Source of the DNA: Heliocidaris erythrogramma
Lineage: Eukaryota > Echinodermata > Echinoidea > Camarodonta > Echinometridae
Direction of reading: 5' to 3'
Assembly: GCA_025617745.1 (NCBI GenBank)
Contig: CM046863.1
Location: 15,752,875-15,816,874, forward strand
Length of the DNA stretch: 64,000 nt
The notes under the pieces were generated by a model that was given only the letters and a program-made list of their open reading frames with translations, had not been told where the DNA came from and did not search any database. Below, in pieces: positions 1 to 64,000 of this stretch (its first letter is position 1; every line of letters starts with the position of its first letter). The position numbers were made by a program, and so were the translations under genes.

Positions 1-1734
1 CTATTTTGTGAATTCTGGTCTTAATATGTGTATTCACTCAGGTGTGTTTGTTTTTGTCGTAATATTATCGGCCATGAAATCTGCATAATCTGCATAATGT
101 CTGTCACTTGCCATTCTTAGAAAGTAATATGTTATATTCCACTTAAATGTATCCCTCATCTTGCTATGAATGATGTTGTTAATAGTATTTTGATGGAGGA
201 AACTGAGAATGGCTCTATGCATATCACACCCGAAGACTTTAAAAACAAATTGAACCAAAGTAATGCTTTTTCACTACAACATATAAATTGTCGTAGCTTA
301 CCAAAACACTATGATGATATAACATCGCTACTCTCAAACGTAGAACATTCTTTTGTTCTTTTAGCATTTAGTGAAACATGGCTTGATACTAATGTAAGAA
401 ACTAATTTTATATTGAGAGAGCAAATCTCATAATAGCAGGAGAGGAGGAGGAGTTGCATTTGCAATAACACATGACATAAGGTACAGTGTACGTAATGAT
501 ATTTTAGTTTTTAACTGTCTTTGTGAAAGTTTTTTTTATAGAAATGTTCAAACCAGGTAAAAATGTTATTTTGGGGGTCTTTTATAGACCTCCTGATCAA
601 TCTCAGGCTAATTTTATTGATATTCTAAGGACTGACAGATGTCAATGACTCATAAGATTGTTTTATATCCACATTTTCGGAACTTTATAATTTGTGTTTC
701 CCGATTGTTGAAGTGTCAATAAGGAGTAAATCTAAAAAGGTTTATTAAAATAAATAAATTATAAAAATACTCTCTATAAAAATTATATTATAAAGAGACC
801 AACAGCTGCAAGTAAAAAAATAAATAAAAATATACTGGTTATAAAAATGTATTGGTTAATGTTCTGCGCAAAGCTAAGCAAAACTACTATAATGAGCTGT
901 TCGACAGTGTTAAAGGTGATATTCGAAAAACTTGGTCTCATATTAATATTCTGCTTGGCCGATCTAGTAGACAACCCCTTCCACAACTGTTAATTTTAAT
1001 GGAGTTGAAGTGTCATCTGCATCAGACAAGGCTGAATGTTTTAATGAATATTTTATTGAGTTACCTGATAAAATTAACATGGATATTCCTCAAGTAGATC
1101 AGTCTTTTTGTGATTTTTTGAAACCTCGTGATGATAGCTCATCTATGTTTTTTTTAAACCGACTACTAATACTGAGATTATAGATATTGTATTAGCGCTA
1201 AAAGCGTCAAAGTCTAGTGGTTCCGACGATATTTCTCCAAGAATTGTTAAAGAATGTATTCAGTTGTTTATTGATCCTTTATATAAAGTTTTTAATATGT
1301 CCTTATCTCAAGGCGTTGTTCCAGAAAAGCTTAAAGTTGCAGCAAAAGTCGTGCCAATATATAAGAAGTCCGACCGGAAAAGTGTAATTAATTATAGGCC
1401 GATAGCACTGCTTCCAATCTTTTCAAAAATTCTTGAAAAAAATAGTTTATAAACGCCTGAGTGCTTTTTCAGACAAAAAGAATATTTTAATACCACAACA
1501 ATGTGGATTCCGTAAGTATTTTTCAACACAAATAGGTGTTTTTAATTTATTAAGTAATATTATTCAATCTATTAATGCTAATAAGTATTGTATTGGAATT
1601 TTTCCTAGATTTATCTAAGGCTTTTGATACCGTTGACCACAACATCCTAATTAAAAAAACTTGAATATTATGGAATACGTGGTGTAGCACTATCCTGGTT
1701 CTGTAGTTATTTAAATAATAGGACTCAGTTTGTC

Positions 1735-2397
1735 GTGGTGGATGATATCAATTCTAATCCTGCTTCTATTAAATATGGCGTACCTCAGGGCTCTGTACTT
1801 GGCCCCATGCTATTCCTAATTTATATCAATGATATAGTATGCTCGTCAAAATTATTCGCTTATTCATTATTTGCCGATGATACAAGTCTAATTATGGCAG
1901 GTCAAGAGGCTGAGGATGTATTACTTATTGCAAATGAAGAAATTAAAAAGCTTCATATTTGGTTCTGTTGTAATAAATTATTCTTAAATGTCCAAGAGAC
2001 CAAGAGTTTTATGTTCCGGTCAAGAGGTAAAAAGCTTCCAGACGGATTACCCTTTATTAATGTTGGAGGCCATGAAGTTGCTCTTAGTGAAAATGTTCAG
2101 TTCTTAGGTTTAATTATTGATGAGAATTTATCATGGAAATGCCATTTAAGTAGTGTCCACACAAAATTATCCAGAAGTTCTGGGGTGATTTTTAGATTAA
2201 AATTCATTCTACCAGAAAGAGTATTAATAACACTATATAATACCTTATTTTTACCTTATGTGACATACTGTATTGTTGCCAGGGGGCATACTTTTAAATC
2301 TTATCTTGACAAGCTAAGAGCATTGCAGAAAAGGGTTATACGGTCTATCACCAATTCTCATTTAGGCAGCCAAGTTTTCCATTGTTTCTTAAATTGA
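1735..2397 (+). pseudogene. LINE copy 1 reverse transcriptase, longest intact block
   Basis: This 220-residue open stretch carries the RT core: GVPQGSVLGPMLF (RT block 4), FADDTSLI (block 5, both catalytic Asp present), a KLFLNVQETKS block, and FLGLIIDENLSW followed by the thumb region. It ends at a stop and continues in another frame at 2382-2702, where NTRRRNH and IKEWNNLPINIRNS are typical of the C-terminus of this LINE group. The upstream palm residues are in different frames at about 1610-1700, so no full-length protein is possible. Product and family are clear; it is a dead copy. Confidence 0.8.
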
Positions 2398-2702
2398 AAA
2401 TTCTACCATTGGATGAACTTGTAACTTTTAATTGCTTATTGTTCATGTTTAAGCTCCAATCAATGCCTCATGAATGTACATTAAAAGATTTATTCCAGCA
2501 GAACTCACAATTTCATGATTATAATACACGTCGAAGGAACCATATCCATCAGCCCTTTGCAAGAACAAATGTCACTCTGACTTCTTTCCATATATCCTGT
2601 ATTAAGGAGTGGAACAACTTACCTATTAATATTAGGAACTCTACAACTCTCTCCATGTTTAAAAGGTTATCTAAATTGTATTTATTTGATAGATTAGGGT
2701 GA

Positions 2703-3264
2703 ATTTCCCTAATTTTGTATAATCAATGCATAAACAAATTTTGCCCATGTGACCTACTGTGTGTCTGGGTGTGTGAGGGTGCGTTTGTTTAGCATTATGT
2801 CCGAGGACATTTTCGGACAGAGAACAAAAAAAAATCATGACAACAATGGTCCTCGGAAGCCGGACAATAGTCCTCGAACGTCGAACAATGAATTTGTGCT
2901 TTATTCCGTCGACTGTCCGAGGACGAGTAACAATAGAGGAACAATACTTGTCCTCGGAAGTAAAGCCATGTAGAGCTGGGTGGGTGTGTGTGTTTGTGGG
3001 TGAGTAGTCATTGTATTATGTTATGCTCTGTAGATTAGTCCTCATACCATGTATATATGTTGTATTTGGTGTTGTCATTAAGTATTCTGTATTATTATCT
3101 TGCCATAAAGGGGCCCCACCTACAAGCGTTGCTTCTCATGGGGTCCTAAAACCTCTCAATGAAATAACGATGTCATTTATACCATTGTTCCATATTGTAT
3201 TCTCATATATTTGATTCGTTTGGTTTTGAATAAATGTGAATCTGAATCTGAATCTGAATCTGAC
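2703..3264 (+). repeat. LINE copy 1 3' untranslated region and (GAATCT)n tail
   Basis: About 560 bases follow the last RT frame. They contain several GTCCGAGGAC or GTCCTCGG motifs (2799-2958), a TG-rich patch and, at the end, AATAAA-like sequence followed by four GAATCT units. The next LINE starts directly after the tail, at about 3265. Confidence 0.6.
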
Positions 3265-5690
3265 TATCCTATATAAGGTCAACAGAGAGAAGAAGGAATG
3301 TATACTTCTTGGTGATTGTAACTTTGATTTGATCAAATTAGATATGCATAACCTATGTAATGAGTTTGTTGAACTCTTTTATTCATTTTTTCCCCTCTAA
3401 TCACGAAGCCAACAAGAATTACAAATTCTACAGCCACTTTGATAGACAATATATTTACAAATAGTATGTGCAATATTCTCCCTGCAATATTAACCTTTGA
3501 AGTATCTGATCACTTACCAATTTTTGCTGTGTTTGATTTTAAAGATATTTACAAAGAAAAAACAATTGTATTCAAACATCGCATCAGTGAAGTGACTATG
3601 AACTGTTTTCTTAATATTCTCTCTTCAACTGATTTTCACAAGCTGCTTTCTGTATATCATAAGCAACCAAACTTAATATATAAAAGTTTTATGGAGATTT
3701 TTTCTGAGATGCATTCTAACGGTTTTCCACTCAAAAGAACCAAGTACAAAAAAAAAAAATCATAAACCATGGCTTACCAAAGAACTTAAAAAGATGTGTT
3801 CTAGAAAAGAATACCTTTATAAGAAATATATTTAAAAAACCTACTGAACACAGTAAGGAATGTTACACCAAATTCCGTAATTTTTATACAAATCAAATAC
3901 GTGACGCTAAAAGAAATTATTGCTCTTCAAAGTTTTGTACTTTTAAAGGAAACATAAATAAAACTTGGAAAATTTTAAAGGTGTACTCCAAAGAAGCACA
4001 TCTCAGAAGAATAATTCTGTCTTTAAGAATAATAATTCAGTCATAAGTGATTCTAAAGAAATAGCAGTGAGGTTTAATGATTACTTTATATATATATTGG
4101 TCATAAACTAGCTCGTGCGAATAGAAACATAACAAATATTGACTGTACTGCATATTTAAGTAAACATTTTCCTCATACTGCATATTAATGCCTATCACTG
4201 AAAAAGAAATCATTAACAATGCTTTGTCATTTAAAAATGGGAAAGCTCCTGGTTTTGATTCTATTGATTGCATGGTAGTTAAGAGGGTTATTCATGTTAT
4301 ATCTAAGCGGTTTGCAATATTTATGCATTGAGCATGTTAGTGTACCAGCAGACATGACAATTGCTAAGGTCATTCCTGTATACAGAAGGGACCAAAACAT
4401 TTATTTTCAAATTACCGACCTATTCATTACTCCCGATTTTCTCAAATATCTTTGAAAAATGTATTTATACCCGACTACACTTTATTCCTGATAAACATAG
4501 TATTCTTTATAGCACGCAGTTTGGATTTAGGGCCAGGTATTCCACAGATCATGCTCTTTTGGATTTGTTGATGCATGTATCCAAGGCAACTGAAAACAAA
4601 GAAATTATTGGCATATTTTTAGACTTAAAAAGGCATTTGACTCGATTAACCATGATATTCTAACCAAACTTAATCATTATGACATTCGTGGTATTATTCT
4701 TCAATCATTTCGCAGTTATTTAAATAATCGCAATTTACTGTTTTCGGTTCTCAAAATTTAAGTTCACAAACAGTCTCCTGGGGCATACCGCAGGGACCAA
4801 TTTTGGGCCCACTTCTCTTCTTAATTTATATAAACGATTTGCACTCAGTTTCGCAGATGTCACTAATACATTTTATAAGCATAAAGATGTAGAATGCCTG
4901 ACCAAATTTAACAATGAACTTAAAAAGGTAAGCGAATGGATTGATGTAAACAAACTGCAACTAAATTATGATAAAACCCATGTCATGATGTTTAATCTTC
5001 CAACAAACTGTAATCATGAAGTTAAGATATATATGAATGGGAATTTAATAGAACATACAAATACAACAAAGTTCTTAGGCATCCATATAGATAAAGATTT
5101 AAAGTGGAAAACTCATGTTTATGAAGTTTTACGCAAAGTTTCTAAAACAATAGGAGTCATGAGTAAATTAAAAGACATCTTACCTACAAATGTTCTTGTA
5201 ATGTTGTATAATCACTGATTTTATCTTACCTTTCATACTGTAATATTGTATGGGGTTTCTGTCATCAACACTTATTACACCGCATACTTCTCTTACAAAA
5301 GAGAGCCATTCGTATAATCTGTCACAAACCATATTTAAGTCCTGGTAGACCACTCTTTTTGAAATTGAATGTTCTCCCAATTTCATTATTACACGATTTT
5401 CAGCTATGTATTTTTATGTATTCATACTATCATAACTTACTACCAGATGGTTTTTGTAATGTCTTTCAGAGCAATAATGTTATTCATAGATATAATACTA
5501 GGATCTCAACAGACACTCGTGTTATATATGGCCGTTCTTCCTTTTCAAATAATATTTTCCTTTGTAAAGGACCCTCTGTTTGGAACAAACTACCTCTAAA
5601 AATTAAGCAGTGTGCGACATTGTACAGCTTCAAGCGTAGTTTAAAACCTTATCTTATGCATAAACTTTGAATTTAATTTCATCTTAATTT
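3265..5690 (+). mobile_element. Degenerate 5'-truncated LINE (copy 2)
   Basis: A second plus-strand LINE abuts the tail of copy 1. It begins inside the endonuclease domain: YILLGDCNFDL at about 3300-3340 has the GDxN motif, and a SDHLPIF motif at about 3510 is the catalytic SDH. RT blocks follow: LPIFSNIFEK at about 4435, the KAFDSINHD block at about 4630, GIPQGPILGPLLF at about 4785 and a FADVTN block at about 4850. The second catalytic Asp of FADD is changed to Val, and several stops and frameshifts occur. The C-terminal part is at 4985-5218 and 5359-5670. Its distance from copy 1 suggests a different family. Confidence 0.8.
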
Positions 5691-6497
5691 CGCCTTTTTT
5701 GTTTGATGTAACTGTCTGGTCTGGTCGACAATCACCAACCGTCAGTTAATGCACACCACCAGCCCTATCAGCAATCATCTGTCGATGGCAATCGCTCAGC
5801 TCTGAAGATGTGCATTTTGCTGCGCTTAGATGTGGAGCATCTTTAAGCATTATCTTTAACCAGCAGGGATTGCAGCACCTAATTATTGATCAGCATGAAT
5901 AGACAATAGGCTGCAGAGTAAATGTCACATGAAACTTCGGTGAGATCCATCGGGTCATGATGGGAGCGGATATAGTGTGATGGCTAGTCAGAGGCAATCC
6001 TTTCACTTTAGGGATGAACTAGGCCTACAATATCCATATAACAATAATTTACGTAACAGTAAACCAACACTTTTATTAAAACAACATAATCCCTCCTCAA
6101 TAACCACTGATTCCCGGCAAGACAACTTTATCAAGAAATAATCTATCAAAATGAGACATTACAAAACCCATATATCATTTATATAATTATGCTAATTTTC
6201 CTGTCTGGACGATCGCCTGGAAGATCCACTACATTAAGAAGAACCGCAACGGGAAGGATCTAATGAAAACGATTGGCCTTCCTTGCTTTCAGGCTGTGCC
6301 ATATTTCTAGTTATTTATATATATTTTATTTCTTATTTATCCATTCATTTTATTTATTTTTATTTTGCCTTGAATTATTTTGGTACTCACTGAACAAAGA
6401 ATGAACTATGTAGATATGTTATGTATTCTATTATCATTGTAATCTGATACCCTAAAAGGGTCAATAAACTTTCAAAACTTTTCAAACTTTCAAATTT
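5691..6497 (+). repeat. Unassigned sequence ending in a LINE-like 3' tail
   Basis: From 5691 to about 6290 I see no gene or recognised repeat. From about 6290 the sequence becomes T-rich and ends in GGTCAATAAACTTTCAA with repeated CTTTCAA units (6460-6497). This resembles a LINE 3' end with a simple-repeat tail. It may be the true 3' end of copy 2 with an insertion between, or the tail of another truncated LINE. Confidence 0.35.
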
Positions 6498-6801
6498 TCA
6501 CCCTTATGTTCCTTATGTCAATCCGTCATAAGTGTAATTCATGAAGGACGCCCTGCTCATTGTCAGACCTTTGTACTGGAATTACAAGTCTGACGATAAA
6601 TTAGGTACTGATTAAATGATAAAGTATCACTGGAAAATGATCAAACAATAAACCATTATTTAAGTGTACTAACATTTAATTCAGCACATCTTTTCCAATA
6701 TAATACAAGTATATACAAAATAAATATTTGTTTCGGTATACATCATTCATATATTAAATATTTAAATATGGCACGAAAAAGAGACATGATAACGAAGCTT
6801 T

Positions 6802-7596
6802 TCGACCGGGCAATACGCGAGATGGGACTCGTACAGTGCAACTTCATACAAGATTGGGCTCATTAGAAACTTAGTGTGCCGCGCCCTTAGGATTTGCTCT
6901 GCGTACAAATTAGCTCCCGAAATCGCGAAAATCAAAAATATTCTCCTTGACAATGGTTACCCTGAGCATGTTATATCTCGCACCATAACACGGACGCTGG
7001 AGGCACAATCCAAATCTGACACCAGATTTGGGCCTGCCAAATGCCCCGTGTATCTCAAACTACCCTGGAGGGGTAAGGTATCTGACAAATACGCCAGTCA
7101 GATCAAACACGCAGTGTCACGTTGCTATTACGCGGTTTCGACACGCATTGTGTTTTCTACACACAGGATGCTACCGTCAGCTAGCAAGGATGTACTACCC
7201 ACCCCCCACTTGAGTAATGTTATTTACCAATTTCAGTGCCGGTGCGATGCCAGGTACGTGGGCCGTACTTCTCAGCGGTTGGCTGATCGCATTAAACAAC
7301 ACATCCCCTCGACTGTTCGGAACCGTACAACCAATCAGCGCACGCAGCCCGTCCGTGCCTGCAAATCTGAAATGCACGCTAACAGACCAAAGATAGCCAA
7401 ATGCGATTCGGCGATTGGTCTCCACTTGCTGAACAATCCAGCTTGCGCACAAAGCTATGACGACGATCAATTCTCAATTATGTCCCGGGCCAGAAGCTCA
7501 GCGCATTTACGCTTTCTGGAAGCGGCTTACATTCAATCGCATGAACCTCTTCTGTGCAGACAAAAGGAGTTCGTCCAAGCTTTGCGATTGTTCTGA
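6802..7596 (+). pseudogene. Penelope-like RT C-terminus plus GIY-YIG endonuclease
   Basis: The frame is open from the left inverted repeat. It starts with ARWDSYSATSYKIGLIRNL, then VCRALRICS and NGYPEHVI, which are the characteristic end of the Penelope RT and the linker. The GIY-YIG nuclease lies at about 7216-7330: VIYQFQCRCDARYVGRTSQ, with VIY in place of GIY and an intact YVG, the Arg of GRT and a downstream RIKQH. A Cys pair (CRC) precedes the YVG. The frame ends in a TGA at 7594-7596. The RT fingers and palm, including the catalytic Asp pair, are missing, so this copy cannot move itself. The long intact frame of about 265 codons suggests a fairly recent insertion. Confidence 0.88.
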
Positions 7597-7674
7597 AATT
7601 ACGGCGTCTAGGTTGCGTCCGGGTTTTTACCGTGTATAATAGAGTTGATTTCAAGTAATTTGTTATATACCTGC

Positions 7675-7717
7675 GTGATAACCTGATGGGTGCATGTCGA
7701 AAAGCTTCGTTATCATG
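7675..7717 (+). ncRNA. Degenerate hammerhead-like motif in the Penelope terminal repeat
   Basis: Stem I would be GTGATAAC (7675-7682) with GTTATCAT (7710-7717), 8 pairs with one G-U. Between them lie CTGATG (7683-7688), a weak stem II (7689-7698), GAA (7699-7701), a tiny A/T-G-C stem III (AAGCTT palindrome) and a UC cleavage dinucleotide. The invariant A after CTGATG is G here, and stem II is mostly wobble pairs. Penelope elements are known to carry hammerheads in their terminal repeats, so this is probably a decayed one. Confidence 0.4.
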
Positions 7718-7739
7718 TCTCTTTTTCGTGCCATATTGA

Positions 7740-9460
7740 AATTTCGTAGTACCAAGAAATTAAATAAATATTTGGAATCAGAATTCAATATGAAATGGTA
7801 AATATATGGTAATTGGAAATATTAATCAAATACTAATTTCGTATATCTTTTATAAGAGAATGACAGTATAATTAATGGACTTGTACATGTATTACCCCTA
7901 AACAACGCGAGAGTTCATCGTGGAATCAACCCTCCCAATTGGGTTTCATAAAATTCATATCGTTGATGATGTCCATGAGGCTATCAGTGATCACTGTCGA
8001 TATCGTCCGTGAACCGTAGAAATATCGAGAGGAGCTGAGCAACGTTCGAAGATCTGAGCCTCTAGGCTCTCAGTCCCTGATGAACGGCGATTAAGTCGAT
8101 TCAGTCGTAGACTTTACTCATAGAAACATCTGAAGCATTTCACGTTCACAAGACGTTCATACCAGCATTAGGTTAGACCATCGGTCCAGTTCTAGGAAAA
8201 CAATGGTGCATGGGAGGTGAGGGCTATTGGCTTCTTCCGTGGCCTGTGCTGCCCGGAGATGCTTGCCTTGCTGTGCCTTGGAGGAAAAACTGCAGTGCCT
8301 GCTTACCCCGCCTGTAAACATTCACCCATGAATTGGCTATCGTGGCTTTCTTCCCCCACACTCCAGTTTCAGACTCTGTAAGGAAGGTCTGTCTCTCCCG
8401 AGATGCAGAAGCTATCTGACCAAACTTCTCTCACAACTCACGAAACTAAGCTCTCCCAATTACTCTCGTTAAAATTCTCTGTATTCCTACAGTAAATTGC
8501 CCTGATCCAAAAATATCCACTTAAGATTTCTTTCCTTCTTCCAACTCTCGGTCACCTATACAAAACTCTCAAAACACAAACTCCAAAACCTTTTCTTTCA
8601 TTCACACACAAAACCTAACATCTGTTAGGTTAGAGACCCCAGATTAACTATAAAGTATAAAGATTAACTTCTCTTGACTCTGGCTCATGTTTGCCGCCAA
8701 ATTCAGACTATTCAGTTTAACTTTGGACCTGCTAAACTTAATTCAACCTACATTGCCCTCTTTTAATTCCACCTGCTGAAAACAATGCCCCTTTCTCCTA
8801 AACTTTTCTATTCATTACTAGTCTTGAGAGGTTGCTATGGGTTTGGGAATAAAATAATTCTGGTTGTATTGTGACACTCCTTTTGACCTGACTTCAACGA
8901 CATTTAAAGATAATTTAAATGGATTATCATTACGTCAAGCAAGGTTTACAACGGATCATCGACTTGCAACAAATCTTGCTTCTCGCCAAGGCTTTAAATA
9001 TCAAAATTCATATGATCATTCAGGACTGCAGTCGGACCAAATTTAATTCTGTTGAAATTCCATAACTAATGGAACTGCAGTTAAGCTCCACATTCAGTCG
9101 TAGACGGATTAACGGGGTTTACAGAGGGACTAAGATACAGTCATCGTTTGATTAAATAGACTTTTATATAAACTTATCTTGAATGGAATGTATGTAACCT
9201 TCAACTATAAACTTATATAGCAGGAAATGCATTGCAAGTTTCATGCTGCTTTAGGTGTCCTGGAATAGTTCAGTATAGAGTTGCCGGTTGATTGCTTAAG
9301 TGTTTTCTTTGTTGACCAAGGCTAACTGGTAAATGTAGGCTTTCGAAAGCGAAAATGAATTGTATGAGGCTAAATTATATAAATTGCCTCCTAAAATCAG
9401 AACAGCTCGTTAGAGGGAACATAGCTTATAATGTTTATATATGTTGTTGTTCCTTTTTCC
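7740..9460. other. Stretch with no recognised gene
   Basis: No convincing open frame, RNA gene or transposon boundary is visible over these 1.7 kb. The composition is ordinary, and short open frames such as 8864-9046 show no motif. Confidence 0.5.
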
Positions 9461-9973
9461 TACACTGTAAAAACTGAAGTGCTGTATATAGCACTTTTTG
9501 AGCGCAAGCATAGGGACTGCACTCAGAGTGCTATTGAATGCACACAGCGTGCTATTTCAGCACTTTCACGGGAGCTGGACCGGCTCCTTAAACTGCTAAA
9601 CATTGATAAAAAATGATTTTGGCGAGCCTCGAACCAGGGTCCGCTGATCGAGAGTTGCTGGAATTACCGCTAGACTAACTCACATCGTACGATATAAACC
9701 AGATCATATTGTTACATAGTGAATTTACGACACCACATAGTTCATGTTATCAACTTGACTCCCATGACTAAACTGGATTGCAAGAAGCACTAGTTAGGCC
9801 ATCGGCAACGTCAGCGCCTCTCAATCAGCGGAACCTGGTTCGAGGCTCGCCACGGTCACATTTTTTTGCTGGTAAATTAGCACACTAAAAGTGCTATAAA
9901 CAGCATTTCAGGTGCAGTCACTACACATGCCCCTAAAAGTAGCACTTTAGTTTTTACAATGTATTAATACGAA
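9461..9973. mobile_element. Foldback (MITE-like) element with tRNA-like segments in both arms
   Basis: The left arm (9461-9690) and right arm (about 9790-9973) are imperfect inverted copies. The ends read CACTGTAAAAACTGAAGTGCT on the left and AGCACTTTAGTTTTTACAATG on the right, flanked by TA. Both arms contain repeated AGTGCT motifs and then a tRNA-like block with a B-box-like GGTTCGAGGC: minus strand at about 9617-9685, plus strand at about 9796-9861. The short centre is unique. This is a non-autonomous element with long inverted arms; its superfamily is not decided, and flanking TA fits a Tc1/mariner-type target. Confidence 0.6.
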
Positions 9974-10223
9974 AAATTATCCTCTCTCAAATGTTACTTT
10001 GAAATAAAATAAAGCAGAATACATATTTCTATTATAACAACTAACAAAACAGTAAGTCGAATCCTAGGTAATATTAGGCTCTAGACATACCACCGCATTT
10101 CAACGGACTTCTTATGAATATGTACCTATAGAAAAACGTGCACTTACTGGGTGCAATTACATACAGATAGAATAAAAGTGTTTTATTTTAATATACACTG
10201 TACAGTAAACAGTAAACAATTTC

Positions 10224-10255
<32 letters not shown>

Positions 10256-11947
10256 TCTGTATAAAATCGACCGTTTTAATGAGTAAAAGATGATATGTAA
10301 TATAATATGATAATAATAAACTAATACTTATATCTTGCTGATATAGATACCTTATGAATCAGATTATTATCACACACACGCACGCATATATATGTATATG
10401 GTCATTATTTTCTTCATATTTTCTTACAGGAAATGGCTGAATTGGAATTGTTATACATGTACCAATAATGAAATCAGCATATGTTGGGTGTCATTGTTCT
10501 GAGTACTTGTTGTGTCTTCCTGTTGGCTCTCTTTACAATTACCGTGCACCATGATATGTTGTATCATGCGCTATTTATTTCTATTTCACTTTCCATTGAT
10601 ATTGTCAATGTCATCACAATGGTATATGAATCATTGATAACCTCAGTACTTTGTAGATTTCTTTTCTTTATGCATTTGTTTATTATGATACACTTATTTC
10701 TATTGTTGCATGAAATAAATAAACTGAAATGAACTCATTTGAACTCCTTTTGAGTCAGGAATGTCTTAAAATAGCCGACACCTGGATTGAAATCGTGTAA
10801 GTTGCATAAACTCCAGCAGATTTCCCTTTTTTATGGATTTTAATTGGATATTATTTTTTTCAGTGAATGAAATAAGATGTACTACAACCTAGTCACCAAG
10901 TCACCAATCTCTTCCAAGTAAATACTGTAAAAAGTTACATGTGGAAATTAGGACAAATTCTAGATTTCTTCACATTGTATACAATTCTTACACTTCAAAA
11001 TAGAGCTTGCATTTTATATCACAGTTAGAATTAGAATCACGAAATCATTAACTACATTATTTACTATTTTCTTTCATTCATCTTCCAGGTTATTGATATT
11101 TAAATCAAAATTTCAATGGCTAAAGTAATAAATAAAAGCCTAATATGATTAGTTCAGGTTTCAGGTATTGAGGATTGAACGTTAGGCGTACAAATAAGTT
11201 GAATTGCATGGATACATGATTAAGGTTTCTCAGATAATGTGAAAACAATGATTCTAAAAAAAAATGCACACATAATGCTGTCACGTCATTGTCATTCATT
11301 ACGTGTAATTATACTACAGGGGATGAGGGGTGTAAATGCACTTACATTGAGAATGGTTACGTAATATCTCGATTTACCAACAAAGATAAACTGTCAATTA
11401 ACAAAGGGTGTCATAACTAATGCTATAGTTGAGGAACTGTCAATTGGATTCGATTTCGATTAAAACGCCGTCCAATACAAATAAAACATTCCCTTTAAAT
11501 CATTCGCTCTGGCACATATAACTGTATGATATATTGGTGGAAATTTTTCAGTCATAAAATAGCTTGAATATAAACTTTTCGTCTATCTAATAACACTTAT
11601 GCAAAAATGGTATCAATGTCGAAAATGACATTTCTGTGATGCAGATCAGGTGATTTGAGTCAGCCCAAGCAAAACAACTCAGTTACCATAATTACGGACA
11701 CAATCAAATCGTTTGGAGTTTCATTTGTTTATCTGTGATAATGAACATAATTAGCCTGAAACACGATGAAGTTATTCTACATAAAATCTTCAAAACTATA
11801 TTTGTATAATATAATACAGAACTACGAAAATAGTTTCGTGGTAGATTGCATAATGGAGATTATTGGTTTGTATGACTCCTTATTACTCTATATGCGTACC
11901 TTATCTGCATGTAACATAAAATACTGTCCTTTGGGATGTGTGTGTAG
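9974..11947. other. Mostly intergenic or intronic sequence upstream of the 12-kb gene end
   Basis: It contains a (TA)n run at 10228-10254 and a CA/CG-rich patch near 10372-10390. Near 10400-10430 is a polypyrimidine tract ending in TTTTCTTACAG, followed by a 12-codon open stretch to a TAA at 10466-10468 and ATAAATAAA at about 10715. That layout could be a small terminal exon. The rest shows nothing I recognise. Confidence 0.35.
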
Positions 11948-12946
11948 AGTCTGCACAAATTGGCGAATCGTCACCTGATCGGGCAGTTTCTCCAATCACC
12001 GCAAGACCGTTGCCCCCACTGCCTGTATGTCACTCAAAATCAGATCAGGGAGAGTCAGATAGGCCAAGTAATATGCCACCTGTAACCGTCTCCCCACCCA
12101 CTCTTCGAAGTAAAAGCAACAAGGTTTGATATATCTATTAACCTCTACACTTTTTTCCATATTAACATCAACTTATTTCAATTCACTGATGTACCTAGAA
12201 TGTTAGGAGATGATGTATTGTATGACCGGCTCCATTGCCATAGACGTACACAACGTAAAATATACTAAGATAAGTTTTAGGTGCCTTTGAGACAAGGCGC
12301 GTTACATGGCAACACCCCAATGCTACATTACTAGAAGAGATGAATCATATTATTAAGTTGGTCAGTTAAATAGAATCACCGGTTGCCTCTGAACATGCTC
12401 ATTGCGGGGTGTATACCATGAACGTGTCTGAAATTCAAATTTGATCTGAGTCTGTTTTAGACACATTTTGCATTATGTTTGTTAATCTGTCGCTGCAATG
12501 GATGTTGCAGGAAAGAACGATTAAACGTTATCATTACACTAACTTATATAAAGTAGCGTTTGATGTCCATCTTCAATTTGTGCCGTACATATTATGTACA
12601 TGCATATTTTTTTTATAACTGTGCTCATCCCGTTCACTGTCATGTTTATGCATCCACGTTTCAGTCTATGACAAGCACATGTGGGACTTATACAAGGTAC
12701 AACAAAGACAATATGGCACCATCAACCTACATGTGTATGAAGCCTCTTTACGAAAACACCGTTAGCATTCCTTATAATGATCCATTCGAACACTACATGA
12801 ATTATGTGAAAGAGCTCCAGGGGCAAGAACAACTCGAGAAGAACGAGCCTAATGACAATTTTCCTTACGAAGAGATGTCTTCCAGTAATAAAGGGGATTC
12901 AGTAAGCCGTGATAGACCTCAGAGCATAGTGACGACATACTTGTAG
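11948..12946 (+). CDS. 3' end of an unrecognised spliced gene; probable signalling tail
   Basis: Two exons fit in phase: 11948-12123 after a TGTGTGTAG acceptor, and 12665-12946 after CACGTTTCAG, ending in TAG. Both sides of the 541-base intron are phase 0. The donor, AAG then GTTTGA, is weak. The encoded tail has a proline-rich ARPLPPLPV segment, an SH3-ligand type sequence, and a series of Tyr motifs in the last exon: YMCM and YEEM (YxxM, as bound by PI3-kinase SH2 domains), YENT (YxN, as bound by Grb2-type SH2 domains), YNDP and YMNY. It is hydrophilic, with no membrane segment in these exons. This suggests the cytoplasmic end of a receptor or adaptor. Upstream exons are not identified, and no family is recognised. 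Confidence 0.55.
12124..12664 (+). other. Predicted intron of the 12-kb gene
   Basis: Starts GTTTGATA and ends CCACGTTTCAG. The T at +3 is unusual for a donor; the acceptor is good. It holds no other feature I can identify. Confidence 0.45.
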
Positions 12947-12989
12947 AATGATGTAACCACAATCAATGCTGGCACTTATTTTAAGGCAG

Positions 12990-13009
12990 GTGTCCCCCCC
13001 CCCCCCCCC
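12990..13009. repeat. (C)n homopolymer tract
   Basis: About 18 C bases just downstream of the stop codon of the 12-kb gene. It is one of about twenty such tracts in the window. Confidence 0.9.
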
Positions 13010-13408
13010 CACCCTACTAAAAATGAACTTTCTTTTTCTTAGTACAGAAATTTTGAAGACATAATCGCTCCATAGCAAAAATATAAGGGCCTTGTTAATA
13101 TTGGGAATAGGTTTGTAGCTAAAAAAATAGATAATCAAGAGTACGATGTGTGATTTTGCCATCATCGTGACAACTGCGTACGTCTTCTAGATTATTTAGA
13201 TAGTATTGTAAGATAATCATATTTTCATTTTGAACTTGTTATTGATTTACACGTGGTATTTCTGTATGTTATTATAAATGTACATACATTTTTAATACCT
13301 TATGCAAATATTATCTAAAAAAGATGCATCTTCCTCCTTTAAACAGTTTGATATGAGTATCATTAATCTTTTCTCGAAAGTAAAACCTTCAAGTAGTTTA
13401 TACACAGT

Positions 13409-13427
13409 ACACACACACACACACACT

Positions 13428-13486
<59 letters not shown>

Positions 13487-13489
13487 CAG
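13409..13489. repeat. (CA)n then (TA)n compound microsatellite
   Basis: ACACAC repeats with one CTC interruption run into TATATA repeats interrupted by AAATA. It sits directly beside the hammerhead-bearing remnant. Confidence 0.95.
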
Positions 13490-13499
13490 TAAATGTATT

Positions 13500-13800
13500 T
13501 TAACCTGCAAATTACTGACAGTGCTCAACTAGGGGAGCTATAGTGTAATATAAATATAGGTTAGAGCTGTTCAACTTTTATTCAGTTGAACAGACTGTTT
13601 CACCCGAAGGCTCATCAGCAACTGAATCAAACTTTTTACAAGCTATAATGAGTTAAATACAGCATAAAGACACTTTACGCATATGCAGTCGAGTATGCGA
13701 AGGAGGGGACGATTATAACTGGCAATACAATTGTTTAGCCAATAACAATAGTGTCCAGTCAGCATTGTGCCTAAGAGGCTTAAAGTGGTGGGTTACCAGT
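13500..13800 (-). mobile_element. Probable solo Penelope-type terminal repeat around the hammerhead
   Basis: On the minus strand, sequence upstream of the ribozyme (13628-13800) has no stop-free frame that I trust. Downstream of it is a strong hairpin, CTGTTCAACT with AGTTGAACAG, that overlaps stem I sequence (13566-13592). The left side ends at the CA/TA microsatellite. The boundaries are guesses. Confidence 0.4.
13580..13627 (-). ncRNA. Hammerhead ribozyme, compact Penelope/retrozyme type
   Basis: Read on the minus strand from 13627 to 13580, 48 nt. Stem I 5' half is ATTCAGTTG, paired perfectly over 9 bp with CAACTGAAT at the 3' end. The core CTGATGA is canonical. Stem II is GCC-TTCG-GGT with a UUCG tetraloop. 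GAA follows, then a 4-bp stem III (ACAG/CTGT) with a single-base loop, then the cleavage site GUU before stem I closes. All invariant core residues are present. A stem III too small for a stable monomer is typical of hammerheads in Penelope-like elements and retrozymes, which act as dimers. Flanking sequence at 13500-13800 is probably the rest of a solo terminal repeat, since no coding part is adjacent. Cleavage activity is inferred only. Confidence 0.85.
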
Positions 13801-13979
13801 ATTGTTGCAGGGCGGGGGGGGGGGGGCGGGGGCGGGGGCAGGTGATATTAACCATATTCGGAAAGTAGAAACTTTTTCTTATGTCTCCATGTTGAAATTA
13901 GTTCAGTTCTAGAGTTCAATGTTGCAGATTTCTTGGCTGTGATTATGTAGTACTTCTCCCACAAGCAAAGGTTTCCCTT

Positions 13980-14025
13980 CATCTCTCCCCCCCCCCCCCC
14001 CCCCCCCCCCTCTCTCTCTCTCTGT
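13980..14025. repeat. (C)n(TC)n compound microsatellite
   Basis: About 25 C bases followed by eight TC units. The same C-then-TC arrangement recurs at 42867-42898. Confidence 0.95.
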
Positions 14026-16127
14026 TTTTAAGAAGTTTGTGCAAGTATCTCCCGTCCGTGTTGTCTTCGGCATTTATGCAGGACATGGGGGAATGGAGTG
14101 GTTTACAAATCCCCTAGAAGATGACAATGAGGCCATCCCAAAGATCCTATTTATCACAATAGACGTAATCCATAGTGTTAGTGACATCAAGATAAGCAAA
14201 AAAACAAAACAAAACAAAACAAAAAACAATCCCAAGTGAAAAGAATATGTCTGCAAATACGACATAAATCATTCTTCCCCATTGTGCCTGAGGTGCATAC
14301 GATTCTAATTTTGCTAGTATTTTATATTTATTTCATTTTATTTTTATTTGTTTGTACAATGGATATGTGATGTGAATATGTCACTGCATAGTTATAGACA
14401 CTTCGCAACCAATAATTACACATAGTGACAAAGATGGCATTGATGTATATTCACCCCCTCCCCTCCCCCCGTTTAGCAATGTGAGTGTTTATTGCCTGTG
14501 TCGAAACCTAAAGCACTTCATCAAGTAGACAAGACTAGTTTTCGTTTTTGATCTACTTAGAATTTCAAGTGGCTAATGACGGAAGATCTGCATTTGAGTA
14601 TGTCTTTTGATTAATATTGTGTTATTATAGGGAGACTTTAATACGTGCTAATACTGTAAAATATAACAAACACCTATATAATGAATTGCCATATATAATG
14701 ACATTTCTGTGGCAAGTAGCATGATTTTGAAAATATTGTTGCAAACCATATTTATGGACAAAGAGCTCTTACAAAATGTCACTGAGAACCGGAAGTATTT
14801 TTTTGAATTGGTAAACCAGTACAGTAATATTAATAATGTTATTTCAAATACAGGAAGAATATTCATTAAACAATGGTAAAAGTATAATCTCTTTATTTTA
14901 ACCTCACCGTTAACATGAAAGGAGGGGATGTATTTCAGAAGACTGACTCTTCATGAAAGTACGTTAAGTGTTATCAGTTAAAAGTTTAATTCAATAAAAA
15001 AATGAAATGAAGCAGATAAAATCCTTGGATATTGCGACTTGAGAGTAATGATATTGATACTGCGAAAGCAACTTGGTAAGACAAATCACCCAACGATAAT
15101 TAGCTATTTTTAAAAAAATGTGATAACGAAAGTGAAATTATATGTGTAATTTACTGGTTTATGGTATGAGAAGAATTTGTCAGTATCTTCTTTCGTATCA
15201 ATTCATCATTAATTGTTAATTGATACCCCGTCTTTAACCTTTTGTTGCAAATGGTCTTTCTTTGTGTTTGACCTATTCTAGGCCATGACGTTTCTTTTAT
15301 GACAGCTCGAAGAGCTTTATTGATATATGATATTCAACTCTCATTTTACTTTTTGTTTTCACATAATACTAAAAGTCTTTTTATTTATCCACTGTGCAAA
15401 TGAAACTCTTTCCAGTTTGTATTCGTCATGTACGATTGAAGGCTGTATTTTGTCAATTTGGAAATAAAGATGCTGTGGAAAATAATCGAATAAATAACGT
15501 TCACCTTCTTCTTTTCATCCTCATCTTGTCTATTTGGATCCATTTTATATGTTTCAGTGCGTTTCATTAAAGTTTGTAACTTTGTGTTAATGGACTTATA
15601 CGAAACGACGTCATGTTTTACCCAGTTAAAGCAAACCAAAATGATTATTGATACGGTTAGGCATATACGAAAAGCGGTTCCAGGATTTTGTGAAGGAAAG
15701 GTCAGGTAAGAAATAATAAAAAAAAAGGAATCAGTGATTTGGGGTGTTTTAAACAAAAAAAAAAAAAAGTCTTCAGCGTTTGGGGGAGTCTTTTTATTCC
15801 AAAATACTAATTTAAAAATAAAGGTTTGCCGATAGATGGGGCTATATCACTGTACAACATACAGCCAGTTACCAACTTCTCTGTACTTTTTTCGTTGATT
15901 CCCCGCTGATGATTTTGTTGGTTAAAAAAGAAAGACAGGCAAAATAGAATCCCATGAGATAAATGATGCATAATTATATTTCAACGCTGTCTTGTTTATA
16001 ACATAGGTTTAAAGGAATTAATAATACTTAATGGAATAATCATGGTTTTTATCAGGCCCAGAGAGTAAGATAAGTCCAAATTGAAATTTGTAGGGTCTTT
16101 GTTTAATAAAAATAATGGTGGCTTCTT
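14026..16127. other. Stretch with no recognised gene
   Basis: Only AT-rich sequence and short open frames. A minus-strand 123-codon frame at 15385-15756 has one hydrophobic stretch and a stop overlapping AATAAA, but no motif and no splice support. Confidence 0.4.
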
Positions 16128-16345
16128 GTATAGCACTCAGGTCCGTACCGACGTGACGCTCATGTTGGTCCAATATTAGTACCCCAGTCATCGTCGAGCG
16201 GCCAATTATCTAGCATATCGGTTACCCATTTACACCGGCGGGTGGAGAGTGGCCAAATGACGTTAGTGCCGGTTTGGGATTCCAACTCTCAACCCTTCGA
16301 TTGTTGCGAGTCAGGTGAATGAACCACTATCCAACAAAACCTCCA
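16128..16345 (-). repeat. Probable tRNA-derived SINE remnant
   Basis: On the minus strand, starting near 16340, TGGATAGTGGTTCATTCAC resembles a pol III A box. GAGTTGGAATCCC, 35-40 bases on, resembles a B box. A GC-richer body follows, with GGCCACTCTCCACCCGCCGG and GTAAATGGGTAACC. The head and body layout fits a SINE. I see no clear tail or target duplication. Confidence 0.4.
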
Positions 16346-17473
16346 CACATTAAAGGGAAATTAACCTCAGCGTATGAATTAGCTTATTTTGAATGGTGTA
16401 GTATATGCCTCTTATTTGATACATGCAATTTCATGTAAAAACACAGGATATAGATATAAATCACTATTTTCCAGTCAAGTTATCGTCTGCTAGCAATAAT
16501 AAGGGGGCTGCCATTACTTTATGTGTACACGAACATATTTTTCATCCCAAGTAAAATTTCCTTCATCGTTAACTTGTAATTGATTTTTAGAGGACAAATA
16601 TATATTAGATAAAGTCACATATTCTGAAATGTAAGTTTAGTTTTATATATTTTTTAAAAGGTCTTAATTTGTTCATAAAAAATATACTTCATAAAAAATA
16701 TACGTCAAGGACGGAGAATTGACGTCAAGGACGGAGACAATCGTAACAATACCAAAACAAAGCGAGGAATCTGCTTTACAGGATGGCTATTAGAACTCAT
16801 GGGTCGTCAATTATCTAGGCCCATGGCCAATAACAATCGTAATACAATCAGAACAAAGCGACGTATCTGTTGTAAAGGTAGGCTATTATCAATGCATATG
16901 GTACCTAATGATCCGTGTCATGCACAAAATGGCAGCCTCCATGGAAAGACGTAGCAGACAATAGGTGCATCTAGAATATCACGTGGGGTTAATTGTCCTT
17001 TAACGCAAAGTACCTCCTAAACTATAGCAGTTTTATTGGAAGTAGGCCGGACTGCTAAGTTTTGACTCGGGCCGCTTGGGGAATGATTTGTCCAGGCTGG
17101 ATATATCAAATCTATATAGAAAGAAAGAAAAAATAGGTAAGGATGGTAAAGGGCAAGCCGCAAGATGCATTGTCCCATTCATAAATTATGTTCATTGAGA
17201 GAGAACATTCGTGCATTGAAGAACATATATTTTTTGTTCTTAAGTTTTTATTAATCTACAAAAATTATTATAATTATGGGAGAGGCAACCCTGCCCAAGA
17301 TCCTGGACAGTGTAATGGTCCTATATTCTGTACGATCTATCACTTTTCATTCAGATTTCAGATCAATTCGTGCTTTATGTACACACTTTTTGGTCTTTCA
17401 TCTTCTCCCCCTTTTTTCAAGATTGAAGGGTATCCACTCCAACACACACCCATAGCTGACGTACATATGCACT

Positions 17474-17477
17474 ATAT

Positions 17478-17510
<33 letters not shown>

Positions 17511-17512
17511 CT
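17474..17512. repeat. (TA)n microsatellite
   Basis: ATATTATATTATATATA repeats of about 35 bases. Confidence 0.9.
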
Positions 17513-17654
17513 AGCAGATGCAGCCCGTGGACATCCACGGCGCTAGCTGTGTTTATGATTAATCACCGTACCGTACCGTGTCACAATAATCAAGTGAATA
17601 AATAAAAAAGTCGGGTAAAGTTATTTTTACCAAGAAGTATTTACAACATGTGCC

Positions 17655-17970
17655 GGGGGGGGGGGGGGACTTCCGGCCGGTGCCCTCCCCACCCCCCTTT
17701 TGGAAGAAAATATGCATTTTGACCATAGACGATCCGCCCTTTTGTCGATTGCGCCCCCGCCCCCTTTTAGAATTAAACCTTCTTTTTTTTTGCTTGTCAG
17801 AGAATTATGGAGGGACCCCCCATAACCGACCCCTCCTGAGCGAATTTTGTAAGTTTGACGAAAAAAATATTCTCGCCCCCCCCCCCCCCCCCCCACGTCT
17901 GCTTTTTCCAAAAGTTGACAAACCTGCACTTGTGTTCCCGCCTAATACTAAATTCTGGATCCGCCCCTGA
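17655..17970. repeat. C/G-rich degenerate repeat
   Basis: It starts with a G run, contains several C runs (longest 17877-17894) and ends with CTGGATCCGCCCCTG at 17955-17969. The end resembles the CAGGGGCGGATCCAG type of terminal repeat of hAT-like MITEs, but I could not find the other end, so the boundaries are unsure. Confidence 0.3.
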
Positions 17971-19033
17971 TCATGTGAGTATGTCTTATTTATCCAAAGC
18001 TTCCATGAGTTCTGAAGAAAATGCATTTTCATCTTGATGAAAATTATGGATAATGGATATAATAATGTTCGAGTAGAATATTGATGCATAGACCTAGAGG
18101 GAGCGATTTGATCTTGCCCTGTTTCTGAATTTGTCATTTTATTTTCAGGGGGATTATGGCACCCTATGATGGGTCTTGGGAGGACCGACGGATTGACTTT
18201 CCCCTACTCTCCCCCCCCCCCCCCCCCATTTCCTTGGTCATCCCATCACCCCCAGCGCGAGGGGAGAAGGGATTAATATCATTATACGTATTCATATCAT
18301 AGTGGAAATATTTTCGAAGGAATTTTCTTCTTATCAGATTTTCTGATAAAGTGTCAAATTAGGGTCTGTGCTTGCAGACTATACTGTACCGGTAGCGAAC
18401 GTCGTGAAACCATAGTGTACACTAAACTGTGTAAACTTTCATAGAAGATTTCTTTTTAAAAATACAGACACGTACTTGTAATTCACTTAAAATCTCAATT
18501 TGCTTGAATTATTATAGGCTATACATGTATAATATACAGGTATAACTGAAATTATACTTTCAAATACTACTGTCCCCCTTATGAGTAATTTTTTTTCCGC
18601 TGAAAGAAGAAATTGTAAATGATAAAAAGGAGAAATAAAGAAAAATGAAATGTGTGTGTGAGAGAGAGAGAGAGAGATAAAACACAATACCTCAAGTTCC
18701 AGCCTCACGCCCCCCCCCCCCCCCCCTCCCTCATCCTAATTTTTGAGCCCTCTTTATTTGCACCACTGGGCCCTGGCGTGTGTATTTTCGATACTCTTTT
18801 TTCTTGATAGTAGACTTGTACGACTTTATAACAAAATCCGTAATTCGTCGCTCTGTGACATAATAGATCTATTGCTTTTCCTGAGACCATTGGTATTCAC
18901 TTTGTTTTCGTTACCGCAAGGGCCCGATCGGTCTAGCTATACCAACACAAACTTCTTTTTAAATCACATTTGACAACTTCCCGCTTTAGTATTATCATTT
19001 CCATAAAGAAAGTAAATGTGAGAAAATTACAAT
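17971..19033. other. Stretch with no recognised gene, several C tracts
   Basis: It holds (C)n at 18208-18227 and 18711-18726, and (AG)n at 18655-18677. No coding signal. Confidence 0.5.
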
Positions 19034-19104
19034 GCCTCGACCGCGATTCGAACCCAGTACCCAGGATTACATGATCAGTGCTCTACCAAGTGAGCTATCC
19101 GGGC
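19034..19104 (-). repeat. tRNA-like sequence (decayed tRNA or SINE head)
   Basis: On the minus strand the D-arm region TAGCTCACTTGGTAGAGCA and the T-arm GGTTCGAATC are clear pol III A and B boxes. The acceptor stem pairs at only 5 of 7 positions, and the anticodon stem does not close well. The loop region GATCATGTAATCC looks like a worn tRNA-Thr(TGT). I call it a tRNA pseudogene or SINE head rather than a working tRNA. Confidence 0.55.
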
Positions 19105-20919
19105 TCCCGTCGAAGCAAAGTAACAATCTCACATAATTATAGCCCCTCTCTTTCCAATGCATACGCTATATAATGGCCTACCAATTATGAGACAGGTCTT
19201 CCGTCTAAAAGGATAACATAACTATATTAATTGGGTGATATCATTTTGTCTTACTGTGTTTCGTTGTTAAGAAATTCTATTGTAAAAATTTTGATTGGCC
19301 CGGGAATTAGGGCCAATGGCAATGGGGGGGGGGGGGGGGGCAACGGGGCCCGTGTCCCTGCGATCAAGCGGCACTTGAAGGCCAGGCCAGGCGCAACAGA
19401 CGTAAAAGAGAGAAACAGTAAGTGAGGTAGAGCAATTATGAACCTTAAGGATTATGTGCCCCAAGAGTTCATTCCAAACCCCTGGAGGTTTAAAATGCAA
19501 AAATTTCAGTTCGATCATTATTAATTTGCTCTGGTCACATTTTTATTTATTTTTATTATAAAAAGTTGTTTTTGAAGATCTCATGATACAAAGCCCTGTC
19601 ATTAGAAATAATATAATAATAATAAGTATACATTAATAGAGTGAAACAAACTTGCTTTGCTTGATGTCTTTGTTCCCGTTGTTGTTGGCTCTCTCCTTTT
19701 TTTTTTTTTTTTTTTTTTTTGCAGTTTGTATCGTGTTGGACTGACCTGGTTCAATGAACTATGAAACCGTTGGTGCGCATCGCTTATTCCGCTGTTGATG
19801 TCTACTCAATCTTGCAGCTTAGATCGCTCGTCGGTTTTCGGATTCTTGAATCAGGTTGGTCCTTGCACGGTGTAATAAAAAAATATATATTCTGCTGAGT
19901 GACGTGAGCCTTAATTCCTGACGTGAAGAGTTTTAAAATCAATACGTTTGTTTTGTCGTCTTTAATACATTTGGTTCACCATTTGAATCTGAATTGTTAA
20001 AAATTCAGCTGAATGTACTTTTGCGGTTACTCAGAAGTTTATGGGCGCCGTTCCTGTTTGTCTGCATAATCCTTAGTGAATACATTGGTTTTCTATCTCA
20101 TTATAACAGACTCAAGTCATAATAATGTATTTTTTTTTATTTTCTAATTAAAAAAGAATCATATATTAATGATTCAATATTACCATAACACATATGTGAC
20201 CAGCTCCAGCGAAACGTGGCACTTGTCGGTAAAATTCAAATATGAGATTTGTATATCATTCTAAAGAATACCTCATGAGCTTTCATTCGATGTATCATTT
20301 GTGAAAATTGGTAGGTTCTTGACAAGGTTATGAATATTTATATTTTGATGATGCAATACTTTTGTACTTTTGTACAGGAATCTTCCATCAATATGCAAAT
20401 TATCTCAATTTCTTAATTGCCTCTCCTTTGCCCTCTCATTGGTTAATGAGTCACACTATTGATATCATGAATGGTGATTTTCACTCTGTGTCATTTCTAA
20501 TTTCTTCGTTGCTCTATCTTGCAAATTTGTCCACAAAAAAAAAAGAATCACTAAATAAATATATATTTATTTTTTCAAAAAGTCATGGCAAACATGAAAC
20601 GAGCATAAAAAAAATGATTCGTTATTCAACAGTTGTGACCATCACTACAGACTAGTGATAACATGAATTGTACTCAAATCCATCTTCTCGAAAATATATG
20701 TATGTATATGTATATATATTTTATGTATCTTTTTTTTTTTATACGGGGAGGGGGTTGCATGTGCTTTTTTTTATTTGTTTTTTATTTTATTCTCTTGGAA
20801 GTTATTAGCTGTGCTACAATTATTTTTAAAATTTTTTTCGTCTTTTTTGGTTTCACCTTATTACAATGTCATATTTTTTTTCCCCTCAAATTCACTACAT
20901 ACTCAAATTTCTAGTGGGC
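19105..20919. other. Stretch with no recognised gene
   Basis: It contains a (G)n tract at 19324-19340 and a (T)n tract at 19697-19720. A segment at 20191-20215 begins ATATGTGACCAGCTCC, a motif repeated at 25374-25388. No coding evidence. Confidence 0.45.
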
Positions 20920-21210
20920 AGTCGCAACTACCATGCCGTATTTCGTATGTAGTCGTAGTCTCGTCATATTTCAACGCTTATTTACGCCAACAGAGACACT
21001 TTTTATGTTGTTTTCAGGCTTGTTTTATGTTGTTATCATGTTTGTCTCATGTTCCTTTTGTGTTTGTTGTTTTACTTCTGTTTCTATTAGCTGCATGTTC
21101 CTGCTTCAATACTTACGCTTACTTAACCTTACACGGCAAAGTGTGCTCTTGAATGGAGATAGCGCCAGTACCTTAGTTTATAATGTCGTTTTGTTATTAC
21201 TTATTCTTTT

Positions 21211-22869
21211 TTGGGAATTTCCTTTGTCAACATGATGAACTTCAATACGTCTTTTGATTCCCTCATTAATGACGACCTATTTAATTTGTTAAGACCAGAT
21301 AATTCTGATGATAGCACTCATATTACATATAAATATGATTCTACTGCAGATAATATGAATACATCCTCTGATGAACTTAATCTTGATGATAGTGACCCAG
21401 CCCAAGGTGCTCTTTCAACATTTATTACAAATAATCAGTTTCATAATATTACCAAAGCTTTTAATATAAATACATTTTCCTTACTACATCTTAATATTAG
21501 AAGTCTGAAAAAGCATTTTGATGAATTACAATTACTTTTAAATAATTCCCCTAATCAACTCTCTATAATCGGTCTAACTGAAACCTGGTTGTCCCGTGAT
21601 GTTAACCAACCCTTTTCTCTCGATAATTACAATCTCATTTTGAATAATAGGCAAGGGAGAGTTGGGGGTAGCGTCTCAATATACTTGCTTAAAAAGTTCA
21701 ATTACATAACTCATAATAATATTTCTGTAAGTAATAACGTTGTAGAATCACTTTTTATTGAGATCATAATTTCTGGGAGAAAGAATATTATAGTTGGCGT
21801 GGTTTATCGTCCCCCAAATTCTAATGTTAACGATTTCCTGGTGTATTTATCTGACTTGTTTCATGATCCCATTTTCATTAACAAAGATTGTTTTATCATG
21901 GGAGATTATAATATAAACTTATTGAATAATGATACTCGCGTTTCTCATGACTTTCTTGAAACATTTTTAGCCACCTCGTTCTTGTCCCTTATCTCTAAAC
22001 CTACCCGTGTCTCAAATAATTCAGGCACCCTTATTGATAACATATTTTCTAACGTCATCCCTCATCCTAACTCGCATATTATTCTTTCTGACATTACAGA
22101 CCACTATCCCATTATGACTTATTATAATATTTCACAATCTGCCTTTAACCCCCGTCCCCATCACCTCCGGCGTAAAGTCACGCATGAAAGTGTTGCTCGT
22201 CTAGGAGCTAGTCTTGAAAACACAAATTGGTCGTCTGTTTATAATGATAATGACGTTGATTCAAGTTATGAGAATTTTTGCCATATCTTAAATGAAAAGC
22301 TAGACAATTGTATTCCTTTACAAAGAGATAACCGCAATAACTACAAGAAATCTCCTAGACTCCCATGGATCAGAAAATCGCTTCTACGCTCAATTAACAA
22401 AAAGAATACTCTATATTATAAATATACATACACTGGTACAGATATATCACGCAAGAAATACACTACATATAAAAATGCTTTACTGTCAATTATTCGTTTT
22501 GAAAAGAAGAAATACTTTGTAAATCGATTAGCATTACATAAACATGACATGCAAGGAACTTGGAAAATTTTAAAACAAGCAATGAATGTATCGAATAATA
22601 ATAGTAATATTACTCAAATAAAATGTAATAATGAATTTATTGAAGACCCTCTCACCATAGCTAATATTTTTAATAATCATTTTACCTCGATTGGAGACAA
22701 CCTTGCGCATAATATTCCTCCATCTAATAAAACTTGTGCAGATTTTTTAGGTCCTCGTATTCCAAATTCCATATTTCTTAATCCAACACACAAATCTGAG
22801 ATTATATCTTTCGTTTCTCACCTACACAATAAGAAAAGCTCTGGATATGATGGGTTTAAAAATTTTTAA
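21211..22869 (+). CDS. LINE copy 3 endonuclease and N-terminal RT
   Basis: A 552-codon frame. The first 80 residues are acidic and unstructured. APE-type endonuclease follows: LNIRSLKKHFDEL near residue 92, LTETWLS (catalytic Glu) near 122, GVVYRPPN near 195, MGDYNIN near 230, TLIDNIFSN near 275 and a SDITDHYP block near 290 (the SDH-like catalytic His). A basic linker (RRKV, KKYFVNR) leads to the start of RT, KKSSGYDG, where a frameshift ends the frame. The protein would nick target DNA and prime reverse transcription. All key endonuclease residues appear intact. The start Met is at 21211, but MMNF at 21232 is equally possible. Confidence 0.85.
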   Translation: MGISFVNMMNFNTSFDSLINDDLFNLLRPDNSDDSTHITYKYDSTADNMNTSSDELNLDDSDPAQGALSTFITNNQFHNITKAFNINTFSLLHLNIRSLKKHFDELQLLLNNSPNQLSIIGLTETWLSRDVNQPFSLDNYNLILNNRQGRVGGSVSIYLLKKFNYITHNNISVSNNVVESLFIEIIISGRKNIIVGVVYRPPNSNVNDFLVYLSDLFHDPIFINKDCFIMGDYNINLLNNDTRVSHDFLETFLATSFLSLISKPTRVSNNSGTLIDNIFSNVIPHPNSHIILSDITDHYPIMTYYNISQSAFNPRPHHLRRKVTHESVARLGASLENTNWSSVYNDNDVDSSYENFCHILNEKLDNCIPLQRDNRNNYKKSPRLPWIRKSLLRSINKKNTLYYKYTYTGTDISRKKYTTYKNALLSIIRFEKKKYFVNRLALHKHDMQGTWKILKQAMNVSNNNSNITQIKCNNEFIEDPLTIANIFNNHFTSIGDNLAHNIPPSNKTCADFLGPRIPNSIFLNPTHKSEIISFVSHLHNKKSSGYDGFKNF

Positions 22870-22883
22870 AACGTATCATTCCT

Positions 22884-24298
22884 TTGACAGTTGACCCGTT
22901 GGTTCATATATTTAATTTGACATTATCAAATGGTCAATTTCCCACGCCTATGAAAATTGCAAAAGTTATTCCCCTTTATAAAAAAGGAGATGCACTAGAT
23001 GTTAATAATTATCGCCCCATATCTCTTCTTTCTGTTTTTTCAAAAATTTTGGAAAAAATAATTTACACTCGAATGGTTTCATTTTTAAAAAAAACACAAC
23101 ATACTCTCTGACACGCAATTTGGTTTTAGGGAAAAACACAGTACTGTACATTCCTTATTATCTTTTCTTCAAAAGGCCCATTCCATTGATCATTCTTCAC
23201 ATATGATAGGTATTTTCCTGGACTATTCCAAGGCCTTCGACACGATAAATCACGACATTTTACTTTATAAACTTGCTCATTATGGTGTTCGTGGGATGGC
23301 CTTGGAGTGGTTCAGGAGCTATCTTTCTAACCGCAAGCAATTCGTTTATTTGAATGACCAGTCATCTGAATTATGTAGCATAACATGTGGAGTGCCACAA
23401 GGAAGTCTACTTGGTCCATTATTATTTATCATATACATTAATGATTTCTCCAGATCATCTGATATTTTATCATTCGTTCTTTTTCGCTGATGATACAAAT
23501 CTATTTTTTTCTCACAAAGATCCCCTTTCACTTGCTAAAATAGTAAATAATGAATTGAATATGGTTTTACAATGGATACGAGCTAATAAATTATCGCTTA
23601 ATTTTCAAAAAACAAAATATATGCTGTTCAGCAATTCTATAAATGTTTTAACTACCCCTTAATATATATTTTGGAGAAACTTTACCTGGATCTGTATCTT
23701 CTATTAAGTTTCTAGAGTAACTGTTGATAACAAATTATCATGGAAAGATCACATATACGAGACATGCAAAACAATATCCCGCAACATTGGTGTCATAAAT
23801 AGAGTCAAATCACATCTCCCGTTAGAATCTTTATTAATACTATACTATTCTATGATCCTACCTTATTTAAATTACAGCTTGCTTGCCTGGGGCAGTGAAC
23901 ATTCGACCTTTCTGGAAAGAATACTATTATTACAAAAAATGGTCATTCGCATTATTTGTAATTCTAATTTCCGTTCTCATTCTGATCCTTTGTTCCTTAA
24001 AACTAAGATATTAAAGATAAATGATTTATACCTTTTCAATTAGGACAATTTATGTATAACTATAACAAAAATTGTTTACCATCCATTTTCAATGATATGT
24101 TTTTTAAAAAATCAGTCCGTCCACACTTACCCAACGAGGCACAGTGTTGAATTTCATCTACCCCTTTTAATAACACACTTTGCCCAAAGCACACTCTTCT
24201 ATAAAGGCCCACAATTTTGAAACAACTTAAATAATGATATCAAAAGTTCACCGTCTATTTTTTTCATTAAAAAGAAAATTAAAATCATTCCTATTGCA
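22884..24298 (+). pseudogene. LINE copy 3 reverse transcriptase and C-terminus, frameshifted
   Basis: RT continues in other frames: AKVIPLYKKGD and NYRPISLLSVFSKILEK (22950-23060), DTQFGFREKHS (23110-23140), GIFLDYSKAFDTINHD (23205-23255), VPQGSLLGPLLFI (23390-23430) and FADDTNLFFS (23490-23515). The catalytic Asp pair is present. The thumb follows (KLSLNFQKTK; KLSWKDHIYE at about 23735). C-terminal blocks LPYLNYSLLAWG and ILLLQKMVIRII are at 23858-23965, and the final helix is at 24234-24298. Only about five or six lesions separate it from an open frame, which marks it as young. Confidence 0.82.
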
Positions 24299-24716
24299 AG
24301 GACGAGACTGTCCGGATGCCGGCATTGTAGGTTTGGAGCATCAATGGTTCACAGCTGATACTTCTCTTCTTTGTCTTCGGAAGACAAGGCATGGGCTTCA
24401 CTGGCTGGGGGATTTGAGATTTTGCCTGGACTGCAATCCCGTTCACCCTGTGAGAGGTTCCCTCCCCACTGACAGTTTCCTCTAATCGATCAATATTGTC
24501 CCAGGCTAATGTGGTGAAGACCCTGGGATGTATATCTCTTGGCAGTGCAGGTTGACCATCTAATAGGGAGAGCTTCTGGAGACACAGGGCTGTGGAGTTG
24601 GGAGTATGACACACCGTGACCAAGCCGATTAGGCTTCTTACGGAAAGTTTTGTCACCGTTTTCACCGCGGCAAAGTTAAAAAGGCCGATTAGCGATTTTC
24701 TCCCGGATCTTGTCAT
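24291..24716 (-). pseudogene. Fragment of unrecognised ORF, probably mobile-element derived
   Basis: A 141-codon minus-strand frame sits between the LINE end and a PIF/Harbinger-like element. It has protein-like composition, with a central segment reading LLDGQPALPRDIHPRVF and then DNIDRLEETVSGEGTSHRVN. I cannot name a domain. The compositional contrast with neighbouring AT-rich DNA suggests a real coding remnant. It has no neighbouring exon that I can link. Confidence 0.35.
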
Positions 24717-24735
24717 TATCCATCGGCGACTCTAA

Positions 24736-25837
24736 GACCACGTTTACACAGAGTGAACTCGAGTTCAAATTCGACAGCGAATTCAATTGCGACCTTGGAT
24801 TAGCATAAATTATTTTACGGTGGCTGTTTACACCAAGCGTTGGACGAACTCGAATTCAGAAGGAAAGTGAATTCGACTTGATTACGCCCTCGCTTGGTGG
24901 GAATATCGTGATTATCAACTTCCGGGTTAAATTTGTGAAAACCCCGCGAGTGAGTTCAAAATGGCGGTAGCGAGTATTGTATGCGCAGTCATTTTGATCT
25001 GGTTTCGTATGATTTTACGTCGGAATAGGAATATCCTGATCAATTATATGCGACAGCAACGTGTCAGATCTGCTCGTCGAGCAGACCGTTTAAGAAGATG
25101 GCGGAAGATTTTTTTCTTCAATCCAGCCGCTTATTTTGGGGGGGGGGGGGGGCGAAAGACTGCAAAAGGTAGAATTTACAAGATACCTCAGTGATTTACT
25201 GGTTAAATATTGTTTAACATTAAAATAGTTTGAGCTATGCAACGCAATGCTTCATTCATAGTGTAATTTTCCAATATCTTTGCCTGAATAAACCTATAAA
25301 CTTGACAACTCTGTTAAGCCTCCATGTCAGTTTTTCACACATTTACCTTTTGTACATGGGTCAGAATCGATATGTGACCAGCTCCCACAAACCTGCCGTA
25401 ATGGATACAGTTTTATTTTAAAGATTTGCTTGTAGCTAAATTGCTCAAATAGCCAGCTTTTTTCTATTGATTTGGATGTATTGTCTGAATTGTCCTGGTG
25501 ACTTCGGCGGGTTTTGTAGGATCGTTCGTGCGTTGTGGTTCACTTGTTGAAGACGCTTATTTACTGACGCGTTGCTTAGCAATACCGGAAGTGACGTATG
25601 ACGGGGTCACTGGCTGGATATTTGCTAGTCGACTTTCAATTACGTGTCCGTTCACACAGCAAATAGCGAATTTAAATTCGATAAAAGTCGAGTTTGAATT
25701 CGATAAATGTTGCTCTGGGTCGTCATTCGAATTCGAGTTTTGAACTCGAGTTCTAATTGCGACTACCCTGTTTACACACAAATGAACTCGAGTTCAAATT
25801 AGACTAAAGTCGACTTCAGTCTCTGTGTAAACGGGTC
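24736..25837. mobile_element. PIF/Harbinger-type element with TAA target duplication
   Basis: The left end is GACCACGTTTACACAGAG at 24736. The right end is CTCTGTGTAAACGGGTC ending at 25837. These are inverted copies with one or two differences. Each is flanked by TAA (24733-24735 and 25838-25840), the 3-bp T(T/A)A target typical of PIF/Harbinger transposons. Subterminal regions on both sides are rich in GAATTC and CTCGAG palindromes. A 77-codon frame starts at 24961, beginning MAVASIVCAV, with an Arg-rich stretch, but no transposase catalytic region is seen, so this is non-autonomous or an internal deletion. Confidence 0.72.
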
Positions 25838-25842
25838 TAAGA

Positions 25843-26342
25843 NNNNNNNNNNNNNNNNNNNNNNNNNNNNNNNNNNNNNNNNNNNNNNNNNNNNNNNNNN
25901 NNNNNNNNNNNNNNNNNNNNNNNNNNNNNNNNNNNNNNNNNNNNNNNNNNNNNNNNNNNNNNNNNNNNNNNNNNNNNNNNNNNNNNNNNNNNNNNNNNNN
26001 NNNNNNNNNNNNNNNNNNNNNNNNNNNNNNNNNNNNNNNNNNNNNNNNNNNNNNNNNNNNNNNNNNNNNNNNNNNNNNNNNNNNNNNNNNNNNNNNNNNN
26101 NNNNNNNNNNNNNNNNNNNNNNNNNNNNNNNNNNNNNNNNNNNNNNNNNNNNNNNNNNNNNNNNNNNNNNNNNNNNNNNNNNNNNNNNNNNNNNNNNNNN
26201 NNNNNNNNNNNNNNNNNNNNNNNNNNNNNNNNNNNNNNNNNNNNNNNNNNNNNNNNNNNNNNNNNNNNNNNNNNNNNNNNNNNNNNNNNNNNNNNNNNNN
26301 NNNNNNNNNNNNNNNNNNNNNNNNNNNNNNNNNNNNNNNNNN
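25843..26342. other. Assembly gap (N run)
   Basis: 500 unknown bases, probably a nominal gap size. It separates the PIF/Harbinger-like element from the death-domain exon and may hide upstream exons of that gene. Confidence 1.
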
Positions 26343-27315
26343 GTATGTAATTCTGAATTCTATACCCGAATACAGCCCGGTGCAATCTAATGACGACTTC
26401 GCAGATATCTTAAAACAGCTAGCCGACGACCTATGCGATAAGGCCCAGATCGATAGCTTAGGAGGTCAGTTAGGAATCATACAGACTGACATAAATCGAG
26501 CAATACAGGCCAACAAGGCATCCTCCGGAGTCAGTAGTATTGGAACTCTTGGCATGCTGAAACAGTGGAGGAAGGATGTGTCTAGACATAATGAGCGGAG
26601 CCAACTAAGGAGGGCCCTCATGGCTGCGAACATTGTCAATCTAGCACAAAAATATTTCGATGATGGTAAGCAACGGCGGGAAGTATATTTAGATAAGTAA
26701 TAGCTAATGCCCCAAGCAAGTAGAAACCCAAAGGGAAATATAAATGCAAAGCTTATTATAACACAGTATGCATGTAGACCTATGATCCTTTGACTTGTAC
26801 TCAAATTTATTCAGTTATACGTATAATATATACCATGCTTCCTACACCACTGAACAGGTGGACCAGGTGGACCAGGCTTTGTCAAGGAAAAGACACATTC
26901 GCCAAGGTTAAACGCCGAAGACAACGTCAGAGGAGTCACTTCTCCTCAAGGGCAAGATTCAACAGACGAATTAACTCATCAGTCAGAGAAAGCTACAACC
27001 TGTGTTGACAATAAGCATACGATTACTAAAGGAAGTTGCCTGCCTTCTGAACCAAGGTCGGGCCAAAATGCTGGTAGACCAAAGACTGGGGAAAGCATCA
27101 TCAGCAATACTCCACGTTGCAATAAATACGTTCTCTGGTCTGAAATTATTGATGATTTGATTGCTCATCTAGCTACGAGTGACATATCCTCTGAGAAAAT
27201 GAATATCCTTCTCCTAATGAAATTATGCCAAACAGTCTCAAGAAAATTGGACCTATTGGAAGATAAATGGCTGTTACTTAGTACTTGCGTCGTGATGGCA
27301 GTAATCATTGTATAG
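26343..27315 (+). CDS. 3' end of a death-domain protein gene (two exons)
   Basis: Exon one is open from the gap (or from an acceptor at 26373, TACAG) to 26665, followed by the donor GTAAGC. Exon two is 26858-27315, after CACCACTGAACAG. Phases match (one base plus two), giving FDD-G-GPGGPG across the junction, and the frame is then open to TAG. Exon one encodes a death-domain fold: DFADILKQLADDL, LGGQLGIIQTDIN, MLKQWRKDV and LRRALMAANIVNLAQKYF match its six-helix pattern. Exon two is a hydrophilic linker of about 90 residues, an amphipathic helix region with IIDDLIAHLA and KLCQTVSRKLDLL, and a hydrophobic C-terminal end, WLLLSTCVVMAVIIV, which may be a tail anchor. The role is probably apoptosis or innate signalling by homotypic interaction. 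The N-terminus lies upstream, in the gap or beyond. Confidence 0.75.
26666..26857 (+). other. Intron of the death-domain gene
   Basis: 192 bases, starting GTAAGCA and ending CTGAACAG. Good consensus ends and phase agreement on both sides. Confidence 0.7.
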
Positions 27316-27950
27316 AAGAATGCTCCCTAAAACAAATCCTAGGATTTGGGTTGATAAAGGTCAGTTACTCTGGCCCTTATCTTATCCACCATCAATAATA
27401 TTGCATAATCGAGGGGCATAGGTAACACCCCCCCCCCCCTTAAAGAGAAGGAGGGAGAGAGAGAGAGAGAGAGACAAAATATGTGTAAGAGAGCATAGGA
27501 GCTTGAATCGGGGGGGGGGGGGAGTAATGCCCCTATATTGTTCAAGTGGGTCCACGGGTCCCCTTTGCATGAAACATATAAGAAAATTACGTGTAATAAT
27601 TTTGCATTAAAAGGACTTACATGTATCATAAGCTTGCTTCTGCTTAAAAATGCAAACTTTTGATATTTCAACAATAAATCGCTCGGTCACTACGCTGCCT
27701 CGAATTTCAGTAGATGAAATGATTCTTTAAATTGTAGAAACCCGGGTTGGGGCAGAGCTATGCTTCCGACCATCAACCCCCCCCCCCCCCCCTCCACACA
27801 CACACACACACACACAATAAACAATCTTGAATATAAAAGCGATCACCTCTAAAATGTTTCACTTTTCCAAAACCAATTTATACGTAGATAGAAGCAGTTT
27901 CTTAACCTTTTCAAGACAATTGACCACATTTTGTGGTTTCCCAAGTCGAA
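27316..27950. other. 3' flank of the death-domain gene with simple repeats
   Basis: It holds (C)n at 27427-27440, (GA)n at 27455-27475, (G)n at 27511-27522 and (C)n(AC)n at 27777-27816. An AATAAA lies at 27815-27820, about 500 bases after the stop, and could be the polyadenylation signal. Confidence 0.5.
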
Positions 27951-29010
27951 ATGAAATAGGGTAAAAAAAGGGAAAAAATACAAAAAAATTACCAACGGAA
28001 ATATATTTTTTCCCTATTTTTTTCTATTTTTATTTCAAGAAAATAGGATAAAACTAGGAAAAAAATAGTTTGTCAAAAATATTTTTTTCCTATTTTTTTC
28101 CTATTTTGTATAGCGTAGAGATAGCTACTTGTAATAGGATAAAAATAGGATTGAAACACATTTTCCTATTTTTTCCCCTATTTTTCCCTATTTTTATTCC
28201 AAGAAAATAGGATAAAACCAGAAAGAAAATAGTCCTTCGAAATTATTCCGGAAATAGGAAAAAAAAACAAAAATAGGATGGAAATAGGATTAAATTAGGT
28301 GAAAACTAGGTAGAAAATAGGGGAAAACACGTTGAAGAAAATAGTGGGAGATGGAAAATAGGAAAAATATAGAAATAAAATAGTGGAAAACTAGGCAGAA
28401 AATAGGATAAAATTTGATTGAGAAATAGGATAAAATAGGAGGAAATAGGAATTGAATAATGGGAAACTACAGAAAAAATAGGACAAAAACAGGAATAAAA
28501 TAGTGGAAAACTAGGCAGAAAATAGATTGAATCTAATTGAGAAAATGCAATGTAATAGGAAATATCTACAAAGAAAATAGGAAAACCAGATTGAGAAACT
28601 AGGATAAAACTTGATTAAGAAAATAAAAATAGGGAAAAACTAGAATGAAAATAGGGTGAAAATTGGGATTGAATAATGGGAAACTAGAGAGAAAATAGGG
28701 CAAAAACAGGAATAAAATAGTGGAAAACTAGGCAGAAAATAGGTTAAACCTAATTGAGAAAATACAAATAAGGAATAGGGAAAAACTAGGGAGAAAATAC
28801 AAAGAAAATAGGAAAACCAGATTGAGAAACTAGGATAAAACTTGATTAAGAAAATAAAAATAGGGAAAAACTAGAATGAAAATAGGGTGAAAATTTGGAT
28901 TGAATAATGGGAAACTAGAGAGAAAATGGGGCAAAAACAGGAATAAAATAGTGGAAAACTAGGCAGAAAATAGGTTAAACTTAATTGAGAAAATACAAAT
29001 ACAAAGAGGA
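27951..29010. repeat. AAATAGG-rich degenerate tandem array, first block
   Basis: About 1 kb made almost wholly of short units such as AAAATAGG, GGATAAAA and TGGAAAACTAGGCAGAAAATAGG, with higher-order copies. A segment at about 28576-28720 recurs nearly unchanged at about 28803-28950. The strand is strongly purine rich from about 28200, with pyrimidine-rich CCTATTTTT stretches at 28000-28200. Confidence 0.85.
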
Positions 29011-29240
29011 AGACCTCCTCACAACCCAGGTCGAAAATCCTATAGACAGAATTTCTATAGGTCCCATAGAGACCCATGTCTCTATAGGTTTCTATATGGA
29101 AATGGTATATGGGACACCCATAGAAATCCTATGGGTGTCTATGGGACTGATAATCCTGTAGGTTTCTATAGGTCCAATAAGAAATCCTGTAGGTTTCTAT
29201 AGGACCTATAGAAAACCAATAAGAAAATAATTAACTATAA
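29011..29240. repeat. TATAGG/CCTATA-rich palindromic repeat
   Basis: Repeated TTTCTATAGG, CCCATAGA and CCTATGGGTGTCTATGGG units on both strands form many short palindromes. It appears to be a different local repeat between AAATAGG arrays. Confidence 0.7.
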
Positions 29241-29557
29241 GATTAATATAAGAAGAAATGCTGTGGGTGTCTACAGGAACAATCACATGACATTATTAAT
29301 TATTATTTTATTAATCCTATCTTGTAATCATATCCTATCCTATCCTCTCCTACTCCTATAAATCCTATAGCCTACATCCTATGTCCTATACCTAGCTACT
29401 AAGCAATTGTATCACATTCATTATATATAGGGACATAGTTGTAGTGCTATAAAAAAAATGGTTACTGACTAGATTACACTTTTATTATTAAAATTGATTT
29501 ACACTTTTATTAATGAAATATGAAAATGCCTTTTGAAATTGTGTACAACATTACAAT

Positions 29558-30598
29558 AATTCAGAAAAAGGTTTGCGGTACAACCATGTGAGTTGGAATA
29601 ACTCCACGTTCCGGTCAGAATGCTCTGGCCGTCGTCAGGAGAATGAGAAGAGCGAATAAATCAGCAGAATTTATATATGAAGCAGCAATTCACTTAATAA
29701 AAATGGATGCAAACAAATAACATAGAAAGAAATAGTAACAGTAATATCAAAGTACCTACATTGAAAGGATAAATAACATCAAGGTACCTGCATTGAAAGG
29801 ATAAGTGACATCAAACGAATCCTGCGTTGAAAAGAAACAATGAAAACAAGTGAACAATAGGACTAAGAAATCAATTAACCGTCTGGATAAGCTGGAAACA
29901 AAAGGGGGATTGGGACCGTAGGTAATCTGTGGAGAGAAACATGGCATCCTGTTGAGGAAAGAAATTAAGGTTAAAACATACATATGGAAAAGGTGAAATA
30001 TTGACAACAGAATACTAATAAGTATACTAAGTATACTAATAATAAATATTGTGAAAGGCTGTGGAGAGAAAAAAAAAACAAAAAACAAAAAACAAAAAAA
30101 CAATGATAATGAACAAATTGAGGAGAGAAACATGAAATCCTGTTGGAGATAATCTGTGGAGAGAAACAAGTCATCCTGTTGAGGAAAGATATTAAATTTA
30201 AAACATACATGTGGAAAAAAGGTGAAATAATGACATCAGAATGAGTATCCTAATGATGAATATAATGAATGTTATGAATGAAACAACCAAACAAAGGTAA
30301 TGAACAAGTTGAGGAGAGAAACATGAAATCCTGTTGAGGGAAGCAATTGTGGTTAAAATACATAAAAAATTATAACACTGGTTATTATTGGAAGAGTGAA
30401 AACCAAATGTCGCTGATCTGTAAACCCTTGTCCTGTGTAACTGTGTCATGTTTGTGAATCTCGATGGCTTCACGGACCCTCCTGGTATACCAGTTGGAAG
30501 CGGGGGCTACAAGCTACCTGACGACGGCCAGAGCATTCTGACCGGAACGTGGAGTTATTCCAACTCACATGGTTGTACCGCAAACCTTTTTCTGAATT
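29558..30598. mobile_element. 1-kb element with 82-bp perfect inverted repeats
   Basis: 29558-29639 is the exact reverse complement of 30517-30598. Each arm, read outward from the interior, starts CCTGACGACGGCCAGAGC and ends CTTTTTCTGAATT. The arm contains CTGACGA, a paired stem (CGGCCAGA with TCTGACCG) and GAAC, then a GAGTT/AACTC hairpin. This arrangement recalls Penelope terminal repeats with a hammerhead-like core. The interior (29640-30516) has no transposase and includes a repeated unit containing GAGAGAAACATGAAATCCTG (about 29930, 30130 and 30310). Confidence 0.65.
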
Positions 30599-30779
30599 AC
30601 AACTTCACCATGCAAACCTTCAAATCCTATATAACATTACAATAGTTTAATGTAAGTAAAATTTCTATCAAAGTTCAAATCTTAATCCCAAATCTAAATG
30701 TATTTATCTATTTCCACTAGTTTTCATATTTTAGATTGTTATTCATGAATATTCATGATTGATTAGGACCTATATATAG

Positions 30780-32420
30780 AAACCAATAGTTGGGAAACTA
30801 GAATAAAACTAGTGCTGGAAAAGATAAAGTTTGGAAAATAGTATAAAACTAGTGCTGGAAAAGATAAAGTTTGGAAAATATGATAAAACTAGTGTTAGCA
30901 AAAGTACAGAAGTCAGGAAACTAGAATAAAACTATAGTGCTGGAAAAAATAAAGTTTGGAAAATAGGATAAAACTAGTGCTGGATCATGGGGAAAGATAA
31001 AAGTTTGGAAAATAGTACAAAACTAGTTTTAGAATAATGAGAAAACTAGGATGAAACTAGAGCTAGCCTGAAAAATAGGATAAAACTATTTTTTGACAAA
31101 AATGAAAAGTGCAAAAACTAGGGAAAAAATAGTCCGGAGAGAAATGAGGTCTAAAAAATAGGAAAAAATCAGAAAATAGCCTCAAAATAGGCCTATTTCT
31201 ATTATATTTTCCATGGGAAATAGGATAAAAATAGGCCTATTTTCCTGAAATAGGAATAAAATAGGTGAAAAATAAAAAAATAGCCTAAAATTACTTCCAT
31301 TTTCTTCCTATTTCCGAGGGAAATACAATAAAAATAGGCCTATTTTCCTGAAATAGGAAGAAAATAGGTGAAAAATAAAAAAAAATAGCCTAAAATTACT
31401 TCTATTTTCTTCCTATTTCCGAGGGAAATACAATAAAAATAGGCCTACTTTCCTTAGAATAGGAAGAAAATAGGTGAAAAATAAAAAAAATATTCATTTT
31501 TTTTTTCAATTTCAAGACATTTATTTCCAACTTTTCAATATAAGTGTACAAAGTAATAATGTTTTAAACAAAAAATACGACATAATACACATCCATAGTT
31601 GGAGGACACACCTCTAAAAGCAAAAGCTTGAGGCGAGGGTGCCCTTAGTAACATAATACATAATATTACATAATAAATATATAAAAAGAAAATAACTACA
31701 TACAAAAAAAAAAGAAAAAAAATAACATTCCTTCACCGCTGAGCTTAATTGGAGGGAAAAAGAAAAAAGAAAGAGAGAGAAAAAAAAGAGCGATAAAGAG
31801 GGGAAAGGGTGGAAGTGCAACATAAAATGAGTAAGGATAAGAGATGTATTTTCAAATAAGCAGAGAGAAGAGAGGGAGAGAATAGGCCCAATGGAGTGTT
31901 GGGAAGAATCTTAAACCATATTATTTGTAAGATGAAGTGAAATGTTTTTTATCCTTCTTGAGAAGCTGGCAAGAGATGCAGAGTATTTTATTGTGTCAGG
32001 GATAACGTTCCACAGCTTCCATTTTCTTCCTATTTCCAAGGGAAATACAATAAAAATAGGCCAATTTTCCTGAAATAGGAAGAAAATAGGTAAAAAAAAA
32101 AAAAATAGCCTAAAATTACTTCTATTTTCTTCCTATTTCCGAGGGAAATACAATAAAAATAGGCCTACTTTCCTTAGAATAGGAAGAAAATAGGTGAAAA
32201 ATAAAAAAAATAGCCTAAAATTACTTCTATTTTCTTCCTATTTCCGAGGGAAATACAATAAAAAATAGGCCTATTTTCCTTAGAATAGGAATTAAATAGG
32301 GAAAAAATAAAAAATAGCCAAAAAATAGATCTAATTTTTCATATTTTCCAAAGAAAATAGGAAAAAAAATAGGCCTATTTTCGTTTAAATAGGAATAAAA
32401 TAGGGGAAAAATATATTTTC
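30780..32420. repeat. AAATAGG-type array, second block with ~110-bp units
   Basis: After a zone of GGAAAATAGTATAAAACTAGTGCT-like units (30780-31080), the array changes to units of about 110 bp, each with TAAAAATAGGCCTATTTTCC, GAAAATAGGTGAAAAATAA, TAGCCTAAAATTACTTC and TTCTTCCTATTTCCGAGGG. At least five unit copies lie between 31190 and 32400. A LINE fragment interrupts them at 31492-32018. Confidence 0.85.
31492..32018 (-). mobile_element. 5'-truncated LINE fragment inside the AAATAGG array
   Basis: It matches 35062-35588 (the 3' end of LINE copy 4) with small differences, in the same minus orientation. It keeps the 3' untranslated region and a few codons of the C-terminus, and stops at CCACAGCTT. 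Array sequence resumes immediately. This is the expected structure of a truncated target-primed insertion. Confidence 0.85.
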
Positions 32421-35061
32421 ACACTTCCGAAAACTACTGGGGTTGGTTTAATAACTTTTGATTCAGAGCTCTTCAAAATATACCAGATGCATGAGTAGAA
32501 AGAGCAACAGTTTCTACACACACTATTGACAGTTGACCATACTGCGATTGATGCCAGGGATTTTAAAAACGAGAATAAGTTTTTAAATCCTTAAATTGGC
32601 AACACATTGAGAGGTTTAAAATCATTGTTTTTCAACTTTTCGACAAAATGTTTAACCATATTGTTCTCATAGACATTAAACCTTATTAGAACCATGTAGC
32701 ACTCAAAGAAAAAAAAATATTATCGTTGCCAATTTCAAGAACAAAATGTAATCAATGTAGCCCTTGAATAATTCCTGTCCTGAAAGGGTTAACACCGTGG
32801 AAACCCTGTCCATCAGAGGCGCCTGAACAAAGGGGACACAATATATCAAAGGGGGTGTGGACAAAGACCATAATTTTGCAGTATAACGATGAACTTTCTA
32901 GTTGTGTGAAATGCAAAGTTTCAACATGCAATAACCTAAATTTTCTTATTTGCAGTACGCACACTGTATGATCGGTCTGTTATCCGATTTAGGAAGAAAA
33001 TGTAATAGCGTTTGATATAAATATTTGAACATGTAAACTGTTATTGAATGAGGTTCGAAATAGTCATATAGATAGTAAAATCGAAAATACCGCCTAATGC
33101 AGGCTTTTTTAGACGGAGGAAAAGGCAAATCCTATCCGAGTCGTAGTGACGTCAGAGCTACCGTACGATTGTCTACGATCTCAGGCAACCTCATAAACGA
33201 GATGTTTCATGGAGCGAAGTCCTTAAATATTCAATGTTATGACAATTTTATGGAAATGTTTTTAAAAATTTAACCTAAAAATCACTATTTCTGATGTCAC
33301 TTTGGATATTTTTTTCGCCTTATGATTCTTTTCTGTTTTTGTTTAAGAAAATTTCTTCTCGCCAGCTTGGGGGCGATACTACAAACGAATAATTCTTTGA
33401 ATGACGCTTTGAAAAAATCGATTGCAACATGGCATAATGTACAAACTTCGAAAATGAATGGTGAAAGACGACATTGAATAATCATAGATTTACCAGATTG
33501 GGATTACGGGACAAAATCAAAATCAAATGTGTTAAAATAGATGGGAAGACCGATATTTTATCACGTTATTTTCCCTTTCCATCATCTCTCCCCTCGCTTT
33601 TTTATTTATCTTTACTTTAAGCGGACCTGTGCTCGCCAACGGGGGGGGGGGGGGAATCCTGTGGTGATGCCATTCTACATGATATCCATAACCATGACCA
33701 ACTACACTGTCCCATAGAAAGAAAAAAAATAAGCTCATAGACCTATAATTTTCTTTGCGTATTTGGCTTCTCAAAGTTACTGCATGCAAAGTTTGGTAAA
33801 AATGACATGAACTATTCTTTAACTGAAGGGAACGCCCCTAAGTCGAGAGAGAAAAGGGAGAGAAGTAATACAATAATTAATCTACAATTGCCTCTCTTGT
33901 GCTTTCAGATGCAAAACTCCGAGTACATTCCAAAACCAAAATTGACTCGATTGTAATTGACGCTTCATGTTTGTTTGTTGTGTTGTATTTTTTGTACTTT
34001 TGGTTTACAAATTCCAAATGTACATTCCTAGACAAATATACGCAGTATAGTATCAAATTATGTTACAATACAGGATTTACAAAGTTCGAAGATACAATGA
34101 CTCTTTTTTATGGATCTCGACATGCTGAATTCCTATACAACTATGAAAATTGCCTATTGACTCAAGTTGCCCTGACATTCTAATTTTCATTTGTCATGCA
34201 TTTTGTATAAATATGGTGTGAGACAAAAAAACATTTGGTACTTTTGTTTGTTAATAACTTAAAAGCTGAAAGAAACTTATATCGCACTGAAATTTGCACA
34301 TTGTAAAGTTGAAGGATGTGAAAATTTTTGAGAGTTTTGTGACCTTCTTTCAAGTGTTATTCTCACTGTAATGCTTGAATTATAGTTTTAATGTTTTGAC
34401 AAATGAAGGTGAAAACATGATTTTAGTGCGCCTCTTTTTTTTTTTTTTTTTTACTTCTGCTGCACTTTTGCATGTACAAATAGACTCCTGGAAAAACGGG
34501 TTTCCTGAGTCATAATTGAATCTTCGAAAACATGACTATCTCTGTTTCATAAAAATTGTATATTTATGTTGCACAGTGCAGTTTGGAACTTTTTTGGTGA
34601 ATGTTTGTGTATTGTATTGCTTGTTGAGTGAACTGTGATGGCGCTCTTCATAAGTAAGCTAAAAGATAGCTTATGTCGCTACCATGGCAGTGATGTATAT
34701 TATCTGAAATAGTCCTTAGTATATCAAGAACCAAATACATTTTCTAATAAAGGCAATAACATGGATTTTGGGTGTACAGTAGAGGTGCTCAACGAAATAT
34801 GTTTTAGACGACTTTCGCGACATGGGGGCTCTGCTAGTACAAAATCCGTTAAAAAGATGGACCCATTTTTAAATAAAATTTCTCCTCCTTCAGTATACCT
34901 TTCTCTACATTCGAGGCAAGTTTCATGGAAATGATGCGGGTATTGAGTTTACAGTAGAGGTAAATTGAACCCATCGAATCTCTGAAATGGGTCCCGACCG
35001 TCGATCTCTACCAGTGGAGAGCTCTGTACCAGTGTAGAGTACCTTTATGTAGGTACTCAAT
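32421..35061. other. Stretch with no recognised gene
   Basis: 2.6 kb without a convincing frame. It contains a (G)n run at 33640-33653 and a (T)n run at 34433-34452. The sequence looks intergenic or untranslated. Confidence 0.45.
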
Positions 35062-36224
35062 TCAATTCATTTTTTTTTTCAATTTCAAGACATTTATTTC
35101 CAACTTTTCAATATAAGTGTACAAAGTAATAATGTTTTAAACAAAAAATACGACATAATACACATACATAGTTGGAGGACACACCTCTAAAAGCAAAAGC
35201 TTGAGGCGAGGGTGCCCTTAGTAACATAATACATAATATTACATAATAAATATATAAAAAGAAAATAACTACATACAAAAAAAAAAGGAAAAAAATAACA
35301 TTCCTTCACCGCTGAGCTTAATTGGAGGAAAAAAGAAAGAGAGAAAAAAAGAGGGAGAAAGAGGGGGAAGGATGGAGGTGCAACATAAAATGAGTACGGA
35401 TAAGAGATGTATTTACAAATAAGCAGAAAGAAGAGAGGGAGAGAATCGACCCAATGGAGGGTTGGGAAGAATCTTAAACCATATTATTTGTAAGATGAAG
35501 TGAAATGTGTTTTTTATCCTTCTTGAGAAGCTGGCAAGAGATGCGGAGTATTTTATTGTGTCAGGGATAACGTTCCACAGCTTAGGTCCCGAGTACCGGA
35601 TGTTATGTTGGAATAATAAGGTTCTGTGCTTGGGTAGATGGATGTGATTTGCGTGTCTGGTTTCGTATTTATGAATAGTAAAATTTAATTGAAAGAGGTT
35701 ACAAAAATTCGTCAGCAAATAAATTGTTTGTACATCTGTACATAAAAATGCTTTGTTGATGTTTATTTATATCGGTAAATTTTAGTATGTTAAATTGTTT
35801 GAACAAATGGTCGACGAGACACCGGGGGCAGTACCTGTAGTTATACGAATTATTTTCTTTTGTAGTGTGATTAATTTGTGTAATTTGGATATTGTAGATT
35901 TCCCCCAGGCTAGGTTGCAGTATGATAGATATGGTAGGATAAGAGAATTGTAAAGCATACGGAGGATGTTGTTTGGTAAAATGTGCCGCAGTCTAGCAAT
36001 AATGCCAATGTTTTTAGAGATAAATGGCAAACCAATCGTGCGCTATGCCACGGATTCCATAAAGTTCTTTTAATAAAATTGAGTGGTTATGGTATCGAAG
36101 GCTTTCGATCAGTCTATAAAAATTCCAATTGAATATATGAAAGATCATATAGTTACATTTGTCTAAATTGACAGACAATTTATTGGCCTTAAACCACTTG
36201 CATGCAAAGGTTAGCTGTTGATTA

Positions 36225-37346
36225 TTAAACATTACTGCACAGTGAGGTAAGATTAGATCCGCTACATAAAATATTTGTGTCGTCGGCATAAAGAACAAAA
36301 GTTAATGTTGCTGTTGATTTGAAAATGTCGTTTATATAAAGAATAAAAAGTAACGGACCAAGCAACGAACCTTGAGGTACACCACATGTGATATTACTCA
36401 TGTTAGAGACGACCGAGTCAAATTTAGTGCACTGGAGGCGATTGCTAAGATAACTGGCAATCAAACCAATCGTGCGCTATGCCACGGATTCCATACATAT
36501 AAAGTTTTTTAAATAAAATGAGTCAATTATATCGTTTGTTAGTTTAGATAATGCCATAGCTGTAGAAAATTTTTGGCGGAATGCAAATTGGTTTTTGTAA
36601 ATAATGTCGTGTTTAACAAGAAAATTCGTAAATCCTGGTGTATACAATGCGTTCAAGAATTTTAGAAAAAAACCGATAGAACAGATATTGGTGTACTGTT
36701 GGTAAGATGTCTTTTGTCCCCAGTCTTAAATATGGGTGTGACTCTAGCGATTTTCAGTAGGTCTGGAAAAATCCTTTATTAAGTGATAAATTGAAAAAAT
36801 GACATAGCGGTTTAGATATATACCGAATAGCACTTTTAATTACCCTGGGACTGAATTCGTCTAAACCTGCAGATTTATTATTTTCAAACGAGTTGACAAT
36901 ATTGCTTATTTCATTTTCATCTGTAGGATTTAATAATAGAGAATCATCAGGCGGAATGTTCATGTATGTCCGAAAGTCAGTATTACACCGTGGTATTTTA
37001 TTAGCAAGAGTCGGACCAATGTTTGTAAAGAAATCGCTTAATGAGTTACTTATGGTTAAAGGATCAGTCACAATTATATCATCAATACTGAAGGCAGTCT
37101 CTGGGCTTTCATGAACTTTCTTTTTTTATATATAAGGCTGTTTATGGTGTTCCATGTACGTTTAATATTTGATTTATTACGTGTAAATTTGTGTGAAAAA
37201 TATATGATCTTTGTCTCCCTGAGGAGTGTCGTAAGTTTATTTCGATATTGTTTAAATTGCAACTCGTTTTGGCGAGTCGGATTTTTTAAGAACCACTTGT
37301 ATAGCTTGTTTTTATGTTTTATAGATTGTAATAAACCGTTTGTCAT
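36225..37346 (-). pseudogene. LINE copy 4 reverse transcriptase, broken
   Basis: The linker (KQYRNKLTTLLRETKIIYF) and fingers (NKSAGLDEFSPRVIK) run from 37346 to 36754. The palm follows in another frame, with CGVPQGSLLGPLLFILYIND and VLYADDTNIL (Asp pair intact) at 36464-36225. Downstream, from 36298, the frame shifts and KWFKANKLSVNLDKCNYMIF is recognisable. Inactive because of frameshifts and a misplaced block. Confidence 0.78.
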
Positions 37347-37502
37347 CCAACATTGTATTTTTTGTCTTTGTTTCTCTTTTGTATTAGGGGAAAATTTAGA
37401 TCATATAGTCTACGTATTTTTGTTGAGAATGTGTTATATGCTAAATTAGGATCTTCATTCATTATGACGTCACTCCAATCTATGTCCTGGATTTTTGATA
37501 CT

Positions 37503-37934
37503 TTAAATATTTAAATCACCCATTATGTCAAGTTTCTTATTTTCTCTTGATAAACAAGTTAGGAGTTTATCTATGGCATCAGAAAAATCGTCTGGATGTA
37601 TAGAGGACGGTTTGTAAATTGTCCCAACTATGGTGTGCTTTTCATGATCATCATGTAATTCTACAAATATTGAGTCACAATCTATACAGATGTCATCTCT
37701 TCGAACAAAATTATGATGGTTACGGATATACATTCCAACTCCGCCACCGCGTTTTGCTTGTCTACGTTTTGAAATAAATGAGTAACCCTCCATGTTTATT
37801 AGAGGGTTATTGTCCTTTAACCATGTTTCGGAAAGGTCGATGATAACGAACGGAAAATTTAAAAGGTTGAGGAAGGTTTCAAAGGAATCAAAATTTCTTA
37901 AAATGCTCCGTACATTAAGGTGCATAGTGGACAA
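37503..37934 (-). pseudogene. LINE copy 4 endonuclease, C-terminally deleted
   Basis: The 143-codon frame holds the first two thirds of an APE-type endonuclease: the NVRS start, catalytic Glu in SETW, RGGGVGMYI, GTIYKPSS and GDLNI. The following residues expected in the family, including the SDH-type catalytic His, are missing, because the frame meets stops and the next recognisable sequence (KIQDIDWSD) belongs to the post-endonuclease linker. Confidence 0.8.
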
Positions 37935-38216
37935 AAAATAATCATTGCCAGTGTATTTTTAAGCAAATTCTTCGATTTGATTGTATTTAGATGTTGCATA
38001 TGGATAGTCATTAAAAAATTTGTTGTCCGGGTCTATGTTGGCGATTCCGATTTGCGTATCTCCTATTTGTGTATCAAATGGGTCAAAGTTAAGATTTCTA
38101 ACAAGACTATTCATGAATATACGTGTAGGAAAGTTCGTTTTAGCCAGGCGGTTTGGAAGTATGTTAAAGTAGATATTCAAAGAAAATCACAAATATGGCA
38201 ATTAATGTATCACTAG

Positions 38217-39654
38217 AAACTGGGAAGCTTACAGATGGCAATCGTATAAGTTTTATGTCAACTGCGTATCTGATGATTATAAAAACAACACAAATAAAAG
38301 CTCTTCTCAGCATCTGGAATATCCGAGGATTCGCCAGAAATATAGCGATGTTTTGATGTCGTCACACCCGGGATCGATCCTGCTTAAGCAGACGACGTCC
38401 TATAATGAATGAACGTAATTGCAATGCAATTATTTATGAAATTATAAAGAGTTTGGTATATTTAAACATGACCTTATTTCACACCATTATAAAGGGAAAG
38501 TGAAACTGATTCTGATAGCTAAAACCGTTTGATTGTAAATACACAGGAGAAGGGTCAATGATCAATGAAATAAACCCCACTTTCAAATTGAAAAGCCCTC
38601 CGAATAATAGCAGGATGGTATTCGTTCCCTCTTGAAACGCCGAACATGCCCCCGTGCAAGCAGCTGAAAATACAATGGCGTCTTATTTTGTTTACAAGTG
38701 ACTGATTCCTTTATTTTTTTAACGCTGCATTTTTCATCAAAATAATACCATACACGAAGTTAAGAGTGAGGCAACAGACTAACATTAAGACTGACGCTAG
38801 TGAAGGAAGAGAAATAAGTGAAGAGGAGATGACAAAATAGGCTCTGAAAAATGTGTAAGATGTTATGGGACATCGTCTGCTCAGACAGGACTGGTCCATG
38901 GTGTGTCGTCACATATCTCAGCAGCGTTCGAGGAGCTCTTCAGCTGCTATATTGGGGGCTGTATTTTACCTTTTTATAATTGATAATAATCATTACTTCA
39001 AATGTTTCCAAGCGTTGAATTTGGATAACCTTGTTTAATTTATGCCATCTATGCAATAATAAGTATTAAACCAATATTTAAAATCATTAAAGTTCTACTT
39101 TAAGTTTTGGAGTGAGATGACTAAAAATAGGCCTATTATGCACAAAAAGTGAACATCCGGTACGTTGCAATCTGTAAGAGAAGTAGCAGAGGGAGGTAAA
39201 GTAGAAAGAAAAGTAGGAAGAAAAAGACAGAACTAAAAATGTTGCGAGGTGCACCTGCAATAAGAAGGAAAGATAAAGGAAAGTTAAAGAATTTAAGGAT
39301 AAGCTCGGCGGTGTAAAAGACAAGACGTAATTTGTAATGAAAAATTCAAAATACATGATATAACATGATTGTGTCACCAAATGGAGACACAGAATCGTTG
39401 ACTAAATACTAAATACTAAATACCACTACAGTAGTATACAACTTTGATTTGGGTAAATGAAAAGGAAAAGAAAAAAGAAAAATAGATGGCTTGGCGAATT
39501 TTTTGGCCTTTATCCTCCACGTTACTTAAAATTGAGCAAGTGAAAAGTTGCATGAGATTAAAAAGTCGTCCCGTCACTCCCTTGACCACCAGGCGTTGCC
39601 GCTCTTTAGTAGGCAGAGCCTGGTGGGGGGGATTCTATCTATACCGGTGTAGTG
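38217..39654. other. Stretch with no recognised gene
   Basis: About 1.4 kb. It contains a GGGATCGATCC palindrome near 38370. No supported coding sequence. Confidence 0.4.
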
Positions 39655-39953
39655 AGTGTCCCTGTATTAAAGAGTTGCGACATGGACGTCCCACTTTTCT
39701 GGAAACAAAATGGCGTTCGAATTCTTTCTATTGAGAACACCCAGGTGCTCATCGGAATTGAATAGAAATGTTACGTACTAGTGGAAACAAAATGGCGTTC
39801 AAATCCCCAGTTGTCGTAACTCTCTAATACAGGGACACTATACCGGTCATGGGCGCCAATCCTCACAGGAATTCTATTCAACAATGGGGTGTCCCCCCCC
39901 CCCCCCCCCCCCCCACTACTTGAATAGAATTCCTGTGAGGATTGGCGCCCATG
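39655..39953. repeat. Nested foldback with 34-bp perfect inverted repeat
   Basis: Inner pair: 39848-39881 and 39920-39953 are perfect reverse complements, with a (C)n run in the loop. Outer pair: 39655-39681 and 39813-39839 match with two mismatches. AAACAAAATGGCGTTC occurs twice as a direct repeat (about 39703 and 39785). Confidence 0.85.
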
Positions 39954-40036
39954 ATACCGGTGGATAAAGCAGCACCCTCAGCGCTATATATCTGGGTTCT
40001 ACTTGTATAATAATTTAGCCAGTACGTGGACTGTTA

Positions 40037-40068
40037 TCATATATATATATATATATATATGTATATAT
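40037..40068. repeat. (TA)n microsatellite
   Basis: About 12 TA units followed by TGTATATATGA. Confidence 0.9.
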
Positions 40069-40240
40069 GACGGTAATGAGGAAAATCGCGTATTTTTTTT
40101 TGATTTTGAGGTTTTATTTCCTTTTTAGGACATCATTCACTAACATCTTGAACCTCACAAAGTTTCAGACCATAATAATGTCTAATTATGTAACTATGGC
40201 GATAACGTCAACAAGAAAATACCTAGTAAAAGAATTTTCT

Positions 40241-40538
40241 GTTTTCACGAAGTGACGGCTAACACCCGTCCCGTATGTTTTACGTGCGCGGCTGAGATCC
40301 GTCACTTCGTGAAAACAAATCTTAGCAGCGTCCTTGAAGTTTGTGTTTTCACGAAATCACGGTTGTGTTTACAGCTCATTTTCCCCCAAAATATGAAAAA
40401 TTATGCAAATAATTAAACATAGAACTAAACATTGAAATATGATCAGTCCAAGAGGTTGAGATTATGCTCTAAAACTTTGAAAGAGATTTACTCAAAACTT
40501 TCTTTTGGTTGCGCGCCCATCCGTCACTTCGTGAAAAC
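40241..40538. repeat. Four alternating copies of an 18-bp motif
   Basis: GTTTTCACGAAGTGACGG at 40241-40258 (+), its reverse complement at 40299-40316, a two-mismatch copy at 40345-40362 (+) and the reverse complement at 40521-40538. They make two inverted pairs. Confidence 0.85.
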
Positions 40539-41059
40539 AGTAACGATATATTGACGTGCATAATCATTGCAGCTTTGTTTAGTATCATTGTATAGGAAGT
40601 GTGTTTATTCCTCTTTAAAAATGTACAATATTTGTTACGATTTTGCTGCCATGAGATGAGTAGTACATCAGAATAAGGGACGGGGTGAAATGTGAAAAGT
40701 TTTTTTTTAATTGTGTATTTATTGAGAGTTCACAAACATAAAAAGACTTTCAAGCAGATACAAACATTGTGTGAAATGTGAAAAGTTGCAAAATGCACTG
40801 GTATATGGTTATGCAGGGCACACTTTTTTCTTTGAAGTAACAGAGTGTGAATTTTGTGAATTACTGTGGGGCTTTTGTTCCCAGTTGGACATCCATGAAT
40901 GCGAATCCTGAAAATGAAATTGATTCACTATCTTAGTTTCAAACAATTTACGCCTTAAAATTTCTCGTGCTTGTTTTTTTTTACAGAGATGATAAGCCTA
41001 CTATACGATGCTAGGTAGGCCTAGATCTATATACTTTAATTCAATGGAATGAATGAATT

Positions 41060-41350
41060 TTTGTTGAAAGTGAAATAAAATTTGTAGAAAGTGCCACGTG
41101 AAATCAAATTTTGGTGAAAAGCGAAATTTTGTTTTGGTGAAAAGTGAAATGTATTTGTGTGAAAAGTGAAATGAATTTTTGTTAAAAGTGAAAACGATTT
41201 TTGTGAAAAAGTGACATGAAAATTTATGAAAAAGTGAAATGAAATATTATGAAAAGTGAAATATACTTGTTAAGAGTGAAATATACTGTATATCGGCGGA
41301 GTGAAATGGTTTTGTAAAAGAGAAATATATATTTGTTAAAGTGAAATATA
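41060..41350. repeat. AAAAGTGAAAT minisatellite
   Basis: About twelve degenerate units of 20-25 bp built on GTGAAAAGTGAAATGAATTTTTG. Units drift and shorten toward the right side. Confidence 0.8.
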
Positions 41351-41639
41351 GTTTGTTTTGATGTTGAACAATTATATTTAATTCCCTAATGTCGAGCCAT
41401 AAAACTACACCAAATGGAAATTTATCAGCAATATTAGGTGATATAGGCAAAATAAACGCCTGTTTTGTTTGTTTTCTGTGAATACATTCTTAAATCAAAA
41501 CTAAATAGACAAAAATGCAGAAATTTAATAATCTTCATCACTTTGTAAATTCCTGGATATGAAAGTTATATAATTCAAACAAATAATTTAAATTTTAGAA
41601 AATATTGCTCGACTATATTGCCAATCTTTTGTCATGTAA

Positions 41640-41789
41640 CTATTTCTTTTTTCTTTATATAGTTCTGTATTATATTATTGTACCCATTGTTTTTAAAGTG
41701 TCCTACGTTGAATGTTCTATGTCATGTTCTGAAATGTACACGCAGCAAATTTCCTATTGGATCAATAAATTTGAATTGAATTGAATTGT
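41640..41789 (+). repeat. LINE-like 3' end with (GAATT)n tail
   Basis: T-rich untranslated-type sequence ends GGATCAATAAATTTGAATTGAATTGAATTG. The form matches the 3' tails of CR1/Jockey-group LINEs. No coding part remains. Confidence 0.45.
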
Positions 41790-42714
41790 GTTTTTTTTTC
41801 AAGAACACATGATTATTTTTTGGTTACATTGTTGTTTGGGGGCAAACATTACATAAAAGTATTTCATCTAAGAGAGATTAGTTTAAATGACAATATCCAT
41901 GTTGAAACACAATGTATTTTTAAGTGAGCACCTCGCAACAATTTAGAAAAGAAAAATCCTGGAGAAGGGGTGGGGGAGTAAGGTGCAGTAACAGCTGCAG
42001 CCAAATCTCATTAATGGATTCGACGGACCTGGTGAAATCAATTAAAAGATAAAAAGCTGTCCGGAGAACAGCTCAAGATTATTTCAAGAAAAAAATGTGA
42101 CATTAAAAATAAGAGAAAAATGACAAAATGCCATAAAGATATTGATATTTATAAACAGTTTTGACAAAGTTGGTTCCTTGGATGCATGGACAGGTCAGTG
42201 GGGGTCAGTCCCGGGGTGCATTAGGTGTGATCGTACCCTCATTTTTCCTAGGCTATTTTGCTTGTGAGAAAAGGTCTGGTGGTAAAACGGGTACCTAAAA
42301 AGCTGATGACATTTTTTCTTTTTCTTTTTTTTGATGGGAGGGGGAGGTGGGAGAGGTTGTTTTCTTTTTGTTGTTTCTTGCTTGTCAGGGAACTTTGGAT
42401 GTGTCCCTCTCACGTTTGTAACGTGATTACTCCCATGCTCACATATATATCGGTGAACGAAACGCCCCCCCCCCCCCCCGCCCATTTGTTTGGACAAGCT
42501 TTTTACGGAACAGATGGAGTACACTCGAGCCGATTTTATACCCCCAATATTGTTTTTATATCCTACAATGTCTCCGAGAAATCATGTTTTGTTTAAGTCA
42601 TAAGAGGGAGCTATATCGAAATCTCGCGAAAGGTAACGAGGAGAGTTTTCCTTCCCAACACCAGAGCGTCGGTCCAGTCATAGAGGGGGAACTGATGTGT
42701 ATGAAGGGCTCTGA

Positions 42715-42770
42715 TGGTAGTGGTGGTGGTGGTGGTGGCGGTGGTGTGTGTGTGTGGGGGGGGGGGGTAG
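42715..42770. repeat. (GGT)n(GT)n(G)n compound repeat
   Basis: GGTGGT units run into GTGTGT and then ten or more G bases. It is absent from the paralogous copy. Confidence 0.9.
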
Positions 42771-42866
42771 AATGTCTTACCAGGTGAATTAAATTCTAGA
42801 GGACAACATATGTTATAGGGATAGGGGGTTGGGAGGGTATCGCATCGTTTCAGTTTCATATTGCCT

Positions 42867-42898
42867 CCCCCCCCCCCCCCTCTCTCTCTCTCTCTCTC
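42867..42898. repeat. (C)n(TC)n compound microsatellite
   Basis: About 14 C bases followed by nine TC units. Confidence 0.9.
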
Positions 42899-43905
42899 TT
42901 TAGAGTCATTCGATGAGGGAGGGGGCGACACGTGCTCCTGTGTTCCCCCGTTTCTGAGCAACTGCTTTTGATGCTAAGATTCACATATTTTACCACATCG
43001 CACAGTGGGCCAGGGCTAAACCAAAGTGCGCCAAAAGTCATTTTGGGCAATTTGTGTTTTTTAATTTTTGTCAAGCCCTGTTGAAAGACACTACTTTGAA
43101 GAATATTTCAGTAAAATATTTAACTCCGGTATGTACATTAAGGGTGTATATTTTCTACTTCAAGCCGCAAAATTCAACATATTGCGAGTTTCAGTGCAAA
43201 TTGTGACCAATTTAATAAATAAGTTATTTCAACATGTAGTTTAAGTTATCGATCTATAATTGCTCCCACGTATTCCTGAGAGTTCATTTCATTGTATGAA
43301 TGGGGTAAAATTGGAAAAAACGCAATCTTCATGAGTATAATAGGGTAATTATCCTAGAAAATAGGCTGATTATTCGTGTTTTTTATAAATCCATATGAAA
43401 CGTTTAAATTTCCACGGATTTCCAATTCAATTTTATTACCACCATTTTTCCTGATGTCTCAGCTTTAAGCTGATACCAGATTTGGCTGCCACCTTCTGCC
43501 CCTTTTTATGTTAGAGCCGATTTTCCTTGACACATTACCCGGAAAATATGTTTATTTTGGACCGCGCAGCCGCTGAAGGATTCTCTGTCATCATACTCCG
43601 CCGCATGGGGGCGCGCATGACACGGCAAGGTCCCATTTTTTTATTAACACTAATAAGAAGTAAACAAGATAATAAATTACAGGACTTTGGAGAAAGCATA
43701 ATTTGTATCATAATTTGTATCATAATTTGTCCAACACCAATACCAAGCTCTCAAAATGTTCTCTATCCTTTTTTTTTAAAGACCCAACAGTCTGAGTAAT
43801 TCACAATGGATTCAGTGAATATTTCAAGGCGAAGGCTTTCGAAAAAATTCACTCTTCTGACAGTATAAACAATAGGGCAAAGGACTTAAAAATACATGGA
43901 CTTTT

Positions 43906-44063
43906 GTAAACTAATTTTTAGGCATTTTACTCCCAGTGTTAAAGATCGTATGCTCGATCTGTAATGAAAAACACAAGTCAGAAAAAATTGGAACCAGCGG
44001 GATTCGAACCTGTCATCTACTGCTTGCCGGTCAGCGACTTAACCACCAGGCTATTCTGGTTCA
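43906..44063 (-). repeat. tRNA-derived SINE, full head
   Basis: On the minus strand the head (44062-43991) has a 7-bp perfect acceptor-like stem, GAACCAG with CTGGTTC, an A-box-like TAGCCTGGTGGTTAAG and a B-box GGTTCGAATCC. The T stem is imperfect, so it is not a working tRNA. A body of about 80 bases follows, ending near 43906. Confidence 0.7.
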
Positions 44064-44194
44064 CGGCCAAGTCACGATGAACTGGAATCAAATACCAAGA
44101 TCCTCTTCTTTCTGACTCATTAATATTCAAACGGTCCGCCGTAGACAATGGTTAGTAAACGAAGAAGCTTGATGGGAGGAATTTTAATTTGTAA

Positions 44195-44327
44195 ACAAAT
44201 TTTTTAGGCATTTTACTCCCAGTGTTAAAGATCGTATGCTCGATCTGTAATGAAAAACACAAGTCAGAAAAAATTGGAACCAGCGGGATTCGAACCTGTC
44301 ATCTAGTGCTTGCCGGGCAGCGACTTT
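44195..44327 (-). repeat. Second SINE copy, head-truncated
   Basis: It repeats 43909-44040 almost exactly, starting AGGCATTTTACTCCC, and stops inside the tRNA-like head, before the A box. Same orientation as the first copy, about 286 bases away. Confidence 0.75.
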
Positions 44328-45378
44328 ATTAAACATGGACATGGACTTTATCAATCAGTATTATGATTTTGATAACTCGATAGTACGTACATAATTATTT
44401 CGTAGTGATACAGGTACGTTTCGCTTTAGCAAAATTATCAAGGCTACAGAGGGGCTCTTTCATTTTTTAAAACCTCATTTAATAACCCTTTTTCCAGCGA
44501 GCTGAATATTATTATTTTATTAGTATATGCATTATTAAAGTTAGATTTCAAGTAATGGCATCATACATTACAATGGATTACGGTAACCCCCCCCCCCCCC
44601 CCCCCCCCCGTGTGTAAGCCACTCTGACGTACCATATGCCTAAACTTTAAGTTAACACCGTTTGATATATGATTGCATTATCAATTTTTTGAGATTTTTT
44701 GAAAATCATTGTAATTCGAGAAATATGTTATTTTCCATTGGATTTGGCAGCCAATCAGAAATCGGTATTTTAATGACGTCATAGGGATTTGAAAATATTT
44801 TCATTGGATTCTACGGGTCTGAATACCCATAAAACCATCATCTACGTTTGAGTTTTCAGTAAAACCCAGTGAATATGAATTTTGGCGCACTTTGGAGCCA
44901 TTCTGGCCCACTGTGGCATTGGTTTCTTTTAACTAAGTTATGATTAAATACAAACTATTTTATTTTCACATCAAACACTAGCTCATTAGATAAAAATGGG
45001 ACTCTTTTGATAAACAATAGCTCAGAAACTACATCTACATCAATCTTATCTTCGTATATTGTTCAGTTGAATGTTCTAACAAATATCTTGAAGAAAGTAG
45101 ACAGTTGAACAATATATTTGTAGGAATTTGTTTTCTTTGTTTGTTTTGTGTGTGTTTGCTTTTGGTTTTGGTTTTTGCTCGATTTTAGCAATGTTTTCAC
45201 TTTTTAAAAAGTTCAAGCCGTAATATGGTATAGCATTTAATATTAACAGAAAATGAATTATGTATGATCGGAAGATTTATAGGTGTTCCTATCTGCCATG
45301 CTTATAAGGTGCAGCTCAAAGACTTTTGAAAAAGTCAGGGAGGGCACAATCCAAAAAAAATCTCAAAGCACACAAGAA

Positions 45379-45500
45379 CCCCCCGCCCACCCCCCCCCCC
45401 CAAAAAAAATACAAAAATAAATTAAATAAATAAAATAAGACAAATCAATAAAATATAAATAAATAAAATAAATAAACATAAATAAATAAATATAGAAAGA
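45379..45500. repeat. (C)n and (AAAT)n simple repeats
   Basis: A C run at about 45380-45400 is followed by an A run and then many AAAT/AATA units. Confidence 0.85.
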
Positions 45501-45519
45501 AAAGAATACAAGACACAAT

Positions 45520-48500
45520 GTTTAATTATGACAGACAGAATTCTCTCTTTATTTATTCACAATTGTAATTCCAGAAAGACAATGCACTGGAAATATTTGT
45601 ACAAGTCAAATACACAATTACCATGGAAACGAAAAAAAAAATATAAAATACTCCCTACATTCTCGTCCACCTCAACCAGAATCTAAAAGCAAATGACAAA
45701 GGGACAAATTTAAACAATCCTCATTTCTAATTCAAAGTTTTGAATGGTTTCCTCTACATAACCTTGGAAGTAACGTTTGGTACCTCAGGTAAGGTGTGCC
45801 AAAAGTGAAACAAGAGTCTTCATTTGTACTCTTACTTGTTAAAGAAAACATATTCACCAGTGCTTTTCATTAAAAAAACAAAATTTCTGTCAAGCTTATG
45901 CAGCAGCTGCTCTTAGCCATATTTCACATAGGATTATGACTAAATATTCCCTAAAAAACCCGGACATAGTATCGGGTTTAGATAAAAGCCTTTTGTTTTT
46001 TCAGTTTCTGGTAAAATTTTAAGAAATGTTGAAAATGAATTCAAATACAGTATGCTTAAAGCCCCAAGATTTAAATATTAAAGAGAAACGTATTGTAATA
46101 AAACATCCCAGTGAAAATTTTCTTACACACGTCAAATATAAAATGAGGATAAATGGTGAGATTTGTAGGTGATTACATACCAGGGTATTACACTGACAAT
46201 GGTATATTGCTACACTTCACAGTTCAAAAGAAATTTGAGTTCTAGTAAAAGTGAAAAATAACTTATGAGCTTGATCATTCTTAACACGTCACTGCAGAAG
46301 ATCATAAAAAACATGTCCCCTGAAAAGGACTGCTCTTCAGATTCCTTAATATTATCAGACATATGACAGAAAAAAGCTGAAAATTTAAAACAAACTTTAA
46401 TGCCAAATGCGAGCGTGTAGTCCCATTCACCCAAAATATAGCAACCATCTGCTAGATATATCATCAACTCGGGGATTCCATTAAAGTCAAGTTTTATTTA
46501 TCAACATGTGATGGCCAGTTCATTTGAAATCTACATAGGGAATGATTTGGACAAGATATGCACAGTGGTGTCATAAGAAACAAAACAATAAATAAAAAAA
46601 TATGAAGAAATGCATAATACAGAACTTTACATTCAAAACCACAAAAAACAAACAAAAGGAATTCATATCGTGAGATGTAACAATTCTTTTCTTTTTAAAT
46701 CATATCTTCTGAAATATATAAGAAGAGAAGAAAACGTACTGCATTGCAAAAATCACATGCTCGCTCTTTCAATTTTTTGTTATAAAAATTTGTACAGCCA
46801 ATACATAACCCCATGTTTGTTCCAACAGAAAAAATGAAAAATATCATATTATTTTTTTTCTTTTCTTTGTACAGCTCTTGCAAGTCAGTATTACGTTAAT
46901 AAATATACAGTCATAAAGAGATATATTGTTTCACAATATAAAAATTAACAATTCACATTGGAGTTAACATTAGTGACATTTCAATTAAAATACATTGATC
47001 CATAGTACTGACTATACCTTATAACACAACTTGAAAAAGGAGGGTTTGAAATATGAAAGTGCCCCATTGGTGGGCAATATTAAATTTAATCTATCATGCT
47101 CTCTAATTTCAATTTTTAATTTTATCGTTCATGACCACCATATCTATTTTGTGCAAAAAAATTCTTTCCAAATTAGCAATCTATAACTTCTCAACAAAAT
47201 CTTTGCTGATGTATTTCCTTTTCAGATACTTGACTTCTTAATGGAAAAATGTTGCAAAGGAAGGGAAACATCAGTATTGCCAATTTGATAAATAAAACCT
47301 GTCCCTTGGTAAATTAAGGATCTTTGGGTTCTAAAAATAGGGGTACCTCTCAGTACGGAGTAAGTTCTTGTGGCCTTTTTCCCCAAAGCACTTTTGATGA
47401 TTGTGCAATTCATTTCCGTTTTTATTTCTTTATGATGAGGCTACATCTATAGAACCACTAGTTTCAAGGTGGGTATATATTTTTTTTTAATTTATAGTAT
47501 ACAAGCCTTGATCTGGGAATACTAGTAGCAACAAAGAAAGAAACCTGACAAATCAAACATGCCCCAAAAATGCATCTCAAAAAGAATGGTGGTTCGTCAT
47601 TCAATAATCAATTAACAATCTTTAAAATGCATTCTTGACATCAAAATGGTGGGATTTGGTTCAATTCATTACAAAACGAATCGCGTAAATTGCATATAAT
47701 TTCCTCACCATTATAGAATATAGTAAAACCCTAAAAATAAGCATAACCCTGCCACCGTTTTAGAAGAGGCTAGTGAAAAAAATTGTTAGTAAGCAAAGAC
47801 GTTATTATGGTCTATCCATGGAGTATCATAATAGAACAAAATCATTGTAACAGTCCCACTTATAAGAATACATGTGCAGGTCAGAATGCAAATTGTTCAA
47901 GGTATATATCATCATTATGGTATTGACAGTTATCTAGTCTATACCTTTTTCAGGGGTACCAGTCACCCAAAAATATCATATGTGTAAAAGCGAGTAAAAT
48001 CAACACAAAAAACCTTTACCCGACATATGTTAAGAGTATAAAGGAAATAACATGAAAACCTGTGTAAAGGACTACAGTAAGACATATTGCATGAGTGTGT
48101 GCATGCTCATATGGGAGTCGATTCATATTTGCTTTCACCTGCATTTCAAGTGTTTTGGAACTTGCCCTTTTTTCTCTACAGAAGTAATATTAAAAGCTGA
48201 TATTTTTTTAATTACACCGGGACAGAAACCAAACCATTCAGAGAAAGATATTTTTGCGTAATTGGTCTCCGTAAAGTTATTAAGTACTAAGTTATTAAGT
48301 TATTAAGTCTACATTTTTGAATGGTTATTGTCATATTTCATTAAAAGAAAGATAAAGTAGGAAGCAAAGCTGGATTTCATTCAATTGTAATAAAATATCA
48401 CTATTAAGAAGAATGAGTGATGTATAGAAAATAGAAATAAATTCAAATGTGTTGCACACCACTTCACCCCCTACAAAACTAAATGGACTCTCCTACAAGT

Positions 48501-49940
48501 GCATTCACACCATATTCATCACGGACTCAACCATTTATTCAGGAAGGTAGGATATACACGCTTTGGAAGCACAAATTTAGAGTTCCTAAGTGATATGTGT
48601 ACTCTACATTGCAAGTTTAACAATATTCTCTCTTCTATATGACATACAAAAAAAAAGACATTTGCAAACAAATCTGACAGCAAAAAGATACATAAAGTTT
48701 GGCATATATAAATACAAAATCAGAGCAAAAAAAAATAATAGTATTCAGACCAAGAGATGTATAATATACATGTCGTATGAAAAAAAAATCAATTCTTATA
48801 GCATCAAGTTTTTACATAACAAAAGTGCAATAATATATTCTTATGTACAAATGTACAAAATAGTCATTCCAAATATTATTTTCTTACAAGTTACAAATGC
48901 AAGTTGATCAAAACATTGAGAGCTCGACGGACATGTTTCATGTCTATTCTCTCTCTCTCATACAATAATAATCCTCCAAAAAATTGCAGCTTTTTCGGGA
49001 AGGATACATATTTAAGTATAAAACATTATTTCTTTTAAGTACAAATGTGACTCGTTGTTCAAGGAGAGTCGTTGCATTTATGACAAAAAGTTGTCATCAA
49101 ATGCAGTTTTTTTTTTCAGCAAGTAAGGCTTGGAAATCGTATATAGTCATCTAAGTAATAATGTCACAGTACAATTACTTTGTTAGTAGTACTAATGTTC
49201 AATCCTCTTTGCTCTATTTGAAGTACAAAATTTCCCCTGTGGACTACAGTCATTTTCAGTGTCTTTCTGTTGCTATATACATAGAATATCCACTGAAGAT
49301 GCATTCTGGGGTGTGAGATTTACAATTGATCTACACTTTGGGCTAGTTGCATGTCAAAACTCACTTGCCCGGCAGTCAATTTGGGTCACAACTGGAATAT
49401 CGAGGGTGCGATTTAGGGGAACCCCACCCACACTTATATTCCTGATGAGAAACCGTCAATCTTTTGCAGGATTGACGGAGGCTGACCCAAGAGCCCCCAG
49501 AATGCATCTCTAAATAGGTAGCTCAGCAAAATGCAGTGGAACAAAAAGATGCATCCCATCCAGGACGCAAAATGTACACTTGTTGGTAATATCAATGAAT
49601 TTTCCAATTTGACATATCTGAATGAAAGTCTTGGTACTAGTTAGCCTAATCAAGGTTGCAGAGGTATTATAACCAACTCCATGTCCTAAATGGCAGATGC
49701 AGGGTCTTCAGGAAGAATGGTATTATACTGCTGAGGCTTCCCAAGGTTGTTATTATATGGTTCTACCTCCGTGCCAATGCAACGCCAAATCGTAATAAAA
49801 ATTAAAAAAAATAATAATAATAATAACAAAATACTGAGAGAAAAAAGTAAAACTATGAAGAAGAGAAATGTTGGTGTAAGTGTGCATTGTGTTGTATAGC
49901 ACTCCTTTAGTGATAACTTTTGATTTTGACTGTCACTCAA
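45520..49940 (-). CDS. Possible terminal exon with a long 3' untranslated region
   Basis: Speculative. On the minus strand, a short protein-like end (RCIGTEVEPYNNNLGKPQQ, then YNTILPEDPASAI and stop) is encoded at 49686-49790. A pyrimidine tract ending TTTCTCTCAG lies about 40-60 bases upstream, near 49835. From the stop, about 4.1 kb runs without a coding signal to overlapping AATAAA signals at about 45547-45556. The well-conserved part of the duplication (45506-48912) begins just past those signals. This would fit two tandem paralogous genes on the minus strand with long 3' untranslated regions. No family is recognised. Confidence 0.28.
49296..49506. repeat. Short MITE-like sequence with 15-bp inverted ends
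   Basis: AGATGCATTCTGGGG at the left and CCCCAGAATGCATCT at the right are inverted copies about 210 bases apart. No frame inside. Confidence 0.45.
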
Positions 49941-50439
49941 TGTGCCAACATATTTTCAAATAAATAATGAAATTATTATTATATTTTATAATATTTTATT
50001 ATTTTTTATCATATTGTTTAACATTATAATGAATACTATTCCACTAATTTATTATATTTTTTTTTCTGAAATATAATTTGATGCAAGTAAACTGCATCGA
50101 TCTCTACCACGTACACTGTCGGAAAGAGTTGGTTGGTTGGTTCTTCTTTATGATGGCGCTCTTCAATCTCCTCAGATTATTCGCGCCAGTCATAGTAGAT
50201 TTGGCGTAGGCTTCGAAGAGCCCACGAGTGACTTTTTTTGTGGTGAAAATGGTGTTATTAATGGTCATCATTAGTATGGTAAAAAGTTAATATCCCATCT
50301 CCAGAGTTAGATAGCTGTCGATCGTGATTATTCGTAATTATTCGCTATAATATCAAGATACCCCAGCAATCAATCGGAATTAACAGAGAGAGACGGGGGA
50401 AGTAAATTCCAATTGTTCATGGAAAACATAAAACATACA

Positions 50440-50510
50440 TATTTATACACAATGCATATACATTGCATATAAATATATACATATACATACACATACATAC
50501 ACACATTTTG
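50440..50510. repeat. ATAC/ATATAC simple repeat
   Basis: Alternating ATACAC and CATATA units beside the 3' end of the I-type LINE. Confidence 0.8.
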
Positions 50511-50567
50511 TTTTATTTTTTTGTTACTCTTTACCCAATTTCTTCAACATCGTATACATAACAATGT

Positions 50568-52651
<2,084 letters not shown>

Positions 52652-53010
52652 ATCAGTAAAATCAGAATTGATTTTATTATTTGCTAGATAAATCTATGTA
52701 CCTACCTATTTGCTAGTCTTCCGACTACGCAAGCCATTCGAGTAATTAAAGTCACGACAGTGCATATACCCCCCCCCCCCCCCCTAGGATCACGCCTTCC
52801 TCTGTGCACGTACGCATGACGCGCGCACACAATCCTCCTCTTTACGAGCAGCCTCAGACAAACTTTGACATGTTGCTAGGCAAGGAGTGGGGTAGGAGGG
52901 TGGGACATAGGTAGGTACATAGATTTATCTAGCAAATAATAAAATCACTTCTGATTTTACTGATTTACTACAATAAATCAATGTACCTACCTATTTGCTA
53001 GACCAGCACA
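52652..53010 (-). repeat. DIRS 3' inverted and complementary repeats
   Basis: Contains the 58-bp inverted pair, a C tract (52770-52785), the segment complementary to the far end (52795-52844), and a third ATGTACCTACCTATTTGCTAG copy at 52981-53001. This fits the internal complementary region plus terminal repeat of DIRS elements. Confidence 0.7.
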
Positions 53011-53043
53011 GATTCAAATGGGGGGCATGTCCCAAGAGGAAGG

Positions 53044-53919
53044 TCAACAGGAACCCAAGGATGACGTTGCAGCTTGCAACGTCTTGTTAGAAAAAGACTC
53101 AACACACAGAACATCTTTCAAATAAAAAGATGTGAAGGACGTGGAGGAGCGCCAGTAGGCTGCCCTCATAATGTCCACTAGGGGCACCCCTTGGAAAAGA
53201 GCCCAAGAGGCACTGATGCCCCTGGTATCGTGAGCACGGGGCTTCCCATCACTCAATAGGGCCTCCGGCCCAGCTGCCTGGATCGCTTCGACTATCCATC
53301 TAGAAATGGATTCTCTGGAAGCGGGGGAAAAGGGCTCTCGAGTGATGACAAGCTGATCACTCTTACGAAGAGTCTTAGTCGTATCTAAATACCATTTCAA
53401 GGCCCTCACCGGACACCAGACCTTATCCTCCTGCACCGAGGAATGGTCCGACAGCGGTCTAAGAAAAATCTCAACTGGTCCAGAGGAAGCAGTCTGATTT
53501 TTGGCAATAAAGGAGGGCTTGGGTATAAGTCGCACACCATGGTTCTCCCAACGGATGTGACCCGGTGTGATACACAGAGCATGAAGAGTACTCCTCCTCT
53601 GTGCAGAAGCAATAGCAACTAAAAACAGCGTCTTGACTGTTAAATGGTGAAGGGACGCTTTACCCAAAGGTTCAAAAGGTGGCTTCGCAAGCACGTCAAG
53701 GACCTTGGGTAGACTCCAAGAAGGAGTCAGGCTACGAGTTGATGGACGCTGCAAGAAGAAGGAGCGAGTCAACCTAGCCAAAAGAGGGGAGTTGGAGACT
53801 CCCGAACCATCAGCAAAACCAACGTGGACGGCGGCAATAGCCGAACGATAGCCACGTATGGTTGAAATCGATCTACCCTTATCGAAAAGGGAGATCAAAA
53901 AATCGGCGTGGCGAGACAC
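53044..53919 (-). pseudogene. DIRS tyrosine recombinase
   Basis: A 291-codon frame. GRSISTIRGYRSAIAAVH is the end of the N-terminal DNA-binding domain. The catalytic domain shows the first Arg in SAQRRSTLHAL near residue 105, the HxxR box in RAHDTRG near 229 and the nucleophile Tyr in SFTSFYLKD near 265, so the R-HxxR-Y set is complete. The start Met is not the real start. The upstream portion, SERASQFVMRSRRDSTRD and LYNSRLGAFFSWCE, is in another frame, at about 54030-53940, and joins through a frameshift near 53920, with some residues missing. The enzyme would insert the circular element copy; this copy is broken only at that point. Confidence 0.86.
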
Positions 53920-53994
53920 CCTGATTCTCGCACCAAGAAAAGAAGGCCCCTAGACGAGAGTTGTAGAGATCTCTAGTGGAGTCTCTACGGCTTC

Positions 53995-56736
53995 TCATAA
54001 CAAACTGGGAGGCCCTCTCGGAGAGCCCCGAGTTTCTGGCGTCTTCCCCAACAACGGCCAGGCAGTCAAGTGGAGGACCGCTGGGCGTTGATGAACAATC
54101 CCCGAGAGGGGTTGAATTATCAAATCCTCCCTGAGAGGAAGGGGAAACGGATGGCCGGCCAGGAGACTCAGCAGGTCTGGAAACCAATGTCTCGCTGGCC
54201 AATGTGGGGCTATCAACAAGAGCCAAGCCCCGTCCTCCTTGACCTTCCTCAAGACCTGAGGGATCAGAGGAATGGGGGGAAAAGCGTATCCCCGGATAGC
54301 TCCCCAATGGAGGGAAAAGGCATCCATCGCCCACGCCTCCTGATCCCGAACCCGCGAGCAATACCTCGGGAGTCGATGATTGAGGGTGGAGGCGAACAGA
54401 TCGATCTCCAGAGGACCCCACACCTCTTGGAGAAGAGCAAACACCTCCGGATGAAGAGTCCACTCTGACGGGAGGCATTTGCCCCGAGACAGAAAATCCG
54501 CGATCAGATTGTCCTGACCGGGAATGTAGGAGGCTACCGGAATAATGTTCATAGACCGGCACCACCTCCACAACTGGGCAGCTAAGGTGTTCAGAGAGGA
54601 AGACCGAGTACCGCCTTGGCGATTGATATAGGCAGCTACTGTGACATTGTCCGTAAGAACGAGTACAGTGCGACCAACAAGACCGGGCCTGAAATGATGA
54701 AGAGACAGGCTGACCGCCATGATTTCCAAAACATTGATATGGGGCATAACTCTCAAGTGAGACCAGTCCCCTGAAATCATCTCGCCCCGGCAATGACCAC
54801 CCCAACCGAGAAGGGAGGCGTCTGTCGCCAGAGAAACTGACGGAAAAGGGGTACAGAGAGGCTTGCCTTGGGCAAGAAACGAACTGTTCGTCCAGGGGGC
54901 GAGAAGGAGCTTGATATCTCTTGGGAGTGGAATCCACCCCAAAGGAGAATCTTTGCCCGGTCTGAAAAACTTGAGGAGGTGCCTCTGAAAGGGCCTCATC
55001 AACAGCCTGCAGTCTGGCAAGACGTCGACTAGACTGGCCAGATAGCCCAGGAATTGAAGCCATTGTCTGGCTCTGACCCTGCGGGCCGCTCGCAATGACC
55101 GTGCGGTCATGGTGATAGTCCGAATTCTGTCCCGACTGGGGCGGGCAAGCTGATTCGGGATATCTATCTCCGCACCCAAGTACATCGGGGTACGTGTGGG
55201 AGATAATTCCCATTTTTCCCAGTTTATCAGAAAGCCTAAGTCTTGCGTTAGCCGCAGTAAAAGGCATAACTGATCCAACAGGAGGGACTCTGAGTTTGCA
55301 ACTAGGAGCCAATCGTCTAGATAGACGAATAATCGGAGGCCGCGATTCCGTAGAAACGCGGCCAGGGCCGACACTATTCGGGTAAAGACTCGAGGGGCCG
55401 GCCTCAGCCCGAAAGGCAGGGCACGAAATCGAAACGTTTCGCCCCGGAACGCGAATCCCAGCAAATTTCTCGACAGAGAGTGGATGGGAATGTGAAAGTA
55501 CGCGTCTTTGAGATCGAGGGAGATCGCAAGGTCGTCCCGCTTGATCAAGGGCAGAATAGATGCCAAGGTCTCCATGCGAAAATGCACTGGAGGTATAAAC
55601 CTGTTGATTCTTTTCATATTTAGAATCATACGTAAACTTCCCGAGCGCTTGGGAATGACAAATATTGGGGAGAGACAGAGATGAGGATGATCTCTCACCC
55701 TTTCTACAGCGCCCTTTCCCAGCAGCGTGGCGATCTCTGAGGAGATGTGCTGCTGGAAAAGGGCGGACATTGGAGGCGGGCGGATTCTGATGGCGCCGTT
55801 TGGAATTGGCTTTATCAGATCTATGTAAAAGCCGTCGCGCACGACGGATAGCACAAAGGTGTCGCCGGAGATTGCCTCCCAAACTGGGAGGAATCTCCGG
55901 AGCCGCCCGCCTACACTGTCCACAAGCACTCGGGGTAAGGTATCAAAAGGCCGACTTGGGCCTACCCGAGGGATAGTCACAGTCACTCGACGCTTTGAGC
56001 GGTTAGCGCCTGTCGAGACCGACTTAGACTTCGGAAAGGACCGAGCAGGCCGAGTGGGCAAGAATTGTCTGGCCATCTCCTTTGCCTGTTTGCGACCCTC
56101 TATCTCTTTGTGGAAGACCTCATTAAACTGGCCCCCAAAGAGTTTGGGATGCGAGGAAGGGATACCCCGCAAGAGAGGCGGGATGTCTTTCTCTAGCACT
56201 CCCAGTGTGGAGAGCGCCAACTTGCGGCGTTGATGCGTAATGTCAATCGCCGCTGATGAGAGCTGAGACCACTGAAGTCCAGCTAACAAAAGCAGGAGTT
56301 CATCCAACAAATTGGAGTCCCCCTCGGTCACATTCAGTTCAACTGATCTGGCCCGAAGGCGTAACAGTGAACCCAGGTACGCCGAAAGCCTTAAGCCCGA
56401 CCTGACTTTGGTTTCAAAGTTCACTAGGGGCTTCTCGGCGGATCTATAGGACTGAGACTTGAAATTGATATTCAAACGTTGTCCCATACCCAAAATTTCC
56501 TGGGATAAACCCTTGGCTGAAAAGAAGCCCTGGGTATCATCCCGATAGAAAGAGAAGGCACTACCAAAGGGACGTCGGGTAGCCCGACCCGCATCGGTGA
56601 GTGCCTCCCTATCCCCATACTCCTGTTTGAAGTCCTCTGTAAGAGGAATACCAGGAGACGGGCCATGCTGTCTGAATACTTGGGGAAAAATTTCTGGCAT
56701 ATACTTCTCTAACAGGGCCTTGGCATCTGCCGCCAT
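53995..56736 (-). CDS. DIRS RT, RNase H and methyltransferase-like polyprotein
   Basis: A 913-codon uninterrupted frame. The N-terminal 300 residues are the end of a gag-like or linker region (MAADAKALLEKYMP and onward). RT spans about residues 330-560: LRMILNMKRIN, ISLDLKDAYFHIPIH, RALPFGLRPAP and FVYLDDWLL with the YLDD catalytic pair. RNase H spans about 640-770: SLATDASLLGWGG, INVLEIMAV, VLTDNVTVAAYINRQGG and LIADFLSRG. The C-terminal part has EIDLFASTLNHRLP and YAFPPIPLI, matching the position and FPP-type motif of the methyltransferase-like domain of DIRS elements. The enzyme would make cDNA in the cytoplasm or nucleus. The frame is full length, unlike its neighbours. Confidence 0.85.
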   Translation of the reverse strand: MAADAKALLEKYMPEIFPQVFRQHGPSPGIPLTEDFKQEYGDREALTDAGRATRRPFGSAFSFYRDDTQGFFSAKGLSQEILGMGQRLNINFKSQSYRSAEKPLVNFETKVRSGLRLSAYLGSLLRLRARSVELNVTEGDSNLLDELLLLLAGLQWSQLSSAAIDITHQRRKLALSTLGVLEKDIPPLLRGIPSSHPKLFGGQFNEVFHKEIEGRKQAKEMARQFLPTRPARSFPKSKSVSTGANRSKRRVTVTIPRVGPSRPFDTLPRVLVDSVGGRLRRFLPVWEAISGDTFVLSVVRDGFYIDLIKPIPNGAIRIRPPPMSALFQQHISSEIATLLGKGAVERVRDHPHLCLSPIFVIPKRSGSLRMILNMKRINRFIPPVHFRMETLASILPLIKRDDLAISLDLKDAYFHIPIHSLSRNLLGFAFRGETFRFRALPFGLRPAPRVFTRIVSALAAFLRNRGLRLFVYLDDWLLVANSESLLLDQLCLLLRLTQDLGFLINWEKWELSPTRTPMYLGAEIDIPNQLARPSRDRIRTITMTARSLRAARRVRARQWLQFLGYLASLVDVLPDCRLLMRPFQRHLLKFFRPGKDSPLGWIPLPRDIKLLLAPWTNSSFLAQGKPLCTPFPSVSLATDASLLGWGGHCRGEMISGDWSHLRVMPHINVLEIMAVSLSLHHFRPGLVGRTVLVLTDNVTVAAYINRQGGTRSSSLNTLAAQLWRWCRSMNIIPVASYIPGQDNLIADFLSRGKCLPSEWTLHPEVFALLQEVWGPLEIDLFASTLNHRLPRYCSRVRDQEAWAMDAFSLHWGAIRGYAFPPIPLIPQVLRKVKEDGAWLLLIAPHWPARHWFPDLLSLLAGHPFPLPLREDLIIQPLSGIVHQRPAVLHLTAWPLLGKTPETRGSPRGPPSLL

Positions 56737-58121
56737 AGCCTGACAAGGCTGGGGTCGTAGCCGGCCTGAGATTCTGAAACAGACGGGGTAGAAACCTGCG
56801 AGACAGAATCAAATTCGGGAGAAGTTGTCCGGTGGGGAAAATCCCATGGGGGTGGATATGCCCACGGACCAGTGACAGACTCCTCCCCCGGCGGGGCTCC
56901 GAGAGCCGCAGGCACGGGAGGAGTAGGTCGAGATACCGCATTCGGACAAAATTGTCCCAGGTTCTCATGAATATCGGAGACCGGGAAAACACCGGGGTCC
57001 GACTCGGGAACATCCTCCATCACAGTGATAACTGACTGGGGAGAACCCGTCTCAGTAACCGGCAGCGTCGGGGATTAGTATCCAAACCATGCTGCTCAGC
57101 AAAGAGTCTCATTAATCTGAGCAACTCAGATTGAGAGTCGGGGGGAAGAGAGGGCGGAGCCTTCTTACCCGACTTGGGTTTATCCTTGGATTTACCCTTC
57201 TTGGCTTTAAGCTTCTTAGCGGGGGTGTGAGCCACCGTAATATAAGGCCGTTTAGAAGCACGGGAAGTGTTAGGCTGCAGTATAGAAGCCTTACTACCCA
57301 AATTGTCCGGGCCGGGCTCCCCAGTGGGGAGAAGCAATTCGGCCGCAACTCTAGGGACTGTGCTTCCCCGACCAGAGCCCCGATTCGCATTAACTGCCGG
57401 GGGTGGACGGGCTGCTGCATTGCAGCACTGCTGGGAATAGCACCCGGAGCACTGACGTTGGTCAGTGGCTGGCGGGAACCAGCAGTCTTCCGCTGCGAGA
57501 ACCTGCTCGAGGAGGAGGTCTTCTTAGCGGGATGCGGATTTGCGTTACCGACTGTAATTCCCCCAGACACATCGACGGTGGTCGGATGTCGGGGGAAGCC
57601 AGTAACACTGGGTGAAATCTCGCTAGGCACCCCGACGGTGGTCGGGGGTCGGCAAGACCCAGTAACATCATTAGCTGACCGCTTAGCGGTCTTACCAGTT
57701 AATGCCCCCTCCAGGCTCCCGACGGTGGTCGGGGGTCGAGAGGACCCGGTAATACTAGCTACCGCCCCCCCCCCCCCCCCCCAACTGCAGACGCGGTGGT
57801 CGTGAGTTGGAGGGAGCTAGAATTGCTAATGACGGGTGTTCGGTCCGAAGACTTATGAACACCTAACTTACCTATAAAGCCTGTCTTGCTCGACGTTCCC
57901 GGTACAAAAATACCAGAGCGAGCCGACAGACTGACGCCCTTACCTCCCCTGACCATCGTGTTTGACTCGCTGGTAGGCGAGCGAAACACAGAGGTCTCCA
58001 ACACACTCACTGGGCTGACGCCCTTATAAGTGAGAGTAGTGGAAGGGAGGGAAGAAGAATTGGAAGAGCACGGAGGCAACCAAGACCTCGATTGCTCTTC
58101 CTCCGAAGAACTCATTATCAC
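56709..58121 (-). pseudogene. DIRS gag-like region, frameshifted
   Basis: The frame opens at 58121 with MIMSSSEEEQSRSW and is rich in Ser, Thr and Pro. It runs into a C tract on the plus strand (57766-57782, read as a Gly run), which probably shifts the frame. Further pieces lie at 57630-57112 and 57337-57020, the latter with a Lys-rich KKLKAKKGKSKDKPKSGKK stretch that suggests nucleic-acid binding, and at 57023-56709. Three or four copies of a CGACGGTGGTCGG-type repeat (57571-57800) lie inside. No zinc finger is seen. Confidence 0.6.
57571..57805 (-). repeat. Internal repeats in the DIRS gag region
   Basis: CGACGGTGGTCGGGGGTCG-like units at about 57571, 57632 and 57719, with a weaker one at 57791, each followed by ACCC(A/G)GTAA-type sequence. 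Spacing is 60-90 bases. Confidence 0.65.
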
Positions 58122-58195
58122 CTGTAAGGAGATATAAAAGAGTCAAACAATAAACAATTGTAAAGAAAAGGGCGTACAAAGCGAGAGTGAAACGG

Positions 58196-58233
58196 AATGG
58201 AATTTTCCAGCGCAGTGTGTGGAAAATTCCATT
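58196..58233. repeat. 14-bp perfect hairpin
   Basis: AATGGAATTTTCCA and TGGAAAATTCCATT flank a 10-base loop. It lies just upstream of the DIRS gag start on the minus strand. Confidence 0.8.
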
Positions 58234-58269
58234 CACGCACTACGAACAAAAGAACACTCTCGTAAGGGT

Positions 58270-58937
58270 ATATGTGACCCGCCGCCTCAAAACCTACAAT
58301 AAGTCGCACAGACCACAACGGAGCAAACAGCCCAAAATAGTAAATTTGCTTGGATCAGTCAATTTTCTGTTTTTGATAGAAATGGGTAGTTTCATTATCA
58401 TTCTATCATGTCTCAAGTTTGTGAGTCGTAATTCGACTTAGAAATATGATTTTGGGGCATTTTAAAATGACTCCCTTTTTTTACCTGTTGAGCTAATGAA
58501 AATTTGGAGAGCTTTTGTAATACTTTCATTGAATGCCAAATTACTACTTTACCTCTAAAGGTATTAAATTGATTTTTTGAGTGAGTAATGAATAGGTCCT
58601 CTTGGAGTAGTGTGCCAAAATTCAGCCTAATCCGATAATCCCTTCATACCGGTTGCTATGGCCATTTGAATACCCAGTTTTACTTGGGCGCACACGGAGA
58701 GAGAAGGTTTAGCACTCTTTTGTTCCGAACTTCAACGGCCATTTTCTCTGAATAGGAGTTATTGATTGCTGGTTACATACTGATTCTAAATGTGATATTT
58801 AAAGGTGTTGCCATTGAGTAAATTAAGCAAGTGATATACCATTGGAAAGCTGAGAATCTTTACTTTCAGAAAATGTATAAAACAAAAACGAAAAATTTGC
58901 CGACTTATTGTAGGTTTTGAGGCGTCGGGTCACATAT
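58270..58937. mobile_element. MITE inserted in the DIRS 5' region
   Basis: The 37-bp terminal inverted repeats 58270-58306 and 58901-58937 differ at one position and begin ATATGTGACCCG. The interior has no frame with transposase motifs. The flanks are TA-rich; a TA-type target is possible but not certain. The MITE interrupts DIRS non-coding sequence between the gag start and the terminal repeat. Confidence 0.75.
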
Positions 58938-59558
58938 GCACACAACAGCCACACACACGAAACACCAACGAAACGTTACAGGGCTGAGCGCCCGGCAAAA
59001 CGCCAAAGCGAATGCCCTGGGCTACTATACGAAAGAGGTGAAAAGTGAGGTATGAATATGAATTTAAGCTCAAATATCACCAAAATAAATACGTGACAGA
59101 CATAAACCGACACTAAACAGATATTAAAACAAGTCTAGGACGGAAATATTGGCAAAAAGCACCAGAAAACGCGCTAAAAGAGTAGCAAACTCTGAATTTT
59201 TGCGCAAGATAGTGACTTAGCTGCAACTCTTTAGGCAGCGAGAAGGAAAGAGGAAGATTGCGTGCGCGCGTCATGCGTACGTGCACTGAGGAAGGTTTAT
59301 TGTAGTAAATATGGAAAATCAGAGCAAATATGAGCATCTGACTACCGTTTTCAGAAAGGAAAAAAATGCCTATATGCCATAAAGATAATGCATTGAAATT
59401 TATAGACAGTTTTGACAAAGTTTACTTCCTGGGATGCATGGACAAGCCCGTCGAAAAGGTGTGTGATTTTTTTTTTTCGCGTGTGAGAAAAGCCTGGAGG
59501 TAGAACTAGCACGAAATATGATTCTGCTCATGCTCACATATGATATGTCGGTGAATAA

Positions 59559-59582
59559 CCCCCCCCCCCCCCCCCCCCCCCC
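59559..59582. repeat. (C)n tract
   Basis: More than 20 C bases, longer than the corresponding tract in copy A (42464-42479). Confidence 0.9.
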
Positions 59583-60320
59583 TCCCCCTCCCCCTTCAAA
59601 AAGCTTCTTACGGAACTGATGGAGTGAAAAGAGCCAACTTTATATCCCCACTATGGAGAAAATCATGTTTTCTTCAAGTCACAAGAGGGAGCTATATCAA
59701 AATCTTGCTTAGAGCCATGGATGGCTCTAATCTTGCGAACGGTTACGAAGGGTGTTTTCCTTCCCTACATCAATTTATTTTACCGAAGGCGGAGCGTAGG
59801 TCCAGGGTATCGGTATCGTAGTGGTAGTGGGAGGAGAGTATTGGAATGGTATCGTATCGTCTCGTTTTCACGTAGTCACGTTTTTTTCCCATCCGCTCTC
59901 TCTCTCTCTTTTGATCCCCCTCTCTTTCTCTCCCCTTTTCTATCTTCCTCTGTGTCTATTTAGAGTCATTCAATAATAGGGGAGGGAACACGTGACCCCT
60001 GTGCTCCCCATAGCTATGCCATGGTATTTATACCAGATTTTCCCGATTTTACCACATTGATTCCTCTGAACTAATTCATGTTTTAATTCGAACTACTTTA
60101 TTTTCACATCAAACACTGCTCATTCGAGAAAAAATAGGACTCTTCTGATTGACAATGGCGCAAAAATGACATCTAGCTGACCTGCCATATTGCTCAGTTG
60201 AATGTTGTGAATTCTGATTTTTTTTCAAAGAAACAGATTTAAAAAAAAAAATGTTGGAGGAACTCTTTGCTTGCAATGTTAGGAATGCTTTCCACTTTTA
60301 GAAAATTCATAAGCTATAAG

Positions 60321-60321
<1 letters not shown>

Positions 60322-60358
<37 letters not shown>
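60322..60358. repeat. (GT)n microsatellite
   Basis: About 18 GT units, absent from copy A at the same place. Confidence 0.95.
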
Positions 60359-60360
<2 letters not shown>

Positions 60361-63300
60361 CATTTAAGCCCTTAATATTAACAGAAAATGCATTATGTAT
60401 GATCAGGAATTTTTTAGGGTGTTCCTATTTGTCATGCTTACCAGGAGTGGCTCCAAGATTTCGAAAGAGAGACAGACATAATTCTTCCTTTATGTTTTCA
60501 CAGGTAAGAACTTCTGACAAGCAGGGAAATAAAAATCTAGTAAGGAAAGAAGAAATACAAGACACAATGTTTAATTATGACAGACAGAATTCTCTCTTTA
60601 TTTATTCACAATTGTAATTCCAGAAAGACAATGCACTGGAAATATTTGTACAAGTCAATAAACAATTACCATGGAAACGAAAATGAAATATTCCCTACAT
60701 TCTCGTCCACCTCAACCAGAATCTGAAAGCAAATGACAAAGGGGCACATTTAAACAATCCTCTTCTTTAATTCAAAGTTTTGAATGGTTTCCTCTACATA
60801 ACCTTGGTAAGTAACGTATGGTACCTCAGATAAGGTGTGCAGTGATACACAAATTCCTTTTTGCACCAGATACATAGGTTTCCCCCTCTTTATACGTGTT
60901 TTACATATATTACTTTCCAAAAGTGAAACAAGAGTCTTCATTTATACTCTTACTTGTTAAAGAAAACATATTCACCAGTGCTTTTCATTAAAAAACAAAA
61001 TTTCTGTCAAGCTTATGCAGCAGCTGCTCTTAGCCATATTTCACGCAGGAATATGGCTAAATATTCTCTAAAAAACCCGGACATAGTATCGGGTTTAGAT
61101 AAAAACCTTTTGTTTTTTCAGTTTCTGGTAAAATTTAAAGAAATGTTGAAAATGAATTCAAATACAGTATGCTTAAAGCCCCAAGATTTAAATATTAAAG
61201 AGAAACGTATTGTAATAAAACATCCCAGTGAAAATTTTCTTACACACGTCAAATATAAAATGAGGATAAATGGTGAGATTTGTAGGTGATTACATACCAG
61301 GGTATTACACTGACAATGGTATACTGCTACACTTCACAGTAACTTATGAGCTTGATCATTCTTAATACGTCACTGCAGAAGATCATAAAAGACATGTCCC
61401 CTGAAAAGGACTGCTCTTCAGATTCCTTAATATTATCAGACATATGACAGAAAAAAGCTGAAAATTTAAAACAAACTTTAATGCCAAATGCGAGCGTGTA
61501 GTCCCATTCATCCAAAAATATAGCAACCATCTGCTAGATATATCATCAACTCGGGGATTCTATGAAAGTCAAGTTTTATTTTTCAACATGTGATAGCCAG
61601 TTCATTTGAAATCTACATAGGGAATGATTTGGACAAGATATGCACAGTGGTGTCATAAGAAACAAAACAAGAAATAAAAAATATGAAGAAATGCATAATA
61701 CAGAACTTTACATTCAAAACCACAAAAAACAAACAAAAGAAATTCATATCGTGAGATGTAACAATTTTTTTTGTTAAATCATATCTTCTGAAATATATAA
61801 GAGAAGAATACGTACTGCATTGCAAAAATCACATGCTCGCTCTTTCAATTTTTTGTTATAAAAATTTGTACAGCCAATACATAACCCCATGTTTGTTCCA
61901 ACAGAAAAAATGAAAAATATCATATTATTTTTTTCTTTTCTTTGTACAGCTCTTGCAAGTCAGTATTACGTTAATAAATATACAGTCATAAAGAGATATA
62001 TTGTTTCACAATATAAAAATTAACAATTCACATTGGAATTAACATTAATGACATTTCAATTCAAAATACATTGATCCATAGTACTGACTAGACCTTATAA
62101 CATAACTTGAAAAAGGAGGGTTTGAAATATGAAAGTGCCCCATTGGTGGGCAATATTAAATTTAATCTATCATGCTCTCTAATTTCAATTTTTTATTTTA
62201 TCATTCATGACCACCATATCTATTTTGTAAAAAAAAAATGCTTTCCAAATTAGCAATCTATAACTTCTCAACAAAATTTTTGCTGATGTATTTCGTTTAC
62301 AGATACTTGACTTCTTAATGGAAAACATTTTGCAAAGGAAGGAAAACATCAGTATTGCCAATTTGATAAATAAAACCTGTCCCTTGGTAAATTAAGGATC
62401 TTTGGGTTCTAAAAACATGGGTACCTCTCAGTACGGAGTAAGTTCTTGTGGCCTTTTTCTCCAATGCACTTTTGATGATTGTGCAATTCATATACTTCTT
62501 ATTTCTTTTTTTTTATGAGGCTACATTTATAGAACCACTAGTTTCAAGGTGGGTATATTTTGTTTAATTTGGAGTATACAAACCTTGATCTGGGAATAGA
62601 AAAAAAGAAAGAAACATGACAAATCAAACATGCCCCAAAAATGCATCTCAAAAAGAATGGTGGTTCGTCATTCAATAATCAATGAACAATCTTTAAAATG
62701 CATTCTTGACATCAATTATCAATGGTGGGATTTGGTTCAATTCATTACAAAACGAATCGAGTAAATTGCATATAATTTCCTCACCATTACAGAATATAGT
62801 AAAACCCTAAAAATAAGCATAACCCTGCCACCGTTTTAGAAGAGGCTAGTGAAAAAAATTGTTAGTAAGCAAAGACGTTTACGATGGTCTATCCATGGAT
62901 TATCATAATAGAACAAAATAATTGTAACAGTCCCACCTATAAGAATACATGTGCAGGTCAGAATACAAATTGTTCAAGGTATATATCATCATTATGCTAT
63001 TGACAGTTATCTAGTCTATACCTTTTTCAGGGGTACCAGTCACCCAAAAATATCATATGTGTAAAAGCGAGTAAAATCAACACAAAAAACCTTTACCCGA
63101 CATATGTTAAGAGTATAAAGGAAATAACATGAAAACCTGTTTACAGGACTACAGTAAGACATATTGCATGAGTGTGTGCATGCACATATGGGAGTCGATT
63201 CACATTTGCTTTCACCTACATTTAAAGTGTATGGGAACTTGCCTTTTTTCCTCTACAGAAGTAATATCAAAAGCTGATATGTTTTTTAACTACACCGGGA

Positions 63301-64000
63301 CAGAAACCAAAGCATTCAGAGAAAGATATTTTTGGGTAATTGGTCTCCATAAAGTTATTAAGTACTAGTTATTAAGTTATTAAGTCTACCTTTTTTAATG
63401 TTTATTGTCATATTTCATTAAAAGAAATTAAAAGAAAGAAGTAGGAAGCAAAGCTGGATTTCATTCAATTGTAATAAAATATCACTATTAAGAAGAATGA
63501 GTAATGTATAGAAAATAGAAATGAATTCAAATGTGTTGCACACCACTTCACCCCCTACAAAACTAAATGGACTCTCCTACAAGTGCATTCACACCATATT
63601 CATCACGGACTCAACCATTATTCAGGAAGGTAGGATATACACGCTTTGGAAGCACAAATTTAGAGTTCCTAAGTGATATGTGTACTCTACATTGCAAGTT
63701 TAACAATATTCTCTCTTCTATAATTATGACATACAAAAAAAAAGACATTTGCAAACAAATCTGACAGCAAAAAGATACATAAAGTTTGGCATATATAAAT
63801 ACAAAATCAGAGCAAAAAAAAAATAATAGTATTCAGACCAAGAGATGTATAATATAGATGTCGTATTAAAAAAAAATCAATTCTTATAGCATCAAGTTTT
63901 TACATAACAAAAGTGCAATAATATATTCTTATGTACAAATGTACAAAATAGTCATTCAAAATATTATTTTCTTACAAGTTACAAATGCAAGTTGATCAAA

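Follow-up and report, generated by a model that had tools for sequence, protein, structure and literature searches.

A minimal hammerhead ribozyme motif in a probable Penelope-like element remnant of Heliocidaris erythrogramma and the unequal ends of its paired relatives

INTRODUCTION

In a 64,000-nucleotide stretch of the genome of Heliocidaris erythrogramma (C11:15752875-15816874, here called the window), 48 nucleotides of the minus strand read like a hammerhead ribozyme. What kind of sequence carries this motif, and what do its relatives in the genome (1.06 Gb searched, in 26 contigs) suggest about the way in which it is copied? Type I hammerheads are defined by a conserved core and three helices, with stem I open and a base other than G at H17. 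The hallmark of Penelope-like elements (PLEs) is an open reading frame (ORF) with a telomerase-like reverse transcriptase (RT) and a GIY-YIG endonuclease. Minimal type I hammerheads reportedly occur in the pseudo-LTRs (pLTRs) of PLEs, as Cervera and de la Pena (2014) and Lunse et al. (2017) are said to have described. They are a published class, for which dimeric cleavage has been proposed (via PMC7761336). Comparisons with PMC7761336, PMC11167929, PMC3846280 and PMC7229834 concern the portions of these papers that were available to us.

RESULTS AND DISCUSSION

A minimal type I hammerhead motif in the window

Read from position 13627 to 13580, the minus strand is ATTCAGTTG-CTGATGA-GCC(TTCG)GGT-GAA-ACAG(T)CTGT-T-CAACTGAAT, and all core residues are present (Table 1). 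The CUGAUGA...GAAA core, the three helices, the open end at stem I and an H17 other than G place it in type I. The original prediction had named an invariant core, a 9-bp stem I, a UUCG-capped stem II and a stem III of 4 bp around one base, and each of these is indeed found in the sequence. The predicted cut falls after U13589 (GUU), which we take from the general hammerhead scheme; GUU is not the most favourable cleavage triplet. For the 48-mer, the fold of minimum free energy (-13.6 kcal/mol) differs from the hammerhead fold, which comes to -7.9 kcal/mol with a 3-bp stem III because the energy model permits no one-base loop.

TABLE 1 Features of the hammerhead motif and of the element around it
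Feature	Position in window	Strand	Basis
Whole retained element, probable 5'-truncated PLE	13488..13973	-	blastn vs L055, L056, L057, others
Last 41 codons of probable PLE ORF (C-terminal GIY-YIG-like region)	13851..13973	-	tblastn of L055 ORF piece, translation
Stop codon TAA	13848-13850	-	
pLTR equivalent with ribozyme	13488..13698	-	L055 3250-3460, 93.9% over 213 alignment columns
3' tail, ~60 nt	13488..13547	-	absent from tailless copies ending ~13546-13554
(TA)n microsatellite, 3' junction, presumed target	13441..13486	.	tandem repeat finder
5' junction: short spacer and C/CT-rich tract	13974..14020	.	L055 homology stops at 13973
Minimal type I hammerhead ribozyme	13580..13627	-	sequence, descriptor scan, covariation
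Stem I	13619-13627 paired with 13580-13588	-	9 perfect bp
Core CTGATGA	13612-13618	-	
Stem II	13602-13611	-	3 bp, one G-U, UUCG cap
GAA	13599-13601	-	
Stem III	13590-13598	-	9 nt; 4 bp around one base
Cleavage-site base	13589	-	
Predicted self-cleavage site (GUU, then C)	13588..13589	-	position within hammerhead scheme

A loose hammerhead descriptor, scanned over both strands, found this single site in the whole window and gave no match in 300 simulated 64-kb sequences of equal dinucleotide make-up. Neither the descriptor scan nor a covariance model revealed a second hammerhead in the window that could partner it. A covariance check against the Rfam hammerhead families had been proposed, and here nothing reached the gathering score: up to E = 10, RAGATH-1-hammerhead was the only Rfam ribozyme family at the site, with 16.3 bits against a threshold of 56.3, and it was absent from the listing of the Rfam whole-window scan. 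Since PLE hammerhead variants are described as minimal in the available text of PMC7761336, we did not take the Rfam threshold as defining. A covariance model (R1) built from copies in the same genome scored 73 bits at the site, as expected by construction because its training set includes the window sequence; its only other match in the window was the complement of the same place, with 11.4 bits.

Relatives of the ribozyme and covariation

The core CTGATGAGCCTTCGGGTGAAACAGTCTGT with up to two mismatches matched 64 + 63 times in the genome, whereas the reversed control matched 0 + 0 times; the pattern CTGATGAGNCN{2,20}GAAAC matched 131 + 123 times, versus 21 + 16 for its reversed control, and 100 of these 254 places were listed. 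The inspected copies fall into at least five families, named A (that of the window) to E, which differ in their flanks and have kept the ribozyme.

With one sequence from each of the five families, 89.4% of the pair cells held standard pairs and 13 of 17 pairs were changed on both sides (shuffled mean, 4.9); none of 500 shuffles matched any of the five observed measures, and all three helices contributed. When 13 sequences spanning families A to D were used, 92.3% of the cells paired and 53 cells were changed on both sides, compared with 21.3 after shuffling (0/500), but neither the number of pairs changed on both sides (141/500 shuffles) nor that of further pair types (439/500) rose above shuffles in this set. 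This covariation is independent support for the predicted hammerhead fold, with compensatory changes in all three stems. That the motif is a chance look-alike, as the lack of an Rfam match above threshold might suggest, is a practically negligible possibility in view of the empty simulated windows, the 127 core matches against none in the control and the compensatory changes.

Stem III reads ACAG-N-CTGT or ACTT-T-AAGT in the family representatives. Being quasi-palindromic, it allows two copies to pair in trans over 8 bp, and the computed energies of this duplex are -8.3 (A), -6.9 (B) and -3.6 (C) kcal/mol, versus +2.1 for the 3-bp hairpin form. The suggestion that the small stem III makes the ribozyme cut as a dimer is plausible, judged from the 9-nt quasi-palindrome in the five compared families, and stands as a prediction. 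H17 is U, C or A across the copies and G in two decayed ones. The likeness to the PLE pLTR hammerheads of PMC7761336 extends to type I, the location in the pLTR, a weak or absent stem III, the proposed dimeric cleavage and the absence of evident loop-loop contacts; unlike those, as far as they are described in the available text, the present ones have a 9-nt quasi-palindromic stem III in five families and U, C or A at H17. A close natural direct pair lies at C12:11190657-11190743 (minus strand), where two family E hammerhead cores stand on the same strand 58 bases apart.

The element that carries the ribozyme

Although the original prediction saw no coding part adjoining the ribozyme, the end of a PLE ORF lies about 220 bases upstream on the same strand, and its last 41 codons are 97.6% identical over 41 amino acids (tblastn) to the ORF end of a longer relative, L055. 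The window copy retains ORF end, stop codon, 3' untranslated region (3'UTR) and pLTR and runs into (TA)n; it is truncated and tailed, has only the 3' pLTR and has no inverted partner. Other pieces of L055 were not found in the window by tblastn up to E = 1, and blastn gave only short matches with E values of at least 0.55. We conclude with considerable confidence, from the sequence comparisons, that the element is the 3' end of a dead, 5'-truncated PLE copy whose pLTR contains a minimal hammerhead of type I; the proposed link to Penelope-like elements is borne out by the ORF end and the pLTR. The PLE pLTR hammerhead is an already known class, and the window ribozyme is ordinary for it. The C-terminal 45 amino acids (13851-13985, minus strand) also gave a sub-threshold match to the Pfam family DHX37_C (E = 1.5e-4; 22 bits versus a cut-off of 27), which is possibly a chance match or a transposon piece within that family's alignment.

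The longer relatives give the order of parts. L055 (family A, C9) consists of (TA)n, a pLTR (3251-3460), an ORF region with frame breaks, a 3'UTR that contains a C tract, a second pLTR (5932-6141) and (TA)n; the pLTRs form a direct repeat with 98.6% identity over 210 bp, and of the ribozymes, the one at 3330 has one core change and the one at 6011 is intact. In L018 (family C), direct hammerhead copies at 5355 and 8374 flank related ORF pieces, to which the L055 pieces are ~56-67% identical. In both elements, YRDD and other motifs and a GIY-YIG-like C terminus were read by eye, which we take to be those of the RT and the endonuclease. Sequence searches of Pfam, NCBIfam and PDB recognised neither RT nor endonuclease in L055 or L018; the best profile trace was T5orf172, presumably a GIY-YIG relative, on L016 (E = 0.18, far below its cut-off), and hhalign against the other GIY-YIG ORF of the window lined up the motif with a probability of 1.8%. 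Other PLE traits were found among the relatives: 5' truncation, inverted head-to-head pLTRs, an optional 3' tail and an AT-rich target.

Two other origins had been considered originally. One is a small, non-autonomous animal retrozyme of the non-LTR kind, in which a repeat a few hundred bases long is spread as circular RNA. Such retrozymes likewise place a type I hammerhead within a mobile element, and both kinds are found in animal genomes (PMC7229834, PMC7761336). This reading is very improbable, because a PLE ORF end lies within the element, the site shows no tandem repeat of 150-450 bp, the window has a single hammerhead and no same-strand pair at 150-450 bp was seen among the 100 of 254 places listed; moreover, with an uninterrupted stem I and a UUCG loop II, the loop-loop contacts of canonical retrozyme hammerheads are not evident. 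The coding remnant and the lack of tandem units at 13580..13627 thus set the element apart from the animal non-LTR retrozymes as described in the available text of PMC7229834. A solo pLTR left after recombination between two pLTRs would account for the pLTR being the main conserved part, but the copy spans the ORF interior, the 3'UTR and the pLTR, which indicates 5' truncation rather than pLTR recombination; with the ORF end in place, this second proposal is extremely unlikely.

Ends of the copies

Copies of this probable PLE group end at one of two sites, either tailless or with a tail of ~50-80 nt; in family A, the short end lies at ~13548 and the long end at ~13488. In families A, B and C, (TA)n was found at 17/17 tailless and 16/17 tailed ends (33/34), counted over ends captured by end motifs, with a few rows duplicating one insertion; excluded from the count are two internal pLTRs running on into an ORF, the copies with read-through into the tail, and the anomalous right arm of L082, which has no (TA)n after it. 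From their flanking sequences, these PLEs appear to insert at (TA)n. Because the ends lie inside microsatellites, any target-site duplications are masked. The Poseidon element of Anolis (PAc) likewise has pLTRs, a hammerhead and an AT-rich target (PMC11167929), and the Penelope families of Adineta vaga have inverted pLTRs and head-to-head copies (PMC3846280).

Head-to-head pairs within 10 kb were collected from DNA searches with families A, B and C, and their outer ends were classed by ranges of alignment ends. This gave 34 pairs, 30 of them with both outer ends classified; 28 were mixed, with one tailed and one tailless arm, and 2 were concordant (0/100000 shuffles). Each of the four unclassified pairs has an arm that ends at neither site. 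The concordant pairs are L083, with two long arms, which by eye resembles a palindromic (inverted) duplication including flanks, and C17:6475405, with two short arms. Family E, which was sampled selectively and has at least six further pairs outside the classification, gave five pairs within 10 kb: three mixed, one concordant with both arms long (C1:52141654 and 52149091) and one unclear (C13:34783947); a mixed pair at 11.3 kb (C1:42023753) was left out of the count. Six further family E partners of long arms, known as ribozymes from the core search but missing from the best-40 list of the family E search, were predicted beforehand to be tailless and indeed were so (6/6), a weak test because arms missing from such a list are more likely to be short.

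Taken together, exactly one arm is tailed in 37 of the 40 classified pairs, out of 45 examined (0/200000 shuffles), with all three concordant pairs, L083 included, kept in the count. The mixed pairs number 7/7 in A, 8/9 in B, 13/14 in C and 9/10 in E (28/30 without E). Merging likely duplicates leaves 33/36 mixed; the two merges in family A are backed by shared sequence, whereas in C and E only matching breakpoints or proximity speak for merging. As each search scored the best 40 candidates of 90 (A), 340 (B), 58 (C) and 163 (E), short-short pairs may have escaped detection, especially in B and E. For long-long pairs, of which two were seen, no such shortfall is expected.

A tail on one of two inverted pLTRs was known before: in Adineta vaga, a 31-bp tail is optional and one-sided, as here (PMC3846280). 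In the available text of that paper, these are examples, inverted junctions are read as self-priming and no genome-wide count of tail asymmetry was found. The present analysis adds the near-strict count; our literature search, with the PLE papers of 2014, 2017 and 2021 and older reviews outside its scope, found no comparable one. A near-strict rule constrains how both target strands are primed in PLE integration, a poorly understood process, and lends itself to testing with any genome rich in PLEs as well as with the published in vitro system; this is the part that merits a specialist's time.

The count is compatible with cDNAs being made in a coupled fashion on the two target strands, each from a different start site. 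In PAc, two adjacent cDNA start sites explain the tail, and both target strands are cut and extended, as may be the case here; according to the accessible text, however, PAc starts inside its ORF and its ribozyme overlaps the start codon, whereas in the present copies the two end sites both precede the first Met codon of the L055 ORF, and PAc showed no start-site difference between the strands in vitro, whereas the paired arms here nearly always differ (PMC11167929). Tentatively, and at slightly below an even chance, we propose that one integration comprises two cDNAs, one per target strand, that are obligatorily started at different fixed template sites, so that only one of them has a tail; the two protomers of a dimeric complex might, for instance, each start one. 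Head-to-head pairs would then be what integration normally yields, and isolated arms like the window copy would be half products.

Maintenance of the ribozyme and possible use in replication

Of 31 family A pieces found, 27 were aligned to the window copy as reference, after four with less than 85% identity had been dropped. Mismatches to the window copy amount to 28/807 (3.5%) in the ribozyme and 16/558 (2.9%) in the ORF end, versus 135/1483 (9.1%) in the 5' flank, 54/693 (7.8%) in the 3' flank and 50/670 (7.5%) in the tail; restricted to the core and stems II and III, the ribozyme figure is 21/488 (4.3%). The difference between ribozyme and flanks (Fisher p = 2.9e-7) is only indicative, because the aligned copies are not independent of one another: L069 and L070 share 99.5% identity over ~5 kb, and L061 and L062 share 98.1% over 4.5 kb. 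The pattern suggests selection on ribozyme and ORF alike in a replicating lineage. A use of the motif by the host, for example in RNA processing, could be argued from the intact window ribozyme and from the role in mRNA biogenesis suggested for a few amniote hammerheads (PMC7229834). Such domestication is exceedingly improbable: a look at the ORFs and Pfam matches of the window, made without intron models, identified no adjoining host gene, and selection on a replicating element explains the low divergence of the ribozyme among copies.

In such an element, a transcript spanning two pLTRs might fold its two hammerheads into one dimeric ribozyme through the 8-bp shared stem III, which would then cut after U13589. 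Uncut RNA would be the template for new copies, made at (TA)n by target-primed reverse transcription, since the two apparent cDNA start sites, ~41 and 101 nt downstream of the cut, would both be lost with the 3' fragment of a cleaved 3' pLTR. The window copy could represent a single tailed cDNA whose synthesis ended prematurely in the last ORF codons. In a search of 18 loci for 5' ends at the cut site, which would point to cleaved templates, arm starts were found dispersed around the ribozyme or far upstream; no more than a few, in family A, come within a few bases of the cut. The PAc ribozyme of Anolis is active only with protein and is dispensable for insertion in vitro (PMC11167929).

Other features of the window

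An open frame at 6793-7596 (plus strand) has a GIY-YIG domain (PF01541, E ~1e-4, just above the cut-off) and is probably another PLE-like remnant. What is apparently the same sequence start adjoins the PLE copy L087. On the opposite strand, related copies bear the hammerhead-core-like CTGATGAGTGCAGGTCGAAA with a possible stem I and no clear stem II (L056 4101, minus; L059 2616, plus; L062 2013, plus). LINE-type-looking remnants with reverse transcriptase, endonuclease/exonuclease and RNase H domains lie at 828-2702, 3373-5670 and 21211-22869 on the plus strand and at 50568-52127 and 53995-56736 on the minus strand. The region 28270-32413 is densely filled with A-rich tandem repeats with periods of ~11, 22, 44, 105 and 231 bp, many of them made from AAAATAGG-like units.
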